Shown piece after piece: positions 1 to 64,000 of a DNA stretch of 64,000 nt (the stretch's first letter is position 1; the number at the start of each line of letters is the position of its first letter). A program made the translations under genes and the position numbers. Under the pieces are notes generated by a model. That model saw nothing but the letters and a program-made list of their open reading frames with translations, did no database searches and was not told the DNA's origin. Source of the stretch: Gilvimarinus xylanilyticus (GTDB lineage: Bacteria; Pseudomonadota; Gammaproteobacteria; Pseudomonadales; Cellvibrionaceae); contig NZ_JAMFTH010000002.1 of assembly GCF_024195295.1 (NCBI RefSeq), forward strand, positions 1 through 64,000, in the 5' to 3' direction.

Positions 1-77
1 GCTGGACGCTGGACGCTGGACGCTGGACGCTGGACGCTGGACGCTGGACGCTGGACGCTGGACGCTGGACGCTGGAC
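1..77. repeat. Heptanucleotide tandem repeat (GCTGGAC)x11
   Basis: Eleven perfect head-to-tail copies of GCTGGAC start at the first base, so the array may continue beyond the window edge. It lies about 110 bp beyond the 3' end of murJ. It belongs to a set of 7-bp-period arrays in this window (also near 5.7, 21.7, 38.9, 43.2 and 59.1-59.3 kb) that share a CTG-containing core. There are no spacers, so it is not a CRISPR array. Confidence 0.95.
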
Positions 78-188
78 AAATTATGTCCGCCTGTCCTTCC
101 CTGTCAACCCAGCCCCTGCAAAAACGCGGCGCCAGGCGTAAGTCAGAGTAAAAGACCTCTTAATACAGAACTTAGTTAGCCAACACAC

Positions 189-1793
189 TCAGAAACTGCG
201 ATGTTTTAGGTGACGCGGGCGCAGTCCGGTGATAAGCAGTACTGCGCCGTAGGTGGCGGCGCCCAAGGTGCAAAGGGCGGCCAGACGCCAGATGCGATCG
301 AGCGCTCCCCACTGCACCCAATTGGGCCAGAGTATTGTGGCGGCGTAGAGCAGAGCGCCCATGGCGACATTGGCCAGAACTAGTTGCAGCAAGAAACGCC
401 CCCAGCCCGGCTGACGCCAGAATATCTGTCGGCGGCGCAGGCCCCAGTAGAGTATACCACTGTTTATGTAGGCCGATGCCGCCGTCGCGAGGGCCAGGCC
501 CACATGGCCAATGCCGTAGTAAAAGTGCAGCGGCACTACAAAAATCAGGTTCAACACCATATTGGCGACCATAGCGATAATGCCAATGCGCACCGGGGTT
601 TTCATATCCTGGCGGGCGTAAAAGCCAGGGGCCAGCACTTTAATCAACATAAACGCCAACAAACCCAGGGCGTAGGCACGCATACTTAGGGCCGCCATAT
701 CCGTATCCGCCGCCGTGGTGGCGCCGTATTGAAACAGGGTAACCAGAATCGGCTGGGCCAGAATCAGCAGCGCCACCACGGCGGGCAAGGCGATTAAAAA
801 CACCAGGCGAATCGCCCAGTCCAGAGTACTGGCAAAGCTGGCGGGGTCTTTACCGGCGTGCTGGCGCGACAAGTTGGGCAAGATAACCGTGGCGATGGCC
901 ACCGCAAACACCCCCAGGGGCAAATCGGCCAAGCGCTCAGAATAGTAAAGCCAGGAGATACTACCATCGGGCAGCAGCGAGGCAATCACTGTATCCAGCA
1001 GCAGGTTGATTTGACTGACGGACACCCCAAACAACGCCGGCACCATCAAGGTCAAAATGCGTTTGACCCCGGGGTCGCGCCAATCCACCTTGGGCGAGGG
1101 CACCAAAGCAATGGGCTTTAAAAACGGCAACTGAAACAGCAGCTGCAACACCCCGGCGGCCAACACACCCCAGGCCAGCCCCAGCGCCGGAGGGTCAAAC
1201 ATGGGGGCGACGACCAAGGCGGCGACGATAAGCGCCACATTCAACAACACCGGAGTAAACGCCGGTATCGCAAAGCGGTCGTAGCTGTTGAGAATGGCGC
1301 CCACCAAGCCGGTTAGCGAAATCAACATCAAATAGGGAAAGGTGATGCGAATCATCTCGGTGGCCAGGGCAAACTGCTCGGGGTCACCGCGAAAGCCGGG
1401 CGCAAAAACCGTCGCCACCAAAGGCGCCCCCAACACCGCCAGCGCGGTCACCAGCAGCAACACCAATCCCAGGCCCCCGGCTACCCGATCCACCAGCGCC
1501 TTGACCGCCGCGTGAGAGCCATTTTGCCGATACTCCGACAACACCGGCACAAACGCCTGGGCAAAGGCGCCCTCGGCAAATAAGCGGCGCATAAAGTTGG
1601 GAATCTTGAACGCTACGAAGAAAGCATCGGCCCCGCCGCCGGCGCCAATGGTGTGGGCAAACACTACATCGCGCACCAACCCCAACACCCGCGAGCTCAT
1701 GGTCATGGCGCCCACTTTACTGCTAGAGCGCAGCAAACCGGGTTTTGCGGGCGGCTTGTTGCCCGACGGCTGTGGGGTTTCTAACTGACTCAC
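189..1793 (-). CDS. murJ: Lipid II flippase MurJ (MviN family)
   Basis: This inner-membrane flippase moves lipid II across the cytoplasmic membrane for peptidoglycan synthesis. The 534-residue product is hydrophobic throughout, in keeping with the 14-helix MOP-superfamily fold. The N-terminal third carries the family hallmark around residues 55-85 (ADAFFVAFKIPNFMRRLFAEG), with basic residues that line the central cavity in characterised MurJ proteins. A roughly 30-residue polar N-terminal extension precedes the first helix, and the C-terminus ends in a basic tail. The start at 1793 is the only good ATG before the conserved region. It is transcribed away from the TonB receptor gene on its right. 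The usual neighbours rpsT and ribF are not in view. Confidence 0.95.
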   Translation of the reverse strand: MSQLETPQPSGNKPPAKPGLLRSSSKVGAMTMSSRVLGLVRDVVFAHTIGAGGGADAFFVAFKIPNFMRRLFAEGAFAQAFVPVLSEYRQNGSHAAVKALVDRVAGGLGLVLLLVTALAVLGAPLVATVFAPGFRGDPEQFALATEMIRITFPYLMLISLTGLVGAILNSYDRFAIPAFTPVLLNVALIVAALVVAPMFDPPALGLAWGVLAAGVLQLLFQLPFLKPIALVPSPKVDWRDPGVKRILTLMVPALFGVSVSQINLLLDTVIASLLPDGSISWLYYSERLADLPLGVFAVAIATVILPNLSRQHAGKDPASFASTLDWAIRLVFLIALPAVVALLILAQPILVTLFQYGATTAADTDMAALSMRAYALGLLAFMLIKVLAPGFYARQDMKTPVRIGIIAMVANMVLNLIFVVPLHFYYGIGHVGLALATAASAYINSGILYWGLRRRQIFWRQPGWGRFLLQLVLANVAMGALLYAATILWPNWVQWGALDRIWRLAALCTLGAATYGAVLLITGLRPRHLKHRSF

Positions 1794-1875
1794 GCGGCAT
1801 CCTGTGGGCGGTTACAAGAGCGCCATTATCCATATCAACCACGCGGTTGAACAGCACACCAATTGCAAATATACA

Positions 1876-1890
1876 TGATAATCTTTACCA
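1876..1890 (+). promoter_or_regulatory. Probable Fur box upstream of the siderophore receptor
   Basis: The 15-mer TGATAATCTTTACCA matches the 7-1-7 Fur consensus TGATAATNATTATCA at 12 of the 14 non-spacer positions. It sits 32 bp before the receptor start codon, where Fe-Fur would block transcription in iron-replete cells. The site was read from the sequence; Fur control is inferred from the match and from the gene it precedes. Confidence 0.65.
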
Positions 1891-1921
1891 TCCGCACAAA
1901 TTTCGCAGAACGGATAACTTC

Positions 1922-4039
1922 ATGCTTAAACGATCGCCTCTCTTTCTCGCCGTAGCCCTCGCCTCGCCCCTGACTCAGGCGGCCGACTCTGAACCCAGCG
2001 CCGAGAAACTGGAAACCATGGTCGTCACCGGCCGGGCTCAGTCGCTGTATCGGGCCAACAACTCCTCGGTATCGACCCGTATTGATGCCGACCTGTCGCG
2101 GGTGCCTGCCTCGGTGCAAATTATTAACGCCGACCTAATTGAAGACCAGGGCGCGCGAGATGCGCGGGATTTGTATCGCGATATCAGCGGCGTGAGCGTA
2201 TTCAGTTATTCGGGCATTACCTTTCGCGGCTTTCGTCAGGATGATGCATTGTACGACGGCCTGCGCGGCGACCCCTACGCGGGCTTTACCGTACCGCGCA
2301 CCTTTGGCGTTGACCGCCTGGAAATACTCAAAGGCCCCAGTGGCGCCATCTACGGTGCCGGCGCGCCGGGCGGGTTAATTAACTACGCCACCAGCCAGGC
2401 GAGCCTGGAGCAATACGGCCGCGCCCAGATTGTGGTGGGCGATTACGACTTAACCGGGGTGAACGTACAGGCCACCGGCGGCTTTGGCGACAGCGACTTT
2501 GGCTACCGGGTAGCCATGCTTAAAGAGACCGAAGAGCCGTTTCGCAACAACAGCACCAACGACAACGACCAGGGCGACTTAGGTTTTATTTGGCAGCCGG
2601 GCGTCGACACCAGCGTGCAAGTCAAATATTCGTTTGTGGATCAAACCCTGGGCGCCAACCGTTTGCGCGGCGTGCCGGTGGATGAAGACGGCGAGTTTTT
2701 GGTGGACCCCAGCTGGAACCACAACGAACCCACCGACTTTTTAAGCCTGAGCGCCGATGTGTTTTACTCGCGCCTGCAACACGCGTTTAACGACAGCGTC
2801 AAACTGGATGCGGCGGTTCGCTACTATGAAAACCAAGAGCTGCAAAACTATCACGAGCCGCGCGGACTTTACGACTCCAATGACGATGGCGTGAACGACA
2901 TGATGGCCCGCCAGTTTCGCGACCAGGTGCGCAACAGTGAAGGCACCAGCGCTTACGCCAACTTAATTTACGAATTTAACACCGGCGGCATCAGCCATCA
3001 GCTGCTGACAGGTTTTGATATTTATGACCTGGACAGCGACTTTAAAGCCAAGCGCGGCAGCCCAATCGAATCCGGCGGCGTGGTGCCACCATTAAGTCTG
3101 TACGATCCGGTTTACGGCCAGACCTCTCGCGCCCAGTACGGCCTGGATGATCGCGACTGGGAAAGCGAGTCGCAATCGGGGCTGACCCAATCCGGACTTT
3201 ATGTGCAAGACTTAATCGGATTATCCGATGCCTGGGATGTGCTGGTTAGTCTGCGCTTTAACGACTTTGAAAGCATCAGCGGCACCGCCGAAGACAGCGA
3301 CACCGCCCTCACCTACCGCCTGGGCACGGTTTACCACTTAACCGACAACCTTAACTTTTACGCCAGCTACAGCGAGGGCTTTGAGCCGCAAAGTGTTTCG
3401 AGCCAGGACGAAGAAAAAGGCGGCCCCTTTGCCCCGGAAGAAAGCCAAAGCTTTGAAATTGGAAGCAAGCTCACTCTGTGGTCGGGCCGCGCGCAGTTAA
3501 ACGTCGCCGCCTACGAAATTGAAAAAACCAATGTCGTGCAAGCCGACCCGGCGGGCGATGTCGGCGGCGACGGCGTGGACGACTTAATTGCCGTGGGCAA
3601 GGTGCGCAGCCGCGGGGTAGAAATGGACTTGAGCGCTGACTTACTGCGCCACTGGACCATGACGTTGAATTACGCCTACAACGATACCAAAGTGCTGGAA
3701 GCCACCAGCGGCATCACTAACGCCACCGGCGATCGGTTCGCCAATACGCCGCGCAACCTGCTGGGGCTGTGGACACGCTACGACTTTCCCTCCATTAACT
3801 CGGCATTCGCCTTTGGGGTGGACTACAAAGACGAGCAAATCGGCATTCAGGGCGATTATGTGAAACCCTACACCGTGTTCGACGCCAGCTGGCAAAGCAC
3901 TTTTGACCAGTGGAAACTGCAACTGAATGTCAGCAACTTGTTCGATGAAGAGTATGCCGAAAGTGGCTTTATTACCCGCACCGGTCACTTCCCCGGTGAA
4001 CCGCGCCGTGTGGTTGCCACCATCAGCCGCGAGTTTTAA
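1922..4039 (+). CDS. TonB-dependent siderophore receptor
   Basis: Outer-membrane receptor of the ferrisiderophore type (FhuA/FoxA/FpvA group), 705 residues. The start at 1922 gives a clean signal peptide (residues 1-20, ending in TQA), whereas the longer open frame from 1745 overlaps murJ. A TonB box-like stretch (ETMVVTGRA) lies near residues 29-37. The plug domain follows, with the typical GVDRLEILKGPSGAIYGAGA motif near residues 135-155, then the barrel to a C-terminal aromatic residue (SREF). The PepSY membrane protein gene begins 6 bp after the stop, so the two are probably co-transcribed. An upstream Fur box suggests iron repression. The ligand cannot be read from the sequence; a hydroxamate-type siderophore is a guess by analogy with FoxA/FoxB. 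Confidence 0.9.
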   Translation: MLKRSPLFLAVALASPLTQAADSEPSAEKLETMVVTGRAQSLYRANNSSVSTRIDADLSRVPASVQIINADLIEDQGARDARDLYRDISGVSVFSYSGITFRGFRQDDALYDGLRGDPYAGFTVPRTFGVDRLEILKGPSGAIYGAGAPGGLINYATSQASLEQYGRAQIVVGDYDLTGVNVQATGGFGDSDFGYRVAMLKETEEPFRNNSTNDNDQGDLGFIWQPGVDTSVQVKYSFVDQTLGANRLRGVPVDEDGEFLVDPSWNHNEPTDFLSLSADVFYSRLQHAFNDSVKLDAAVRYYENQELQNYHEPRGLYDSNDDGVNDMMARQFRDQVRNSEGTSAYANLIYEFNTGGISHQLLTGFDIYDLDSDFKAKRGSPIESGGVVPPLSLYDPVYGQTSRAQYGLDDRDWESESQSGLTQSGLYVQDLIGLSDAWDVLVSLRFNDFESISGTAEDSDTALTYRLGTVYHLTDNLNFYASYSEGFEPQSVSSQDEEKGGPFAPEESQSFEIGSKLTLWSGRAQLNVAAYEIEKTNVVQADPAGDVGGDGVDDLIAVGKVRSRGVEMDLSADLLRHWTMTLNYAYNDTKVLEATSGITNATGDRFANTPRNLLGLWTRYDFPSINSAFAFGVDYKDEQIGIQGDYVKPYTVFDASWQSTFDQWKLQLNVSNLFDEEYAESGFITRTGHFPGEPRRVVATISREF

Positions 4040-4045
4040 CACTCA

Positions 4046-5230
4046 GTGGCGCGGCGGATGAACCGCAAACAGTGGTTTAGTCTGCACAGCTGGGCGGGCA
4101 TAAAATTCAGTCTGTTGCTGTTTTTTATCTCGCTCACCGGCACTCTGGCGGTGTTTGCCTATGAAATCGACTGGCTGCTCACGCCCGAACTACGGGTAGA
4201 AGCACCAGCGGATGGCAAGGAGCGTCCGGCCGCTGAACTGCTGGCCGCCGCCCACACCGCCAACCCCGACTGGACGGTCAGCTCTCTTAATCTGGGCCTG
4301 CCGCGCTTTATGGCGGCCGAAGCCATTGCCCAAGACAAATCCGGCGAGCTGCAGCGAATTTACATCAACCCCTACACCGCCGAGGTGACCGGCACCGCAC
4401 CGTGGTTTAACGCGCACCGATTTCTTCGCCAGACTCACCGGCATTTAATGCTGCCGCTCAAATGGGGCCTAACCATTGTCGGACTGCTCAGCATCCCCTT
4501 GCTGTTGTCTTTTGTTTCGGCGTTTTTTATTTACAAAAAATGGTGGCGCGGCTTTGCCAAAACGCCTACCAGTGGCGATACCCCCAGACGCTGGTGGGGC
4601 GACCTGCACCGCTGGCTGGGTATTTGGAGCCTGCCGTTTATCGGTCTTATCGCCCTAACCGGCCTGTGGTATCTGGTGGAGCGCTGGGGCGGCTCGGCGC
4701 CCGCCGCAACCAGCCTTTTGCCCGAGGCAGCCGCTCAGGCTCAAGCGCAACCACAAGACGCCGCCAAACTAATTCCAGCCATTGAGCAAGCCCTGGCGCA
4801 GAACCCGGGCTTTAAGCTCAAGCGCATTCTGGTACTAAAAGACAACCCCCTGCTGCTACAGGGCGAAGACACGGCGATATTGGTGCGCGATCGCGCCAAC
4901 ACCATCGCGGTTGATGCCAATACCCAAACCCTTATCGGCCAGGTTAAAGGCGAGCAATTGAGCGCTCACCAGCGCATCGCCGAAGCCGTCGACCCACTCC
5001 ACTTTGGCACCTTTGCCGGTTATTCCAGCAAAATCATCTGGTTTATCTGGGGCCTGGCCATGACCATTCTGTCAGGCAGTGGCGTCTGGCTGTGCGCATT
5101 GCGCATGGGCAGTCGCCGCAAAGGCCCCAACCCCCGCGCCGCCTGGCGGCTGATTGGCCACAGCCGCTGGCTGCAGCTGGCCCTGGTGCTGGCGAGCCTC
5201 GGGCTCACCCTTCCCTTCTTTTTTGCTTGA
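4046..5230 (+). CDS. PepSY-associated TM protein, candidate ferrisiderophore reductase (FoxB/PiuB-like)
   Basis: Inner-membrane protein of 394 residues with four clear helices: near 12-35, 145-170, about 190-212 and 325-350, plus a short hydrophobic C-terminal segment. Paired histidines sit at helix ends (LHSW, HRHL, DLHRWLG, DPLHFG), as in PepSY_TM proteins such as P. aeruginosa FoxB that are linked to reductive iron release from siderophores. Two periplasmic loops correspond to the PepSY regions. The start is ambiguous: GTG 4046 lies 6 bp after the receptor stop, and ATG 4058 would shorten the protein by four residues. Position directly after a Fur-boxed siderophore receptor supports the iron role. 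Confidence 0.8.
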   Translation: MARRMNRKQWFSLHSWAGIKFSLLLFFISLTGTLAVFAYEIDWLLTPELRVEAPADGKERPAAELLAAAHTANPDWTVSSLNLGLPRFMAAEAIAQDKSGELQRIYINPYTAEVTGTAPWFNAHRFLRQTHRHLMLPLKWGLTIVGLLSIPLLLSFVSAFFIYKKWWRGFAKTPTSGDTPRRWWGDLHRWLGIWSLPFIGLIALTGLWYLVERWGGSAPAATSLLPEAAAQAQAQPQDAAKLIPAIEQALAQNPGFKLKRILVLKDNPLLLQGEDTAILVRDRANTIAVDANTQTLIGQVKGEQLSAHQRIAEAVDPLHFGTFAGYSSKIIWFIWGLAMTILSGSGVWLCALRMGSRRKGPNPRAAWRLIGHSRWLQLALVLASLGLTLPFFFA

Positions 5231-5249
5231 CAGCTTAACCACCGCCCGA

Positions 5250-5269
5250 TACTGTATATCCAAACAGTA
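5250..5269 (+). promoter_or_regulatory. LexA (SOS) box upstream of yebG
   Basis: The sequence TACTGTATATCCAAACAGTA contains a perfect CTGT-N8-ACAG core (5252-5267) with flanking TA on both sides, the gammaproteobacterial LexA operator. It ends 18 bp before the yebG start. yebG is a known SOS gene in E. coli, so site and gene support each other. Confidence 0.93.
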
Positions 5270-5287
5270 TCGCAATGGAGGTTAACC

Positions 5288-5566
5288 ATGGCAGTAGTCG
5301 CCGTCTGGAAATGTGACCGGGATGGAAAGATGTTTGATGACAAAAAAGCCGCCGAAGCTCACGACAAAATGTTGGAGCTGGCAGCCAATATTACCGACCT
5401 GATTGAAAATTCCGTTAAAGGAATCAGCGAAGAACACAGCGAAGCCATTGGCCTGTTGCTGGCGCGCAATAGCGACAAGCTGGCCAAGGCCTGTAAAGGC
5501 AAGCCCGAGGCTTTATTAGAGGTAGATGAAGACTCCAGCATAACGCCGCTGGCCGCCAACCAGTAA
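5288..5566 (+). CDS. yebG: YebG family SOS-induced protein
   Basis: A 92-residue cytoplasmic protein with the YebG N-terminus (MAVVAVWKCDRDGKMFDDKK) followed by helical segments. In E. coli YebG is a LexA-regulated, DNA-damage-inducible protein of unclear biochemical role. The ATG at 5288 is preceded by a GGAGG ribosome binding site at 5277-5281. It appears monocistronic, with a LexA operator in front and a rho-independent terminator behind. Length and start match the family, and nothing is odd about it. Confidence 0.9.
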   Translation: MAVVAVWKCDRDGKMFDDKKAAEAHDKMLELAANITDLIENSVKGISEEHSEAIGLLLARNSDKLAKACKGKPEALLEVDEDSSITPLAANQ

Positions 5567-5661
5567 AACCACACCCTTCACCACGCGCCGGATGACCACC
5601 ACTCATCACCACAACGGCGCACGCGGCGTCGCACCGCTTCCACAACGCGCCGTCGCTTCTT

Positions 5662-5699
5662 CACCGCTGCATTCGCCTCAACGATGCGGCGGTTTTTTT
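5662..5699 (+). terminator. Rho-independent terminator after yebG
   Basis: The arms ACCGCTGCAT and ATGCGGCGGT can pair (one G-T wobble) around a loop of about 11 nt and are followed by TTTTTTT. With the heptamer array that follows, this is most of the content of the 305-bp gap between yebG and the OmpA-family gene. Confidence 0.75.
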
Positions 5700-5702
5700 A
5701 CC

Positions 5703-5744
5703 TCTGACGTCTGACGTCTGACGTCTGACGTCTGACGTCTGACG
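5703..5744. repeat. Heptanucleotide tandem repeat (TCTGACG)x6
   Basis: Six perfect copies of TCTGACG lie 3 bp after the T-run of the yebG terminator. The unit differs by one base from the TCTGATG/TCTGAGG units of the array at 59064-59161. Confidence 0.95.
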
Positions 5745-5871
5745 AAACATCATATTTCCCCACAATTGCTCCGCAACTTGCCTTAATTGCGCCACGGCTC
5801 TGCCCTTTTCTTAGCGCTAAATAGCACCTGTAGACACAGACAACTTCTCACTGATTCACAGGAGCAAGACC

Positions 5872-6555
5872 ATGAAAAAAGCACTACTCGCCAGCGCTAT
5901 TATCGCCGCCAGCACCGCTCAAGTACCCAGCACCCAGGCCGCCAGCCTGGAGACCAAGCAGGCGGGCGTCGCCACCGCCGGGGTGATAACCGGCGCCTTA
6001 GTCGGTGGCCCAGTGGGTATGCTGGCGGCATTTGTGGGCAGTATTTACGTCGCCGAGCAAATGGAAAACAACGAGGAGGCCAGACAACTGGAAAAGCAGT
6101 ATCAAGCATCGCAAAGCCAGCTGCGCGACGTAACCCAGCAGCTGCACGCCGCCCACACTACCATTAATGACTTTGAAAGCATTACCCTGGATCAGCTGGA
6201 GCTGCAGGTGATGTTTAAAACTGGCGATGACCAATTAACCCCACAAAATCGACAGGCGCTAAACACTCTGGCCAAGTTTTTGGTGGACAACGCCGAGCTA
6301 AGCATCCAGCTGGACGGCTACGCCGACCCGCGCGGTACCGATGAATACAACAACGTACTCTCGCAATATCGTGCTCACTCGGTCAAAGAGGCGCTGGTGG
6401 CCGCTGGAGTAAACGCCGAGCGCATCAACATTACCGCCCACGGCGCTGCACCAGTCACGGTCAGTAAGGACGCCGAAACCTATGCCCTGGAGCGCCGCGT
6501 GGATATTCAGATTCTTAACCAGAAGCAATCCCAATCTCTGGTGCAGGCGCACTAA
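5872..6555 (+). CDS. OmpA-family periplasmic/outer-membrane protein (PdsO-like)
   Basis: A 227-residue exported protein. A signal peptide (residues 1-24, ending in TQA) is followed by a glycine-rich hydrophobic stretch near 32-60, which could be a membrane segment or glycine zipper. A short coiled-coil-like region (about 63-105) leads to an OmpA C-terminal peptidoglycan-binding domain (about 112-220) with the LDGYADPRGTDEYN motif. The build resembles PdsO of the proteobacterial sortase system, but no sortase, target protein or two-component pair lies nearby, so that link is tentative. The protein probably bridges envelope and peptidoglycan. A terminator follows directly, so it is likely a single-gene unit. 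Confidence 0.8.
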   Translation: MKKALLASAIIAASTAQVPSTQAASLETKQAGVATAGVITGALVGGPVGMLAAFVGSIYVAEQMENNEEARQLEKQYQASQSQLRDVTQQLHAAHTTINDFESITLDQLELQVMFKTGDDQLTPQNRQALNTLAKFLVDNAELSIQLDGYADPRGTDEYNNVLSQYRAHSVKEALVAAGVNAERINITAHGAAPVTVSKDAETYALERRVDIQILNQKQSQSLVQAH

Positions 6556-6589
6556 CCCCCACAAAATGCTTTCTAGCTCACCCCCACTT

Positions 6590-6613
6590 GGGCGACCTAT
6601 GTCGCCCCTTTTT
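6590..6613 (+). terminator. Rho-independent terminator after the OmpA-family gene
   Basis: Perfect 7-bp stem GGGCGAC / GTCGCCC with a CTAT loop, followed by CTTTTT. Confidence 0.85.
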
Positions 6614-6743
6614 GGTAGAAATTACAAAAGTTCAGCTCGCCTGCGCCGTTTATTTCTTTAGCTGCGCAGCCTGAGGTCGTTTTGTGGCATGGCACACCAC
6701 TTGCTACGCTTACCTTCACAATCACAATAGCCTATAACAGGAC

Positions 6744-7613
6744 ATGATTATGAATGGCGGCCTGCCTTGGTATCACCCTATTTCGCGCTGGATTTTTATT
6801 CTTAGCCTAATCGCATTGGGCAGCGGCTGTGCAAGCCTAAACCAACCCCAGGAAAATGTCGGGCGCACTTATGTGCCGGTAGAAACGCCGGCAAGCGAGG
6901 TAGACCAAGGGGTAAAGGTGATTGATGCACCTGAAGGCATTCCCGACGTCGAACCCACGGTGGTTTCCTACACCGATTATAACGACCCGCTGGAAGGCTT
7001 TAATCGGGCGATGTTTACCTTTAACGACGTCGCCTATCGCTATGCACTGATCCCTCTCGCCAGCGGCTACGTTCAAGTTGTCCCGCTGCCCGTGCGCAAC
7101 AGCGTAACCAATTTCTTTTATAATTTAAAAACACCCATTTATTTTGTGAATAATGCTCTACAGCTTGAGGGCGCGCTCGCCTGCCGCAACCTGGCACGCT
7201 TTGTTATCAACTCCACGCTGGGGCTTGCGGGGCTTTTCGATCCGGCCGCCGATTGGTTTGGCCTGGAGCGCGCCGAAGCCCACTTTGACGATACCCTAAT
7301 GAAATACGGGGCAGGCTATGGCGTGTATTTGGTACTGCCTTTCTTTGGTCCTTCTGACTTGCGCGACGGCACCTCGGCCATTACCGACTACTTCCTCAAC
7401 CCCGTCACCTACCTGATGGACAACCCGGAAAAGTTCGGTGTAAAGGCGTTTGATTATCTGCAAGACTATTCCAGCGATGCCGAGCGCTATAATGCCCTGC
7501 GAGAAAAAAGTGACGACCCGTATATTTTATTCCGCAACCTTTACCTGCAGAGCATTATGCGCGATGCCGACTACCAAAACGTAGAGAACGCCGAGGTAAG
7601 CGATGAGCCATAA
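6744..7613 (+). CDS. mlaA: MlaA (VacJ) family outer-membrane lipoprotein
   Basis: MlaA removes mislocalised phospholipids from the outer leaflet of the outer membrane and passes them inward, maintaining lipid asymmetry. The 289-residue product has a lipoprotein signal with a lipobox ending at Cys29 (LGSGC). The MlaA domain starts near residue 75 with DPLEGFNRAMFTFND and includes NFFYNLKTPIYFVNN and LPFFGPSDLRDG. The start is ATG 6744, with an in-frame ATG two codons later that would give the same mature protein. Its last codons overlap the start of the RND exporter gene, so the two are translationally coupled. The MlaFEDB ABC genes, the usual partners, are not nearby. Confidence 0.92.
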   Translation: MIMNGGLPWYHPISRWIFILSLIALGSGCASLNQPQENVGRTYVPVETPASEVDQGVKVIDAPEGIPDVEPTVVSYTDYNDPLEGFNRAMFTFNDVAYRYALIPLASGYVQVVPLPVRNSVTNFFYNLKTPIYFVNNALQLEGALACRNLARFVINSTLGLAGLFDPAADWFGLERAEAHFDDTLMKYGAGYGVYLVLPFFGPSDLRDGTSAITDYFLNPVTYLMDNPEKFGVKAFDYLQDYSSDAERYNALREKSDDPYILFRNLYLQSIMRDADYQNVENAEVSDEP

Positions 7614-9975
7614 AATCGCGGCGGCGGTGCGCTACCACAAAATCATTCTCGCCTGTTTTATTGCTCTTACGGTGTTCTTGGGCTGGCAGGCCACCAAATT
7701 CACCATTGACGCCTCGGCCGATACGCTACTCACCAAAGACAACCAGCTGTATTTAAAAACCCGGGTCACCGACGCGCGTTTTGCACCGCAAGAGTTCTTG
7801 CTGGTGGCCTACGAGCCCCAAGATCACCCGGTGCTTTCAGAAAAAAGCTTTACCGAGATTGAATCGCTGAGCGACGAATTTTCTCAACTAGAGCGAGTCG
7901 ACTCAGTCCGATCCATTCTTAATATACCTTTGCTGAGCCTCGCCAAAGGCGGCTTGAGTGGCAGCGCGGCTGATCAGTGGACCATCGCAAACAAAGATTT
8001 CGCCCCTCAAGAGCTCGCACAAACCTTTAAAGACCACCCGATTTTTGAAGACTTGGTGATTAACCGCGAGCAAACCGCAACCGGCATTCAAATACTGTTT
8101 AAATCTCACCCCGAACTGGAAAGCATTAACGCTGAAATTACCGCCCTGCAAGAAAAAATGCTGCAGAGCGAACTCACAGAATCCGAAACAAAGCAACTTG
8201 AACGCTTACAAGAAAAAGCCGAACCGATTGAAAAGCGTTTAACTACCACCCGCAACCGCGAAATTGATCGCATTCGCGATATTATTAAACCCTATGAATC
8301 ATCGGCTAATTTATACATTGGTGGCGCGCACGCTGTAGGCTATCAGTTAATCAACATCATCAAGAGCGATTTACTGATTTTCGGCAGCGCGATTGCGGGC
8401 ATGATTTTTCTGCTGCTGATCATACTATTTCGCAAACCGCGCTGGGTTCTTTTAACCGCCGCTTGTTGCGCCTGCAGCGTGGTTATGACCCTGGGGCTAT
8501 TCGGCGCCCTGGGATTCAAAGCGACGGTTATTTCCGCCAATTTTGTCGCCTTGCAGCTGATTCTTACCCTTGCCATTGTGGTGCATTTAATTGTCCAGTA
8601 CCGCGAGAGCTGCGACCGCCACGAGGACTGGAACCAAGCGCAGCTTTTGAGTGATACCCTCAAGCAAAAATTTAAGCCCTGCCTGTACGCGGGGCTTACC
8701 ACTTCTGTGGGCTTTGCCTCTTTACTGCTGACCGATATTCAACCGGTTATTGCCTTTGGCTGGATGATGATCATCGCCATGGGTTTTTCCATTGCTACCA
8801 GCCTGTTGCTGTTTCCCGCGCTGCTCGCCTTCTTTTCTCGCGAAGCCCAGGGCAACCCCCACGGGCTGGCAAAACGTGTTTTGAATGTCTTTTTAACCTT
8901 GTCCGATAAACACGGCGTACTGGTCGTTCTGGCAAGCATTGCGATTGTGATTGTCAGTGCCCTGGGGCTACTGCGGCTGAGCGTCGAGAACAGTTTTATT
9001 AACTATTTTGCTGAATCGACTCAGGTGTATAACGAGCTGAGTTTTATCGACCGGGAGTTCGGCGGCACCACCGCACTGGACATCACCTATTCACCGCAAA
9101 GTCCCGACAATCCTGACCTAGACTTTAACGCGCTGCAGCTGCAACGCTTACAGTTAATTCAATCGGCACTGACAGACTATGAGGCCAGTGGTGATACCTT
9201 GTCGGTGGTGAACTTTACCGAGCTGGCTAAACAGATTAACGGCGGTAAACCCCTGACCGAATACGAAATTAACGCGGTTTACTGGACAATAGACAAAGAG
9301 CTTCGCGATAGCCTGCTGGGCTCTTACTACAACAACGAGCATCATCAGTTTCGGGTAAGTACTCGGGTGCAAGACACCACCGAGGGGCTCAACCGCGCTG
9401 ACTATATTGAGCAAATCAAAGCTGACATGCAGGCGCTGGAAATCCCCGCAGAGGATTACCAGATGACTGGCCTATTTATGCTCTACCAAAACATTTTGCA
9501 AAAACTGTTTCGCTCGCAAATATTGTCTTTAGGCTTGGTCTACATCGCCCTAACCCTGGCATTCTGGGTTATTTTCCGCTCGCTGCGTTTTGCCCTCGTG
9601 GGCATTGCTCCCAACATAGTAACGACCGTTACCGTATTGGGGACTATGGGCTGGCTGGGTATTCCTTTGGATTTAATGACCATGACCATCGCCTCGATTG
9701 CCATGGGCATTGCCGTGGATGACACCATTCACTATATGCACCGCTACCGCGAAGAAGGCGGCCACAGCGACGCCATGCAGCGCACGCATCACAGTGTGGG
9801 TTACGCTCTGCTCTACACCACGTTAATTATTGTCCTGGGCTTTGCCATGCTGTTGTTTTCCGACTTTGTCCCCAGCGTACAGTTCGGCTTACTCTCGGGC
9901 TTGGCGATGACCATCGCGCTGGTGGCTGACTTAACATTATTGCCTGTACTTTTAAAACGCTTCGCTCCCCGCTAA
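7603..9975 (+). CDS. RND/MMPL superfamily exporter
   Basis: A 790-residue inner-membrane protein with the duplicated RND plan: helix 1 near 15-30, a large periplasmic loop, five helices (about 245-410), helix 7 near 435-455, a second loop, and five helices (about 625-785). The motif GIAVDDTIHYMHRY, typical of the COG1033/MMPL predicted-exporter group, is in the second membrane block. It starts inside mlaA (11-bp overlap) and ends at a terminator, so mlaA and this gene form a two-gene operon. Lipid or hydrophobic cargo is a reasonable inference from the partner; the substrate cannot be read from the sequence. No periplasmic adaptor or TolC-type gene is adjacent. Confidence 0.85.
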   Translation: MSHKIAAAVRYHKIILACFIALTVFLGWQATKFTIDASADTLLTKDNQLYLKTRVTDARFAPQEFLLVAYEPQDHPVLSEKSFTEIESLSDEFSQLERVDSVRSILNIPLLSLAKGGLSGSAADQWTIANKDFAPQELAQTFKDHPIFEDLVINREQTATGIQILFKSHPELESINAEITALQEKMLQSELTESETKQLERLQEKAEPIEKRLTTTRNREIDRIRDIIKPYESSANLYIGGAHAVGYQLINIIKSDLLIFGSAIAGMIFLLLIILFRKPRWVLLTAACCACSVVMTLGLFGALGFKATVISANFVALQLILTLAIVVHLIVQYRESCDRHEDWNQAQLLSDTLKQKFKPCLYAGLTTSVGFASLLLTDIQPVIAFGWMMIIAMGFSIATSLLLFPALLAFFSREAQGNPHGLAKRVLNVFLTLSDKHGVLVVLASIAIVIVSALGLLRLSVENSFINYFAESTQVYNELSFIDREFGGTTALDITYSPQSPDNPDLDFNALQLQRLQLIQSALTDYEASGDTLSVVNFTELAKQINGGKPLTEYEINAVYWTIDKELRDSLLGSYYNNEHHQFRVSTRVQDTTEGLNRADYIEQIKADMQALEIPAEDYQMTGLFMLYQNILQKLFRSQILSLGLVYIALTLAFWVIFRSLRFALVGIAPNIVTTVTVLGTMGWLGIPLDLMTMTIASIAMGIAVDDTIHYMHRYREEGGHSDAMQRTHHSVGYALLYTTLIIVLGFAMLLFSDFVPSVQFGLLSGLAMTIALVADLTLLPVLLKRFAPR

Positions 9976-9979
9976 AGCC

Positions 9980-10001
9980 ACGGGCAAGGATGCCCGTTTT
10001 T
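9980..10001 (+). terminator. Rho-independent terminator after the mlaA-RND operon
   Basis: Stem ACGGGCA / TGCCCGT with an AGGA loop, followed by a T-run. Confidence 0.85.
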
Positions 10002-10107
10002 AATCTATTTGCCTCGTCCCCATCACACCTTTATTATTGCCTATCTCTTTCAAGACAATAAAATCAATTCAAGATAACTATCGTATTTATAAGACAAAGG
10101 ACAGGCG

Positions 10108-11247
10108 ATGACAGAGGACGCTCTTTTCGATGTGCACTTCACCGGCAAGGTAAAAACCGGCCACTCCCCCAAGGCCGCTATTGCAGCTTTTGCCAAGCTC
10201 GCGAAAATAGAAACGACCAAGGCCGCGCAACTGGTGAAAAACAACCGCGCGATTAAAAAGTCGGTGAGCTTGGAACGGGCAGAGTCGCTGCGGCAACAAA
10301 TGGAAAAGCTGGGATTGCTGATGGCCATTAAACCGCAGGGCGAAACTATAGCGCCTCAAGCCCCTGATTCTAATACTCAGCCGATCAGTGGTAGTGCCGG
10401 CTTAACCCTGGCGCCCATGGAGCCGACAGAGATGTCACGCGAACAGCAAGCCAGCGACACCGCTACGGACACAGCACAGCAAGAACCCGAGGCGCATACC
10501 CAGGCGTTCACACCCGAAACACAATTGGCAAGCGGCGCAATACGCTACAACAAAACCAACGCCGCAGACGACAGCACCGAGGAGATTTCGCCCTCTACGG
10601 TTAAAATTTTACTCGCCGCTGGCACTGCCGCGCTGCTTGGCGCACTGTTGTGGAAGTTTGTCGCCATAACCTTTGAACTGGAACTGGGACTTCTGGCCTG
10701 GGCGATTGGTGGCATGATTGGCGCAGCGGCCGTTTACTTTGGCGCCGAAGGTGACAACGCCGGTTATCTGTGCGGCGCGCTGGCGCTGGTGGCCATACTC
10801 GGAGGCAAATACTGGGTGGCGTCATCCTTTACCGAGACTTACCTCGCAGAGATGAACAACCACATTACGCAGGAAGAGTTCGATGACTTTATCTCGGTCG
10901 CGCGGGACCAAATTGCACCTTTGCAGGCAGCGCTTGCCAGTGACCGCGCTTTGCGCGAACACATTATTGACAATAATTATGTGGTGGGCGTTAGCCCCTC
11001 GGAAATTCCCGAAGCCACCGTTGCCGAGTTTCGCACCCAATTGCAGGAAGATTTAAATGAAGCGCGCGAGGTGGGTTCGGCAAACACTATCGAAGAGTTC
11101 TCTGAGCAATACGGCCATATTGCCACCTCAGAAATATTTAAAGCGTCGTTTGGCTGGCTGGACTTTTTATTTTTGGGCCTCGGGGTTTATACGGCGTTTA
11201 ATATGGCGCGCAGCGGTTCTTCACCTTTGGGGCGCAAAGCCTATTAG
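10108..11247 (+). CDS. Unrecognised membrane protein
   Basis: A 379-residue protein that I cannot name. A soluble N-terminal module (about 6-76, opening FDVHFTGKVKTGHSP) precedes a polar, Gln/Thr/Glu-rich linker (about 77-160). Three hydrophobic segments follow (about 164-235, containing LLAWAIGGMIGAAAVYFGAEG). A soluble acidic part (about 240-340) and one further helix near 350-368 complete it. The N-terminal module looks like a small folded domain also found fused to other membrane parts in proteobacteria, but I am unsure. It is monocistronic, convergent with phoX, and separated from it by a long hairpin. The start ATG at 10108 comes before any recognisable structure, so the true start could differ slightly. 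Confidence 0.7.
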   Translation: MTEDALFDVHFTGKVKTGHSPKAAIAAFAKLAKIETTKAAQLVKNNRAIKKSVSLERAESLRQQMEKLGLLMAIKPQGETIAPQAPDSNTQPISGSAGLTLAPMEPTEMSREQQASDTATDTAQQEPEAHTQAFTPETQLASGAIRYNKTNAADDSTEEISPSTVKILLAAGTAALLGALLWKFVAITFELELGLLAWAIGGMIGAAAVYFGAEGDNAGYLCGALALVAILGGKYWVASSFTETYLAEMNNHITQEEFDDFISVARDQIAPLQAALASDRALREHIIDNNYVVGVSPSEIPEATVAEFRTQLQEDLNEAREVGSANTIEEFSEQYGHIATSEIFKASFGWLDFLFLGLGVYTAFNMARSGSSPLGRKAY

Positions 11248-11290
11248 CCACGAGACAATTAACCACGAAACAATTAGCACACATTTTAGC

Positions 11291-11328
11291 GCGCCTTATC
11301 GCCGCTTATAAAAACGGCGATAAGGCGC
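11291..11328. terminator. Bidirectional hairpin between convergent genes
   Basis: A perfect 14-bp inverted repeat, GCGCCTTATCGCCG / CGGCGATAAGGCGC with a 10-nt loop, lies between the ends of the convergent membrane-protein gene and phoX. U-tracts are weak in both directions, but the stem is very stable and the position fits a shared terminator. Confidence 0.65.
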
Positions 11329-11332
11329 TTGG

Positions 11333-13312
11333 TTAACTACCAATCACACCGCCATCGTCTTTTGTCACCACCACCGTGGTGGAGCGCGGCCGGGTTACAC
11401 CATCGCTGGCCGGATAACTTAATCCTGGATGCTGCACGTTAAACCACAGGGTTTTGCCATCGGGCGTGCCGGTTAAGCCGGTAATTTCTGCCCCCACCGG
11501 TCCGGTCATAAAGCGTTTTACCTCGCGGGTCACCGGGTCGGCGCACAGCAGCTGATTGGTGCCCTGCCCGGCGTACTCCGGTTCCAGCTCGTCGTAGTCC
11601 GTGGCAATCCACAACCGGCCGTCGCCGTCAAACCAAAGGCCATCGGGGCAGGAAAAGCGGTCGCCTTCCAGTGCGGCAAACTCGCCGGGTTTCGGCTGGG
11701 TTTGCAACACGGGGCCCGCGAGTAGAAACAACTCCCAGTGAAACTTCTCGGCGGCCGGGTTTTGATCGAACTCGCGCCAGCGCAAAATTTGCCCGTGGTC
11801 GTTATCCGCGCGCGGATTAGCGGCGTTCAACGGCTGATCGGGGTCAACCCCACGCTTGTAGTTGTTGGTCAGCGAGACATAGCCGTCGGTGGTTTGCGGA
11901 TGCACCGCGACCCACTCGGGGCGGTCCATAGGGGTTGCCCCCACCACATCGGCAGCGCCGCGCAGATTAATCAATACATCGGCCTGGGTGGCAAAGCCAT
12001 TCTCGGGGGTCAGACCATTTTCGCCTTGCACCAGAGCGCGCCATTCGCCGGTGCCGTCCGCGTGATAAACCGCCACATAAGCGGTGCCTTTATCCAGTAA
12101 ATCGCGATTGGCAGCGGGCGCATCGGCGCGGAATTTACCCTCGGGGACAAATTTATACACATACTCGCCGCGTGTATCGTCGCCGGAATAAAACGCCATA
12201 GTGCCATCGTCAGCCATCACGCAGGTACAGCCCTCGCGCACCAAACGTCCAAGGGCCGTGCGTTTAACCGGACGGGATTCGGGGTCGAACGGATCAAACT
12301 CCACCACCCACCCGAAGCGGTTGGGTTCGTTGACATAACCGCCGCGCTTTTGCTCCGCCTTGGGTGTAGCATCAAAGCGCTCGTCCGCCGACTCCCAATA
12401 GTTGTAGTAACTGTTAGCCTCTGCGGATATGCCATAGCGTTTGTGAGCCGGACGATTTTGCCAGTCCTGCTCGTCGCGGTTAACAAAATAGTTTTTCCAG
12501 TTTTCTTCGCAAATTAAATAAGTCCCCCAGGGCGTAACACCCATCGAGCAATTATTTAACGTCCCCAGAACGCGACGCCCGGTTTCGTCCTGCAGGGTTT
12601 TCATCGCCGCACTGCCCGCCGCCGGCCCGCTGATATCCATTACCGTGTTGGCCGTTAAACGACGGTTATAGTGCGAGGGATACACTTTTTGCCACTGCCC
12701 GTCAGCGTCCTTTTTAATTTCAATGACACTAACACCGTGAGCGGCCTGCTCTTTAAGCACCTCTTGCATGGGGCGCTGCTTTTGCCCTTGCGAATTTTCG
12801 GTAACCGTGGGGCCATTGGGGTGCAAGGTGTCATTGATGTATTCGTGGTTTACCACCAACAACCCGTGCTCATTGGGCGCGTCGGGGAATGGAAAAAAGT
12901 GCATGCCGTCATTGTTCTGCCCGGCTTGCAGCTCTTGCTCGGCGGCGGTGTTACTGGCATCAGAACGCCAATCTGCCGCCCCTTTAACCACCTTATCACC
13001 CCAGGAAAAAAACGGCCGCGCCGTGTAGCCATAGGGCACAGTCACAACGTCTACCTGATCGCCGAGCGCCACTGGCACAGGGGTAAAGCCAATGGTTGGT
13101 CGCAGCGCATCGTTAAAAATGGACGGTGAACTCTGGGTAGTACACCCCGACAATAAAAAAGGCCCGGCGCCGGGCGCCAGGCAAGCAGCCATGGAACCTG
13201 TTACGAAGCGACGTCGTGAACAGGCGAGCTCCCCAAGGGAAGTTCTTTGGGTGGGGTTAACCGCGATATCGTCAATATCGATATCGCGCCCCGTTATTTG
13301 TTTCTCAGTCAT
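11333..13312 (-). CDS. phoX: PhoX-family alkaline phosphatase (Tat-exported)
   Basis: A periplasmic or secreted phosphomonoesterase that frees phosphate from organic esters; characterised PhoX enzymes use calcium and iron. The 659-residue product has a long n-region and a twin-arginine signal at residues 32-37 (SRRRFV) with a hydrophobic stretch to about 57. The DUF839/PhoX core shows NDGMHFFPFPD, NCSMGVTPWGTYLICEENW, FYSGDDTRGEYVYKF and FSCPDGLWFDGDGRLWIATD. Its first 8 bp overlap the 3' end of the phytase gene, so it is the last gene of a receptor-phytase-phoX operon read leftward. A Pho-box promoter in front of the operon predicts induction by phosphate starvation. Confidence 0.9.
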   Translation of the reverse strand: MTEKQITGRDIDIDDIAVNPTQRTSLGELACSRRRFVTGSMAACLAPGAGPFLLSGCTTQSSPSIFNDALRPTIGFTPVPVALGDQVDVVTVPYGYTARPFFSWGDKVVKGAADWRSDASNTAAEQELQAGQNNDGMHFFPFPDAPNEHGLLVVNHEYINDTLHPNGPTVTENSQGQKQRPMQEVLKEQAAHGVSVIEIKKDADGQWQKVYPSHYNRRLTANTVMDISGPAAGSAAMKTLQDETGRRVLGTLNNCSMGVTPWGTYLICEENWKNYFVNRDEQDWQNRPAHKRYGISAEANSYYNYWESADERFDATPKAEQKRGGYVNEPNRFGWVVEFDPFDPESRPVKRTALGRLVREGCTCVMADDGTMAFYSGDDTRGEYVYKFVPEGKFRADAPAANRDLLDKGTAYVAVYHADGTGEWRALVQGENGLTPENGFATQADVLINLRGAADVVGATPMDRPEWVAVHPQTTDGYVSLTNNYKRGVDPDQPLNAANPRADNDHGQILRWREFDQNPAAEKFHWELFLLAGPVLQTQPKPGEFAALEGDRFSCPDGLWFDGDGRLWIATDYDELEPEYAGQGTNQLLCADPVTREVKRFMTGPVGAEITGLTGTPDGKTLWFNVQHPGLSYPASDGVTRPRSTTVVVTKDDGGVIGS

Positions 13313-15188
13313 TCAATTCCAACTCCTGGGCGATATCCGACCAAGATACCAGTTTAAAGTTTTGCGGCCTCTCGGGCATAATATTGTGACCGTCCTGCGC
13401 AATAAAGGCCCCTCGCTCATAGCCCTTACCCAGCGAACGATGGGTCACTTCCAAACCGTCGGTTTCGGAAATGGCATCCACACCGGCGCCATAATTTGCG
13501 CCCACCCGGAATTTACCTACACGCTTGTAAGGCGCGCTGGACTCAAACACCACATAGCTGTCATCGCCCTGACTGGACACAATCAGATAGCGACTATCGA
13601 CCGCCGGGTAAAGCGCCATGCCTTCTACATCGGCCACCAAAACATCGTCGGTCGCTGCAATTAACGATAAAGGCTCGTCGCTGTCGGGTTTAGCCGACAG
13701 GGTATAAACACCCACGGCCTCTTCGCCCACAAACAGTCTTCCCGTGGCATCGTCAGCGACACAACCTTCGGGCTGAGTTTCCACGGCAAAGGTGCGCGCC
13801 AGGCGTGCGGTGACCTTACCTGCGTTCGCACTCAGCAGATACTGCTCGAAGGTACCACTTTTGCCGTTGGCAATGGCGTAGGTTTTAGCGCCATCCTGAT
13901 ACATACAAAAGCCGTAAATCTCTTCGAGCCCGGTGGGCAGCTCAGCCAAATGCGTCGCTGCACCGTTTTCGGCATCGACTCTGTAAATGGACAAAGAATT
14001 GTCATCGCGCTGGGTGGCGACCGCAATATCATCAACGCCATCGCCAAAATCAAAGCCATAGCGGATATCAACATTATTCAGGCGCCCCGTCGGAAGCATC
14101 TGCGATTGCGAGCCATCCAGGCGATAAACCCCCAGACCATACTTTTTGTCGGTGCCGTAAATCAGACTTTGCTCGGGACTAGTAGGGTGAACCCAAATCG
14201 CCGGGTCATCCGCCGCATCGCCAAAGCGGGCCACGGGCTCAGTTTGGATGCGCGGTTTAACGGTTTTAACCTCTGACTCTAGCGCCCGAGAAAAATCAAA
14301 CTCCGCTGCAGCCACAGTAAAGCGGTTGCGCGCATAGTCGCCCGAGGCATCGTCGCGCACTTGCAAATGCAGTGTTTCGCTTTCGGCCTGATACCAGGCC
14401 TGTAACTGTTCGGGCTCCTCAACACCTTTCCAGGTACCCAACTCAACACGCGCCCAGGTGTTGTCCTCGCCCGGTTGATACATTTGCACCAACCCCGAAT
14501 CGACAGTGACCGAAATCACGTTTCCGCCCAAGTAGGCGACCGCTTCGCTGCCTTCACCCAGATTTCCATAAGGTGCGACTAAATCCACCACCTGACGACT
14601 AACGGGTTTTTCGGCATTGGACGAATACCGCCACAGTCCCATTTCTTCCTCGGCGATAAACAAGCCGCCTTTACCGTCGGCCGCGCAAGCGGTGGCGTTG
14701 GGGGCAATGGGTAAGGTGCGAAGCTTGGCAGGCTTTAGTGTTTGCTGCTCGCTGTACACCACCCACTGTTCAGCACTGCCGCGCTCATCCAGCATAAACA
14801 AAGAAACACTGCCGTCAGCTTCGGATGCCAGGCACAAACCCTCTACTAAAAATTCGGGCGCCTGCAGTGAAGCCAAGCGCTCTGCCTGCTTACCCTTGGC
14901 GTTCAACCGATAGAGCACGGGCGTTGATTCCACGCCCTCAATGGCCGCGACTAAAAAGCCGTTATTTACCTGCGCAACATCAACCACCTGCACCGCGCGG
15001 GCGAAGACATCACCGTCGCTAACCGATAGGTTGCTCTGCGCATCAAGCTCTAACCAAAAAGCAGGGTTTCCCTGCTGCAGGGCGGGTACGGATAGGGTGC
15101 TGGTGTCGGCCGATTCTTTGTTAGGCGCAGCGCAAGCACTTAAGCTTACACAAAGCGCAACCGATGCCGCTAAATATTTAACTGTCAT
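13305..15188 (-). CDS. Beta-propeller 3-phytase lipoprotein, two-propeller layout
   Basis: Releases phosphate from phytate (inositol hexakisphosphate). The chosen start at 15188 gives 627 residues and a lipoprotein signal with lipobox SLSAC near residue 18; an in-frame ATG at 15230 would add 14 residues before the signal. The C-terminal half (about 310-625) is a canonical beta-propeller phytase domain: VARFGDAADDPAIWVHP, YGTDKKYGLGVYRLDG, LNNVDIRYGF, then a GVDAISETDGLEV repeat near the end. The N-terminal half (about 35-290) looks like a second, degenerate propeller, as in dual-domain phytases. It overlaps phoX by 8 bp and follows the receptor gene by 48 bp, forming an apparent operon for phytate-phosphate recovery. 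Confidence 0.88.
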   Translation of the reverse strand: MTVKYLAASVALCVSLSACAAPNKESADTSTLSVPALQQGNPAFWLELDAQSNLSVSDGDVFARAVQVVDVAQVNNGFLVAAIEGVESTPVLYRLNAKGKQAERLASLQAPEFLVEGLCLASEADGSVSLFMLDERGSAEQWVVYSEQQTLKPAKLRTLPIAPNATACAADGKGGLFIAEEEMGLWRYSSNAEKPVSRQVVDLVAPYGNLGEGSEAVAYLGGNVISVTVDSGLVQMYQPGEDNTWARVELGTWKGVEEPEQLQAWYQAESETLHLQVRDDASGDYARNRFTVAAAEFDFSRALESEVKTVKPRIQTEPVARFGDAADDPAIWVHPTSPEQSLIYGTDKKYGLGVYRLDGSQSQMLPTGRLNNVDIRYGFDFGDGVDDIAVATQRDDNSLSIYRVDAENGAATHLAELPTGLEEIYGFCMYQDGAKTYAIANGKSGTFEQYLLSANAGKVTARLARTFAVETQPEGCVADDATGRLFVGEEAVGVYTLSAKPDSDEPLSLIAATDDVLVADVEGMALYPAVDSRYLIVSSQGDDSYVVFESSAPYKRVGKFRVGANYGAGVDAISETDGLEVTHRSLGKGYERGAFIAQDGHNIMPERPQNFKLVSWSDIAQELELND

Positions 15189-15236
15189 TTTACTCAACCC
15201 CATAAGCGGCGCCACGCACCGCTGCTGCATTATTTA

Positions 15237-18011
15237 TTAAAAGTTAGTCAAGGTCAGACCCAGCTTAAAGGTAAGCCCATAGCTTTCGTACTGAGCGTTG
15301 TACTGGTTGTCGTTCACATAGGCATAGTAAGGCTCGTCGGTCAAATTAAGCGCCTCAAAATACACTTGCATTCCCTCGGTCAAATAATAGCGCGCCGAGA
15401 AATCCAGCTGGGTTTGCTCATCCACATAAACATCTTCCGCCGCATCGGTCACATCCTGAACTTCCAGCAAGTACTCCGATTTATAGTTGGCGGCCAGGCG
15501 CATATTAAAGCTGGACGCCTCGTAACCAATACTTAAATTACCGGTGGTATCCGACTGGCTGGGCAACTTGCTGTCGCGACTCAGCCAGCCGCCTTCATCG
15601 GCATCGTAATAGCTAAGAGAGGCTTCCGAATCCGAGAAGGTCGCATTGGCCGACAGCAGCAAGCCACTTAACGCACCGGGCAAAAAGTCCATTTGCTTGG
15701 AAAACGCCAACTCAATACCGGACACCTCGGCCGAGTCGCCATTGGCAAAGGTAATGGCTTCATCATAATCACTGTACTGATCGGCGCCTGCCAGATCGGT
15801 TTGATAGATAAAGTTATCAATTTCTTTGTAGTAAATGTAGGCCGAAACGACGCCTGCGACCCCCATGTAGTGTTCAAAACCAAAGTCCAGGTTTTCCGCT
15901 TCCATAGGATCAAGCAGCGGGTTGCCGAATTCGGCCTCTTCATCATCGATAACAAAGTTAGGAGCCAGCTGTTCAAAGTTCGGACGTATCAATGAGTTGG
16001 TCCAGGAACCGCGCAACTGAGTATTTTCGCCGATCGCGTAGCGCGCGTGTACCGATGGGAAAAAGTTATCGTACTGGTTGTCTACTTCAACCGGGGAAAA
16101 CTCATCGCCGTCAAAACGGGTGCCCTTTGAGGAAAACTCGGTATCTTCGTAGCGCACACCGGCAATTAACCGCAAATCGTTCAGATCAATGCGCCCCATC
16201 AGATAGGCAGCCGATACGGTTTCCTCGACATCAAAGTCTTCAATGGTGGAATCTTCTTCGGAGTAAAACTCACTGTCATCTAAACCCGCCAACGAGGCGG
16301 CTACAGCATCGGTGTTAATGCCCGGGCCAAAGTTGCCCAGAGAATAATCCGGTGCGCCCTGGGCATAGCCGCTCAGCAACAGTTGCTCATCACTAAAGCC
16401 GTGCTCATCCAGATCTTCATAAATCCAGATTTCGACATCGTTATCTTTTTCACGGTTGCGGTATTTACCCCCAAACTTTAACTGGGCCGAATGCTGGGCC
16501 ACAAAAAAGTCGCGGGTAATATCCAACTGAAACGACTCTTCACTATCGTCAGTGCCGGATTTAGCTTTCTCGACTTCGTCCATTTCATAGCTATCGCCGG
16601 AAAAGAAGGCGTCGGGAGTGCTCAGGTAAGGCTCGCGGGTATCGCTAAAGGACACATTTGCAAACGCATCGCTGCCAGCAAAAACGGCGCCGCTCACGTG
16701 GCGAGGCTCATCTTCACTGGATTCTGACAGGGCCGCACGGTAATCGATTGTCCAACTGTCCAGTCGCGTGGTACCACCGAGGGCGGTAGACAAAATTTCT
16801 TGTGTTTCTTCGCGGTCTTTGAGCTCGCGCCCTACCTCGGCCACGCCCGCTTCGCCTGCCATCACACCGTCTTCAAATTCAAAGATATTGGCTTGGCGGA
16901 CTTCCGCGTCAGTGTACTTGCTGTACAGGTTACGCCAGTATAGCTCGGTGTTTTCACTCAGTTTGTAATCAAAGTTCAATGTCGCACCTGAGCGCTCGCG
17001 GGTGATTAAGTAATCACGCTGTTCCACTTCTTCTAACAGTGCCCCGTCATCGTCAAAATCCCAGCCGCCACCGGTCTCGACATTATCGGAACCGAACTCG
17101 CGGTCATACCAGCTGATACCGCCGGCAATGCCTAGGTTATCGGTGCCGCTGCCAATGCTAAACTGATCCGATGCGGTGAGTGCCAACTTGGGGCTGGTGC
17201 TTTCGGTCAGCTCGTTGTAGCTGGCCTCGGCAGTGAAAGAGTAAAACATATCGTCGCGATCAAACGCCGACAAACTTTGGATATCAATACTGCCGCCCAG
17301 GGAGTTGGCATCCATATCGGCGGTCAAGGTTTTGCTCACCACCAGGCCTTCCAACAAGTCTGAGGGAATCACGTCCAAAGCAACCGCGCGGCGGCCCGAG
17401 TCGGGGGAAGGCAGGTTAACGCCATTCACTGTTACCGCATTGTAGTCGGGACCCAAACCACGCACACGCACATAGCGACCTTCACCCTGATCTCGCTCAA
17501 TGGACAAACCGGGCAAACGCTGCAACGCTTCGGAGACATTGGTATCCGGAAATTGACCAATGGCGTCGGCGGCCACCGCGCTTACTAAATTGTCCGCTGA
17601 ACGCTGCACGTTAAGCGCTTTGTTCAAGCTGCCCGCTTGGCCCATCACAATCACATACTCTTGCTCGGGGCGTGAGGGCTGAATTTTAAAATCGCTGACC
17701 AGGGTTTTATTGTCTACCACCTCAACGGTGCGCTGCATGGTTTGCACGCCCAGGTAGCTCACGCTCAGAGTATAGCGGCCGGGCTCGATACCCGTCAGGT
17801 TATAGCGGCCGTCGCGGCCGGTCACGGTGCTGACATTTAACTCTTCAATTTTTACCCGGCTGCCCTGCAAGGGTACGCCGCTGATTTCGGTAGTTAGCTG
17901 ACCCGAGATCTGGCCATCGGCCAGAACACTGGCCGATGTGAGTACAGCAATGGCTGAAGCCAGTAATTGGCGACGTACCTGTGGTGCACATTTGGTGGCA
18001 ATAGAGTTCAT
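15237..18011 (-). CDS. TonB-dependent receptor with carboxypeptidase-like N-domain (phytate/organophosphate candidate)
   Basis: A 924-residue outer-membrane receptor. A signal peptide (about 1-31) is followed by a carboxypeptidase-regulatory-like domain (about 33-105, with GRDGRYNLTGIEPGRYTLSV). The plug (about 130-245) contains ALQRLPGLSIERDQGEGRYV and VRGLGPDYNAVTVNG, typical of the Xanthomonas/Caulobacter-type TonB receptor subfamily. The barrel ends at a C-terminal Phe (KLGLTLTNF, two residues before the stop). It is the first gene of the receptor-phytase-phoX operon. Import of phytate, an inositol phosphate or a breakdown product is inferred from the operon partners; the sequence alone does not give the ligand. 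A Pho-box promoter lies about 80 bp upstream of its start. Confidence 0.88.
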   Translation of the reverse strand: MNSIATKCAPQVRRQLLASAIAVLTSASVLADGQISGQLTTEISGVPLQGSRVKIEELNVSTVTGRDGRYNLTGIEPGRYTLSVSYLGVQTMQRTVEVVDNKTLVSDFKIQPSRPEQEYVIVMGQAGSLNKALNVQRSADNLVSAVAADAIGQFPDTNVSEALQRLPGLSIERDQGEGRYVRVRGLGPDYNAVTVNGVNLPSPDSGRRAVALDVIPSDLLEGLVVSKTLTADMDANSLGGSIDIQSLSAFDRDDMFYSFTAEASYNELTESTSPKLALTASDQFSIGSGTDNLGIAGGISWYDREFGSDNVETGGGWDFDDDGALLEEVEQRDYLITRERSGATLNFDYKLSENTELYWRNLYSKYTDAEVRQANIFEFEDGVMAGEAGVAEVGRELKDREETQEILSTALGGTTRLDSWTIDYRAALSESSEDEPRHVSGAVFAGSDAFANVSFSDTREPYLSTPDAFFSGDSYEMDEVEKAKSGTDDSEESFQLDITRDFFVAQHSAQLKFGGKYRNREKDNDVEIWIYEDLDEHGFSDEQLLLSGYAQGAPDYSLGNFGPGINTDAVAASLAGLDDSEFYSEEDSTIEDFDVEETVSAAYLMGRIDLNDLRLIAGVRYEDTEFSSKGTRFDGDEFSPVEVDNQYDNFFPSVHARYAIGENTQLRGSWTNSLIRPNFEQLAPNFVIDDEEAEFGNPLLDPMEAENLDFGFEHYMGVAGVVSAYIYYKEIDNFIYQTDLAGADQYSDYDEAITFANGDSAEVSGIELAFSKQMDFLPGALSGLLLSANATFSDSEASLSYYDADEGGWLSRDSKLPSQSDTTGNLSIGYEASSFNMRLAANYKSEYLLEVQDVTDAAEDVYVDEQTQLDFSARYYLTEGMQVYFEALNLTDEPYYAYVNDNQYNAQYESYGLTFKLGLTLTNF

Positions 18012-18074
18012 GGAAAATCCCCCAATGATCTAAAACAGTGCCAGCAATTGGCCGGCATTTGAAATGTGGGGCAG

Positions 18075-18108
18075 ACAATAAAAAGCCAGCATGACATTTC
18101 TGTGACAG
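18075..18108 (-). promoter_or_regulatory. Pho-box promoter of the receptor-phytase-phoX operon
   Basis: On the minus strand, CTGTCAC-AGAA-ATGTCAT (18108 to 18091) matches the PhoB direct-repeat consensus CTGTCAT-N4-CTGTCAT at 12 of 14 repeat positions. A -10-like TATTGT (18080-18075) follows exactly 10 nt after the second repeat, the spacing seen in PhoB-activated promoters where the Pho box replaces the -35. The receptor start is 63 bp further on. The sequence match is direct; PhoB control is inferred. Confidence 0.75.
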
Positions 18109-18260
18109 GCTTAAGGCAGACCTGCGAAACGCGGTGCTATCAGCGACACTTTGAGCCAATAAGCCCCCGAAGAATAAGGCACACAGGGGTTTGCTCGCCG
18201 TAATTTCTGCAAAAACATACCCGGATCCAAAAACACCCTGAGCTAATATGCCCCTCCCGG

Positions 18261-18294
18261 CTGTCACACAACTGTTACATAAGCTTGATAGTTA
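18261..18294 (+). promoter_or_regulatory. Second Pho-box-like site, facing the GGDEF-AraC pair
   Basis: On the plus strand, CTGTCAC-ACAA-CTGTTAC (18261-18278) matches the PhoB 7-4-7 direct repeat at 11 of 14 positions. A weak -10 candidate (GATAGT or TAGTTA, 18287-18294) lies 8-10 nt downstream, and the GGDEF start is at 18327. With the site at 18091-18108 it puts Pho-box-like elements at both ends of the 315-bp divergent region 18012-18326. I see no gene in that region. Confidence 0.6.
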
Positions 18295-18326
18295 GAAGGC
18301 TCTTTTAGATAACGCGCCGGACTCTC

Positions 18327-19232
18327 ATGATTCGTTTACACAAGTGGAAACTGCTATTCATCGCTGTGCTGACCAATCTCACCATTTTATTAACGCTGGC
18401 GGTGGGTGAGATTAAGTTCTGGCGCGAGATCGACTGGCTGGATATTGTGGCCGAATCGGGGGTTTGTCTGCTGGCCGGACTCTGGCTGGTGTTTACCTTA
18501 AACAGCCGTCCCAAGGGTTCGGTAACCACCTTGCTGGCGCTGGGCCTGGGCTGTATTTTTATCGGCTCGTTTCAAGATTTAATGGACGAAGTAATCGCGA
18601 TTCCCGATGCCAGCCCCTGGCGCGGCAGCATCGAGTCGGTACTCATGCCTGTTGGTCTGATTATTTTAACGCTGGGTTTATACCACTGGCACAAAGAGCA
18701 GCTACTGCTTAGCCAGCAGCGCCAGCGCCAAGAACAAGATTATCGCGATTACCGTTTGCAAGACCGGCTTACCGGACTGGGTGATGCGCGTTTTTTAATG
18801 CAGCAGCTCAGCCAGCTGCAACTGCGCTGTCAGCAACAACACACCCCCCTGGCCATTGTACTGCTGGATTTAGACGACTTTGACACCATCAACCGACGCT
18901 ACGGCCACCGCGAGGGCGACCGTTTGCTGCAAGAGCTGACCGAAGTCTTGCTGCTTAATGTGCGTCGCTGCGACCTGGTGTGCCGCTACGCGGGGGATCG
19001 GTTTGCGGTGCTGCTACCCGGGGCCGGAGAGCAATTGGCACAGCAGCTAGGGGCACAGCTACAAGACGCAGTGGCCCACTTTGCCTACAAAACCACCCGG
19101 GGTGAGACTATTTACCACAGCGCCAGCACCGGGATTGCCACCGACACCGGAACCCCGGCCGACGCATTGCTAACGCTTGCCACCCAACGCCTGCTGCAGG
19201 CGAAGGATTCGCGCACCCCGAGGGTGGCCTAA
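18327..19232 (+). CDS. Membrane GGDEF-domain protein with degenerate active site and intact I-site
   Basis: A 301-residue inner-membrane protein. Hydrophobic segments near 8-26, 43-59, 66-84 and 104-120 precede a short coiled coil (122-142) and a GGDEF domain (145-300). The signature reads AGDRF (222-226) instead of GG(D/E)EF, so the fourth-position acidic residue is Arg. The inhibitory-site motif RxxD is present as RRCD at 213-216, five residues before the signature, as in PleD. DLDDFDTIN (181-189) and GHREGD are retained. It may be a weak or inactive diguanylate cyclase, or a c-di-GMP-binding sensor; activity cannot be decided from sequence. Its stop codon is followed at once by the AraC-family start. 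A Pho-box-like site lies upstream. Confidence 0.85.
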   Translation: MIRLHKWKLLFIAVLTNLTILLTLAVGEIKFWREIDWLDIVAESGVCLLAGLWLVFTLNSRPKGSVTTLLALGLGCIFIGSFQDLMDEVIAIPDASPWRGSIESVLMPVGLIILTLGLYHWHKEQLLLSQQRQRQEQDYRDYRLQDRLTGLGDARFLMQQLSQLQLRCQQQHTPLAIVLLDLDDFDTINRRYGHREGDRLLQELTEVLLLNVRRCDLVCRYAGDRFAVLLPGAGEQLAQQLGAQLQDAVAHFAYKTTRGETIYHSASTGIATDTGTPADALLTLATQRLLQAKDSRTPRVA

Positions 19233-20246
19233 ATGACCCTGTGGTACGAAAACGACACCCCGTGTATTGCCGCCCACGAGTTTCCCGCCGCCCTGATTGA
19301 CTTGGCCTGCAGCCGCGACCTAGAGCCCGACAGACTGTTGCGCGGCACCGGAATTTTTATGGCGGACTTTCTCTCCGCCAGCCTGATTATTAAACCCGTT
19401 CAATGCTACGCCCTGCTGCGCAATATTCAGCGGCTTATGCCCGCCAGCGACACCGCTTTTCTCGCCGGGCACCGATTGTTTCCGGGAAACTTTGGTCCGG
19501 CCAGCACCGCGCTCACTCAGGCGTCTCACTTGCTGGACGCACTGCAAACACTGGAAAACTACAGCGCCCTGTTAAGCCCGCTGCTGCAGCCGCGCCTGTC
19601 ACTGGACAGTGACTTTGTTTACCTCTACTGGCAGGAGAGCTGCGAAGCCAGCGACCAAGGGGCGTTTTTGCGAGATATGCTGATGACTGCCATAACCTCC
19701 CTGTCGCGTCAGCTTTACCAGCAATCGCTCCCCTGGGAGTACTTTCTGCCCGGCGAGCTCACTCACCCGGAACAATACTCGGTGAACTGGGGCCCGCGCG
19801 TTTACTCAAAACGTCACATCACCGCCATGCGCTTGCCCCGCGAACTGGCCACCCAGAATACCCCTATGGCCACTACCAGCGCGGCCACTATTGCCAAACG
19901 CCAGTGTGAAGTATTGTTTAAGGACAAGCCTAGTGAAGGGTTTATCAGCCATATCGATCAGCGCATTCGCCGCAGCATACCCGGCCATGTCAGTTTGGAA
20001 TCACTGGCCCAGGCGCTGGAGGTCAGCCCCGCCACCCTAAAGCGCAAACTGAAAAAACATCACACCCACTTTCAACAGCGCTACGATAACGTGCGCAAAG
20101 AGCTGGCCATTGAGTGGTTAACCCGCCAGGAGCTAAGCGTAGAAGACATTGCCGCCCGCCTGCACTTTCACGATAGCCGCAACCTGCGCCGCGCCTTCAA
20201 ACGCTGGACCGGTGTATTGCCCAGTGCGCTCAGCGCTTCGGTTTAA
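19233..20246 (+). CDS. AraC-family transcriptional regulator
   Basis: A 337-residue regulator with an N-terminal ligand/oligomerisation region of the arabinose-binding-like type (about 10-200) and a C-terminal double helix-turn-helix (about 235-335). The latter includes SLESLAQALEVSPATLKRKL and SVEDIAARLHFHDSRNLRRAFK, the usual AraC DNA-binding pattern. The ATG follows the GGDEF stop with no gap (TAAATG), so the two are translationally coupled. The target is unknown; the neighbouring receptor-phytase-phoX operon is the obvious candidate. This N-terminal type (also seen in OruR and ArgR-like regulators) often senses small metabolites. Confidence 0.88.
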   Translation: MTLWYENDTPCIAAHEFPAALIDLACSRDLEPDRLLRGTGIFMADFLSASLIIKPVQCYALLRNIQRLMPASDTAFLAGHRLFPGNFGPASTALTQASHLLDALQTLENYSALLSPLLQPRLSLDSDFVYLYWQESCEASDQGAFLRDMLMTAITSLSRQLYQQSLPWEYFLPGELTHPEQYSVNWGPRVYSKRHITAMRLPRELATQNTPMATTSAATIAKRQCEVLFKDKPSEGFISHIDQRIRRSIPGHVSLESLAQALEVSPATLKRKLKKHHTHFQQRYDNVRKELAIEWLTRQELSVEDIAARLHFHDSRNLRRAFKRWTGVLPSALSASV

Positions 20247-20392
20247 CCGGTAACGGCGCACCCGCCCGCCCAATTACACACAGCCCGCCGATAAAACCAC
20301 CTTTAAGCGCGCGTTAAAATTGACTATTCTTTAGAAACAGCTTGAAGTTATCCACATAGTGCGGGCTCGCCTAAGAGCGTATAATGCCGCAA

Positions 20393-20659
20393 GGAACCTC
20401 TGATCAAGTCCTCAGCAGTCTCTGGCTTACAGAGCTTTTCGAGGTCAAGGCGGCGAGCCGATGGCGTGCTGACGGCCCGGCGAGGTGAGCCAACGCAGAG
20501 ATCGGAAAGCTCTGTAAGCCCCGAAGGGCGCGGCCAAAACGTCCATCCGCGGTGTTGCGCTTCTTGCCAAGGGCTATGGCCATTGCCTGCGAAGCGCGCC
20601 TTGCGGAGTGAACGTTTTGGACTCGCGCAGAGACCGCTGAGGACTTAATCAGAGGTTCC
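20393..20659. mobile_element. MITE-like nested palindromic element
   Basis: A 267-bp element is bounded by near-perfect 32-bp inverted repeats (20393-20424 and 20628-20659, starting GGAACCTCTGAT), with two mismatches. Inside are two further inverted repeats: GGCTTACAGAGCTTT (20426-20440) with AAAGCTCTGTAAGCC (20506-20520), and CCAAAACGT (20534-20542) with ACGTTTTGG (20612-20620). It has no coding capacity. It fills most of the 443-bp gap 20247-20689. No clear target-site duplication is visible. A TATAAT hexamer lies at 20380-20385, just outside the left end. Confidence 0.75.
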
Positions 20660-20689
20660 CTAAATTACCCCGCAGCGCCCGAGGAGACT

Positions 20690-21673
20690 ATGGCCAAAAT
20701 TCGTTGGGGTGTACTCAGCACCGCTAAAATTGCCCGTGAACACGTTATTCCCGCCCTGCAAAGCTCATCGTTAGGTGAAGTGGTCGCCATTGCGTCGCGC
20801 CGCCCCGAGCAGGCACAACAGACAGCGGCCGCCTTGGGCATTGCCCGCGCTCATGACAGCTACGAAGCGCTGCTGGCCGACCCCGAGGTAGACGCCATCT
20901 ACAACCCGCTGCCCAACCACCTGCATGTGCCCTGGTCAATCAAAACCATGCAAGCGGGCAAGCATGTGCTGGTGGAAAAGCCTCTGGGACTGGACGCCAG
21001 CGACGCGCAAAAACTCTTACAGGCCTGCGCAGACTACCCGGACATTAAAGTCATGGAAGCGTTTATGTACCGCTTTCACCCCCAGTGGCAGCAAATACGC
21101 GAGCTGTGCGACAAGGTGATTGGCCCGGTGCGCAATATTCAGTGCGAGTTTTCCTACAATAATCGCGACGCTAGCAATATTCGCAACAATGCCGATATGG
21201 GCGGCGGTGCGCTGATGGATATTGGCTGTTACGGCGTCTCCCTGTCGCGCTTTATTTACCAGAGCGAACCCACCCGGGTGTGCGGCCACATGAACTTTAT
21301 GAACTACGAGGTAGACGCGATTACCTCAGCCATTATGGCGTTTAGCGAGGGTACAGGTAGTTTTAGCTGCTCCACCAAAACCGAGCCGGGCCAGTGGGCC
21401 AAAATCTGCGGCGAGGCGGGCTTTATCAGCATTCCCCGGCCGTTCAACCCCACCGCCGACAGCGAAGCCCAGATTACGGTGCAGCACAACGATCAGACTG
21501 AAACCATCACCCTGGCACCGGCCAACCAATACCGGGCCATGGGCGATCACTTTTGCGATGCCATACTGCACAACAAACCAGTGCCCACACCACTGCAAGA
21601 CGGGGTGAATAATATGAAGGTGATTGATCGTATTATTGCCAGCGCTAAAGCGGGGCAGTGGGTGGACGTCTAA
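20690..21673 (+). CDS. Gfo/Idh/MocA-family NAD(P)-dependent oxidoreductase
   Basis: A 327-residue cytoplasmic dehydrogenase. The N-terminal Rossmann domain (about 3-120) begins IRWGVLSTAKIAREHVIPAL, and the family hallmark EKPLGLD occurs near 96-102. The C-terminal half is the substrate-binding alpha/beta domain (GGGALMDIGCYGVSLSRF, near 172-189). These enzymes oxidise or reduce sugars, inositols or related polyols; the substrate is not evident. Inositol would fit a phytate-using cell, but nothing in the sequence shows it. The MITE-like element separates it from the AraC gene, and the stop codon lies inside a heptamer repeat array. Confidence 0.85.
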   Translation: MAKIRWGVLSTAKIAREHVIPALQSSSLGEVVAIASRRPEQAQQTAAALGIARAHDSYEALLADPEVDAIYNPLPNHLHVPWSIKTMQAGKHVLVEKPLGLDASDAQKLLQACADYPDIKVMEAFMYRFHPQWQQIRELCDKVIGPVRNIQCEFSYNNRDASNIRNNADMGGGALMDIGCYGVSLSRFIYQSEPTRVCGHMNFMNYEVDAITSAIMAFSEGTGSFSCSTKTEPGQWAKICGEAGFISIPRPFNPTADSEAQITVQHNDQTETITLAPANQYRAMGDHFCDAILHNKPVPTPLQDGVNNMKVIDRIIASAKAGQWVDV

Positions 21674-21727
21674 CGCAGAACGCAGAACGCAGAACGCAGA
21701 ACGCAGAACGCAGAACGCAGAACGCAG
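21672..21727. repeat. Heptanucleotide tandem repeat (AACGCAG)x8
   Basis: Eight perfect copies of AACGCAG; the first overlaps the stop codon of the oxidoreductase gene. The unit is the reverse complement of a rotation of CGTTCTG, repeated at 59238-59272. The same unit occurs about twice just after another stop codon, at 43211-43224. Confidence 0.95.
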
Positions 21728-21831
21728 AAAATTATAGAAATCTAGCGTTCACACGCAAAGCTATTGCAACGGGCCAAAAGCCCTTTTAATCAACGCGGGG
21801 CAATCCCCCGCCGTAAAAGAGAGAGTCACAC

Positions 21832-23124
21832 GTGAAAAAGATTGTTGTAGTCGGCGGCGGCGCCGGTGGCCTGGAGTTGGCCACCAAGCTGGGTAAAAAG
21901 TTAGGCCGCAAGGAAAAAGCGCATATCACCTTAATTGATAAAAACACCACCCACGTCTGGAAGCCACTGCTGCACGAGATTGCGGTGGGAACCATGGACG
22001 AAGGGGTGGACGCAGTCAGCTATCGGGCCCATGCCTTTGCCAACCATTTCCACTTCCGTATCGGCACCATGACCGATATCGACCGTGACCAGCAACAAGT
22101 GGTGCTGGCACCCATGGCGGATGAAGACGGTGAAGAGCTTTTGCCCGAAACCCGCATTGACTACGACATTTTAGTGCTGGCCATTGGCTCATCCTCTAAC
22201 GATTTCAACACCCCCGGGGTTAAAGATCACTGCATCTTTTTGGATGGCCCGGGGCAAGCTCACCGCTTTCGCAATAAGCTGCTGGGTAAGTTTTTGCGCA
22301 TTCAGCGGGTCAGTGGAGTGCGCGATTCGGTCAACATTGCCATTGTGGGGGCCGGGGCTACCGGGGTTGAGTTATCGGCCGAACTGCATCATGCGGTCAC
22401 CAAGTTTCACGCCTACGGCTTTGACGCCGTAGACAGCGAGCACTTAAACGTCACCTTGGTGGAAGCGGGCGGACGTATTCTGCCCGCCCTGCCCGAACGT
22501 ATTTCTACCTCGGCCAGCCGCGAGCTGGCCAAATTAGGGGTCAAGATCAAGCTGAACACTCGCATCACCGCCGCCCAGCCAGACGGCCTGGAAACCAGCG
22601 ATGGCGAAAAAATCGAGGCCGACCTGATGGTCTGGGCTGCCGGGGTCAAGGTGCCCGACGCGCTTAAAAATATTGGTGGCATTACCACCAACCGCATCAA
22701 CCAGCTACCGGTAAACGCCTACCTGCAGGTAAAAGGTGAGTCGTCGATCTTTGCCATTGGCGACTGCGCCGAATTTATTCAAACCGATGGCAACCGAGTG
22801 CCACCCCGTGCGCAATCGGCACACCAAATGGCCGATGTCTGCTACCACAATATTCGCGCGCAATTGGATGGTGGCAAACAAAAGGTCTTTCAATACAAAG
22901 ACCACGGCTCGCTGGTATCACTATCTAACTACTCTACCGTGGGCAGTTTGATGGGCAATTTAAGCCGCGGCACCTTGTTTATTGAAGGTCGCCTGGCGCG
23001 GATTATGTACATCTCGCTCTATCGCATGCACCAGTTAGCAGTACACGGCTACATCAAAACCGGTTTGCTGATGTTATCAGGCAGTATTAACCGCTGGCTT
23101 AAACCCAAGTTAAAGCTGCACTAA
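21832..23124 (+). CDS. ndh: Type II NADH dehydrogenase (NDH-2)
   Basis: A 430-residue, membrane-associated, non-proton-pumping NADH:quinone oxidoreductase. The FAD-binding motif [12 protein letters not shown] is at residues 5-16. The second nucleotide-binding motif, [15 protein letters not shown], is near 165-179, and the FAD-contacting FAIGDCAEF is near 306-314. The C-terminal about 50 residues ([20 protein letters not shown] and onward) form the membrane-binding amphipathic part. The start is GTG 21832 with a GAGAG ribosome binding site; an ATG start is not available near the Rossmann fold. Length matches E. coli Ndh (434). Confidence 0.93.
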
Positions 23125-23153
23125 GAGGCCACACCCCTCAAGGGCCGCTGCGC

Positions 23154-23182
23154 TTGACAGCGTGCGGCCCCCTGCCTAGGAT
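23154..23182 (+). promoter_or_regulatory. Sigma-70-type promoter for ispB
   Basis: TTGACA (23154-23159) is separated by 17 nt from TAGGAT (23177-23182), 29 bp before the ispB start. The spacer contains the right arm of a strong GGGCCGC/GCGGCCC hairpin (23142-23170), which may terminate ndh transcription. Confidence 0.6.
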
Positions 23183-23211
23183 GCGCTCTGCCCCAATTAC
23201 AGGAAGTCTTC

Positions 23212-24174
23212 ATGCTGCCCTTTCACGACGTTGTTGCCGATGACTTTAGCCAAGTCAATGAACTGATTATCCGTCAATTGCATTCCGATGTCGGACTGGT
23301 AGAGAACATTGGCCACTACCTCATTGAAGCCGGTGGCAAACGTCTGCGTCCGCTCATGGTTTTGCTGGCGGCTCGGGCGCTGGACTATCGGGGCAAAGAG
23401 CATCTGGACTTGGCCGCCATTATCGAATTTATTCATTCGGCCACCTTGCTTCACGACGATGTGGTAGACACCTCCAGCCTGCGCCGCGGCCGCCCTACCG
23501 CCAACGCCGAATGGGGCAATGCCCCCAGTGTTCTGGTGGGCGACTTTCTCTATTCGCGCTCGTTCCAAATGATGGTGGCCATTGGCAATATGGATGTGAT
23601 GTCAATTCTCTCTGACACCACCAATGTGATCGCCGAAGGCGAAGTGCAGCAGCTGATTAACGCCAAAGATCCCGACTTGACCGAAGAAGGCTATATCGAG
23701 GTCATCCACAAAAAGACCGCGGTGCTGTTTGCCGCCGCGTGCGAGGTGGGCGCGGTGATCGCAGGCGCCGATCAAAAAACCCGCCTGGCCCTGAAAGAGT
23801 ATGGCTTACAAGTGGGCATCGCCTTTCAGCTGGTCGACGATGCGCTGGACTACAAAGGCGACGCCGAAACCTTGGGCAAAAACGTGGGCGACGACCTGGC
23901 CGAGGGCAAACCCACCCTGCCGTTAATTTACGCCATGCGCCAGGCCCCCGAGGCCGACCGCCAGATTATCCGCGAGGCCATCAGCGCGGGCGATGCCAGC
24001 AAGCTGCAACAAGTCGTCGCGATCGTTGAGGCCACAGGCGCCATGGACTACACCCTCAAAGCGGCCGAGCGGGCGGTGACGCAAGCGCTGCAAGCCCTTA
24101 AATCGGTGCCCGAGTCTCGCTACTGTGCCGCCATGGCCGATATTGCTCATTTCTCTCTGGGCCGCAATCACTGA
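23212..24174 (+). CDS. ispB: All-trans polyprenyl (octaprenyl-type) diphosphate synthase
   Basis: Makes the long isoprenoid tail of the quinones by adding isopentenyl diphosphate to farnesyl diphosphate. The 320-residue protein has both aspartate-rich motifs: LLHDDVVDTSSLRRGRP starting at residue 79 (DDxxD at 82-86) and QLVDDALDYKGD near 206-217. GGKRLRPL at 41-48 is also diagnostic. The start follows an AGGAAG ribosome binding site. Chain length (octaprenyl or nonaprenyl) cannot be assigned. The usual rplU-rpmA neighbours are absent here; instead it sits between ndh and fabA. Confidence 0.93.
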   Translation: MLPFHDVVADDFSQVNELIIRQLHSDVGLVENIGHYLIEAGGKRLRPLMVLLAARALDYRGKEHLDLAAIIEFIHSATLLHDDVVDTSSLRRGRPTANAEWGNAPSVLVGDFLYSRSFQMMVAIGNMDVMSILSDTTNVIAEGEVQQLINAKDPDLTEEGYIEVIHKKTAVLFAAACEVGAVIAGADQKTRLALKEYGLQVGIAFQLVDDALDYKGDAETLGKNVGDDLAEGKPTLPLIYAMRQAPEADRQIIREAISAGDASKLQQVVAIVEATGAMDYTLKAAERAVTQALQALKSVPESRYCAAMADIAHFSLGRNH

Positions 24175-24290
24175 TTTTACCCACCAAGCCACGCAGGGCC
24201 TATCGCCACTGGACAAGTGGCGGGCAAACGGTAGAATGTGCCCCTTTGCGGCGAGACCGCCAACGGACTTTATAACCCAGAGTTGATACT

Positions 24291-24815
24291 ATGACTTCAT
24301 TCGTCCAGAAAAGCTCATATAACACCGAAGAGCTGCTCGAATGCGGCCACGGGCGCATGTTTGGCCCGGGCAACGCCCAATTACCTATCCCCAATATGCT
24401 GATGCTGGACCGCATTGCGCATATCAGCGAAACGGGCGGCGAGTTTAACAAGGGCGAAATTGTCGCCGAATTGGATATCAGCCCCGACCTGTGGTTTTTT
24501 GACTGCCACTTTCCCGGCGACCCGGTCATGCCTGGCTGCCTGGGTCTGGATGCCATGTGGCAGCTGGTAGGCTTTTTCCTCGCCTGGAAAGGCAACCCGG
24601 GTCGCGGCCGCGCCCTCGGCTGTGGTGACGTAAAATTCACCGGGCAGATTCTACCCACCGCCAAAAAGGTGAGCTATCACATCAACCTCAAGCGAGTGAT
24701 TGAGCGCAAGCTGATTATGGGCATCGCCGATGGCCGGGTCAGCGTCGACGGAAAAGATATCTACTTTGCCAAGGATTTGCGGGTAGGCTTGTTCTCCAAC
24801 ACCGATTCTTTCTAA
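24291..24815 (+). CDS. fabA: 3-hydroxydecanoyl-ACP dehydratase/isomerase FabA
   Basis: Dehydrates 3-hydroxydecanoyl-ACP and isomerises trans-2- to cis-3-decenoyl-ACP, the branch point to unsaturated fatty acids. The product has 174 residues, a typical length. Catalytic His73 ([15 protein letters not shown]) and Asp87 (LGLDAMW) correspond to E. coli His70 and Asp84. It is followed 138 bp later by fabB, the conserved fabA-fabB arrangement of many gammaproteobacteria. No FabR-like palindrome was found upstream by eye. Confidence 0.97.
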
Positions 24816-24953
24816 TAACAGCAACTTCGCCTTATTGCGGCACTAAACTTACCCCACCAGGTCCAAGGCCACTGCCCTGTCACGTCACAGGCTGTGCCAT
24901 AATGCCCAAGGGCAATGGAGCTGTACGGGTTAAGTAATATGAAGAGGTAGCCT

Positions 24954-26168
24954 ATGAAACGCGTTGTAGTTACCGGTATGGGTATTGTCTCGTGCCTGGG
25001 TAATGATAAAGCCACTGTTCTCGACGCCCTGCGCGAGGGCAAATCCGGTATTAAGCACCAGCCGGCTTACGAAGAGATGGGCTTTCGTTCCACCGTAGCG
25101 GGCTCGGTGGACATTGACCTGAAAGAGCACATCGACCGCAAAGCCCTGCGCTTTATGGGCGATGCCGCCGCTTTCGCCTATATTTCCATGGAGCAGGCGA
25201 TTCGCGATGCGGGACTGAGCGAAGAACAGGTCTCTAACGAGCGCACCGGTATTATTATGGGTTCGGGCGGCGCGTCGTCGCAAAATCTGGTAGAGGCGGC
25301 CGATGTACTGCGCGAGCGCGGCCTAAAGCGCGTGGGCCCCTACCGCGTGACCCAAACCATGGGCAGCACCACCTCGGCCTGTCTGGCCACGCCTTTCAAA
25401 ATCAAAGGCGTTAACTACTCCATTTCCTCAGCCTGCGCCACCAGCGCCCACTGTATTGGCAACGCCATGGAGCTGATTCAACTGGGTAAGCAAGATGTGG
25501 TCTTTGCCGGCGGCGGCGAAGAAGAGCACTGGTCACTGACCTGCCTGTTCGACGCCATGGGCGCCCTGTCGACCAAATACAACGACACCCCCGATCAGGC
25601 CTCGCGCGCTTACGACGCCAACCGCGACGGCTTTGTCATCGCCGGTGGCGGTGGCTGCCTGGTACTGGAAGAGCTGGAACACGCCAAGGCGCGCGGCGCC
25701 ACCATATACGGTGAAGTGGTCGGCTATGGCGCGACCTCAGACGGCTACGATATGGTCGCCCCCTCGGGCGAGGGCGCCGAGCGCTGCATGCGCCAGGCCA
25801 TGGCCACCGTTGAGGGCGACATCGATTATATTAACTCCCACGGCACCAGCACCCCGGTGGGCGATCTGGCCGAACTTAAAGCCATCCGCAGCACCTTCGA
25901 CAAGGTGCCGGCCATCAGCTCCACCAAGTCGCTAACCGGCCACTCGCTAGGCGCCACCGGCGTGCAAGAGGCGATTTACTCGCTGCTGATGATGGAGCAC
26001 AAATTTATCTGCGGCTCGGCCAATATTAGCGAACTGGACCCCGAAGCAGACGGCATGAACATCGTCCGCGAGCGTCAGGATGGGGTAGAACTAAACCGCA
26101 TTCTGTCCAATAGCTTTGGTTTCGGCGGCACCAACGCCTGCCTGGTGTTCCAGCGCTATAGCGACTGA
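24954..26168 (+). CDS. fabB: 3-oxoacyl-ACP synthase I FabB
   Basis: Beta-ketoacyl-ACP synthase that elongates the cis-3-decenoyl intermediate made by FabA. The 404-residue protein has the Cys-His-His triad: Cys161 in [11 protein letters not shown], His near 297 in [12 protein letters not shown], and His near 332 in [11 protein letters not shown]. The C-terminus has the glycine-rich [14 protein letters not shown] loop. A GAAGAGG ribosome binding site precedes the start. It lies with fabA on the same strand; the 138-bp gap may hold a separate promoter. Confidence 0.97.
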
Positions 26169-26196
26169 TATCCCAAGGCGACCAGGGACGGTCACC

Positions 26197-27069
26197 TCAG
26201 CTGTTACCCCCACCCTCACGATGTAACCACTGCTTTACGATGGGCAGCAAATAAGTCCTCCAGGTACGTGTCTGCACCCCGAAATCGTTACGTACCCGCA
26301 AACCGCTTAATAGCGCACTGACCGGTGTGCCCTCGGGGGCGCGATCCTCTAGGTGCCATTGGGGCTCGGGGCCTTGGTAATCTTGCTGCTTGAGCGCCTC
26401 CCACAAGTGTTCGGCAAACTCCACCTCGGTACACGCATCGCCAGAGCTGTAGTGGTAGATGCCCCAGCAATCGGCGCCACTGTTAATCTGCTTAACCAGT
26501 GCCACAATAATCCGCGCCAGATCCGACAGCGCCGTAGGCGCGCCGCGCAACCGGGCATTGAGCTGCCAGGGTTGCTTTTGTTGCAATGCCTCCATCAAGC
26601 GGGTGAGCAGGTTATCGCCGTAACTGCCGATAACCCAGCTGGTGCGCAGAATTAACGACCGAGCCTGCGCCTCTGTCACCGCGCTTTCAGCGGTTAAAAA
26701 GGCACGGCCTACGTCGCTATTGGGTTCGGGCGTATCTTTTTCCGAGTGCTTGCTTTTGTTGTCATCGCCAAACACCCGGTAGCTGGATAACTGTATTAGC
26801 GGGACATTCAAGCGCGCACATACGCGGCTGATATTCTGCGCCGCCGCTACCAACAACTCGGCGTCGATCGAGGCGGGGCTATCGCCCCACCCTAAATTAT
26901 TAATCACCATGGCGGGGCGCTGGGCGCTGATGTACTCATCCACCACCTCGGCGTTTTGCCAATCAAGCTGCTGCGCGCGAGGCTGCAACAAGTTAAAAGG
27001 TTCGCGCTCCAGCTCGTGCTCCAGCGCAACCCCCAAAGCCTGCTGAGAGTCGGTTAACAAGAGTTTCAA
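26197..27069 (-). CDS. RmlD-like sugar-nucleotide reductase homologue, active site degenerate
   Basis: A 290-residue protein with the layout of dTDP-4-dehydrorhamnose reductase (extended short-chain dehydrogenase fold): a beta-alpha-beta N-terminus, PAMVINNLGWGDSPASID near 52-69, LIQLSSYRVFGDD near 91-103, and a DTPEPNSDVGRAFLTAES segment. In RmlD that last segment normally holds the catalytic YxxxK. Here residues 120-124 read VGRAF, so both Tyr and Lys appear missing. The N-terminal GxxGxxG loop is also replaced (LLTDSQQALG). It may be a pseudoenzyme with a binding or regulatory role. It converges on fabB, with 28 bp between them. Confidence 0.75.
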   Translation of the reverse strand: MKLLLTDSQQALGVALEHELEREPFNLLQPRAQQLDWQNAEVVDEYISAQRPAMVINNLGWGDSPASIDAELLVAAAQNISRVCARLNVPLIQLSSYRVFGDDNKSKHSEKDTPEPNSDVGRAFLTAESAVTEAQARSLILRTSWVIGSYGDNLLTRLMEALQQKQPWQLNARLRGAPTALSDLARIIVALVKQINSGADCWGIYHYSSGDACTEVEFAEHLWEALKQQDYQGPEPQWHLEDRAPEGTPVSALLSGLRVRNDFGVQTRTWRTYLLPIVKQWLHREGGGNS

Positions 27070-27249
27070 AATTTAGTTCTCACGGTTGCTATTTACCCCA
27101 TTATCACACATCCCCGCACCCACCAGCCAAGCCTTTGCCGTTATTGCGCGGTTGTGCACCCACAGCTTTACACGGTTGCGGTAACATAGTGCTTCCAAAT
27201 CAAAAAGCGACCCAACACCGTGCCCAGCGCCGTCAAATTTGCCACCGAT

Positions 27250-28629
27250 ATGCCAGCTTGTTCCCTCGTACGCACCTTTATCTTATTAAGTCTTCTTGCG
27301 GTGAACAGCGCCCGCGCCCAAGCGCCTGACCTACCCGATGGTTGGCATTCGGGCTACGCTACCGAAACGGTTTACAACAGCCGAGTCTTTTGGGTAGAGG
27401 CGGGTAAACAGCACAAAGAAACCGTTATTTTGATTCACGGCCTGGGGCAAAAGGGCTGGCGTGATTGGCGCCAATTGATCCCACCGCTAGCCGAAGAGTA
27501 TCGCGTGCTGGCAATCGACTTGCCTGGCTTTGGGCGCTCGGATAAACCTGCGGCCAAATACTCACCCGAAAACTACGCTCGAGTGTTAGACGCGCTGGTA
27601 ACGGATGCGGGCATCGGCAGTTTTCGGCTTATCGGCCATTCCATGGGTGGCAATGTTGCGCTGCGCTACGCCACCCGATACCCGCAAAAAGTACAGCGCC
27701 TGGTGCTGATCAGCGCCGCCGGTATTCTCGAGCGCAGTACCTTCGCCCAACACTCCGCCGCCCTACCGCTGGAAACCGATATGTTTCCCAGCCTGCAACA
27801 GCTGCCACCGAGTCTGCGCGAGGGCATGAGCGAAATGGTGCGCACCCTGGGCGGAGGACTTTTACGCTGGGATGCGCTGCCCAATCCCGACCAACTGCTG
27901 AACGCCAGCGACGCCACCTGGGCGACCGCCCTGCAGGGCCGCCCCAACTTAAACGCCGCCTTGGCACTGGTACAGGAGGACTACAGCCGCGACTTAACCG
28001 ACCTGCAAGTTCCCAGTTTAATTCTCTGGGGCGAAGACGACCCGGTTACTCCGCTGCGCACCGGCCAACTGTTGGACGGCCAAATCCCCGACTCACAATT
28101 AATCACCTTTACCGGTATGGGGCATATGCCCCTTAACCATCCCGATCAAGTGTACCCACCCCTGCAAAATTTTTTGCACGGAGAATTGACCGGTCGGGCA
28201 CGCGCGATAACAGGCAAAAACCATGGCGATTACCACTGCCACAATCAAAACGATCTTACCCTGACAGGACACTACCGAAACATTCGTATAGAAGACTGCA
28301 ACAACATAAAGCTCGAAAACCTTAAGGCCCAATCGATTTATATTCGCGACGCCAATGTCAGCATGCTGAACGTTTCCATTACCGCACCGGGTACAGGCTT
28401 GCAGATAGAAAGCTCAAACCTCCAGGCCACCAATTTACATGTCGAGGCACAGCAAGCGCTGGTCGTCAGCGACAGTCATATCGATATTGCCGGGGGGAAA
28501 TTAACGGGCACAAAATCGGGGCTTAGCACACAGACCGCATCGCGGTTTGTGTTTTCGGTGAGCCAGATCATAGAGCCTTCTAAGGCTCGCTATATGCACG
28601 GGGTATATAAGTTCGGCAAGGCTCCGTAA
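27250..28629 (+). CDS. Secreted alpha/beta-hydrolase with an extra C-terminal repeat domain
   Basis: The start at 27250 gives 459 residues and a good signal peptide (residues 1-23, ending in ARA); the longer frame from 27220 adds ten polar residues. The hydrolase domain (about 30-310) has the oxyanion motif ILIHGLGQKG, nucleophile elbow IGHSMGGN, acid in WGEDDPVTP and base His in GMGHMPLNHP. The last about 130 residues (from HGDYHCHNQNDLTLTGHY) consist of short alternating strands (NIRIEDCNNIKLENL, SIYIRDANVSMLNVSI), suggestive of a parallel beta-helix fold. That fusion is unusual for this family. The hydrolase substrate is unknown; an ester of a surface or polymeric material is possible. Confidence 0.8.
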   Translation: MPACSLVRTFILLSLLAVNSARAQAPDLPDGWHSGYATETVYNSRVFWVEAGKQHKETVILIHGLGQKGWRDWRQLIPPLAEEYRVLAIDLPGFGRSDKPAAKYSPENYARVLDALVTDAGIGSFRLIGHSMGGNVALRYATRYPQKVQRLVLISAAGILERSTFAQHSAALPLETDMFPSLQQLPPSLREGMSEMVRTLGGGLLRWDALPNPDQLLNASDATWATALQGRPNLNAALALVQEDYSRDLTDLQVPSLILWGEDDPVTPLRTGQLLDGQIPDSQLITFTGMGHMPLNHPDQVYPPLQNFLHGELTGRARAITGKNHGDYHCHNQNDLTLTGHYRNIRIEDCNNIKLENLKAQSIYIRDANVSMLNVSITAPGTGLQIESSNLQATNLHVEAQQALVVSDSHIDIAGGKLTGTKSGLSTQTASRFVFSVSQIIEPSKARYMHGVYKFGKAP

Positions 28630-28709
28630 GGCGGTTTAAGCACTTGCAAGTGGACTAAGTGCGCATCCAACATGGTGACAAAACCAAAACGAAAGTCACC
28701 CCAACGATG

Positions 28710-29504
28710 CTAACTTTTTTTGCGACTCAAACGACGTAAACGCTGCGCCGACCGCTCCCAGAGCTTTTGCCCCTGGGGTGCGTTTTCTTCTAAGTCCCTG
28801 TCTACGGTCTGCGCTTTTGCCAATTGGCGGCGCAGCTTTTCACGGGTTTCCTCGGGCACTTCCACGGGCGGGTTTAGGCTGTCGACTTCGTGCAGAATTA
28901 ACCGCCCCATACGATCCAAAACATCGTCGTTGATTTGCGAGGCACGGTAACTGTAGCTTTGCACCCCCGGACGAGCAAAATTTTTAAGCAGCACCGCAAT
29001 GGCTTTATTTTCCGGCTCCACCTGAATGCGCATAGCCAGTTGCAGCGGCCCTTCCAAAGTAAAACGCGCGCTTTGTAAGCGGTGATTGTGATTCAGCTGA
29101 TCGCGGCGGTGATACTTAAAACCATAGCTTTGCAGATAATTAACATAGGCATCAATGGCGGCGCGATCACTCAGCTCGTACTCGGCGGGGTCAATTAACT
29201 GCGCGGCAACTCTGACATCCAGCTGGCGCGGATTGGCCGAACTGTCGATGACCAATTTATAGGCGCTTTGGTTTAATTCAATCGGCGTGGTGCGATCGGG
29301 CGTTAACGGATAGGCAATGGTTCGTTCGGGTTGAACATAATTGATTTGCTTGATCAACTCATCTAAATACTCAAGCACCTGTAGCATTACCGGGCGCAGG
29401 TTTTGTTCGTAGTATTCCAGCTCGGCCGCCCGGCGTTCGGCCTCCTGGGCCTCGGCGGTGCGTAAGGTTTCAGCCTGTTGTTTTAACTCGTCCAGAATTC
29501 CCAT
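28710..29504 (-). CDS. Conserved-looking cytoplasmic protein of unknown function
   Basis: A 264-residue soluble protein that I cannot assign. It opens with a charged helical stretch (about 1-55, rich in Glu, Ala and Arg, likely coiled coil). A mixed alpha/beta middle follows (about 60-215), and a strongly basic C-terminal tail ends RLRRLSRKKS. There is no signal peptide or membrane helix. It lies just downstream of ssb on the same strand, but the ssb terminator lies between, so it probably has its own promoter in 29505-29576. It has a good ATG start and codon use like its neighbours. Confidence 0.75.
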   Translation of the reverse strand: MGILDELKQQAETLRTAEAQEAERRAAELEYYEQNLRPVMLQVLEYLDELIKQINYVQPERTIAYPLTPDRTTPIELNQSAYKLVIDSSANPRQLDVRVAAQLIDPAEYELSDRAAIDAYVNYLQSYGFKYHRRDQLNHNHRLQSARFTLEGPLQLAMRIQVEPENKAIAVLLKNFARPGVQSYSYRASQINDDVLDRMGRLILHEVDSLNPPVEVPEETREKLRRQLAKAQTVDRDLEENAPQGQKLWERSAQRLRRLSRKKS

Positions 29505-29576
29505 GGCTCATCCACTGTGCTATTCACCCTGCGCATTTTAACCCTAGTTGGCGGCTAATTTCACGTTCACTCCCAC

Positions 29577-29606
29577 AAAAAAGGCCGCACTCATGTGCAG
29601 CCTTTT
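29577..29606 (-). terminator. Rho-independent terminator of ssb
   Basis: Read on the minus strand, AAAAGGCTGCAC-ATGA-GTGCGGCCTTTT forms a long stem with one mismatch and runs into further T residues (TTTTTTG). It begins 24 bp after the ssb stop. Confidence 0.85.
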
Positions 29607-29629
29607 GCAGACGAACAACGTTCTAAACG

Positions 29630-30187
29630 TTAAAAAGGAATATCATCGTCAAAGCTATCAAACCCACCGGCCGGAGGCTGAGGCTGCTGGGGTTGTTGCG
29701 GCGGCTGTTGTGGCTGCTGAGGTTGCCCTTGGGGCTGGTTAAAACCGCCCGCCGCGGCCGCTGCAGCGGCCGGAGCGCCGTAGTTTTGCTGGCTACCCTG
29801 AGCGCCATAGCCACCCTGACCACCACCGTAGCCGCCATCACCGCCGCCGCGCGAATCCAACATTTGCATTTCACCCGCGACAATTTCGGTGGTGTAACGG
29901 TCTTGTCCGTCCTGGCCCTGCCACTTACGGGTACGCAGTGAGCCTTCAATATAAACCTTCGAACCTTTGCGCAAATACTCGCCGGCAATTTCCGCCAAGC
30001 GGTTAAAGAACACCACTCGGTGCCACTCGGTGCGCTCCTGGGGCTGGCCAGTGTTCTTGTCTTTCCACTGGTCTGAGGTCGCCACACTGATATTGGTTAC
30101 GGCGCCGCCTGAGGGCATGTATTTGGTATCCGGGTCCTGGCCCAGATTCCCCACCAGAATCACTTTATTGACGCCACGCGATGCCAT
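29630..30187 (-). CDS. ssb: Single-stranded DNA-binding protein
   Basis: A 185-residue SSB. The N-terminal OB fold (about 1-112) opens [20 protein letters not shown] and includes [20 protein letters not shown] Gly/Gln/Pro-rich disordered linker (about 113-175) leads to the acidic tip DDDIPF that recruits replication and repair partners. The coding of the Gln-rich tract uses repeated CAGCAACC-type units, an internal low-complexity run that could vary by slippage. It lies in the ssb - MFS - uvrA block shared with pseudomonads. No LexA box was found in front of it or of uvrA. Confidence 0.97.
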
Positions 30188-30278
30188 ACTTGTCTCCTGA
30201 GAATCTTGTCTTTAATCGCACACTTTAACACACAGGCTCTGATATTGATCCGGCAATCAGCCTGCCGAGTTAAATGCG

Positions 30279-31640
30279 CTAAGTGTCAGCTAATAAACGG
30301 GTGATCTCGGCCCGGTCTACCCGGCGCGAATCCACCTTCAAGTAAATCATATCTTCGCCGGGTACAATCAGCACCTCGGCCACCCCTTTCTGGGCCGCCA
30401 GCTTTTGCTCGACCCACTCGGGGCTGCGCCCGGCCAGGGGAATTAAAATACTGGCCAAATAACGCGGTGGCGCCATGGCGCGCGCCGCCAGCCACCACAA
30501 CCCGGTAACCAGCGCGCAGACGCCCAAAACCTGCGAAACTCCGCCCGACTGATACAAGATACCGCCCACTGCCCCGCCGCAAAAGGCGCCCAGAAACTGC
30601 GCCGTAGAATAAATACCCGTAGCGGTCCCCTTAGACCCCGCCGGCGCCAGCTTGCTTACCAGCGACGGCAAGGTGGCCTCTAACAGGTTAAAGGCCATAA
30701 AAAAGCCGAACAAGCCCACCAGCCACCAGCCCAACGCCTTAGGCACCAGCGCCAGCCACACCAGCGACAGCCCCAGCAGGCCAATGGCGAGCAAAAACAC
30801 CGGTTTCATTTTGCGGCGCTTTTCGGCGATGATAATAAAGGGAAGCATGGCGATAAACGAACCACCCAATATCGGCAGATAAATGAGCCAGTGATAACCC
30901 GGCGCCACCCCCAGCGGCCCACCCAGCATTAAAGGCACCACCACAAAGCTCGCCATAAGCACAAAATGCAGCGCAAAAATGCCCGCATCCAGCCGCAACA
31001 ATTCTTTGTTCTTCAGGGTTTGCCACAACAGCTGCGGCACCGCCCCCGACTCGCGCCGCCGAGTATTGCTCGTGGCCACGCTGGGTACCACCCACAGCAC
31101 AATGGCAATACCCACCAGGCCCAGCAGCGCAGTCAACCAAAAGATTAAGCTCAAGCCTCCCAAGCCTGCCAGCGCCGGCCCCAGCACCAAGGCCAAAGCA
31201 AATGACACCCCGATAGAGGCACCGATACTGGCCATAGCCTTGGTGCGGTTTTCGTCCGAGGTTAAATCTGTCACCAGCGCCATAACCGCGCTGGCGATGG
31301 CGCCGCCGCCTTGCAGCAAACGGCCGATAATCAGCCCCCAGATACTGTCCGCCAGCGCGGCGATGACCGAACCCAGCATAAATATCAGCAGCCCCGCGAT
31401 AATCACGGGCTTGCGTCCTAACTTATCGGATAAAACCCCAAAGGGTATTTGCAGCAGCGCCTGCGAGGCCCCGTACGCCCCCAGCGCCAAACCCAGCAGC
31501 GCCGCGCTGGCACCGGAATAGCTGGGCCCGTACACACTTAACACCGGCAACACCATAAACAGCCCCAGCATCCGAAACGCGTACAGCGACGAAAGCGCAG
31601 AGACCGAGCGGCGTTCAAATGTCGACAGACTGGGGGTCAC
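30279..31640 (-). CDS. MFS transporter with C-terminal YAM-like domain (YajR-like)
   Basis: A 453-residue, 12-helix major facilitator protein. The motif-A loop between helices 2 and 3 reads GVLSDKLGRKPVI (about 67-79), and LLQGGGAIASAVMALVTDLT is typical of drug:H+ antiporters. After the last helix a soluble domain of about 60 residues (from RYLASILIPLAG to the end) matches the YAM domain layout of E. coli YajR. The substrate is unknown. It is divergent from uvrA across 129 bp and precedes ssb on the same strand, an order conserved in many Pseudomonas-like genomes. Confidence 0.85.
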   Translation of the reverse strand: MTPSLSTFERRSVSALSSLYAFRMLGLFMVLPVLSVYGPSYSGASAALLGLALGAYGASQALLQIPFGVLSDKLGRKPVIIAGLLIFMLGSVIAALADSIWGLIIGRLLQGGGAIASAVMALVTDLTSDENRTKAMASIGASIGVSFALALVLGPALAGLGGLSLIFWLTALLGLVGIAIVLWVVPSVATSNTRRRESGAVPQLLWQTLKNKELLRLDAGIFALHFVLMASFVVVPLMLGGPLGVAPGYHWLIYLPILGGSFIAMLPFIIIAEKRRKMKPVFLLAIGLLGLSLVWLALVPKALGWWLVGLFGFFMAFNLLEATLPSLVSKLAPAGSKGTATGIYSTAQFLGAFCGGAVGGILYQSGGVSQVLGVCALVTGLWWLAARAMAPPRYLASILIPLAGRSPEWVEQKLAAQKGVAEVLIVPGEDMIYLKVDSRRVDRAEITRLLADT

Positions 31641-31769
31641 AGTTAAACCTTAACCGAGTAGGGGTATAAAAGAGCGAGATTCTAACAGAAATTCAAACGC
31701 GCCGAACCCGCCCCCGACCGTGCAATTACCGTATAATGAACGGTTTTTGAACGAATCACAGGTGAGCTT

Positions 31770-34592
31770 TTGGATACCATCTACGTTCGCGGGGCCCGCA
31801 CCCACAACCTAAAGAACATCGACCTGGATATCCCCCGGGATAAGCTGGTGGTGATTACCGGCTTGTCGGGTTCGGGTAAGTCGTCCCTGGCCTTTGACAC
31901 CCTCTACGCCGAGGGCCAGCGCCGCTATGTAGAATCTCTGTCTACCTACGCGCGTCAGTTTCTGTCGATGATGGAAAAGCCCGACGTCGACCATGTTGAG
32001 GGGCTAAGCCCCGCCATTTCCATCGAGCAAAAATCCACCTCCCACAACCCGCGCTCGACCGTGGGCACCATTACCGAGATTTACGACTACCTGCGCCTGC
32101 TGTTCGCCCGGGTGGGCGAGCCGCGCTGCCCGGACCACGATATTCCCCTGGCGGCCCAGACGGTCAGCGAAATGGTCGATACCGTGCTGGCCCAGCCCGA
32201 AGGCACCAAGCTGATGCTGCTGGCGCCAGTGGTTCGCGACCGCAAAGGTGAGCACTTACACACACTGGAAAGCCTAAAGCGCGAGGGCTTTATCCGCGCC
32301 CGCATTGATGGCCTACTGGTCGATCTGGACGATGCCCCCAAACTGGATAAAAAGAAAAAGCACAGCATTGATGTGGTGGTAGACCGCTTTAAGGTGCGCG
32401 ACGATTTACAGGTGCGCCTGGCGGAATCCTTTGAAACCGCGCTGAACCTAACCGACGGTATTGCCGCCATCAGTTATATGGACGGCGAGGCCGAGGACCG
32501 GGTGTTCTCGTCCAAGCACGCCTGCCCGGTGTGCGACTACAGCTTAAGCGAGCTGGAGCCGCGCCTGTTTTCGTTTAACAACCCGGCGGGCGCCTGCCCC
32601 ACCTGTGATGGCCTGGGAGTTAAGCAGTTTTTTGATACCAGCAAGGTAGTGCTCTACCCCGACGCGTCCCTCGCCCAGGGCGCCATCCGCGGTTGGGACA
32701 AGCGCAACATCTACTACTTTCATATGCTGACCTCGCTGGCGCAGCACTACGACTTTGATGTCGACACCGCCTGGCAAGACCTGGCCCCCACCCAGCAAGA
32801 GGTGATTTTATACGGCTCGGGTAACGACTCCATCGCCTTTAAATACGTCAACGAGCGCGGCGATGTGATTCAGCGCAATCACACATTTGAGGGGGTGATC
32901 CCCAACCTGGAGCGCCGCTACCGCGATACCGAATCGGCCAGTGTGCGCGAGGATTTAGCGCGCTTTTTATCCACCCAAAGCTGCCCCTCGTGCAATGGCA
33001 CCCGCCTGCGCCGCGAGGCGCGCCATGTGTTTGTGGACGAAAAGACGTTGCCCCACATGGTAGAAATGCCCGTGGGTGAGGCCCACAGCTACTTCGAGGC
33101 ACTGGAATTTGAAGGCGCCCGCGCCGGTATTGCCGAAAAAATTCTCAAAGAGCTGCGCGACCGCTTCCGCTTTTTGGTGGACGTGGGGCTTAACTATTTA
33201 ACCCTGAATCGCAGCGCCGACACCCTGTCCGGCGGCGAGGCCCAGCGCATTCGCCTTGCCAGCCAAATCGGCGCTGGGCTGGTGGGGGTTATGTATATTC
33301 TGGATGAGCCCTCCATTGGTCTGCACCAGCGCGACAACGAACGCCTGCTCAGCACCCTCACCCACCTGCGCGACTTGGGCAACACCGTGATTGTGGTGGA
33401 GCACGACGAAGACGCGATTCGGCTCGCCAACCACGTTATCGACATAGGCCCGGGCGCTGGGGTGCACGGCGGTCAGGTGATAGCCGAGGGCACCGTAGAC
33501 GATATTATGGCCCACCCGGATTCACTCACCGGGCAGTATTTATCGGGCCGCAAAACCATCCCCGTGCCCGCCAAGCGCACCCCGGTTAAGCAAGACAAAC
33601 TGTTAACCATTAAAGGCGCGCGCGGCAACAATCTGCAAAAGGTTAACCTGACCCTGCCCTTAGGCATTATGACCTGCGTAACCGGGGTATCCGGCTCGGG
33701 TAAATCCACCTTAATTAACGCCACCCTGCACCCCATTGCCGCCACTGAATTAAACGGCGCCACCACCTTAAAAGCCGCGCCCTACGATTCGATTACCGGC
33801 ATGGAGCACTTGGACAAGTGCGTCGACATAGACCAGAGCCCCATTGGCCGCACGCCGCGCTCCAACCCCGCCACCTACACGGGTATTTTTACCCCGGTGC
33901 GCGAGCTGTTTGCCGGCACCCCCGAGGCCCGTTCGCGCGGTTACAAGGCCGGGCGCTTTAGCTTTAATGTAAAAGGCGGACGCTGCGAAGCCTGTCAAGG
34001 CGACGGCGTCACCAAAGTGGAAATGCACTTTTTGGCAGACGTGTATGTGCCCTGCGACATCTGTAAAGGTAAGCGCTACAACCGCGAAACCTTAGAGGTA
34101 AAATACAAAGGCAAAAACATTCACGAGGTGCTGGAACTTACCGTCGAAGAGGGGCGCGAGTTCTTTGACGCAATTCCCTCGGTGGCCAACAAGCTGCAAA
34201 CCCTGATGGATGTGGGGCTGTCTTATATTCGCTTGGGGCAAGCCGCCACAACTTTGTCCGGCGGCGAGGCCCAGCGGGTTAAACTGGCAAAAGAATTATC
34301 CAAACGCGACACCGGCAAAACCCTGTATATTCTGGACGAGCCCACCACCGGCCTGCACTTTGGCGATATTCAACTGCTGCTGGATGTACTGCACCGGCTG
34401 CGCGACCAGGGCAATACCATTGTAGTCATTGAACACAACCTGGACGTGATAAAAACCGCCGACTATATCGTCGACCTGGGCCCCGAGGGCGGCAGCGGCG
34501 GGGGCCAAATTATTGCCACCGGCACCCCGGAAGAGGTCGCGCAAAACAAAGCCTCTTACACCGGGCACTTTTTAAAATCCATGCTCGGCTAA
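31770..34592 (+). CDS. uvrA: UvrABC excinuclease subunit A
   Basis: ATPase that finds bulky DNA lesions and loads UvrB in nucleotide excision repair. The product has 940 residues, the usual length. Both ABC modules are complete: Walker [15 protein letters not shown] (about 31-44) and [14 protein letters not shown] (about 640-653); signatures [12 protein letters not shown] and [12 protein letters not shown]; zinc-finger pairs CPVC/CPTC and CEAC/CDIC. Translation probably starts at TTG 31770, which gives the conserved N-terminus [19 protein letters not shown]; no ATG is available there. A TATAAT hexamer lies at 31732-31737. No LexA box is visible upstream, unlike E. coli uvrA. Confidence 0.97.
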
Positions 34593-34601
34593 CCCCGTAT
34601 T

Positions 34602-34628
34602 GACATTACCCGGCCATCGGGTAATGTC
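34602..34628 (+). terminator. Hairpin after uvrA (probable terminator)
   Basis: A perfect 11-bp stem, GACATTACCCG / CGGGTAATGTC with loop GCCAT, lies 9 bp after the uvrA stop. The following TATTCT is only a weak U-tract. A second hairpin, CGAGTGCC / GGCACTCG (34689-34709), lies further on, before rnk. Confidence 0.6.
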
Positions 34629-34787
34629 TATTCTATGCTTTCGGCCCATTTTTACATGTGGAGGCTTTGCCCCACCTTCCCCTCCTAACGAGTGCCCTTT
34701 CGGCACTCGCGCCCCCGTACACCTGCTATTTACGTTTAGCGCCCGGCAAACGCCCGGCGCTGTTTTACCGTTTAGGGGATTTTTATT

Positions 34788-35177
34788 ATGAGCAAACAAC
34801 CACCCATCGTAATCGCCGAATCCGTTTATGACGCCATCGCCAACTTAATTGACGAGCGCGCCGAAGACGCCATTACCCAAGCGCTCAGCGCCGAACTGGA
34901 CCGCGCCCGCATTGTCACCGACAAACGCCTGCCCGCCGATGCCGTCACCATTGGCTCGCAAGTAAGCTTTACCGTGGCCGCCACGGGCAAAACCTTTACT
35001 TACGTATTGCGTCTGCCCCGCCAGATAAGCGACCCCAGCGTCGACTTATCAGTACTCAGCCCCGTGGGCAGCGCCTTAATCGGCTTGCGCCAGGGCCAGC
35101 AAATCGACTGGACCATAGGCGCGGGCAAGCGTACTTCTATCACCGTTACCCAGGTGGACGCGCCTATTGCCGCTTAA
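34788..35177 (+). CDS. rnk: Nucleoside diphosphate kinase regulator Rnk (GreA/GreB-like)
   Basis: A 129-residue cytoplasmic protein. A short N-terminal helical part (about 1-45) is followed by the FKBP-like Gre C-terminal domain (about 50-129), containing VTIGSQVSFTVAATGKTFTY and LSPVGSALIGLRQGQQIDW. Rnk binds RNA polymerase in the secondary-channel region without transcript-cleavage activity and affects nucleoside diphosphate kinase levels in Pseudomonas and E. coli. The N-terminal helices are too short for a full Gre coiled coil, which separates it from GreA and GreB. TauE/SafE follows after 47 bp. Confidence 0.88.
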   Translation: MSKQPPIVIAESVYDAIANLIDERAEDAITQALSAELDRARIVTDKRLPADAVTIGSQVSFTVAATGKTFTYVLRLPRQISDPSVDLSVLSPVGSALIGLRQGQQIDWTIGAGKRTSITVTQVDAPIAA

Positions 35178-35224
35178 ACAGGTAAACTAGCCGCGCCTTT
35201 AAGAAAAGAACAACGAGATTTCCT

Positions 35225-36280
35225 ATGACATTGCAAACACCCCGCAAACGATTTTTATGGGTTTGGGGGCTTTGGCTTATCGCCTTTTACGGCGTATGGG
35301 CTTTTTTAATCACCGCCGACGGCGCCCTGCAGGCCGCCATAGCGCACTGGCCTATGGCGCTTGCCATGGCGGTGGGCAGCTACGCGGCAGGCTCTACCCC
35401 TATGGGCGGCGGCACCGTAGGTTTCCCAGTGTTGGTATTACTGTTTGATATGCCCGCCACCCTGGGGCGGGACTTTAGCTTTGCGGTGCAATCCATCGGC
35501 ATGGTCAGCGCCGCCATCTTTATTATGGCCCGTCGCCAGCCACTGGCCTGGGCCATGCTAAAAGGCGCGCTCGCAGGCGGGCTAATCGGCACGCCCATCG
35601 GTATTATCTTTTTCGCCCCGCTGGTGCCCGAGCTGTGGATTAAGGTTATTTTTGCCGTGCTCTGGGGCAGCTTTGGGGTACTGCACTTGTACCGCATTAA
35701 CGAAATATCCGGCAATGTGGGCATGACCGAGTTCGACGAACACTGGGATCACAAAACCGGTTTTGTGTTGGGCCTGGGGGCCAGCTTATTGGCCGTCTCG
35801 GTCACAGGTGTGGGGATTGATATGGTGCTGTACGCGGCGCTGGTTTTACTCTGCCGCGCGGATTTAAAAATCGCCATTCCCACTTCGGTGGTGATTATGG
35901 CCGCCGCTTCGGTCTACGGTGTGCTCATTAAATCCATCACCCACAGCTGGCAACCCGGCGTTTACGAAAACTGGCTGGCCGCCGCCCCGGTAGTTGCCCT
36001 GGGCGCACCTTTAGGTGTGTTTATTGTCGAGCGTATTGGCCGTAAACCGATTTTATTAATCGTTGCCGCACTGTGTGTAGGCCAGTTTATCTGGACCTGT
36101 TTTGCCGAGCGCCAAGCTTTAGGTTTTATGGGTATTGCGCTGGCTATTTTGGCTTTGTGTTTTTGTCTGTGGGTATTTGAGCGGTTGCGGCGTTGGGGAC
36201 GGTCGTTGGTGTTGCGGGTTCGCAAGCAGGAGCGGGCGAGGAGGTTACCCGTTGGGGAGGGTTCGGCGGCTGCCGAGTAG
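35225..36280 (+). CDS. TauE/SafE-family sulfite/organosulfonate exporter-like permease
   Basis: A 351-residue polytopic inner-membrane protein with about 8-9 helices. Two related halves carry the family's glycine-rich motifs: GSYAAGSTPMGGGTVGFPVL (about 57-76) and GLGASLLAVSVTGVGIDMV (about 180-200). A basic tail follows the last helix. The family exports sulfite or sulfoacetate or imports related anions; the cargo here is unknown. It may be co-transcribed with rnk. A terminator follows. Confidence 0.85.
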   Translation: MTLQTPRKRFLWVWGLWLIAFYGVWAFLITADGALQAAIAHWPMALAMAVGSYAAGSTPMGGGTVGFPVLVLLFDMPATLGRDFSFAVQSIGMVSAAIFIMARRQPLAWAMLKGALAGGLIGTPIGIIFFAPLVPELWIKVIFAVLWGSFGVLHLYRINEISGNVGMTEFDEHWDHKTGFVLGLGASLLAVSVTGVGIDMVLYAALVLLCRADLKIAIPTSVVIMAAASVYGVLIKSITHSWQPGVYENWLAAAPVVALGAPLGVFIVERIGRKPILLIVAALCVGQFIWTCFAERQALGFMGIALAILALCFCLWVFERLRRWGRSLVLRVRKQERARRLPVGEGSAAAE

Positions 36281-36338
36281 TTGAGTGCAGCCCCTTTGTT
36301 CGTCACACCAAACTGGGTTTGGTATCCATGGTAGGGGT

Positions 36339-36359
36339 GCCGCTGCGCGGCGGCTTTTT
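36339..36359 (+). terminator. Rho-independent terminator after TauE/SafE
   Basis: Stem GCCGC / GCGGC with loop TGCGCG, followed directly by TTTTT. A smaller hairpin, CCAAAC-TGG-GTTTGG, precedes it at 36308-36322. Confidence 0.6.
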
Positions 36360-36363
36360 GTAT

Positions 36364-36571
36364 GCCCGAGTCGCCGGGCGGGCGAGTTACTTTTCTGTTG
36401 TTTGGGCAACAGAAACCTAACGAAAAGAGAAGCCCACCCCGGTTCGCGGCCCTTCGGGTGCCCTCTCTCCGGCCGATTTTTGAGGGCCGTATCGACAGGA
36501 CTTCCCTGTCCTGGCGATACTTGCGCAAACGTCCTGTTTGCTTACCCACAAAAATAGGCCTCCGTTCGGCT
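36364..36571. repeat. Dispersed intergenic repeat element, copy A
   Basis: About 210 bp with no believable gene. It opens with GCCCGAGTCGCCGGGCG and GCGAGTTACTTTT, then a perfect hairpin, TTTCTGTTG / CAACAGAAA (36392-36415). GGCCCTTCGGGTGCCCTCTCTCC and a closing GGCCTCCGTTCGGCTCG follow. The same blocks in the same order occur at 53464-53660 (copy B), so this is a repeated element. The small frames that run through it in several phases are not credible genes. Confidence 0.75.
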
Positions 36572-37036
36572 CGCTCTCAGGGGACGGCGGAATAATGCAG
36601 CGCTAACGCTCAACTTTTATTGTTCGTCATTCCGTGCCACGACACGGAATCCAACTGAAAAGCCTGACTTGTCACGGCCTTACGCCTACCAAACTGACTT
36701 TTTTGCCAAGGCTAAGAAAGACCAACAACACTAAGCCATTAGGCCGATTTATCCTTTTCAGCAGAAAGCCTTTGGTTAAGAGCATATACCGCCCGCCAGC
36801 ATCAACATTTATCATAACTATCAATTAGTTACAGCAACCTTGTCACCAAAGGCAAAAAGCCTTACATTGGTTAAAAACAAGACAGAGTCTTTCTTTCGCC
36901 GGCCATGGAGCGGTACCAAAGTGCGCTTTTATCCTTTATTTTCAACCACTTCCGCCCAATTGATCAGCCGCTTTCTAGCGACGTTATATTGCCGCGGGGA
37001 ATTTTACTTTGTCTTTTGGATTAGCTGTTATGTGCT
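36572..37036. other. Non-coding, AT-richer stretch upstream of the cassette-like gene
   Basis: No convincing gene lies in these 465 bp. A 66-residue open frame at 36840-37040 has no ribosome binding site or recognisable content and runs into the next gene. The base composition shifts toward AT here. The right end holds GCTGTTATGTGC (37025-37036), which resembles an integron cassette boundary just before the next start codon. Confidence 0.5.
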
Positions 37037-37357
37037 ATGAGTAATTGGGAAAAATTTTACATGAATGCTTACTTTGCGTTTTGCGTAGTTTTCCTTGTCA
37101 TTTATCAAATGTGGTTTTGGCCAATATTAAATGGAACGCCAGAAATTGTAAGCATCTCTCACCGCTTCATGGATATTGTCGTATATACAGTTCTGGCTTC
37201 TAGCCTATTTTCCGAGATCCTACTTTTTCGCGATCTTCATCTACGAAAAATGAACGACAAGTCCGGTTGGGTGGGGGCTTTGATTATGTTTAATGTAGTC
37301 GCTGCTCCCTTGTATTATTTCAAGTATGCTAGGTATCCCCGAAGTGGTCTCACATAA
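37037..37357 (+). CDS. Small unknown membrane protein in a cassette-like unit
   Basis: A 106-residue protein with three to four hydrophobic segments (about 8-28, 46-66 and 80-95), not recognised. It is AT-richer than its neighbours. Its start lies within about 10 bp of a GTTATGTG boundary-like sequence, and its stop codon is embedded in the left end of an attC-like imperfect palindrome (37353-37427). This is the layout of a mobile integron gene cassette. The start is ATG 37037, with no strong ribosome binding site, as is common in cassettes. Function unknown. Confidence 0.55.
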   Translation: MSNWEKFYMNAYFAFCVVFLVIYQMWFWPILNGTPEIVSISHRFMDIVVYTVLASSLFSEILLFRDLHLRKMNDKSGWVGALIMFNVVAAPLYYFKYARYPRSGLT

Positions 37358-37427
37358 CAAGCAAAGGCAACATCGCCCGGAGGGGCTGGACCTCGCTTCG
37401 CTCGGCCGTTGCTTTGGGCGCTATACG
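37353..37427 (+). repeat. attC-like imperfect palindrome (degenerate integron recombination site?)
   Basis: The 75-bp sequence begins CATAACAAGCAAAGGCAAC and ends GTTGCTTTGGGCGCTATACG. CAAAGGCAAC pairs with GTTGCTTTG with one extrahelical G, the asymmetry expected of an attC L-box pair. The left end (CATAAC) is VCR-like. The right end reads GCTATAC where a functional site would have GTTRRRY, so the crossover triplet looks mutated. No integrase gene or further clear attC is in the window. Confidence 0.4.
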
Positions 37428-37519
37428 GAAAACACATGAGCCTGAAAAGCCAATGGGGTCAAATATTGACTTAACCTTTTATAACACGTTGCCGGCAAAA
37501 GACACTAAAGGAGTGTTGG

Positions 37520-37846
37520 ATGAAGATCGCATTAATAATTGCCTTAGCGCTAACATTGGCCGGATGTGGGGATGACGCTATTACTTATACCTCAAGTAAA
37601 AAACCTGAAATGATTATGATTGCCGTGAATGACAGAGGGGAAGTCTTTATGTCAAACCACGACTCCACACTGAGCTTTGATGATTTTGCTAAGGCGGTTT
37701 CAGAACTCGAGAATGATGAAAATAGCTACGGCTACGTTATCCAATCAGCAGCAAGCGACGACTCAGACGCCAAGAGAGTAAAAAAGCTCCTACTCGAAAA
37801 CGGCGTAAAAGAAAGAAACATCGCTGTTTCCAGCCCCCGTCCTTGA
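37520..37846 (+). CDS. Small lipoprotein with ExbD/TolR-like periplasmic domain
   Basis: A 108-residue predicted lipoprotein with the lipobox LTLAGC at Cys16. The mature part (about 28-105) follows the strand-helix-strand-helix pattern of the ExbD/TolR periplasmic domain: MIMIAVNDRGEVFMSN, then SFDDFAKAVSELE, YGYVIQSAASDD, and VKKLLLENGVKERNIAVSS. ExbD itself has an N-terminal membrane helix instead of a lipid anchor, and no exbB/tolQ-type gene is nearby. The assignment rests on pattern only. A good GGAG ribosome binding site precedes ATG 37520. It lies in the AT-richer patch after the attC-like site and may also be acquired DNA. Confidence 0.6.
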   Translation: MKIALIIALALTLAGCGDDAITYTSSKKPEMIMIAVNDRGEVFMSNHDSTLSFDDFAKAVSELENDENSYGYVIQSAASDDSDAKRVKKLLLENGVKERNIAVSSPRP

Positions 37847-38008
37847 AGGTTTGATTGCGCTTAGAAAGGTAACCGTTCACAAAAACACTCCGCCCCCTGC
37901 CAGAAAATAGAGTCAGTCGGCAAAGGCAGCCGGTGCTGCTTTGCAAGCACCTCTGAATTCACTATCTTTCCTGCGTTTTGATTAAGTTAAATCACTTCGG
38001 AGAGGCTG

Positions 38009-38386
38009 GTGAAACTTTTTGCTTTAGGCGTAATGACGACGATTATTATGGGCTGCTCCAGCGTGCCAGCGCAAAGCCCGGTTGAGCTGATTGGGCACAC
38101 CCAGTCCGGCAAAGCGTCGTTCTATGCCATGAAATTTCAGCTGCGTAAAACCGCGAGTGGTGAGCGCTTTAATCAGATGGCGAAAACAGCCGCCCATAGG
38201 AGCCTGCCATTCGGAACGCGGGTAAAAGTGACTAACCTCAGTAATGATAAAAGCGTGATCGTTAAAATCAACGACAGAGGGCCTTTCATAAAAGGGCGTA
38301 TTATAGACCTTAGCCGCTCGGCTTTTAGCGTTGTTGCCAATCCTGACGTGGGTATTATTCCCGTTTCCATTGAGGTTGTTAAATAG
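38009..38386 (+). CDS. RlpA-like lipoprotein (double-psi beta-barrel)
   Basis: A 125-residue protein: lipobox IMGC (Cys16), then a double-psi beta-barrel domain (about 33-124) with [36 protein letters not shown] and [19 protein letters not shown]. RlpA-type proteins are septal or envelope lytic transglycosylases. The Glu (TASGE), His ([10 protein letters not shown]) and Asp (KINDRGP) positions reported as important in Pseudomonas RlpA are all present. No C-terminal SPOR domain is present, so it is shorter than canonical RlpA and may not target the septum. The start is GTG 38009. It stands apart from the usual mrdB/dacA neighbourhood. Confidence 0.8.
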
Positions 38387-38467
38387 TTGCAATGCGAGCG
38401 CGAAGGTATTACAAAAGGTTTTTATAGTCGGCTTGATCGACGGGTAACCACGGCACAAGGAATTCAA

Positions 38468-38884
38468 ATGAGCATCACCCAATACCCGATTAAAGGCTCC
38501 TGCCAATGCGGGAATGTCACCTACCAATTATTAGAGCCACCGCTTTTTATAGCGGCTTGCCACTGTAAAGAATGTCAGAAGCTTTCCACCAGTGCCTTTA
38601 GCATTACCGCTATGGTAAAAGCCGATAGCGTCCGCTTTGCGGGCAACATGAAGGACTGGAGCCGAATTGCGGATAGCGGAAAGGTGAGCGCCGCCAAGTT
38701 TTGCCCGGAGTGCGGAAATAGGATGTACCACTATGACCCAGATCAACCGGAGCAATTAAAGCTAAAGCCAAGTAACCTCGATGATACGAGCATCCTTAAC
38801 CCCAGCATTCATATCTGGGTAAGCCAAAAGCAAGACTGGTATCAGATACCAGAGGGCGTCAAAGTGTTTGATAGGCAGCCGTAA
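38468..38884 (+). CDS. GFA-family (glutathione-dependent formaldehyde-activating-like) zinc protein
   Basis: A 138-residue cytoplasmic protein with the GFA zinc-binding pattern: CQCGNV near residues 12-17, AACHCKECQKLS near 30-41 and FCPECGNRMY near 80-89. Most members outside methylotrophs have no proven formaldehyde activity, so the name gives family, not function. The start at 38468 (AAGGAA ribosome binding site) is preferred over an in-frame start at 38387, which would add 27 residues without family character. No obvious operon partner. Confidence 0.8.
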   Translation: MSITQYPIKGSCQCGNVTYQLLEPPLFIAACHCKECQKLSTSAFSITAMVKADSVRFAGNMKDWSRIADSGKVSAAKFCPECGNRMYHYDPDQPEQLKLKPSNLDDTSILNPSIHIWVSQKQDWYQIPEGVKVFDRQP

Positions 38885-38915
38885 ACGAGCGCAAGGCGCA
38901 ATCTCCAGCGTCAAA

Positions 38916-38957
38916 CATCAGACCTCTGTCATCCGACCCATTCTTCATGCGTTCTGC
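38916..38957. repeat. Degenerate heptad-phased repeat remnant
   Basis: Six consecutive 7-mers read CATCAGA, CCTCTGT, CATCCGA, CCCATTC, TTCATGC and GTTCTGC. The order CATCAGA, CSTCYGT, CATCCGA, CCCATTC, GTTCTGC recurs at 59211-59245, with one heptamer (TTCATGC) extra here. The two loci are therefore related, and the 7-bp phase is kept even where the sequence has diverged. Confidence 0.75.
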
Positions 38958-38961
38958 GTAA

Positions 38962-40179
38962 TTATAAAATCTGATCCCTCTCCCGAAACCCCAACAAATA
39001 CAAAATCGCATCCAAACCCAAGGTGGAAATAGCCTGCTCGGCGCTGGCTTTGACTAGTGGCTTGGCACGGAAGGCGATGCCCAGTCCCGCGGCGGCGAGC
39101 ATGGGCAGGTCATTGGCGCCGTCGCCCACGGCGATGGTTTGTTCGGCGGTAATGCCTTCGCGCTCGGCCAGCATTTTCAGCAGGGCGGCTTTGCGCTCGC
39201 CGTTAACCACTTCGCCTTTAACTTCGCCGGTGACTTTACCGTCAACAATGTCCAGGGTGTTGGCGTAGACGTAATCAATGCCCAGTTTCTTTTGCAGGTA
39301 CTCGCCAAAGTACTGAAAGCCGCCCGAGAGAATGGCGGTTTTGTAGCCCAGTTTTTTCAAACTGCTGATCAGTTTCGCCGCGCCTTCGGTAACGGGAAGA
39401 TTCTCGGCAATCTCGGCCAGTACGCTTTCGTCCAGGCCTTTTAGCAACGCCATGCGGGCGGCGAAACTCTGGTTAAAGTCCAGCTCGCCGGACATGGCCT
39501 GCTCGGTAATTTCGGCCACCTGCTCGCCTACCCCGGCGGCTTTGGCCAGCTCGTCAATCACCTCGGCCTCGATCAGGGTCGAGTCCATATCAAAACAGAC
39601 CAGACGACGGTTGCGGCGGTAGACGGTATCGCGCTGAAAGGCGACGTCGGCCTCGTGGCGGGTGGACAGCTCCATAAAATCGCGCCGCAGGGCTTCGCGG
39701 TCGGCGGGTTCGCCGCGCACCGAGAACTCCACGCAGGCGTTGCTTTTGGTGGCCAGGCCGTCCAGCGGTACCCGGCCGGACAGCCGGCTGATATTGTCGA
39801 TATTAAGCCCGTGCTTAACCGTTATCTGAGTCAAATCGGCGATTTGCCCGGCGGTTACCTCGCGCGCCAGCAGGGTGACGATGTAGCGGGCCTTGCCCTG
39901 ATGCTCAACCCACTGCTGGTAGCTGGCGTGGCTGACCGGGGTAAAGCGAATGTCTATCCCTAAGTCGACCGTGGCGCTTTGCAGCTCGGCCAGCAATTCG
40001 GATTCTTTGATGTCGGCGGTGTCGACCCCGACCATCATACCCAGGGTGAGGTTGTCGTGAATGACGGCCTGGCCAATGTCTAAAATGGCGGCCTGATAGC
40101 GACTGAGCACCTGCGCGATGGCTGAGGTAACGCCGGGCTGGTCGGCCCCGGCGGCGTTGATCAAAAGTATTTGTTTCAC
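38962..40179 (-). CDS. serB: Phosphoserine phosphatase
   Basis: Last step of serine biosynthesis: phosphoserine to serine plus phosphate. The GTG start at 40179 gives 405 residues, matching Pseudomonas-type SerB with two N-terminal ACT-like domains (about 1-165) and a HAD phosphatase domain. The HAD motifs are CFDMDSTLIEAEVIDELA, ILSGGFQYF and VGDGANDLPMLAAAGLGIAF. The upstream in-frame extension is rejected because it would run through the promoter: a TATAAT (minus strand, 40215-40210) lies 30 bp before the GTG. It is divergent from an Smp-like gene, an arrangement shared with E. coli (serB-smp). Confidence 0.95.
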   Translation of the reverse strand: MKQILLINAAGADQPGVTSAIAQVLSRYQAAILDIGQAVIHDNLTLGMMVGVDTADIKESELLAELQSATVDLGIDIRFTPVSHASYQQWVEHQGKARYIVTLLAREVTAGQIADLTQITVKHGLNIDNISRLSGRVPLDGLATKSNACVEFSVRGEPADREALRRDFMELSTRHEADVAFQRDTVYRRNRRLVCFDMDSTLIEAEVIDELAKAAGVGEQVAEITEQAMSGELDFNQSFAARMALLKGLDESVLAEIAENLPVTEGAAKLISSLKKLGYKTAILSGGFQYFGEYLQKKLGIDYVYANTLDIVDGKVTGEVKGEVVNGERKAALLKMLAEREGITAEQTIAVGDGANDLPMLAAAGLGIAFRAKPLVKASAEQAISTLGLDAILYLLGFRERDQIL

Positions 40180-40275
40180 AATTAAGGGGCTGTTGTCCGA
40201 AAAAGGGGCATTATAACGCGCAGCGTGTATCATTTGCGTTAGAATGCGCAAAAATCTGATTGGCCGATAAATGGA

Positions 40276-41406
40276 ATGACTGTTTACCAGTACTGCACCC
40301 GCCGCCCCCTGCTTTGTATTTGTACGCTCGCACTTTTGTGCCTGGGCTTGCTGGGCGCGTGGCTGACCATACACTTCGCCGCCGAGCAACAAGACGCCGC
40401 GGCGACCCGCTATGGCCAGGCCCTGGCCGACCGCGCCTCTTCTCAGGCCGTAGAGCCGTCCATCGCCCAGGATATGATCAGCCTGCAGGTGATTTTACAG
40501 TCCCTGGCACGCCAGCCGGGCGTTAGCAGTGCCACGGTGCACGATGTGGAAAACAACCTGTTGGTGCAGGCGGGCGCCGCTCAGGCTCCCGCCGATATGA
40601 ACAGCGCCAGTTTTGCCGCGCCCATCACTCTGGATACTCACATCGCGGGCCACTTAACGGTAAACCTGAGCCTACCGCCGGTGCAGCGCACCTACACCTC
40701 TTATTTTTGGCTTTGGGCCTTGGCGGTGCTGGCTTGCATCGCCGGACTGTGGGGCGCGGACTATTACCGCGAGCGTCCGCGTAAACCCGCCAAAGCCCGT
40801 CGCCCCAAACCCCGGGCCGAACCAGAAGCGTCCACCCACGAAGAGGTCTTTGCCGCCGATGGCGACGATGCCCTGCCCGATGGTGAGGACGACGAGGCCC
40901 ACGACGAGCCCGATACCAGCGCCGAGGTAAGCGTAGAGCTGCGCTTTTTGAATCTGCGCGCGCTGGAGCAACAGCTGAGTAAGGGCGAATACGAGCTGCG
41001 CCTAAACCGCTTTAAGCAGCAATTGCAGGGTATTCTGGCGCTGTATACTGGCCATCAGCAATCGTTCGACGAGCAAAGCTTGCGTCTGAGTGCAACCGCC
41101 GACACCCGCTCTAATGCGATTTTTTACGCGGTGTGTATCAGCGAGCTGGCGGTCAGCCTGTGCCAAAGCGGCGAGAGCCCGCGTTTAAAAGTGGCCGCCT
41201 GCATCGACACTCACGACGGTGACGCGGCGCCCGAGCTTTCCGCCTACGCAATTTGGTTAACGCCCGAGCTGCAAGACAGTGCGCTGTCGGGCTACATTAA
41301 CCTGAGCGACGAGAATTTGGTGGAAGAAATAAAGCCGCCCTACAAGGCGTTACTGGAACGCCAGCAAACTCAGCTTTTGGCCCTACCTGTCACGCGGCGG
41401 TCATAA
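40276..41406 (+). CDS. Smp/YtjB-like membrane protein with cytoplasmic C-terminal domain
   Basis: A 376-residue protein. One helix (about 11-33), a periplasmic loop (about 34-138) and a second helix (about 142-162) give the layout of E. coli Smp (YtjB), also encoded divergently from serB. Beyond that it has a basic stretch, a strongly acidic linker (about 190-220) and a C-terminal domain (about 224-370) that looks like a degenerate nucleotide-cyclase-type alpha/beta fold (SVELRFLNLRALEQQLSKGE). E. coli Smp is much shorter and lacks this domain. The function is unknown in both. The start is ATG 40276, with a TAGAAT -10 candidate at 40240-40245. Confidence 0.75.
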   Translation: MTVYQYCTRRPLLCICTLALLCLGLLGAWLTIHFAAEQQDAAATRYGQALADRASSQAVEPSIAQDMISLQVILQSLARQPGVSSATVHDVENNLLVQAGAAQAPADMNSASFAAPITLDTHIAGHLTVNLSLPPVQRTYTSYFWLWALAVLACIAGLWGADYYRERPRKPAKARRPKPRAEPEASTHEEVFAADGDDALPDGEDDEAHDEPDTSAEVSVELRFLNLRALEQQLSKGEYELRLNRFKQQLQGILALYTGHQQSFDEQSLRLSATADTRSNAIFYAVCISELAVSLCQSGESPRLKVAACIDTHDGDAAPELSAYAIWLTPELQDSALSGYINLSDENLVEEIKPPYKALLERQQTQLLALPVTRRS

Positions 41407-41492
41407 AAGCATCACCTTTTTGTCACCATTTAGCACTAGCGTTAGCCACAACATACCCCCGCACGGGGGCTGGCAACATCAGGTAAAACGCT

Positions 41493-43211
41493 ATGCTCAA
41501 CATCGAACAATCCGTTACGGATAAATTTCCGGCATTTGCCAAAACCAAACCGTTTATCCGTCGCCCCACCCTTACGCTGCTGCGCAAGCTCACCCACGAG
41601 CAAAAAATTAATCAGTTTCTGACTCGCAACGAAGGCCTACGCGGCATCGATTTTATCGACCAGATATTCGACTATTTTAATTTTACCTACAGCGCCGGCT
41701 CGCGCGACCGACAGAACATTCCCGCCAGCGGCAAGGTAGTGATTATTGCCAACCACCCCATCGGTTCGCTGGACGGTTTGGCGCTGTTGCGCTTTGTCAG
41801 CGAGGTGCGGCCCGATGTTCGCATTGTCGCCAACGACATGCTGATGGCCTTCAAGCCACTGCACAACGTGTTCTTGCCCCTGGACAACATGACCCAGGGC
41901 GCCTACCGCAAAAGTTACCGCGCGATTATGGATGCTTTAAAAGATGATCAGGCGGTGATTATTTTCCCCGCCGGAGAAGTGTCCCGGGCCAGCCCCAAGG
42001 GCATTCGCGATGGCGCCTGGCACTCGGGCTTTTTGCACTTTGCACGCAAAACCGGCGCGCCCATTTTGCCCATCTATATCGAGGCCAAAAACTCGCTGCT
42101 GTTTTACTCCGCCTCAATGCTATACAAACCCTTTGGTACGGCGCTGCTGGCGCGGGAAATGTTCAAAAAGCAATCGGCAGAGATTCGCCTGCGCGTGGGC
42201 GAAATGATCCCCAGCTCGGAGCTAAATACCGACAAGCTGGCGGACAAGGCGCTGATAAAACGCCTGAAAAAACACATATACAAACTGCGAAAAAAACGCA
42301 GCACCCAATTTATTACCGAACGCACCATCGCCCACCCCGAAGAGCGCAGCACCCTTAAAACCGAGCTGCAAAGCGCACAGCTGATCGGCGCCACCTCGGA
42401 CAATAACAAAATATTTTTGTGCGACTACGACCGCCACCCCACGATACTGCGCGAAATTGGACGGCTGCGTGAACAAACCTTCCGCCTGGTGGGCGAAGGC
42501 ACAGGCGCACGCCGCGACTTAGATAAGTACGACCACCACTATCGTCACCTGGTGCTGTGGGATGACGCCAACCTGACCATTGCCGGCGCCTACCGCATAG
42601 CCGATTGCGGCCGGGTTATGCAAGAGCATGGTTTAGAGGGGTTGTACACCGCCGAGTTGTTTCAATACACACCCGAGGTATACACCTATTTAGAGCAAGG
42701 GGTAGAGCTCGGCCGCAGTTTTGTTAGCCCGAAATACTGGGGCAAAGCGAGCCTTGAATATTTGTGGCAGGGCTTGGGCGCCTATCTGCAGCACAACCCG
42801 CAAATACGCTATGTACTGGGCCCCGTCAGCATGAGCGACGAGTACCCCCGCGATCTGCGGGATCTGACCGTTTACTATTACGAGCGCTACTACCGCACCC
42901 ACAAACCCCTGGCGCTGGCCAACCACCCGCACTTAATCGAGCCGCAGAGCTTCGCCCGTATCAACAGCGAATTTTCCGCCATGGATCAGCAAGACGGCTT
43001 TCGCCATCTGCAACAATGTTTTAGCCAAGCAGGACACAAGCTGCCTACCCTTTACAAGCAATACGCCTCCCTTTACGAGCCCGGCGGCTACAGCCTACTC
43101 GCCTTTAGTGTGGACTCGGACTTTGGCAACTGTTTAGACGGCTTGTTTATGGGCGACTTGACCTTGATGAAAGCGAATAAAAAGAAACGGTATTTGGGGG
43201 TTGAGGGTTAA
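41493..43211 (+). CDS. Two-domain acyltransferase, OlsF-type (candidate ornithine-lipid synthase)
   Basis: A 572-residue protein. The N-terminal lysophospholipid acyltransferase domain (about 20-270) has the motif NHPIGSLDG at 87-95, in the NHPxGxLDG form of the hemolysin-linked subfamily, and FPAGEVSR near 151-158. The C-terminal GNAT-like, OlsB/hemolysin-type domain (about 300-550) includes LREQTFRLVGEGTGARRDLD and ELGRSFVSPKYW. In OlsF enzymes of Serratia and Flavobacterium such a fusion makes ornithine lipids: the C-terminal part N-acylates ornithine and the N-terminal part adds the second chain. Phosphorus-free lipids would suit the phosphate-scavenging theme, but no convincing Pho box lies upstream. 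Amino-acid specificity is not evident. Confidence 0.8.
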   Translation: MLNIEQSVTDKFPAFAKTKPFIRRPTLTLLRKLTHEQKINQFLTRNEGLRGIDFIDQIFDYFNFTYSAGSRDRQNIPASGKVVIIANHPIGSLDGLALLRFVSEVRPDVRIVANDMLMAFKPLHNVFLPLDNMTQGAYRKSYRAIMDALKDDQAVIIFPAGEVSRASPKGIRDGAWHSGFLHFARKTGAPILPIYIEAKNSLLFYSASMLYKPFGTALLAREMFKKQSAEIRLRVGEMIPSSELNTDKLADKALIKRLKKHIYKLRKKRSTQFITERTIAHPEERSTLKTELQSAQLIGATSDNNKIFLCDYDRHPTILREIGRLREQTFRLVGEGTGARRDLDKYDHHYRHLVLWDDANLTIAGAYRIADCGRVMQEHGLEGLYTAELFQYTPEVYTYLEQGVELGRSFVSPKYWGKASLEYLWQGLGAYLQHNPQIRYVLGPVSMSDEYPRDLRDLTVYYYERYYRTHKPLALANHPHLIEPQSFARINSEFSAMDQQDGFRHLQQCFSQAGHKLPTLYKQYASLYEPGGYSLLAFSVDSDFGNCLDGLFMGDLTLMKANKKKRYLGVEG

Positions 43212-43224
43212 ACGCAGAACGCAA
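43211..43224. repeat. Two heptamers AACGCAG/AACGCAA at a gene end
   Basis: AACGCAG followed by AACGCAA begins at the last base of the acyltransferase stop codon, the same placement as the eight-copy array of this unit at 21672. Confidence 0.7.
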
Positions 43225-43250
43225 AATATTGTGTTAAACGGCCCTGCGAG

Positions 43251-44159
43251 TTAGCGATCGAACGGGCCGTTCAAAAATTCATTCACCTCGGGTGGCATGG
43301 TGTTGTCAAATTCACCAAACCCCATATTGCGGCGCATTCGCTGGTACTCTCGATACAGCGTTTGTGCCCGATTTTGAATCCAGGCATAGTCCTGAGCCGT
43401 TAAGGGTTCATCCAGATCGTAAGCATCGCGAAACTGCTGCAACTCTCTCTGCTTAGCAGAATCCACCGTGTATACTCCGTCAGCGCCTCTGAGCGAATAA
43501 AGCTCAAAGTACGCAAACGCCTCTCGCAGGCTTTGTAAGGTTTCAGTCCTTTGCTCCAGGCTATCTTCGGGTGATGGCTCCTTTAGCGCCGATCTGGCCC
43601 GAGCTGAAATTTCATATACCGAGCCCGCCGCTATCGCTTCATCCATATAACCTTGGGTTTCTTTCCGATAAGCTTCTGAAACAGCGGCAGCCTCTAGCAT
43701 TTCCTGGTAGGCGCGGTCAAAAGCCTCGCGATCTTCGACCAGCTTTTCAGCACTCAATCGACTGTAATCAAAATCCCCCACCGTCCAGGCGTTATGAATG
43801 CGCCGACTGATTAAGGCTTGATAAGCAACAATGTCACCGTTGCGCCCCATAGTCAGCAACTGGTTATCGGTATACTGATTTTTATAGTTTTCGACCTGCT
43901 CCACATTTAGGCCCGAAGCCTCAAACCAATCGTCCACAATTTGTATTTCTTGGTAGCTGACCACACGCCCTTTAGACTCCGAGCTCGAACTTTTAATCTC
44001 GGAAGTCACATCAAGAGGTGATGAATGCGTACGCGAATCATGATTGGACACAACACTAGAAGCTGTGCCACGAAGTCCCTGACCATCCATCGAATTCAGG
44101 TAAAACCAAACAAACAGAAATGTAAATGGAATAAGGAGCGATACAAAAACTCTTTTCAT
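43251..44159 (-). CDS. Unknown membrane-anchored periplasmic protein
   Basis: A 302-residue protein with an N-terminal hydrophobic anchor (about 4-21) that has no good cleavage site. A Ser-rich stretch (about 33-65) and a long helical, charged region (about 70-300) rich in Ala, Glu, Arg and Tyr follow. One segment (LLTMGRNGDIVAYQALISRR) resembles a single Sel1/TPR-like helix pair. I do not recognise a family. The AT-richer Ser-coding part and the lone position between the acyltransferase and hdeD give no functional context. Confidence 0.7.
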   Translation of the reverse strand: MKRVFVSLLIPFTFLFVWFYLNSMDGQGLRGTASSVVSNHDSRTHSSPLDVTSEIKSSSSESKGRVVSYQEIQIVDDWFEASGLNVEQVENYKNQYTDNQLLTMGRNGDIVAYQALISRRIHNAWTVGDFDYSRLSAEKLVEDREAFDRAYQEMLEAAAVSEAYRKETQGYMDEAIAAGSVYEISARARSALKEPSPEDSLEQRTETLQSLREAFAYFELYSLRGADGVYTVDSAKQRELQQFRDAYDLDEPLTAQDYAWIQNRAQTLYREYQRMRRNMGFGEFDNTMPPEVNEFLNGPFDR

Positions 44160-44287
44160 GACTTCCTTGTGCTTTTCAAGCGTATTTTTATAGTATTTTA
44201 TTTCCTAATAGCCAATTAATCTGTGGCTGTAAAAACATCGGGAGAGCGTTTACCGCCCTCCTCCTTAAGCGAGTAACCAGCTGCTTT

Positions 44288-44851
44288 TTACTGCAAAAAT
44301 TTAAAGCTTCGCACCTTGAGCGCCAACACAATCAGTAGCACACCGATCAGTATGGCGAAAGCGCCGATTAACCACAGCAGGGTTAAAATACCCGCGGCGG
44401 GCCAGGCGAACAGGGCGATACCGAAAAGCACTCCCAGTGCTCCGCTGAGCACCAGGCGCCACTCGCCCTGCAGTTCTTGGCGCAGGCGCATCGCGGCGGC
44501 TATTTGCAACGCGCCCACAATGATCGACCAGCCGGCGATTAACAACAGTAAAACCACGGCGGTCACTCCGGGCGCAAACAGCGCGCACAAACCCACCACC
44601 AAGCTGCTTACGGCCCACAGAAACAACATCCACCAGTGGTTATTCTGCTGGCGCCCGGATATGGCCATCCATATACCCAGCACACCGTCAGCCAGCGAGA
44701 AGGCGCCAAACATAATAACTAACACCGCCAGAGACACACCGGGCAAAAACCAGGCGCATAAACCAAAAATAATGGCGAATAAACCGCGCAGCAAAAGTAC
44801 CCACCAGCTTTGCGCCATGGCTTGGGCTAAAGGTAATTGTGCAGTATCCAT
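44288..44851 (-). CDS. HdeD-family (DUF308) membrane protein
   Basis: A 187-residue, six-helix membrane protein with the repeated HdeD/DUF308 unit (two to three copies of a two-helix motif; WVLLLRGLFAIIFGLCAWFLPG near 17-38). HdeD is tied to acid resistance in E. coli; most relatives have no known function. It is probably the last gene of a pip-dtd-gumN-hdeD run (44 bp after gumN). Confidence 0.82.
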   Translation of the reverse strand: MDTAQLPLAQAMAQSWWVLLLRGLFAIIFGLCAWFLPGVSLAVLVIMFGAFSLADGVLGIWMAISGRQQNNHWWMLFLWAVSSLVVGLCALFAPGVTAVVLLLLIAGWSIIVGALQIAAAMRLRQELQGEWRLVLSGALGVLFGIALFAWPAAGILTLLWLIGAFAILIGVLLIVLALKVRSFKFLQ

Positions 44852-44895
44852 AAGCTTTCCTTTTCGGTATGAATAAAATTGTTAGCGCAAAACGG

Positions 44896-45756
44896 CTAGT
44901 AACGTTTTACTTGATACCCCTCTTGACGCAGCATTTCAATAACGCTGTCGGGACCGGCCAAGTGAAGCGCCCCCACCATAATCATTTCCGTCTCGGGGGT
45001 TTTCACAAACTCATTTACCTGACTAATCCAGGCGCGGTTGCGATCGCGCAAAATGGTGTTGTACAAGTCTTGCGAATACTCCTGCATAGGCTCGCCACCC
45101 AGCTCAAACAATGCTTGATGATCCCCGGTTTTAAAGGCTTTGACCATATCGTCCATTAGTTGAGGCAAATCCGCCAAATCATCCAGGGTGTAACGCATAA
45201 AATTATCGGCGTTCAGCTCGGTCATCGCCCGCAAAAACTGTAACTGCTCGTCGGGGGTCTCCAGCCAAGCCAACTGTTTACCCTGCTCGTTTGCCATGCG
45301 GGTATAGCGTGCATCCACGCCCTCGGCGAAGCCCAATTTTTGCATTTCCATTATCGATAAAGTCAGGGCCACAAAGGCCGGCTCAAAGGTCTGCAGCTGC
45401 GCCAAGGGAAAGCTGCGCTGCTGCGCAAACTGGCTCAGCCTTTCATATACCTCGGGACTTAATCGGGTCTGCAGGCTTTCACCGGCGGGTAGCATCATCA
45501 TTTGCGTCATTTTCGTCGCAAAGGCAGGGGCTTGTACCGCCGCCATATCCGTTTCAAACACTAAGGTATCCGCATCGGCAAAGGCCTGGGGGTATTCCTC
45601 AGATAACGGGTAGTCGGCGGGTTTTAGTAAATGGATCGTGCCCGCCACAATGACTTTATGCTCGCCTTTAGTCGCCTCCCACACCAAGGCATCGGCGTAG
45701 GATTGGCCGGCAACAAACAATAAAGTTAAAAAGAAAAAACGAAGAGTCCTTTGCAT
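44896..45756 (-). CDS. TraB/GumN-family protein
   Basis: A 286-residue exported protein: signal peptide 1-22 (ending in YADA), then the TraB/GumN fold with VAGTIHLLKPADYPLSEEY near 34-52 and the C-terminal MVGALHLAGPDSVIEMLRQ. The two His-containing G-x-x-H motifs (GTIH and GALH) are the family's proposed metal site; the fold relates to Tiki-type metalloproteases. Its function in bacteria is unclear. It is 23 bp after dtd on the same strand. Confidence 0.85.
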   Translation of the reverse strand: MQRTLRFFFLTLLFVAGQSYADALVWEATKGEHKVIVAGTIHLLKPADYPLSEEYPQAFADADTLVFETDMAAVQAPAFATKMTQMMMLPAGESLQTRLSPEVYERLSQFAQQRSFPLAQLQTFEPAFVALTLSIMEMQKLGFAEGVDARYTRMANEQGKQLAWLETPDEQLQFLRAMTELNADNFMRYTLDDLADLPQLMDDMVKAFKTGDHQALFELGGEPMQEYSQDLYNTILRDRNRAWISQVNEFVKTPETEMIMVGALHLAGPDSVIEMLRQEGYQVKRY

Positions 45757-45779
45757 AAGAGTTCCTATTGGTTTTTAGG

Positions 45780-46217
45780 TTATGATTTGAGTGTAAAGGT
45801 AACCGGGCCATCATTGATTAACGACACCTGCATATCCGCCGCAAACTCACCGGTTGCGACCTTGGGGTGGGCCGCACGCAGCCGCTCGACAAAATAATCG
45901 TAAAGCTCGCGAGCTTTGTCGGGGGTGGCAGCACTGGAAAAGCCAGGCCTTAACCCCTTACTGGTATCGGCGGCCAAAGTAAACTGCGATACCGCCAGTA
46001 CCCCCCCACCCACTTGTGCGACGTTTAAGTTCATTTTGCCATCGACGTCGGAGAACACGCGATAGGCAAGCATTTTTTTAAGCAGTTTATCGGCCGAGGC
46101 CTGGGTATCGTCGCGCTCGATGCCCAGCAGCAATAACAGCCCCCGATCAATTTCGCCGATACATTCGCCCGCGACACTTACTGAGGCACGGCTGACGCGC
46201 TGAATTAAACCTATCAT
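45780..46217 (-). CDS. dtd: D-aminoacyl-tRNA deacylase
   Basis: Removes D-amino acids and glycine mischarged on tRNAs. The 145-residue product is a typical length. The active-site motifs are intact: [17 protein letters not shown] (SQxxL, near 78-94) and NDGPVTF (GPxT, about 136-142). It lies between pip (27 bp upstream) and gumN. Confidence 0.95.
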
Positions 46218-46244
46218 CTACTGTTAACTACTGTGTCGAAAAGA

Positions 46245-47216
46245 TTAGGCCAAGTGATCGGTGTCGTGGCTAAGCTTGCGCGCCAGATCATCGGTGGCGC
46301 GAATCAGCGCGTCTACAATGCCCGCCTCGCGCGAGGCGTGACCGGCGTCGCGGATGATTTGCAGCTCGGCCTCGGGCCAGGCTTTTTGCAAGGCGAAGGC
46401 GTTATCCAGAGGGCATACCATATCGTAACGACCGTGGACAATCGTACCGGGGATGCCAGCCAGCTTATGAGCATTGTCGATAATCTGGTTGTCATCCAAA
46501 AAAGCGCCGTTAATAAAGTAATGGGCTTCAATGCGGGCTAGGGCCTGAGCCTTAAAGGGGTTGGAGAAGGCATCGACCACGTCTTGGTTAGGGCGCAGGG
46601 TGGCGCAGCGGCCCTCCCACAAAGACCAGGCCTTGGCGGCCGACATTTTCTGTAACTCGTTATCTCCGGTGAGTCTTTTGTAATAGGCGCGCATCAAATC
46701 GTGGCGCTCGTCAGCGGGAATAGGCGCGAGAAAATCATCCCAATAGTCGGGGAAGATCGCGCTGGCGCCGTCTTGGTAAAACCACTGTAAATCCCGCTCG
46801 CGGCACAGGAAGATACCGCGCAGAATCAACCCTAGCACCCGCTCGGGGTAGGTTTCGGCGTACACCAGGCTAAGAGTGGAACCCCAGGAACCGCCAAACA
46901 GCGCCCACTGTTCGATGCCTAAGCTGGTTCGAATACGCTCGATGTCTTCCACCAGGGCCTGGGTGTTATTACCTTCTAAAGACGCGTGGGGCGTAGAACG
47001 TCCGCAACCGCGCTGATCAAACAGGATAATCCGGTAGCGCTCGGGGTCGAAAAAGCGCCGATCATACTTGCCACAACCTGCACCCGGGCCACCGTGAACG
47101 AACAGCACAGGAATACCGTCGGGGTTACCAGACTCATCTACATACAATTCATGAGGCGGCTCGACGGGTATTTGATGCCGCGCAAACGGCTTAATTTCGG
47201 GATAGAACATCAACAT
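46245..47216 (-). CDS. pip: Proline iminopeptidase
   Basis: An alpha/beta-hydrolase that removes N-terminal proline from peptides (peptidase family S33). The 323-residue product has the oxyanion motif VHGGPGAGCG (about 40-49), DQRGCGRSTPH, nucleophile elbow FGGSWGSTLSLVY (Ser near 113), Asp in HGRYDMVCP and His in DAGHASRE. The start is ATG 47216, or the in-frame ATG 47210 two codons later. It is the first gene of the leftward pip-dtd-gumN-hdeD run. Confidence 0.93.
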   Translation of the reverse strand: MLMFYPEIKPFARHQIPVEPPHELYVDESGNPDGIPVLFVHGGPGAGCGKYDRRFFDPERYRIILFDQRGCGRSTPHASLEGNNTQALVEDIERIRTSLGIEQWALFGGSWGSTLSLVYAETYPERVLGLILRGIFLCRERDLQWFYQDGASAIFPDYWDDFLAPIPADERHDLMRAYYKRLTGDNELQKMSAAKAWSLWEGRCATLRPNQDVVDAFSNPFKAQALARIEAHYFINGAFLDDNQIIDNAHKLAGIPGTIVHGRYDMVCPLDNAFALQKAWPEAELQIIRDAGHASREAGIVDALIRATDDLARKLSHDTDHLA

Positions 47217-47296
47217 GGAAGACGGCCCTGGGACGGTGAAAGACAGCGATTAATTATCAGCCTGCAACTTAGCACACAAAGCCGTTGGGAGGGAGA

Positions 47297-47317
47297 CCCC
47301 GGTGCCTTGCACCGGGG
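47297..47317. terminator. Hairpin between the GH10 gene and pip
   Basis: A perfect 9-bp stem, CCCCGGTGC / GCACCGGGG with loop CTT, lies 19 bp beyond the GH10 stop codon. There is no U-tract in either direction; it is probably a transcript 3'-end or processing hairpin. Confidence 0.5.
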
Positions 47318-47335
47318 ATAAAGCGATCAATAAAC

Positions 47336-48628
47336 TCAGTTACAACCCTGTCCGGTAAAGGCGTCGGCCACCCCCTGCAGAGCAGGTTTAGCGGACAAAT
47401 CGGCATTAAACAGCAGCGGCCAGACATCGTCATAGTCGGCGCCGGTGGAATTTGCAAACTGGTTCATCAGCCAGCTTTCGTCATCGGTCAGACCCCATAC
47501 AGTAAAGCCGCCGCGCTGCTCGGCCGGTACGGTATCCAAGTAAACTTCCGCCACCTGACAAAAACGCTGTTTTTGGTCATTGGCCAGCTGCTCGTCGTAC
47601 TCGGGCTGGGCCGGTGGGTTGCTACCATAGGGGTTCACTACCGACACATCAATCTCGGTCAGCTTAACCTTAAGCCCCATATCCACCACCTGCTGGAAAG
47701 CATTTTCAAAGTGGCTAAGCGAGGGGTAACCCATGTAAATGTGCATCTGGAAACCCACACCATCGATGGTGCCCTCTTCGTTCAAGGCCTCGGCAATTTG
47801 CAGGGTTTTGTTCAAGCGCGTCTCGTTGGCGGTGTTGTCATAATCGTTGTAGTACAAATCTACATCCGGAGCGGCATCGCGCGCTGCCTGGAAGGCCACC
47901 TTGAGGTATTCGGGAATATCGCCGTCGGTCGCTGGAGGCAGCTCATTGTAGAACACCGACCGGCGGAAACCGTCACCGGCGCCCTGATCGACGGCCTCGT
48001 TCACCACGTCCCAGCTGGTGACCACACCCGGGTACTCAGTTTCAAAGTGTTGCACCACGTTTGTCACATGGTCGGTTAACATGGCGGCAAAATCACCGTC
48101 ATAATTATTCATAAAGCCCGGCACTTGGTAGCTTGAATGCCATACCAGAGCGTGGCCGTGGACGGTCATACCGTTGGTTTCGGCAAAGCCCACCAGCTGA
48201 TCGGCATCGCCGAAGGTGAAGGTGTCTTCCTGCGGATGCAGGTAGCTCATTTTCATAATATTGCCAGCGGTTAACTGGCTAAAGTGCCGGGTAATCACAT
48301 CCTGACGCGCACTGGCGTCGCTGTGATTGAAAATACTGTAATTCTCATTAGCGGCCGATACCGCCACCCCGACCGGAAAATCCGTAGGCGTTGTCGCATA
48401 AAGGTCAAAATCGGGCTCTATCGCAATGGGCCCTTCCGAGCTGACGGACGAGCTGGAGGAGCTGCTCTCAACCGAGCTGCTGGATGAGCTAGAGGATGAA
48501 GACACAACCGACGATGAGCTGGACGAGCTTGCCGGAGGCGGCGTATCACCACCACCCGAGCCACCGCCACAAGCGGTCAGAGCGGCAACCACGCCAAGTA
48601 AAGTTATGTGGTGTAGATTCGTTTTCAT
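47336..48628 (-). CDS. GH10 endo-1,4-beta-xylanase lipoprotein with poly-Ser linker
   Basis: A 430-residue cell-surface or periplasmic xylanase. The lipobox ends at Cys20 (LTAC), then a Gly-rich stretch and a Ser-rich linker (about 34-64), the type common in Cellvibrio and Saccharophagus enzymes. The GH10 (beta/alpha)8 domain spans about 75-430. The acid/base Glu211 lies in WDVVNEAVD and the nucleophile Glu325 in LTEIDVSV; HALVWHS and YNDYD are also present. There is no carbohydrate-binding module. It is divergent from the aldose dehydrogenase gene, whose enzyme could oxidise released sugars. A 264-residue open frame on the opposite strand is a shadow. Confidence 0.93.
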   Translation of the reverse strand: MKTNLHHITLLGVVAALTACGGGSGGGDTPPPASSSSSSSVVSSSSSSSSSSVESSSSSSSVSSEGPIAIEPDFDLYATTPTDFPVGVAVSAANENYSIFNHSDASARQDVITRHFSQLTAGNIMKMSYLHPQEDTFTFGDADQLVGFAETNGMTVHGHALVWHSSYQVPGFMNNYDGDFAAMLTDHVTNVVQHFETEYPGVVTSWDVVNEAVDQGAGDGFRRSVFYNELPPATDGDIPEYLKVAFQAARDAAPDVDLYYNDYDNTANETRLNKTLQIAEALNEEGTIDGVGFQMHIYMGYPSLSHFENAFQQVVDMGLKVKLTEIDVSVVNPYGSNPPAQPEYDEQLANDQKQRFCQVAEVYLDTVPAEQRGGFTVWGLTDDESWLMNQFANSTGADYDDVWPLLFNADLSAKPALQGVADAFTGQGCN

Positions 48629-48751
48629 AGCGGACCTTCGTTATTATGCTTTTACAGTTGTATTTGTTGACATTTCAAATAGTCAGTCAGACCATATTAG
48701 CGCGCCGCACGCCAATTCTCAAGCGCTGAATAACCGATTAAAGGAGCTGTT

Positions 48752-49879
48752 ATGAAGTTACGTCACCTAGTCTGCGCCTGCGCCCTGGCCTCAATGAGCT
48801 TTGCGCCCGCCCTCAATGCGCAAACCATTGAAACCGAACGCGCCGATATCGAGTTGCAAACAGTAGCCCAAGGGCTGGAAAACCCCTGGGGCCTGGCCTT
48901 TTTACCCGACGGCTCAATGCTGGTGACCGAGCGTACCGGCACCATGCGCAAAGTCGGCGCCGATGGCGAAGTCAGCGAACCTCTGACAGGTTTGCCCGAA
49001 ATATTTGTACGCGGTCAGGGTGGCCTGCTGGATGTCGCGGTCGACCCCAACTACGCGGACAACGGCTGGATTTACTTCAGCTACTCCGAACCCGGTGACG
49101 GTGGCAACAGCACCGCTCTGGCCCGCGCCAAGCTGGACGGCAAGGCTCTGGTCGAACTTGAGCTGATTTTTAGCCAGCAACCCAAAGTCAGCAGCAACAA
49201 CCACTTTGGCTCGCGCATTGTGTTTAAAGGCGACGGCACCTTATTTTTAACCTTGGGCGATCGCTACAGCCGCATGGACGATGCCCAAACCCTGGATAAT
49301 CACCACGGCAAGGTCATTCGCATTAACACCGACGGCAGCGTACCTGCCGACAACCCCTTCGTTGACACCGAGGGCGCGCTGCCCGAAATCTGGTCCTACG
49401 GCCACCGCAACATGCAAGGCGCCACTGTTCACCCCCAAACCGGTGAGCTGTGGAGCGGCGAGCACGGCGCCCAGGGCGGTGACGAGCTGAACATCGACCG
49501 CGCGGGCCTTAACTACGGCTGGCCAGTGGTCACCTATGGCGAAGATTACGGCGGTGGCAAAATTGGCGAGGGGTTTAAAAAAGAGGGTATGGAAACCCCG
49601 ATCTACTACTGGCTGCCATCGCTGGCCACGGCGGGCCTGACCTTTTACACCGGCGATGTCTTCCCCAAATGGAAAGGGGATATTTTTGTCGCCAGCCTGC
49701 GCGCTGAAACCCTGTCGCGGCTGGATATAGAAGGCGAGCGGGTGTTACATGAAGAGCGCTTATTGGCCGACGAGCTGGGCGAGCGCTTGCGTCATGTGGT
49801 GCAGGGCCCCAAAGGGTATTTGTATCTGCTAACCGACGCCTCGGACGGCAAAATTATTCGAATCGCCCCGGCTGATTAA
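48752..49879 (+). CDS. Soluble PQQ-dependent aldose sugar dehydrogenase (YliI/Asd-like)
   Basis: A 375-residue periplasmic enzyme: signal peptide 1-24 (ending in NAQT), then the six-bladed GDH-B-type beta-propeller. Motifs are GLENPWGLAFLPDGSMLVTE (about 36-55), NNHFGSRIVF, SGEHGAQGGDELNIDRAGLNYGWP and LATAGLTFYTG. Members oxidise aldoses to lactones with PQQ and pass electrons to the respiratory chain. PQQ synthesis genes are not in view. An AAGGAG ribosome binding site precedes ATG 48752. Confidence 0.9.
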   Translation: MKLRHLVCACALASMSFAPALNAQTIETERADIELQTVAQGLENPWGLAFLPDGSMLVTERTGTMRKVGADGEVSEPLTGLPEIFVRGQGGLLDVAVDPNYADNGWIYFSYSEPGDGGNSTALARAKLDGKALVELELIFSQQPKVSSNNHFGSRIVFKGDGTLFLTLGDRYSRMDDAQTLDNHHGKVIRINTDGSVPADNPFVDTEGALPEIWSYGHRNMQGATVHPQTGELWSGEHGAQGGDELNIDRAGLNYGWPVVTYGEDYGGGKIGEGFKKEGMETPIYYWLPSLATAGLTFYTGDVFPKWKGDIFVASLRAETLSRLDIEGERVLHEERLLADELGERLRHVVQGPKGYLYLLTDASDGKIIRIAPAD

Positions 49880-49896
49880 CAGCCTATTGAGCCCCG

Positions 49897-49927
49897 TACC
49901 CCCGCTCAGTGACACTGGGCGGGGGTA
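49897..49927 (+). terminator. Hairpin after the aldose dehydrogenase gene
   Basis: Stem TACCCCCGCTCAGT / ACTGGGCGGGGGTA with a GAC loop and one mismatch, 18 bp after the stop. There is no proper U-tract, so terminator function is probable, not certain. Confidence 0.55.
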
Positions 49928-50003
49928 TAGAATCGTCTTATTAAGTCCCCACGGGGCCAAGTAATGCGAGCAATCGGTTAATGACAGTATCAGTGCCCTT
50001 GGC

Positions 50004-50360
50004 TCAGTGTTCATCGTTTACCCTCGCCTCAATCCAATCGCAGCGATCTACCCGTCGGCTGGCCCAGCGCTGGTATGCCCAATTGGCAAACGTGCGAATT
50101 CCCGGCCACAGCAACGGGCGCCATAAAAAACCAAGGGGCGTGTAACCCCAGGCAGCCACATTGGCCTCTAACCCAATCGCCCAACTTTGGTCGTCGTATT
50201 GCAAGTGTAGCTGACGCAGCATTTGCTGACGTTGATAGTCAGACACCGACGCTTCGTGCACGTCCACCAGCGTCAACTCCGCCGATTTAATTCGGCTTAA
50301 CCAGCGCATCTCGCGGCGACACCAATGACAGTATCCGTCGTAATACAGAAAGGCTTTCAT
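50004..50360 (-). CDS. DCC-family (DUF393) thiol-disulfide oxidoreductase-like protein
   Basis: A 118-residue cytoplasmic protein with the DUF393 opening FLYYDGYCHWCRREMRW: a thioredoxin-like CxxC (Cys11 and Cys14) just after the first strand. It ends in an amphipathic segment (RPLLWPGIRTFANWAYQRWA). Redox activity is inferred from the motif. It is divergent from hemH across 127 bp that hold a TATAC-GAC-GTATA palindrome. Confidence 0.85.
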   Translation of the reverse strand: MKAFLYYDGYCHWCRREMRWLSRIKSAELTLVDVHEASVSDYQRQQMLRQLHLQYDDQSWAIGLEANVAAWGYTPLGFLWRPLLWPGIRTFANWAYQRWASRRVDRCDWIEARVNDEH

Positions 50361-50399
50361 AGACGACCCTGTTTTACAGCATGAGTGATTTATATTTTC

Positions 50400-50412
50400 T
50401 ATACGACGTATA
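50400..50412. promoter_or_regulatory. Palindrome TATACGACGTATA between DCC gene and hemH
   Basis: Perfect 5-bp arms flank a 3-bp centre in the middle of a divergent intergenic region. It could be an operator for a shared regulator or a chance feature of an AT-rich promoter. I cannot name a factor. Confidence 0.35.
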
Positions 50413-50487
50413 AAAACGCGAAGATCAATTCAGCAGTTGCAAGCTGTTAGAATTAAACCTGACCCGTAAAGCGATTGGACAGCATCT

Positions 50488-51504
50488 ATGCCAGCGAGAT
50501 TTAGCGCCCTCACCGACAAGGCCCACGACACCGTAAAAAAAGCCCCTCAAGTCGGCGTATTGCTGACCAACCTGGGCACCCCTGATGCCCCCGATGCACC
50601 GGCACTGCGAAGATACTTGGCGGAGTTTTTATCTGACCCGCGCATTGTGGAGATTCCGCGTGTTATCTGGAAGGTCATACTGCACGGTATCGTTCTGCGA
50701 ACCCGTCCCAGGCAATCGGCCAAACTCTACCAAAGCGTCTGGACAGACGAAGGATCGCCCCTGCTGGTCATAAGCCAAAAACAGCGAGACAAAGTGGCCG
50801 CGCGGATGGAGGGAAAAGCCGTGGTGGCATTGGGTATGCGCTATGGAAACCCCTCTATTGCCAGCGCGCTGCGCGAACTGCAGGCAGCGGGAGTCAAGAA
50901 AATTGTAGTTCTGCCCATGTACCCGCAATATGCCGCCTCTACCGTGGGCTCAACCTTCGATGCGGTCAGTCGCGAGCTGCAACACTGGCGCTGGGTGCCC
51001 GAGCTGCGTTTTATCAGCGGCTATTGTGAAAACGAACGCTACACTGACGCCCTGGCCAATAGCTTAAAAGAGCACTTGGCCCAGCACGGCGCCCCGCAAA
51101 AATGGGTGTTCTCGTATCACGGCACCCCCAAATTTTGCCTGGAAAAAGGCGACCCCTATTACTGCTTTTGTATGAAGACCACCCGTCTGGCAGCCGAAAA
51201 AGCGGGATTAAATCCGGATGACTGTTTAACCACCTTTCAATCGCGCTTCGGTAAGGCGGAATGGCTTAAGCCTTACACCGACAAAACGCTGGAATCACTT
51301 CCGGCGCAAGGCATAAAACATATTGCCATTTTAAGCCCGGCGTTTAGCGCCGACTGCTTAGAGACGTTAGAAGAGCTTGAAGTGGAAAACCGCGAAGCGT
51401 TTACCGAGGCAGGCGGTGAGACCTACCACTATATTCCCGCGCTCAACGACCGCGACGACCATATTGATGCGCTGATGGACACCCTGGATAAGGCGGGGCT
51501 GTAA
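50488..51504 (+). CDS. hemH: Ferrochelatase
   Basis: Inserts Fe2+ into protoporphyrin IX, the last step of haem synthesis. The 338-residue product has GVLLTNLGTPDAPDAPALRRYL (about 23-44), the conserved SYHGTPKFC with catalytic His (about 210), YYCFCMKTT, FQSRFGKAEWLKPYTD and SPAFSADCLETLEELE with the catalytic Glu region. The start has little ribosome binding site signal, and about 20 residues precede the conserved core. Confidence 0.95.
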   Translation: MPARFSALTDKAHDTVKKAPQVGVLLTNLGTPDAPDAPALRRYLAEFLSDPRIVEIPRVIWKVILHGIVLRTRPRQSAKLYQSVWTDEGSPLLVISQKQRDKVAARMEGKAVVALGMRYGNPSIASALRELQAAGVKKIVVLPMYPQYAASTVGSTFDAVSRELQHWRWVPELRFISGYCENERYTDALANSLKEHLAQHGAPQKWVFSYHGTPKFCLEKGDPYYCFCMKTTRLAAEKAGLNPDDCLTTFQSRFGKAEWLKPYTDKTLESLPAQGIKHIAILSPAFSADCLETLEELEVENREAFTEAGGETYHYIPALNDRDDHIDALMDTLDKAGL

Positions 51505-51509
51505 ATAGG

Positions 51510-52310
51510 TTAACCGCCCCAGACATCAAACAGTACCTTGATGGCCAGGGACACCATCATGACCGCAAACACCTGCTTAAGGCGCGCCACCGGAATACGG
51601 TGCGCCACCTTCACCCCCAAGGGAGCGGTTACCAAGCTCATACACGCCATGGCAACCACCGCAGGCCAGATCACATACCCGAGCGCCAGGGGGCTATCGG
51701 TGGCACCCCAGCCGTTAATCACATAGCCAATGCTACCGGCCAAGGCAATCGGCAAGCCCACCGCCGCCGAGGTGCCAATGGCCTTGGCCGGGTGTTGGTT
51801 GCACCAAATCAAAAAAGGCACGGTAATCGAGCCGCCGCCAATTGCCACCAGGGCCGAGACTCCGCCAATACCGCCGCCCACGCCGAACATGGCGGGCGCC
51901 GAGGGCAACTGCCGGTCGGCACTGGGGGCGCGGCCAAACACCATATACCAGGAAATAAACGCCATAAACGCGGCAAAAAAAGTGGCGAGAAACTCCGTGG
52001 GCAAGTGCGAAGCAATAAACGTGGTGGCAAAGGTCCCCAGCAGCACACCGGGCGTTAGCTGCTTAACCGCCACCCAGTTAACCGAGCCTCGCCTGTGGTG
52101 GGCGCGCGCGGAAATAACCGCCGTGGGCACAATGGCCGCCATAGACGTGCCCAGGGCAAAATGCACAACATGCTCAGGCGCCACCCCCTGATGCGCAAAC
52201 AGCATGGCAAGAATAGGCACCATAATGCCGCCCCCGCCAATCCCTAACAGCCCGGCGAAAAATCCCGTTATCCCGCCCAGAGCGAGGTAGGCCAACAACC
52301 ACCACTCCAT
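51510..52310 (-). CDS. TauE/SafE-family permease (second copy)
   Basis: A 266-residue, roughly eight-helix membrane protein with the family repeats GLLGIGGGGIMVPIL (about 21-35) and SALVAIGGGSITVPFLIWCN (about 150-169). It is shorter and only distantly like the family member at 35225-36280. It probably exports a small sulfur-containing or organic anion; the substrate is unknown. It is convergent with hemH (5 bp apart) and 2 bp downstream of a small acidic/basic protein gene on the same strand. Confidence 0.88.
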   Translation of the reverse strand: MEWWLLAYLALGGITGFFAGLLGIGGGGIMVPILAMLFAHQGVAPEHVVHFALGTSMAAIVPTAVISARAHHRRGSVNWVAVKQLTPGVLLGTFATTFIASHLPTEFLATFFAAFMAFISWYMVFGRAPSADRQLPSAPAMFGVGGGIGGVSALVAIGGGSITVPFLIWCNQHPAKAIGTSAAVGLPIALAGSIGYVINGWGATDSPLALGYVIWPAVVAMACMSLVTAPLGVKVAHRIPVARLKQVFAVMMVSLAIKVLFDVWGG

Positions 52311-52312
52311 GG

Positions 52313-52540
52313 TTAATCCTTTTCTTTATCGCCTTTGGCTTTGCCCGGCCCTTCGCGCTCCATACGCGCAAGCTCGGCTTTGTACTTTTCCAGGTCCTCC
52401 CAATCGTAGGGTGAACCCACATTTAGGCCCTGCTCCAAGTGCGCCGCGCGCTCGCGGGCATTGTGCTCCAGCGAGTGATCTTCGGCCTCTTTTTCCTGCT
52501 GCTCTTTCTCGTACTTTTTCAAAAACTCGGACGCTTTCAT
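52313..52540 (-). CDS. Small charged cytoplasmic protein, unknown
   Basis: A 75-residue helical protein (MKASEFLKKYEKEQQEKEAE at its start) with a Lys/Glu-rich N-terminus, a short SPYDWEDLEKY segment and a Lys/Glu-rich tail. The ATG at 52540 has a perfect AGGAGG ribosome binding site, which decides it against a longer frame from 52606. It is 2 bp upstream of the second TauE/SafE gene, so the two are probably co-transcribed. I do not know the family. Confidence 0.75.
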   Translation of the reverse strand: MKASEFLKKYEKEQQEKEAEDHSLEHNARERAAHLEQGLNVGSPYDWEDLEKYKAELARMEREGPGKAKGDKEKD

Positions 52541-52604
52541 ACAACCTCCTGCGATTTGCCCAGCGGCCCCGCTATAATGACGCCTTTTTTGCCCGGATAA
52601 CACC

Positions 52605-53285
52605 ATGAGCCGCGAGCGTTTCGAAACCTTTAAAAAAGCTTTGCGTCAGCGTCAGCCCGACATGACCGTGCTGACCGACAAAGTCCACAAAGCTCAGAAC
52701 ATTTCTGCCATTTTACGCACCGCCGAAGCCGCCGGCATTGGCCACATTCATATGGTACGCCCCGAGCGCGGCCACCTGGTGTATCACAATACCGCGGGCG
52801 GCATAGGCCGCTTTACCAGCCAGACGGTGCACGACACCATTGAAGAGGGCTGCAGCGCCCTGCGCCAACAGGGCTTTACCCTGTATGCCGCCCACTGGTC
52901 CGAGCGCGCCATCGACTACCGCGAAGCCGATTTTACCCGCCCCTTCGCACTCATTATGGGCGCCGAAAAACGCGGCTTATCGGACTATGCCGCCGCCGAG
53001 GCCGACGCCCACCTGACCATTCCCAATATGGGACTGGTCGAAAGCTACAACGTCAGCGTCGCCGCCGCGATTATCCTGCAAACCGCTATGGAACAACGCG
53101 TTCGTGCAGGGTTATACGAGCGCCCCTTGGAAGAAGATGACCACTACTGGACCACCCTGTTCGAATGGATGCACCCCAAAATGGTGAAATACTGCCGCAA
53201 GCACAACCTGCCCTACCCCGACATGGACGAAGACGGCGATATTATCCCACCCCGCGACGAGCGCTACCGACGACCGTTTGATTGA
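52605..53285 (+). CDS. trmH: tRNA (guanosine(18)-2'-O)-methyltransferase TrmH
   Basis: SPOUT-fold methyltransferase that adds 2'-O-methyl to G18 in the tRNA D-loop. The 226-residue product has the N-terminal VLTDKVHKAQNISAILRTAE (about 21-40), LIMGAEKRGLSD near 116-127 and the knot motif IPNMGLVESYNVSVAAAIIL near 140-159. The C-terminal basic/acidic tail is like that of E. coli TrmH (229 residues). It is monocistronic. Confidence 0.93.
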   Translation: MSRERFETFKKALRQRQPDMTVLTDKVHKAQNISAILRTAEAAGIGHIHMVRPERGHLVYHNTAGGIGRFTSQTVHDTIEEGCSALRQQGFTLYAAHWSERAIDYREADFTRPFALIMGAEKRGLSDYAAAEADAHLTIPNMGLVESYNVSVAAAIILQTAMEQRVRAGLYERPLEEDDHYWTTLFEWMHPKMVKYCRKHNLPYPDMDEDGDIIPPRDERYRRPFD

Positions 53286-53463
53286 TATATCCATTTAAGG
53301 GAGTAGCGACTAATAGGCTACTCGTGGTCATCCTCATTTGCCCCGATTACATCTAAACCGGATGCCGTGGGAATACGCGTGTATCAATGTGTAGAAAGCT
53401 TTGGCCCCGAGTCAGCCCACTACCTTGCAGAAGAATGTGAAAGATCCTAATCCCTTTTAATAA
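53286..53463. other. Non-coding start of a 563-bp gap
   Basis: The gap 53286-53848 holds no credible gene. Its first part has no recognisable element. Its middle is repeat element copy B, and its last part (53661-53848) is AT-richer and should include the promoter of the solute-binding-protein gene, with no clear operator seen. Confidence 0.5.
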
Positions 53464-53660
53464 GCCCGCGTCGCCGGGCGTTGCGAGTTACTTTTTTCGG
53501 CAAAAAGTAACCAAAAACCTCGCCCAACAACTGGCCCCTACGGGGTCCCCTCGCTCCAACCAATTTTAGCGGTCGGTCTAAACCGCACGTCCATGTGCGC
53601 TTAGACCTTTCGCGCTCGTCCAAGAGCGCTCAACCCCTAAAATCGGCCTCCACTCGGCTC
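53464..53660. repeat. Dispersed intergenic repeat element, copy B
   Basis: It opens GCCCGCGTCGCCGGGCG and GCGAGTTACTTTT. A perfect hairpin, GTTACTTTTT / AAAAAGTAAC (53487-53511), is followed by GGCCCCTACGGGGTCCCCTCG, and the element closes with AAATCGGCCTCCACTCGGCTC. Blocks and order match copy A at 36364-36571. Hairpins of the GTTACTTTT type occur widely in intergenic repeats of gammaproteobacteria and xanthomonads. Confidence 0.75.
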
Positions 53661-53848
53661 AGTCGTAATTGGGCGAAAACCCCTATCGGTTCCACGGTTA
53701 CAGCTCAATTTAAAAACGGGTCGCTAGGCAATATTCACCCCAATCAAAATAAACACAAAACACACCCAGCCACCCCCAAGGTGGTATTCCCCCCATTCGT
53801 GTAATAGTATCAACCCCGGATTTGATTGAACCCATAACGGAGTAACCC

Positions 53849-54646
53849 ATGACATCTGTGGCAAAAATATTTACCGGCCTGTGCCTGCTGGTAGCCAGTC
53901 TTTTCACCCTGCAAGCGCAAGCCGACACCCTGGACAAGGTGCTGGACAAAGAAACCCTGCGCGTGGGCGTGGCCCTGTTCACCCCCTGGACCATTAAAAA
54001 TGAAAAAGGCGAGCTGAGCGGCTTTGACGCCGATATTGCCCGTAAACTGGCCGCCGATATGGGGGTAAAGCCCGAAATCAAAGTTTACGAGTGGGACGAT
54101 ATTATGCCCGCGCTTAACAAGGGCGAAATTGACGTGATTGCTGCGGGCCTTGCGGTTACCCCCAAGCGCGCCCTGCGCCTGGAATTCTCACAGCCATACT
54201 CCGAATCGGGCGTAGGTTTGGCCACCCACACCGACAAAACCAAACACATCCGCTCGCTGACCGAGCTCAACCACAAAGACATCACCATTGCCGTGGTAAA
54301 CGACAGCATTGGCGCGAGCTTGGCCCCCTCGGTGTTTACCCAGGCGAATATCCAAACCTTCGATACAGCCGATAAGGCCGAAAAAGCCATTCTGGAAGGC
54401 AAGGCCCACGGCTATGTCGCCAGCCAGGCGGTAGTGCGCTTTTTCGCCATGGACAACAGCGACACCATCGACGTCCCCCTGCCCGAGCCGCTGCTTAGCT
54501 ACAAAGTGTCCTTTGGCGTGCGCAAAGGCGACCAGGCACTGCTAAACTTTTTAAATGCTTGGGTGATGGCACGCACAGCTGATCGCTGGTTACCAGCCAC
54601 TCAAGATTACTGGTTTGATAGCCTGGAGTGGCGGGAGGCGCAATAA
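53849..54646 (+). CDS. Periplasmic solute-binding protein, amino-acid ABC type (orphan)
   Basis: A 265-residue protein: signal peptide 1-26 (ending in AQAD), then a type II periplasmic binding fold (SBP_bac_3) with LRVGVALFTPWTIKNEKG (about 36-53), GFDADIARKLAADMG, and VIAAGLAVTPKRALRLEFSQ. No permease or ATPase gene is adjacent. It may serve a transporter encoded elsewhere, or a sensor or membrane-bound lytic-type enzyme. The next gene starts 2 bp after its stop. Confidence 0.85.
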   Translation: MTSVAKIFTGLCLLVASLFTLQAQADTLDKVLDKETLRVGVALFTPWTIKNEKGELSGFDADIARKLAADMGVKPEIKVYEWDDIMPALNKGEIDVIAAGLAVTPKRALRLEFSQPYSESGVGLATHTDKTKHIRSLTELNHKDITIAVVNDSIGASLAPSVFTQANIQTFDTADKAEKAILEGKAHGYVASQAVVRFFAMDNSDTIDVPLPEPLLSYKVSFGVRKGDQALLNFLNAWVMARTADRWLPATQDYWFDSLEWREAQ

Positions 54647-54647
54647 C

Positions 54648-54989
54648 ATGGCGCTTAAAGATACTTTAATGCTCAGCCTGGTCGCTGGCAGTGTCGCGTT
54701 CACCGCAACCGCACAAGACGGCGGCGGGGCCGCCGCCTACGATGAACGTGTGGTGGAGGAAGTCGTGGTACAGGCTCGTGGCTGGCGCAAAGAGGCACCC
54801 GAGCTGGAAATACCCGATACCACCCCGCGCTGGGAAATCTCTGACGAGACTCGCGAAAAAATGCAAAGCCGCATGCAATTTGGCTACGACCCGGTGCTGG
54901 AGGAAATCCGCAACACCGATAACCGCGTGCAGGTGCGCGGCAATATGGCCGAGCCCGAACCCTCTACGGTGTTTCGCGTCAGCTTCTAA
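54648..54989 (+). CDS. Small exported protein with a TonB-box-like motif
   Basis: The ATG at 54648 (GGGAGG ribosome binding site inside the upstream gene) gives 113 residues. A signal peptide (about 1-22, ending in ATAQ) is followed by EEVVVQA (37-43), strikingly like the TonB box region EEVVVTA at the mature N-terminus of many TonB-dependent receptors. The rest (about 45-113) is short, charged and has no barrel or plug. I recognise no family. It is coupled to the solute-binding-protein gene (2-bp gap) and is followed by a strong terminator, so the pair forms a two-gene operon. Confidence 0.75.
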   Translation: MALKDTLMLSLVAGSVAFTATAQDGGGAAAYDERVVEEVVVQARGWRKEAPELEIPDTTPRWEISDETREKMQSRMQFGYDPVLEEIRNTDNRVQVRGNMAEPEPSTVFRVSF

Positions 54990-55000
54990 GTATTCCCCTC

Positions 55001-55025
55001 AGGGCGCCCATCGGCGCCCTTTTTA
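55001..55025 (+). terminator. Rho-independent terminator after the SBP operon
   Basis: A perfect 8-bp stem, AGGGCGCC / GGCGCCCT with loop CATC, followed by TTTTA. It just overlaps the 3' end of the convergent DUF4824-type gene. Confidence 0.9.
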
Positions 55026-55823
55026 TTTCCCACAATCACCCTCACAAGGCTCCACACTGTCAATCCACGGCATTCCCAATGCCCCCAGCGCCAGAGTGGC
55101 CCGGTAGCGAGGTTTAGGTTTAGCCAGCGGTTGCTGATAACTGACCGTAGTGGCACTCACCCCTAGCTGTTGCGCCTGAGACCGACTTACATGAAATTGT
55201 CCCACGCCCCTAAGGCGCACGTTTACCTTACGGGTTTCGCACTCTGCATAGGGTGCAATGCGCGCGGGCAAAAGCAGAACTGGCTCGGAATACTCCGCCG
55301 CTGTCTCAACCAGAGCAGATTCGGTAACGGCGACCGCGACGGCAATCAGGCGCGATGCTCCCTGTCGCTGGCTGGTGAACTGCCGCTGCGCCCGCTCCAG
55401 CGCCTCGATGTCATCTTCGCGGCCGCTGAGCGCCAGGGTTTCAGCGTCGGCCAGGTTTTGCTGATACTGTGCCAGCAAGCGCTGGTAGGGCGCCCCGCCA
55501 TACACCAACAACACAAATCCATCGCGAGAGTCGCGGCGCCCATGGCAATTCTCGCCGCCCAAATCCAATGCATTAAAGGCCGTTTCACTAAGCGCCATAC
55601 TGTGGCTGGGGTAAAAACCATAGCGGGATAAAGGCGAATTGCCCTGCCAACGCAATGATAAAGTGCGGGTGGCATCGTGGGCGCGGGTCGACGCCAGCGC
55701 CAGCTCGCGCTCGGTCAGATCGAGACGCTTTACCTCCCCCCAGTGCCGGTTGATTCCCACTTGGGCCAACATCCAAACGTTAACGCCGACCACCACAATG
55801 GCCGCATAACAGAACAGCTTCAT
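55023..55823 (-). CDS. DUF4824-like membrane-anchored protein
   Basis: The start at 55823 gives 266 residues and an N-terminal hydrophobic anchor (about 2-20, FCYAAIVVVGVNVWMLAQVG). An extracytoplasmic domain follows with LTERELALASTRAHDATRTL near 34-53 and a GRYRATLALGALG-like end. It overlaps the upstream DUF2157 gene by 4 bp (ATGA), so the two are translationally coupled. Its function is unknown; partnership with DUF2157 proteins is the only clue. Confidence 0.75.
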   Translation of the reverse strand: MKLFCYAAIVVVGVNVWMLAQVGINRHWGEVKRLDLTERELALASTRAHDATRTLSLRWQGNSPLSRYGFYPSHSMALSETAFNALDLGGENCHGRRDSRDGFVLLVYGGAPYQRLLAQYQQNLADAETLALSGREDDIEALERAQRQFTSQRQGASRLIAVAVAVTESALVETAAEYSEPVLLLPARIAPYAECETRKVNVRLRGVGQFHVSRSQAQQLGVSATTVSYQQPLAKPKPRYRATLALGALGMPWIDSVEPCEGDCGK

Positions 55824-56887
55824 ACCCCTGCCCCCGCCAGCTTGCGCAGCCGCGAAAACACCACCAGCGCCAACAAAGCCGTAAGCCCCAACAGCAAAAA
55901 GAACAGTGACTTGGGCAACCAATTCCACCACCAATCAAAAAACTTGGTGTAGAGAAACAAAAAGAAAAACACATTGCCGGTAGCCACCACCGGTGCCCAA
56001 CCCCGCTTAACCCCAAGCCCAATGGCGCCGGCGCTGACGGCAAAACCCAACAGCTGATAAACGCCTTCGATGGTGTTGTGCTCCCATGGCAAATAGCTGG
56101 CACGGCCCCAGTTGGCCAACACCAAAATCACCACACACAGGGCGGTCAGTGACAAGACGCGATAAATACTGGCAAAGCCCTCAAAGCGCGCCTGAGAAAT
56201 GACCGAGGGCAGGAAAAACAGCACCAGGGTAGGCAAGATAAAATGCTCAGGGTGCTCACCCACCGACAACCAGTAAGTGCCGCTGTAGGTGGCGCTTTGC
56301 GCGCCAATAAAGGCAAACAGCGCCAATATAGCTACCGCCAACAGCAGCTTCACCCCCAGGGCATAGGCCAACAGCGCCGCGTATACCGCGTAAACCGCCA
56401 GCGCCCCAGGCGAGGGACTAAAATTAAACATCTGCCCCAGTAAAGCGATATTAATCACAAAGCAGGCAAAGCTGATCATAGCGGCGATTTTGGCGAAGTA
56501 ACGGGCCTGCCCATCGCGCTTTGCAATCGCGACCACAAGCGCCAAAGTGAGAAGCGGGGCGGCCACCAACACGGCCACTTGCCACACAGTGCCAAGCAGC
56601 CCCCAGTACTGCTGAAAAAAGAAAAACACACTGGCCGCCAGGGCCCAGGCACCGATAAAGCTGACCACCTGCATGCCCAGACTGAGGCGTTTGGCGCCCT
56701 CCACTAAATCGACATCGTGCGATTGCTGCAGTTGCTGTAACTGCTCGCGATGATAATCGGTTATCGCCTCGCGCTGGCTGTCGCTAAGCGACAGAACCGA
56801 CTCCACTCGCGCCAGCTCGCGGCGAAAAGCGTAAATATCGTCGGCCCGGGCCTGCGCCTGGGGGCGGTTGAGTGCTTCCATCGACAA
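55820..56887 (-). CDS. DUF2157-type polytopic membrane protein
   Basis: A 355-residue protein. A cytoplasmic helical N-terminus (about 1-65, with LSLSDSQREAITDYHREQLQ) is followed by about ten membrane helices to residue 345, the DUF2157 layout. It is coupled to the DUF4824-like gene by a 4-bp overlap. The role of this pair in envelope biology is not established. A good ATG at 56887 opens the frame. Confidence 0.78.
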   Translation of the reverse strand: MSMEALNRPQAQARADDIYAFRRELARVESVLSLSDSQREAITDYHREQLQQLQQSHDVDLVEGAKRLSLGMQVVSFIGAWALAASVFFFFQQYWGLLGTVWQVAVLVAAPLLTLALVVAIAKRDGQARYFAKIAAMISFACFVINIALLGQMFNFSPSPGALAVYAVYAALLAYALGVKLLLAVAILALFAFIGAQSATYSGTYWLSVGEHPEHFILPTLVLFFLPSVISQARFEGFASIYRVLSLTALCVVILVLANWGRASYLPWEHNTIEGVYQLLGFAVSAGAIGLGVKRGWAPVVATGNVFFFLFLYTKFFDWWWNWLPKSLFFLLLGLTALLALVVFSRLRKLAGAGV

Positions 56888-57065
56888 ATTCCTTGTTATT
56901 ATTCACCCGGCAATTGGCACGGCCGCCAGTATTTTAAAGGGCGACAATCAAGTGGATCGGGACCATCAACTTGCTTGCCAGAGTCTGCCGCTACTTTTTA
57001 CTCTGCACAAGTCTTAAACTTCTTTACTTGTCTGCGGCCCCCAGCCGAGGCAAGATATTGCCATC

Positions 57066-57075
57066 TAACCGGTTA
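57066..57075 (+). promoter_or_regulatory. Palindrome TAACCGGTTA before the GH97 gene (possible LacI-type operator)
   Basis: A perfect 10-bp palindrome with a central CG lies 20 bp before the GH97 start. LacI/GalR-family operators have this kind of even, CG-centred symmetry and often control glycoside hydrolase genes. The regulator is not in the window, and a short palindrome can arise by chance. Confidence 0.4.
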
Positions 57076-57094
57076 CAAAATAAAAAGGGTATCT

Positions 57095-59056
57095 ATGAAA
57101 CTGACCTGGCAAGCCGCCACCGGCGCACTGTTACTCGGCACTTTTCTCGCACCACTAAGCCAAGCCGACAGCTTTGAGCTGACCTCTCCCAATGGCGAGC
57201 TGACACTAGACATCAATACCGACGAGGTTCTGCAATGGTCGGCCAGCCTGGACGGCAAACCCGCTATTGCCCCCAGTGAATTGGGGCTGGTGCTCAAAGG
57301 CGACGGCAATATTGCCAGCGAGATCAAAGTAACCTCAGCCGACACCACCGAGGTCGAGAACCTGTTAACCCCCGCCGTCGCGCACAAAAACGCTCAGATA
57401 AAAGAGCATTACCGCGAGCTTAAGCTGCGCTTTGCCAACGGCTATGGGGTGGATTTTAGAGCCTATAACGATGGCGCCGCCTATCGATTTGTGGGCGAAA
57501 ACGACCAGCAAATTGTGGTGCAAGAAGAGATAATGGCACTCAACTTCCCCGAGCTGACCGAGACGTTATTCCCCGAAGAAGAGACCTTAATTTCCCACTA
57601 CGAGCGCCTGTATGTGCCGGAGATTCTGGCCGAGATTGAAGCGCCGCGCTTTGCCTCGCTGCCGGTGTACTTTAACGCCGACGGCATCAATATACTGTTT
57701 ACCGAAAGCGATTTGCGCGATTACCCCGGCCTTTTTGTTGCAGGCACAGGCACCGACGGCGTAACCGCCAAGCATCCGGGCGTCGTCACCAAAGCCACTC
57801 CCATGGCGGGCGCTGAAGACCGCAACCAAGACATCACCATGGCCAAACACATTGCCGACACTAATGGCAATCGCACCTTTCCCTGGCGCCTGGCGGTTAT
57901 CACCGACAGTGATGCCGAGTTAGTGCAAAGCGAGCTGGTGTGGCTGCTGGCCGAAGAAAACCAATTGCCAGACGCCAGCTGGGTAAAGCCCGGCCGCATC
58001 GCCTGGGACTGGTACAACGCCAACAACTTATTCGGCGTGGATTTTGAGGCAGGCTTAAACACCCAGACCTACAAATACTACATCGATTTCGCCGCCGACT
58101 ATGGCTTGGAATACGTCATTCTGGATGAAGGCTGGACCAAAACCACCACCAACATCGTCGAGTCCAACCCCGACATGGACATCCCCGAACTGATTCGCTA
58201 CGGCAAAGAAAAAGGCGTGGGGATTATTCTGTGGGCGCTGTGGGGGCCGCTGGATAAAGACTACCAAAACATCCTTAAAACCTACGGCGAATGGGGCGCG
58301 GCGGGTATTAAAATCGATTTTATGCAGCGCTCAGATCAGTACATGGTGAATTACTACGAAAAAATCGCCAAAGAGGCCGCCAAACACCAGTTACTGGTGG
58401 ACTACCACGGCGGCTTTAAACCCGCCGGCCTGCGCCGCACCTACCCCAATGTTATGACCTATGAAGGGGTTAAAGGCAACGAAAACAACAAGTGGAGCCA
58501 GGACATTACCCCCGAGCACAACGTCACCCTGCCCTTTACCCGCATGGTGGCCGGGCCCATGGATTTCACCCCGGGCGCGCTGCGCAACGCTCACTTGCCG
58601 CAGCATCACGTTAGCCACTTTCGTCCGGTGAGCATCGGCACCCGCGCCCACCAAGTGGCTATGTACGCCGTATACGAAAGCGCCTTGCAGATGCTGTGCG
58701 AGTCGCCTTCAACCTATCAAAAAGAGCCGGAAGTGACCGAATTTATCGCCCACTTCCCCTCGGTTTGGGACGAAACCCGGGTACTGGATGCTTCGGTAGG
58801 TAACTATATTCTGGTAGCCCGACGCAGTGGCGACGCCTGGTACCTGGGCGCCATGACCGACGACACCGCCCGCACCTTAAAAGTCGACTTTAGCTTTTTG
58901 GGCGAAGGCGAGTACCAGCTGGATCTATTGCGCGACGGTCTTAACACCGAACACTACGCCGAAGACTACAAACGCGAACAACGCAGCATCAGCGCCGGAG
59001 ACACCATAGAGATCAACCTGGCCAGCGGTGGGGGTTGGGCTGGGATTGTGCGCTAA
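57095..59056 (+). CDS. GH97 family alpha-glycosidase
   Basis: A 653-residue exported enzyme. The start at 57095 gives a signal peptide (about 1-23, ending in SQADS); the longer open frame from 56750 overlaps the divergent gene. The domains are an N-terminal beta-sandwich (about 24-280), a (beta/alpha)8 barrel (about 281-550, with GRIAWDWYNANNLFGVDFE, LEYVILDEGWT and GIKIDFMQRSDQ) and a C-terminal beta domain. Asp408 in KIDFM sits where retaining, alpha-galactosidase-type GH97 enzymes have their nucleophile, which points to retaining chemistry; this is inference from family knowledge. It probably acts in the periplasm on alpha-glucosides or galactosides. Confidence 0.88.
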   Translation: MKLTWQAATGALLLGTFLAPLSQADSFELTSPNGELTLDINTDEVLQWSASLDGKPAIAPSELGLVLKGDGNIASEIKVTSADTTEVENLLTPAVAHKNAQIKEHYRELKLRFANGYGVDFRAYNDGAAYRFVGENDQQIVVQEEIMALNFPELTETLFPEEETLISHYERLYVPEILAEIEAPRFASLPVYFNADGINILFTESDLRDYPGLFVAGTGTDGVTAKHPGVVTKATPMAGAEDRNQDITMAKHIADTNGNRTFPWRLAVITDSDAELVQSELVWLLAEENQLPDASWVKPGRIAWDWYNANNLFGVDFEAGLNTQTYKYYIDFAADYGLEYVILDEGWTKTTTNIVESNPDMDIPELIRYGKEKGVGIILWALWGPLDKDYQNILKTYGEWGAAGIKIDFMQRSDQYMVNYYEKIAKEAAKHQLLVDYHGGFKPAGLRRTYPNVMTYEGVKGNENNKWSQDITPEHNVTLPFTRMVAGPMDFTPGALRNAHLPQHHVSHFRPVSIGTRAHQVAMYAVYESALQMLCESPSTYQKEPEVTEFIAHFPSVWDETRVLDASVGNYILVARRSGDAWYLGAMTDDTARTLKVDFSFLGEGEYQLDLLRDGLNTEHYAEDYKREQRSISAGDTIEINLASGGGWAGIVR

Positions 59057-59063
59057 GCGCTTG

Positions 59064-59161
59064 TCTGAGGTCTGATGTCTGAGGTCTGATGTCTGAGGTC
59101 TGAGGTCTGAGGTCTGAGGTCTGAGGTCTGATGTCTGATGTCTGATGTCTGATGTCTGATG
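59064..59161. repeat. Heptanucleotide tandem repeat (TCTGAGG/TCTGATG)x14
   Basis: Fourteen consecutive 7-mers start 8 bp after the GH97 stop: seven TCTGAGG and seven TCTGATG, mixed in the first part and ending in five TCTGATG. This is the longest array in the window. The mix of two variants inside one array suggests stepwise duplication and mutation. Confidence 0.95.
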
Positions 59162-59203
59162 ATCAGTATCCGCGACAGCCAAAGCCAATAAAACAGGCTT
59201 TGG

Positions 59204-59310
59204 CGTCAGACATCAGACGTCCGTCATCCGACCCATTCGTTCTGCGTTCTGCGTTCTGCGTTCTGCGTTCTGCGTTCAACAGCATCAGACATCCGACCTC
59301 AGACGTCCGA
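59204..59310. repeat. Compound heptad-phased repeat: degenerate block, (CGTTCTG)x5, inverted block
   Basis: CGTCAGA, CATCAGA, CGTCCGT and CATCCGA (59204-59231) precede five copies of CGTTCTG (59238-59272). CATCAGA, CATCCGA, CCTCAGA and CGTCCGA (59283-59310) follow. The CATCAGA and CCTCAGA units are reverse complements of TCTGATG and TCTGAGG, the units of the array just upstream. The central part is homologous to 38916-38957. Confidence 0.88.
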
Positions 59311-59313
59311 CGA

Positions 59314-60021
59314 TCAATCCCCCAAATACCACTCATCCCGATAGGTCTTCACCATATCCGGCCAGAGAATGGTAAACACCGTCGCCAAAGCGCCGTTACA
59401 AAAACCTTCCGGGAACATCATCAGCACAAACAGCAGGCCGTGTTCGCGCAGCACGGCCAGCGGGGCCTCGCTACCGCTCGCATAAAAAAGCGCAAACGCT
59501 GCGGCACCCAACCACAGGCAGCTAAGCATGGCACCAAAAAAACCGACACCCAGAAAGTAAGTGAACGGATTCTTAAAACGCCAGCGATCCACCAGGAATA
59601 AAACAACCAGCGTCCAGCTGGCGGGCACCAGAACGCTTAAGACAAAATCCACCGGCAAGGTAGCGGGCTCCAATGCCTGTAATGCCTGAGCCCAGCCGTC
59701 CAGACTGCCCCAGAGCGCGAGGCGATATAGCTGCAACGCGACTAGAGCCAGAGCACCAATCACCAACGCCAAATGCCAGCCAAAAATCATGGTCACCACG
59801 GTGATTAGCATGGGGTGAAACCCCAGGCTATCGCGCACCTCAACCTGTAACAGCCAGAACAAGCCCAGCGCCAAAATCGCAGCAAAAAACGCGTGCTGGC
59901 GCTGATTACTTACCGCCAGCTGACGCCAGGGCGCGCGCCATAGCGCCCACCCCAAGGCGGGCAGCGACAGGGCCAGACTCAACCCCAGTAAAATAAGCGA
60001 TGGCGGCAGGAGTAAATTCAT
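59314..60021 (-). CDS. CbiM-like energy-coupling-factor transporter permease (orphan)
   Basis: A 235-residue membrane protein with six or seven helices. It opens MNLLLPPSLILLGLSLAL and ends with MMFPEGFCNGALATVFTILWPD, the CbiM/NikM C-terminal signature. This family forms the substrate-binding component of cobalt/nickel ECF importers. The T and ATPase components (cbiQ, cbiO) are absent nearby, and the N-terminal Met-His metal-binding motif typical of CbiM (MHI) is replaced by MNL. Metal transport is therefore doubtful; function uncertain. Confidence 0.8.
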   Translation of the reverse strand: MNLLLPPSLILLGLSLALSLPALGWALWRAPWRQLAVSNQRQHAFFAAILALGLFWLLQVEVRDSLGFHPMLITVVTMIFGWHLALVIGALALVALQLYRLALWGSLDGWAQALQALEPATLPVDFVLSVLVPASWTLVVLFLVDRWRFKNPFTYFLGVGFFGAMLSCLWLGAAAFALFYASGSEAPLAVLREHGLLFVLMMFPEGFCNGALATVFTILWPDMVKTYRDEWYLGD

Positions 60022-60183
60022 AGCGCTATTGTAACCTGCGCCCTAGCAGGCTGCTGGTGCTTGTTGCCACGCGCGAAGGTGGCTATTCTTCTGTTCTTTA
60101 CACAGACCTGTTTACATTAATTAAACCCCGGCCCTCTTGCGCTGGGCACAAGTTATAGTAATATTGACCAAAAGAGGTAATCC

Positions 60184-60732
60184 ATGGCATCGCTGCAAGA
60201 TCAGCTTAAAAACGCCGGCCTGATAGACGCCAAAAAGGCCAAAAAAATACAGAAAGAGAAACACAAGCAGCAGAAGGTTGCGACCAAGTCCGGCCAGACA
60301 TTGGTCAGCGAGAGTCGCCAAAGCGCCGAGGCCGCGCGCGCCGCTAAAGCCGAGCGCGACCGCGAACTCAACCGCGAGCGTCAGGCCCAGGCCGAGAAAA
60401 AAGCCATTGCCGCGCAGATTAAACAGCTGATCGAGACCAACCGCCAGCCCAAACACGAGGGGCGCGAGTCCGAGCTGGAATACAACTTCACCGACGGCAA
60501 AAAAATTAAAAAGCTGCTGTTGGGCGAGCAGGCCCACGGCCGAATCACTCGTGGCCAACTGAACATTGTAAAGCTGGGCGATACCTACGAACTGGTGCCC
60601 AAGATGATTGCCGACAAAATTGCCGAGCGCGACCCGGCCTATGTACTGGTGGCCAATACCGTCAGCAGCGATGCTCAGGACGAGGACGATCCCTACAAGG
60701 ACTATGTAATTCCCGATGACCTTATGTGGTAG
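60184..60732 (+). CDS. yaiL: DUF2058 family protein (YaiL-like)
   Basis: A 182-residue cytoplasmic protein. The Lys/Gln-rich helical N-terminus (MASLQDQLKNAGLIDAKKAK) extends to about residue 85; the C-terminal domain includes NFTDGKKIKKLLLGEQAHG and ends in the acidic DEDDPYKDYVIPDDLMW. It matches E. coli YaiL in length and order; function unknown, possibly nucleoprotein- or ribosome-associated. The GH10 gene follows 21 bp downstream on the same strand. Confidence 0.88.
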   Translation: MASLQDQLKNAGLIDAKKAKKIQKEKHKQQKVATKSGQTLVSESRQSAEAARAAKAERDRELNRERQAQAEKKAIAAQIKQLIETNRQPKHEGRESELEYNFTDGKKIKKLLLGEQAHGRITRGQLNIVKLGDTYELVPKMIADKIAERDPAYVLVANTVSSDAQDEDDPYKDYVIPDDLMW

Positions 60733-60753
60733 TAACTTTTTAGCAGGTGAATA

Positions 60754-61893
60754 ATGACAATAAATCGCAGGACACTCTTAAAGCGCTCGGCGCTTTTAGC
60801 GGCGGCACTGGCCACCACCAAACAAAACGCCATTGCCAAAGCCCTTGAACAGACCGGTTTAAAAGATCTGTATAAAAACGACTTTTATATCGGCACCGCC
60901 ATAGGCAACGCGCGTCTGAACAATCCGCCCGCGGGCTTTAACGCCCTGGTGGCCCGCGAATTTAACGCCATGACCATGGAAAACGACATGAAGTGGGAGC
61001 GCGTCCACCCCGAACCCGAAAAATGGGTTTGGGACCACGCCGACAAATTTATGGCCCTGGGCGAGCAGCACGGCATGTATATGGTGGGCCACGTACTGGT
61101 GTGGCACTCGCAAACCCCGCGCTGGGTGTTTAACGATGACGCGGGCCAACCGCTGTCGCGCGAGGCTCTGCTGGCGCGCATGAAAAGCCATATTGATACC
61201 CTGGCCGGACGTTACCGCGGCCGCGTCCACGCCTGGGATGTCGTCAACGAAGCGGTGGATGAAGACAAAGGCTGGCGTAAAAGCCCCTGGTTTAATCAAA
61301 TAGGCCCCGACTTTGTCGACCACGCTTTTCGCTACGCCCGCGAGGCCGCCCCCGAGGCGCACCTGCTGTACAACGACTACAACATGCACAACCCCGGTAA
61401 ACGCGAGTTTGTGGTCGATATGATTAAGCGCCTTAAGAAAAATGGCGTATCCATTGACGGCGTCGGCATGCAGGGCCATGTGGGCCTAGAGTACCCCGAC
61501 ATCGCCGAGTTTGAAAAAAGCATTGAAGCCTTTGCCGCCGAAGGTGTTGCCGTGCATATTACCGAGCTGGACCTGGATATGCTGCCGGTAGCCTGGGACC
61601 ACATTGGCGCCGAGATTTCCGACAGTTTTGAATACTCCGACGAGCTGAACCCCTACCCCAATGGTCTGCCCGCCGACATGGAGGAAAAACTGGCCGCGCG
61701 CTACGCCGAGTGGTTTAAGCTGTTTTTAAAGCACCGCGACAAAATCGCCCGCGTGACCTTCTGGGGCACGGGTGATAGCGAGTCCTGGAAGAACGACTTC
61801 CCAGTGACCGGCCGCACCAACTATCCGCTGCTATTCGATCGCGATTATCAGCGCAAACCCGCCTACCACGCCGTCGCCGCGCTGAAAAAATAG
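60754..61893 (+). CDS. GH10 endo-1,4-beta-xylanase with Tat-like signal
   Basis: A 379-residue xylanase. The N-terminus has a twin-arginine pattern, NRRTLLK (residues 4-10), then an Ala/Leu-rich stretch to about 28, so export in folded form is likely. The GH10 barrel (about 35-378) has VLVWHSQTPRWVF, acid/base Glu166 in DVVNEAVDE and nucleophile Glu271 in HITELDLDM, with NDYN and a late WGTGDSESW. It is unlike the lipoprotein GH10 at 47336: no linker and a different signal. It may stay in the periplasm and cleave imported xylo-oligosaccharides. It is 21 bp after yaiL, which could be a chance neighbour. Confidence 0.93.
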   Translation: MTINRRTLLKRSALLAAALATTKQNAIAKALEQTGLKDLYKNDFYIGTAIGNARLNNPPAGFNALVAREFNAMTMENDMKWERVHPEPEKWVWDHADKFMALGEQHGMYMVGHVLVWHSQTPRWVFNDDAGQPLSREALLARMKSHIDTLAGRYRGRVHAWDVVNEAVDEDKGWRKSPWFNQIGPDFVDHAFRYAREAAPEAHLLYNDYNMHNPGKREFVVDMIKRLKKNGVSIDGVGMQGHVGLEYPDIAEFEKSIEAFAAEGVAVHITELDLDMLPVAWDHIGAEISDSFEYSDELNPYPNGLPADMEEKLAARYAEWFKLFLKHRDKIARVTFWGTGDSESWKNDFPVTGRTNYPLLFDRDYQRKPAYHAVAALKK

Positions 61894-61922
61894 CGCCTTA
61901 TATCTCCTCCCCCTTATGGTGA

Positions 61923-61949
61923 GGCCGCAATATTTGCTATATTGCGGCC
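61923..61949. terminator. Hairpin after the second GH10 gene
   Basis: A perfect 11-bp stem, GGCCGCAATAT / ATATTGCGGCC with loop TTGCT, 29 bp after the stop. There is no U-tract behind it. Confidence 0.5.
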
Positions 61950-62061
61950 CACTTGGCAAAACCGCGCCAAGGCGCTTTTCTGTCCGGCGCCGCGTCGCTA
62001 ACCTGCCCTCATTGATCAAACGGCTTAATACCGCCGTGCGCAAAAATATCAGGATGACTCG

Positions 62062-62784
62062 ATGGCAGACCCCTGCTTTCAAATAAAAGGCACCAGCGTC
62101 ACCAGCATGGTGCTGGACTTATACCACTACCAAAGCGAAGAATTTGCCCGCACCCTGCACGAAAAAGTGCAATCGGCACCGTTGTTTTTTACCGGTTCGC
62201 CACTGTTTATTAACCTGGCATCGTTTACCGGCGAGCTGCAAAAAGAGCAGCTGCAGGAGATTATCAAACACTGTCAGTCGCTGGGTTTTCAGCTGTTCGG
62301 CTGTAAAGGTGGCAGCGAGCCCCAGGCCAAAATGGCCAAAGACCTGGGATTAGTGCATTTACCCGCCTCGCGCCCACGCCCCGAAAAGGCCGACAGCGAA
62401 CCCACAGCTCAGCCCGAACCGGCCACCGCCAGTACCCCGACGCCCGACGCGGCCAGCCGCCCCACCCGCATTATCGAGCGCCCGGTGCGCTCGGGACAGC
62501 AAGTTTACGCCGAGGGCAGCGACTTAATTTTGCTTGCCCAGGTGAGCGAAGGGGCCGAGGTGATTGCCGATGGCAACATTCACGCCTATGGCCCCCTGCG
62601 CGGCCGTGCCCTGGCGGGGGTGCGCGATAACCCCAATGCGCGTATATTCTGTCAGCATCTGGAGGCCGAACTGGTTTCCATTGCCGGGCACTTTGTGCTC
62701 AACGACACCCTGCGGGACAGTTGCTGGAAGCAACCGGCACAGATTTTTTTACAAGACGATTCTATTGAAATTGCCGCACTGTAA
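62062..62784 (+). CDS. minC: Septum site-determining protein MinC
   Basis: FtsZ-polymerisation inhibitor that keeps the division ring at mid-cell. The 240-residue product has an N-terminal domain (about 1-105), a Pro/Ala/Thr-rich linker (about 106-135) and a C-terminal beta-helix (about 136-238) with GPLRGRALAGVRDNPNARIF, the MinD-binding conserved region. minD follows 28 bp later, making a minCDE operon. Confidence 0.95.
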   Translation: MADPCFQIKGTSVTSMVLDLYHYQSEEFARTLHEKVQSAPLFFTGSPLFINLASFTGELQKEQLQEIIKHCQSLGFQLFGCKGGSEPQAKMAKDLGLVHLPASRPRPEKADSEPTAQPEPATASTPTPDAASRPTRIIERPVRSGQQVYAEGSDLILLAQVSEGAEVIADGNIHAYGPLRGRALAGVRDNPNARIFCQHLEAELVSIAGHFVLNDTLRDSCWKQPAQIFLQDDSIEIAAL

Positions 62785-62812
62785 TCAGTGCCCAACACAT
62801 TGAGGAAACACC

Positions 62813-63622
62813 GTGGCTAAAATTATTGTTGTGACTTCGGGTAAAGGCGGCGTGGGTAAAACCACCTCTAGCGCCGCCATTTCTACTGGCCTGGCATTGC
62901 GTGGCCACAAAACTGTGGTTATCGATTTTGACGTGGGCCTGCGCAACCTGGACTTAATTATGGGCTGCGAACGCCGCGTGGTGTACGACTTTGTGAATGT
63001 GATTAATAAAGAGGCCTCGCTCAAACAGGCCCTGATCAAAGACAAGCGTACCGAAGGCCTGTTTATTCTGCCTGCCTCGCAAACCCGCGACAAAGACGCC
63101 CTCACCTACGAAGGCGTCGAGGCCGTGCTGGACGAGTTGGCCCAAGACTTTGATTATATTATTTGCGACTCTCCCGCCGGTATTGAGCAGGGCGCGCAAA
63201 TGGCGTTGTACTTTGCCGAAGAGGCGATTGTGGTCACTAACCCCGAGGTGTCCTCGGTGCGCGATTCGGACCGTATTCTGGGCATCTTGCAAAGCAAATC
63301 GCGTATGGCCGAACAGGGCAAGTCGGTTAAAGAGCACTTGCTGTTAACCCGCTACAACCCCTCGCGCGTGGCCAGCGCCGAAATGCTGAGTGTGGCCGAT
63401 GTGGAAGAAATCCTGGCAATCCCCCTACTGGGCGTTATCCCTGAATCCGAAGCGGTGCTAAAGGCCTCTAACCAGGGCGCGCCGGTTATTCTGGATGAAG
63501 AGTCTGAAGCCGGACAAGCCTACTCCGATGCCGTGGCACGACTGCTGGGTGAAGACGTAGAACATCGCTTTTTGGAACAACAGAAAAAAGGATTCTTACA
63601 GCGTCTGCTGGGAGGCAAGTAA
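62813..63622 (+). CDS. minD: Septum site-determining ATPase MinD
   Basis: Membrane-cycling ParA-type ATPase that recruits MinC and is released by MinE. The 269-residue product has the deviant Walker [17 protein letters not shown] (about 8-23), [10 protein letters not shown] (about 119-128) and a C-terminal amphipathic membrane-targeting helix ([12 protein letters not shown]). The start is GTG 62813 with a GAGGAAA ribosome binding site. Its stop overlaps the minE start (TAATG). Confidence 0.97.
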
Positions 63623-63882
63623 TGGGCATTCTTGACTATCTGTTAAAAAAGAACAAACCGACCTCTTCGGCGTCGGTCGCCAAAGAGCGACTGCAGATTA
63701 TTGTCGCTCACGAGCGCAGTAACCGCGGCCAACCCGACTACCTGCCGCTGATGCAGCAGGAAATTCTGGAAGTGATCCGCAAGTATGTGGACATTGAACA
63801 GGATCAGGTGTCGGTACAAGTGGACAACGAAGACGACTGCTCGGTGCTGGAGCTGAATATTACCCTGCCCGACGCCAAGTAA
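63622..63882 (+). CDS. minE: Min topological specificity factor MinE
   Basis: An 86-residue activator of MinD ATPase that drives pole-to-pole oscillation. The N-terminal membrane-binding/anti-MinC part ([20 protein letters not shown]) is followed by the MinD-contact helix [14 protein letters not shown] and a C-terminal dimerisation domain. Translationally coupled to minD by overlapping codons. Confidence 0.97.
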
Positions 63883-63887
63883 ACCGG

Positions 63888-63915
63888 TGCGGCTGGCAGC
63901 GAGCTGTCGGCCGCA
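63888..63915 (+). terminator. Strong hairpin after minE
   Basis: TGCGGCTGGCAGC and GCTGTCGGCCGCA pair over about 12 bp (two wobble pairs) around a tiny GA-centred loop, 6 bp after the minE stop. No U-tract follows. It probably marks the operon's 3' end. Confidence 0.5.
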
Positions 63916-63956
63916 TACGTATTCACTAACCATTAACACGCCCTTACACTCAAGCC

Positions 63957-63973
63957 TGTACGCTTAGCGTACA
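63957..63973. promoter_or_regulatory. 17-bp palindrome overlapping a -10-like hexamer
   Basis: TGTACGC-TTA-GCGTACA is a perfect 7-3-7 inverted repeat. TACAAT (63970-63975), a -10-like hexamer, overlaps its right arm. It lies upstream of whatever gene begins beyond the window and looks like a repressor operator. The half-sites resemble those of FabR sites but in the opposite order. Confidence 0.5.
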
Positions 63974-64000
63974 ATAACCCGCTTTCCATAACTCCAATCA

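Follow-up and report, generated by a model that had tools for sequence, protein, structure and literature searches.

What controls the harvesting of phytate in Gilvimarinus xylanilyticus, where the scavenging genes stand back to back with an operon for a membrane GGDEF-like protein and an AraC-family regulator? Phytate is a major source of organic phosphorus in some soils (PMC5082522). The organism from which the present DNA comes is a marine bacterium. The locus lies in a window of 64,000 nucleotides (contig NZ_JAMFTH010000002.1, positions 1 to 64,000), which is the whole stretch analysed here, and the features on which the argument turns are as follows.

11333..13312, minus strand: PhoX-type alkaline phosphatase of 659 residues (PF05787, E 3e-156), gene 3 of the scavenging operon
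13305..15188, minus strand: dual β-propeller phytase, likely a lipoprotein (PF02333, E 4e-87, residues 307-638)
15237..18011, minus strand: TonB-dependent receptor with an N-terminal CarboxypepD_reg domain (PF00593, PF07715, PF13620; TIGR01782, 609.6 bits), gene 1 of the scavenging operon
18075..18080, minus strand: the receptor promoter's -10 hexamer, TATTGT, 10 nt past Pho box 1
18091..18108, minus strand: Pho box 1, CTGTCAC-AGAA-ATGTCAT, 13/14, facing the receptor-phytase-PhoX operon
18152..18167, plus strand: candidate AraC-box copy 1, TGAGCCAATAAGCCCC, separated from Pho box 1 by 43 nt
18239..18254, plus strand: candidate AraC-box copy 2, TGAGCTAATATGCCCC, directly upstream of Pho box 2
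18261..18278, plus strand: Pho box 2, CTGTCAC-ACAA-CTGTTAC, 13/14, facing the GGDEF-AraC operon
18286..18294, plus strand: TGA-TAGTTA, a weak and uncertain candidate for the extended -10 of the GGDEF-AraC promoter, its hexamer 10 nt past Pho box 2
18327..19232, plus strand: membrane GGDEF-like protein (PF00990, E 6e-34) with four predicted N-terminal membrane helices
19233..20246, plus strand: AraC-family regulator (PF12625 and HTH_18), beginning directly past the GGDEF stop codon

The gene layout is essentially that given in the initial annotation. ORF coordinates bear out the 315-bp divergent region and the 8-bp overlap of the phytase and PhoX genes, and the 48-bp gap between receptor and phytase holds for a phytase start at 15188. 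The longest phytase ORF, 13305-15230 on the minus strand, would leave 6 bp to the receptor gene; the likely start is the methionine at 15188, ahead of a lipoprotein-like leader, MTVKYLAASVALCVSLSAC, with a lipobox-like LSAC. The protein carries the PF02333 domain of β-propeller phytases, from which its activity is predicted, and the second propeller is represented by a weak match, under the cut-off, at 14577-14813. The PhoX protein has a twin-arginine-like leader, SRRRF. Among the neighbours, the adjacent Gfo/Idh gene was considered as an inositol dehydrogenase and rejected (107.5 bits with the iolG model TIGR04380, against a cut-off of 355), and a defence-family scan of the gene at 10108-11247 gave no match.

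A Pho box consists of two 11-nt units of 7+4 nucleotides (PMC9414882), and sites were scored here by their matches to the 14 defined positions of CTGTCAY-N4-CTGTCAY. Pho-box-type repeats had been claimed on both sides of the divergent region, with TATTGT 10 nt beyond the receptor-facing one; all three elements are present, and each box matches at 13 of 14 positions. A further repeat, at 18102-18119 (12/14), overlaps Pho box 1, and no TAnnnT stands at 10 nt on the GGDEF side in the window. Ranked against the genome background, both sites are among the 14 best places in the 3.93-Mb genome, those with at most one mismatch (the reversed pattern gives 2), so that two of these 14 fall inside the 315-bp gap. 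With up to three mismatches the pattern is unenriched (608 places against 647 for the control), and hence only the top-scoring sites are meaningful. Five of the other 12 places are credible promoters, those of PhoD, PstS, polyphosphate kinase, a porin and an EAL protein; at the pstS and ppk sites, TAnnnT again follows the box by exactly 10 nt, and the sites of PhoD and the porin fall within the longest ORF call, yet ahead of a later start codon. Four more (L113, L114, L117, L118) are within ORFs, one (L115) is at the 5' end of an oppositely read cytochrome gene some 300 nt ahead of a sulfatase-family gene, one (L145) has no ORF of at least 90 codons starting within 400 nt, and one, at 41387, is at the 3' end of an ORF of the window. 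The genome encodes a PhoB equivalog at C13:22101 (TIGR02154, 365 bits against a cut-off of 296).

The arrangement is not peculiar to this genome. After removal of 9 duplicate loci, the distinct loci with the divergent layout number 104 and range from Gilvimarinus to Pseudomonas and Massilia. The module, seen for instance at L059 and L093 of Pseudomonas protegens, is present at 71 of 80 phytase loci of named genomes, the remaining nine ending at a contig edge; these 80 are the best 80 of 536 relatives and thus a non-random sample. Both Pho sites are kept along with gene order. The receptor-facing box matches at 11/14 or better in 91 of 104 loci (shuffled expectation 4.6%) and the GGDEF-facing box in 84 (1.6%), these expectations being taken on regions cut to 700 nt where longer, while the shuffle tests for individual loci fail at 0.05 in 27/104 on the receptor side and 17/104 on the GGDEF side. 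In the Pseudomonas loci the receptor-facing box is present when the full intergenic gap is scanned. TAnnnT follows this box at exactly 10 nt in 83 of the 91 loci, compared with none of 3120 shuffles; on the GGDEF side it does so in just 7 of 84, and a TGnT pattern is common at that offset.

Between the two Pho boxes lies a second kind of element, a 15-bp direct repeat, TGAGCYRAWWYGMCC, with copies at 18152 and 18239. A regulator of the AraC/XylS family would be expected to have an asymmetric operator, some 15-17 bp long, at its own promoter. The initial annotation contained neither this operator-like repeat nor the wide spread of the module. Of the 101 loci that have the AraC gene (the 104 less three with no receptor match), 94 match at 13 or more of the 15 positions, as against 0 of 24 TonB-phytase loci that lack it, as judged by a tblastn search of the stretch examined (6.5 kb in most cases) that gave no match at 1e-5. 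Since the repeat tracks the AraC gene in this way, it is likely to be the AraC operator, on sequence evidence. These controls comprise 23 loci from g22, a genus with 44 phytase genomes, and one from a further genome (G003); 22 of the 24 have an adjacent PhoX homologue, and two (L137, L173) give a generic GGDEF match of 29-31%. Two copies of the repeat occur in 64/104 loci (0/3120 shuffles), and all elements stand in order in 69/104 (again 0/3120). Counted by lineage, over 15 lineages that cover 94 of the 104 loci, the two Pho boxes are found in 11 and 12 and the AraC box in 12. Nine of the 104 loci have no 13/15 box (L021-L024, L026, L029, L102, L128, L129), the first five of which belong to one genus (g24) of the family. 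The consensus was drawn up by eye using some of the loci on which it was then tested; the window's own 16-mer, a weaker test, gives p <= 0.05 in 79/104 loci and p <= 0.01 in 54/104. Within the G. xylanilyticus genome, copy 2 is the sole perfect match to the pattern used, which is mildly enriched at up to three mismatches (340 against 260 for the control). A candidate further site, C1:1190143, was set aside on account of its position within an ORF.

The regulator itself has the C-terminal double helix-turn-helix of its family (PF12833, E 3e-16; PF12625, E 9e-15), and its two recognition helices are more conserved, at 0.85 and 0.83, than the N-terminal part, at 0.62 (24 sequences). Its model (pLDDT 92) has the AraC-family fold, with CdpR of Pseudomonas aeruginosa (PDB 5chh) as nearest solved structure and VirS also among the best solved matches, although the Foldseek alignment with CdpR shows 19% identity.

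The spacing of the two kinds of site is also informative. In 67 of 75 loci the gap between Pho box 1 and AraC box 1 is 32, 43-44 or 53-54 nt, and in 64 of 70 loci that between AraC box 2 and Pho box 2 is 6-8, 18-19, 29, 39-41 or 51 nt, the sets of 75 and 70 being those of the 104 with a Pho box of at least 11/14, an AraC box of at least 13/15 and a gap of no more than 80 nt. The AraC boxes thus tend toward helical phasing with the Pho boxes; the choice of a best pair within arrays of 11-bp repeats can, however, itself make 11-bp steps, and seven receptor promoters have a gap of 25-26 nt, about half a turn out of phase.

We think it probable that PhoB and the AraC regulator jointly govern phytate scavenging, a view based on the observed genes, sites, conservation and spacing and on the co-occurrence of box and regulator gene. 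Each divergent promoter would carry a Pho box together with an upstream operator for the AraC protein encoded by one of the two operons. On the receptor side the -10 hexamer follows the Pho box by 10 nt, which would place the box in the classic position for activation. Phosphate starvation would then act through PhoB to raise expression of the TonB receptor, lipoprotein phytase and PhoX as the harvesting operon, and of the GGDEF-like protein and AraC as the regulator operon. The signal for AraC would most likely be phytate or a breakdown product, and signal-bound AraC would occupy both boxes and, together with PhoB, activate the harvesting operon and its own. Here we infer the binding of PhoB and AraC, their positive action, the inducer and a role for the GGDEF-like protein.

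Could PhoB alone drive both operons, the 15-bp repeat being a structural element or the site of another protein, and AraC regulating something else? The receptor-side Pho box is at the canonical activating position in most loci, and in six of the 24 loci without AraC (L137, L158, L170, L171, L174, L175) TAnnnT follows a box of 10-11/14 by exactly 10 nt, so that AraC is dispensable for an operon of this kind. Against PhoB acting alone, the repeat follows the AraC gene (94/101 compared with 0/24) and is phased with the Pho boxes. Expression data from Pseudomonas point the same way. A 2016 study of three Pseudomonas strains described their phytases as unexpectedly outside the Pho regulon, and its available text gives no evidence for PhoBR regulation of those of SBW25 and DSM4166 (PMC5082522). 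In Pseudomonas syringae pv. phaseolicola in M9, bean leaf extract is reported to have induced the phytase PSPPH_2990 3.2-fold and, alongside it, the AraC regulator PSPPH_2994 2.3-fold (PMC2803797). The latter is presumably the AraC of the module, judging from locus numbers and the gene order of a relative (L057). We therefore consider control by PhoB alone quite unlikely. If, as we assume, the module is present in SBW25 and DSM4166, the behaviour of their phytases is as expected where starvation without the AraC signal is insufficient. M9 is a phosphate-rich medium, and since the P. syringae induction occurred in it, joint control by PhoB and AraC is unlikely to take the form of a strict AND gate.

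Alternatively, AraC may be a repressor that hides the promoters until its inducer arrives, with activation coming from PhoB. In 40 of 70 loci a gap of just 6-8 nt separates AraC box 2 from the downstream Pho box 2, near enough for interference, and a loop between two boxes so far apart is conceivable. The AraC boxes are, however, located upstream of the Pho box and the -10 hexamer and overlie neither, and looping between them was rejected, their mutual spacing not being clearly phased (p 0.11-0.12). Repression is thus an unlikely mode of action, and we retain joint activation by PhoB and AraC as the better account.

What, then, does the GGDEF-like protein contribute? The initial annotation had proposed a joint phosphate-starvation switch that included a c-di-GMP-type protein. 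Two of the outcomes it named as refuting, a low genome rank of the sites and a lack of conservation, are not what is seen, which supports its phosphate arm; the switching on of a c-di-GMP enzyme is not supported. The active-site motif is AGDRF in the window and AG[DE]R[FY] in all 101 aligned rows, which derive from 110 loci, duplicates included, or 94 distinct loci. Arginine occupies position four in these rows and in 10/10 more distant homologues (L125-L134), that is, in all 111, and on this basis the protein was rejected as an active cyclase and is, from its sequence, unlikely to produce c-di-GMP. Certain residues favour an active or conditionally active cyclase through which phosphate starvation raises c-di-GMP: glycine is restored at motif position one in two distant homologues, and what we take to be the guanine- and metal-binding residues are mostly kept (N189 in 97/101 rows, D181 in 101/101, Asp or Glu at position 224 in 101). 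VCA0965 of Vibrio cholerae, whose AGDEF motif is changed at the first position alone, is indeed reported as active; its alteration at position four, to AGDAF, abolished c-di-GMP synthesis (PMC3974145). Given an invariant arginine at that very position, we regard such a cyclase as extremely unlikely.

The window protein has an RRCD inhibitory-site motif (I-site), with R213 and D216 present in 101/101 rows; the RxxD is kept in 106/111 homologues, its loss from 5 of the 10 distant ones leading us to reject the I-site as a universal feature. Six acidic residues of the four-helix domain (D39, E43, D84, D87, E88, E103) are invariant in 101/101 rows and 10/10 distant homologues, and helix order suggests that they lie at the periplasmic face. 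Within joint control by PhoB and AraC, this catalytically dead membrane protein would most likely relay to AraC a periplasmic signal and perhaps also, in many species, a c-di-GMP one. It could even be the founder of a class of membrane co-regulators in which a dead cyclase domain gates AraC, the four-helix domain sensing a divalent cation or metal-phytate complex and c-di-GMP serving as a further input where the I-site is kept. This is rather doubtful, and is made less probable by the loss of the I-site in 5/10 distant homologues.

A PhoB-linked c-di-GMP enzyme seems nevertheless to exist in Gilvimarinus, elsewhere in the genome, at an EAL-CBS-GGDEF gene (C1:1371269) that has a Pho box in 7/7 genomes in which it was found, of 8 searched; Gilvimarinus PhoB seems also to raise an EAL phosphodiesterase. 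In V. cholerae, PhoB controls c-di-GMP enzymes. Phosphate starvation would touch c-di-GMP proteins in either case, but the GGDEF protein at the present locus looks dead and the genus' candidate enzyme is the distant EAL-CBS-GGDEF gene. Degenerate GGDEF proteins that bind c-di-GMP, such as PopA, PelD, Bdellovibrio CdgA and SgmT, share with ours a broken motif and a retained RxxD (PMC3974145), c-di-GMP binding being a possibility in our case; the protein described here differs in its four-helix membrane N-terminus without Pfam match, its invariant acidic residues, its AraC operon partner and the loss of the I-site in 5 distant homologues.

The pairing of a global starvation regulator with a local, substrate-linked one has a precedent in organic phosphorus scavenging, where PhoBR and AepR together control how Pseudomonas putida BIRD-1 uses 2-aminoethylphosphonate (PMC9311074). 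According to the available text AepR is of LysR type, and its system also answers carbon and nitrogen starvation (PMC9311074), whereas here the regulator is of AraC type, its gene is cotranscribed by prediction with that of a membrane GGDEF-like protein, and both kinds of site occur on both promoters. A PF02333 phytase likewise adjoins a TonB-dependent transporter in Flavobacterium johnsoniae (Fjoh_1367/1368), where the pair is induced by phosphate depletion; an AraC or GGDEF partner, as found here, is not mentioned in the excerpted report (PMC8115612). A literature search likewise found neither the candidate operator, nor the AraC regulator, nor the dead GGDEF partner linked to phytate.

The analysis puts forward a candidate operator for phytate scavenging, along with an AraC regulator and a conserved GGDEF partner that looks dead. 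If joint control by PhoB and AraC is correct, a lack of phosphate should be insufficient for phytase induction when the substrate signal is missing. The presence on the same promoters of Pho boxes and a likely operator for AraC may thus explain why some phytases seem to ignore phosphate starvation alone.

The locus carries three leftward genes, for a TonB receptor, a phytase and PhoX, divergent from two rightward genes for a GGDEF-like protein and an AraC regulator:
11333-13312, minus strand, PhoX
13305-15188, minus strand, phytase
15237-18011, minus strand, TonB receptor
18091-18108, minus strand, Pho box 1, facing the receptor gene
18152 and 18239, two copies of a 15-bp repeat (the AraC box)
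18261-18278, plus strand, Pho box 2, facing the GGDEF gene
18327-19232, plus strand, GGDEF-like protein
19233-20246, plus strand, AraC regulator
On rechecking the window, the gaps, the overlap, the sequences of both Pho boxes and the position of TATTGT, 10 nt beyond its box, all proved correct, confirming what the initial annotation had observed. Of its interpretation, the PhoB sites are well supported, but an enzyme role for the GGDEF protein is unlikely. The nearest named phytase locus is that of G. chinensis (73% identity), the gap region of that record being a duplicate of one same-genus genome's (L003/L031). Both Gilvimarinus and genome G022 have a Gfo/Idh/MocA oxidoreductase next after AraC (window 20690-21673), similar to inositol and xylose dehydrogenases with scores far under the family cut-offs.

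With at most one mismatch, the Pho pattern CTGTCAY-N4-CTGTCAY occurs at 14 places in the 3.93-Mb genome, compared with 2 for the reversed pattern used as control; at three mismatches it is at background over the whole genome (608 against 647 for the control). Both sites proposed for this locus rank among these 14 best places, so that two of the 14 fall within a single 315-bp gap. Five more precede genes for PhoD, PstS, polyphosphate kinase, a porin and an EAL-CBS-GGDEF protein, and the other seven lie inside ORFs (four), at an ORF's end (two) or without a nearby ORF start (one). The boxes of PstS and polyphosphate kinase also have a -10-like hexamer, TAnnnT, exactly 10 nt after them, and a PhoB equivalog is encoded in the genome. 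Elsewhere (G000:C1:43411, locus L119), a BlaI/BlaR1-type pair is divergent from a TonB-receptor-plug-domain gene, with a Pho-like box (12/14) and TAAGAT at 10 nt.

The module, in which the receptor and phytase genes are divergent from the GGDEF-AraC pair, is present in 71 of the 80 best phytase loci of named genomes, the remaining 9 reaching a contig edge. They are mainly from Pseudomonas and Stutzerimonas, with others from Gilvimarinus, Alcanivorax, Methylophaga, Massilia, Herminiimonas and Methylotenera. The receptor-facing Pho box matches at least 11/14 positions in 91 of 104 distinct loci (4.6% of shuffled sequences), and in 83 of those 91 TAnnnT follows exactly 10 nt past it (0/3120 shuffles); the GGDEF-facing box is found in 84/104 (shuffles, 1.6%). 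Both sites and the gene order are thus kept in relatives. When each locus is compared with its own shuffles at p 0.05, the GGDEF-facing box is significant in 87/104 and the receptor-facing box in 77/104; of 15 lineages, 11 keep the receptor promoter and 12 the GGDEF box. The -10 on the GGDEF side is poorly defined, with TAnnnT at 10 nt in 7/84 and a TGnT pattern common at that offset. PhoB sites at this locus are therefore a well-supported prediction, the receptor side being the better of the two.

Of 144 genomes in the family, 43 have a GGDEF orthologue (E <= 2.1e-34). All of these also encode a PF02333 phytase, which lies no more than ~6 kb away on the orthologue's own contig in 39 and on a different contig of the assembly in 4; the orthologue is absent from the other 45 phytase genomes of the family (44 of genus g22 and one more). 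Among 23 g22 loci without AraC (L135-L137, L156-L175), 22 have a PhoX homologue divergent from the receptor-phytase operon, and in 6 a weaker Pho-like box (10-11/14) is followed by TAnnnT at a distance of exactly 10 nt. Two g23 genomes (L127 and L130) have an additional AraC-like gene next to the phytase and a PhoX homologue beyond the AraC gene, implying that the module is rearranged there.

The interval separating the Pho boxes contains a direct repeat, TGAGCYRAWWYGMCC, at window positions 18152 and 18239, which the initial annotation did not include. Scored with a consensus read by eye from part of the same loci, this AraC box reaches at least 14/15 in 92/104 loci (0.3% of shuffles), 64/104 have two copies (0/3120), and the order receptor, Pho box, AraC box, Pho box, GGDEF is found in 69/104 (0/3120). 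The window's 16-mer alone as query is significant at p 0.05 in 79/104 loci and at p 0.01 in 54/104. The best control is the presence of the box in 94/101 loci with the AraC gene, compared with 0/24 receptor-phytase loci without an AraC match, implying that the repeat follows the regulator gene and not the phytase. With at most one mismatch, the window's own genome has these two copies and only two other places, of which one falls within an ORF and the other precedes a choice-of-anchor I gene; allowing three mismatches gives 340 matches against 260 for the control. The box is asymmetric and ~15 bp long, and AraC-type sites are likewise asymmetric and about 15 bp. The AraC recognition helices, with limits set by hand, are conserved at 0.85 and 0.83, compared with 0.62 for the N-terminal part (24 sequences). 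The repeat copies are thus strongly supported, on sequence grounds, as candidate AraC operators.

The match before the choice-of-anchor I family gene (15/16; G000:C10:110874-110889; L142, L148-L150) is shared by three of eight genus members, namely the window's species and two close relatives; the remaining five have no match of at least 14/16. Inspected by eye, the promoter of this gene also carries Pho-like units, the last of them followed after 10 nt by TAGGCT. This gene is a possible second target of the AraC regulator.

The spacing of the boxes is stepped. In 67 of 75 usable loci, Pho box 1 and AraC box 1 are separated by 32, 43-44 or 53-54 nt; in 64 of 70, the gap between AraC box 2 and Pho box 2 is 6-8, 18-19, 29, 39-41 or 51 nt. 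For a 10.5-bp turn, with every gap counted once per group, phase coherence is 0.79 for the first (0/2000 random sets) and 0.53 for the second (p 0.001), although a Pho box may consist of several 11-bp units in a row, and a scan taking the best pair may then itself produce part of the stepping. The distance between the two AraC boxes has no clear phasing (p 0.12), and seven loci with a 25-26 nt gap on the receptor side are half a turn off. Scan effect or not, the predicted Pho and AraC sites tend to share one face of the DNA.

What, then, is the role of the GGDEF-like protein? In 101 rows (94 distinct loci) the active-site motif is AGDRF (98), AGDRY (2) or AGERF (1). For VCA0965 of Vibrio cholerae, passages of PMC3974145 describe AGDEF as active and AGDAF as inactive, so that Arg at the same position would predict no synthesis. 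The proposal that the protein is a c-di-GMP enzyme is thus unlikely, given Arg in 101/101 rows. The same rows show no change in the I-site RxxD or in six acidic residues of the membrane part. Ten more distant homologues (30-41% identity) all keep the Arg and the six acidic residues, but only five keep RxxD; what stays constant is thus a defective active site together with an acidic membrane part, and at most some members of the family would read c-di-GMP. The most distant (L131-L134, 30-38% identity) have lost the I-site and kept the Arg and acidic residues, and in L133 and L134 Gly is back at the first motif position. A structural model (mean pLDDT 86, pTM 0.51) has four N-terminal helices, the fourth running on into a long linker; judging by the order of the helices, the six acidic residues would lie at the periplasmic ends. 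The AraC start overlaps the GGDEF gene or lies within 20 nt of it in 100/113 loci, duplicates included, as for genes of partner proteins. We read the GGDEF-like protein as a putative dead-cyclase sensor serving the AraC regulator.

The EAL-CBS-GGDEF protein (G000:C1:1369800-1371286; L143, L176-L182) has the EAL motif GYEALIRGP. Its gene has a Pho box (11-13/14), with GATAAT, GATACT or GACAAT exactly 10 nt downstream, in 7/7 Gilvimarinus genomes carrying it, with no match at 1e-80 in the eighth. It is a candidate PhoB-controlled c-di-GMP phosphodiesterase.

Published expression data bear on the module. In P. syringae pv. phaseolicola exposed to bean leaf extract, passages of PMC2803797 give PSPPH_2990 (phytase) as up 3.2-fold and PSPPH_2994 (AraC family) as up 2.3-fold, the authors linking the phytase to the extract's phytate and placing the AraC gene in an unassigned group. 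At a related P. amygdali locus (L057), the AraC, GGDEF, receptor and phytase genes are consecutive, so these two genes are probably this module. The M9 medium used for the bean-extract induction is phosphate-rich. Induction in it implies that substrate alone can act and that a strict AND gate is unlikely. For three Pseudomonas strains, taken without regard to module carriage, passages of PMC5082522 report no evidence of PhoBR regulation of phytases, which are proposed to respond to substrate only.

The principle of a starvation regulator acting with a local regulator is already known. Phytase genes beside TonB receptor genes were reportedly noted by Lim et al. 2007. The 2-aminoethylphosphonate system is a known case of starvation-plus-substrate logic (PMC9311074), and in Flavobacterium phosphate depletion raises a phytase and its neighbour transporter (PMC8115612). 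Among the matches listed from the open-access literature (titles, abstract starts and passages), the module, the AraC box and the AGDRF protein are not described. What appears to be new is the arrangement of this module, together with its probably dead GGDEF partner.
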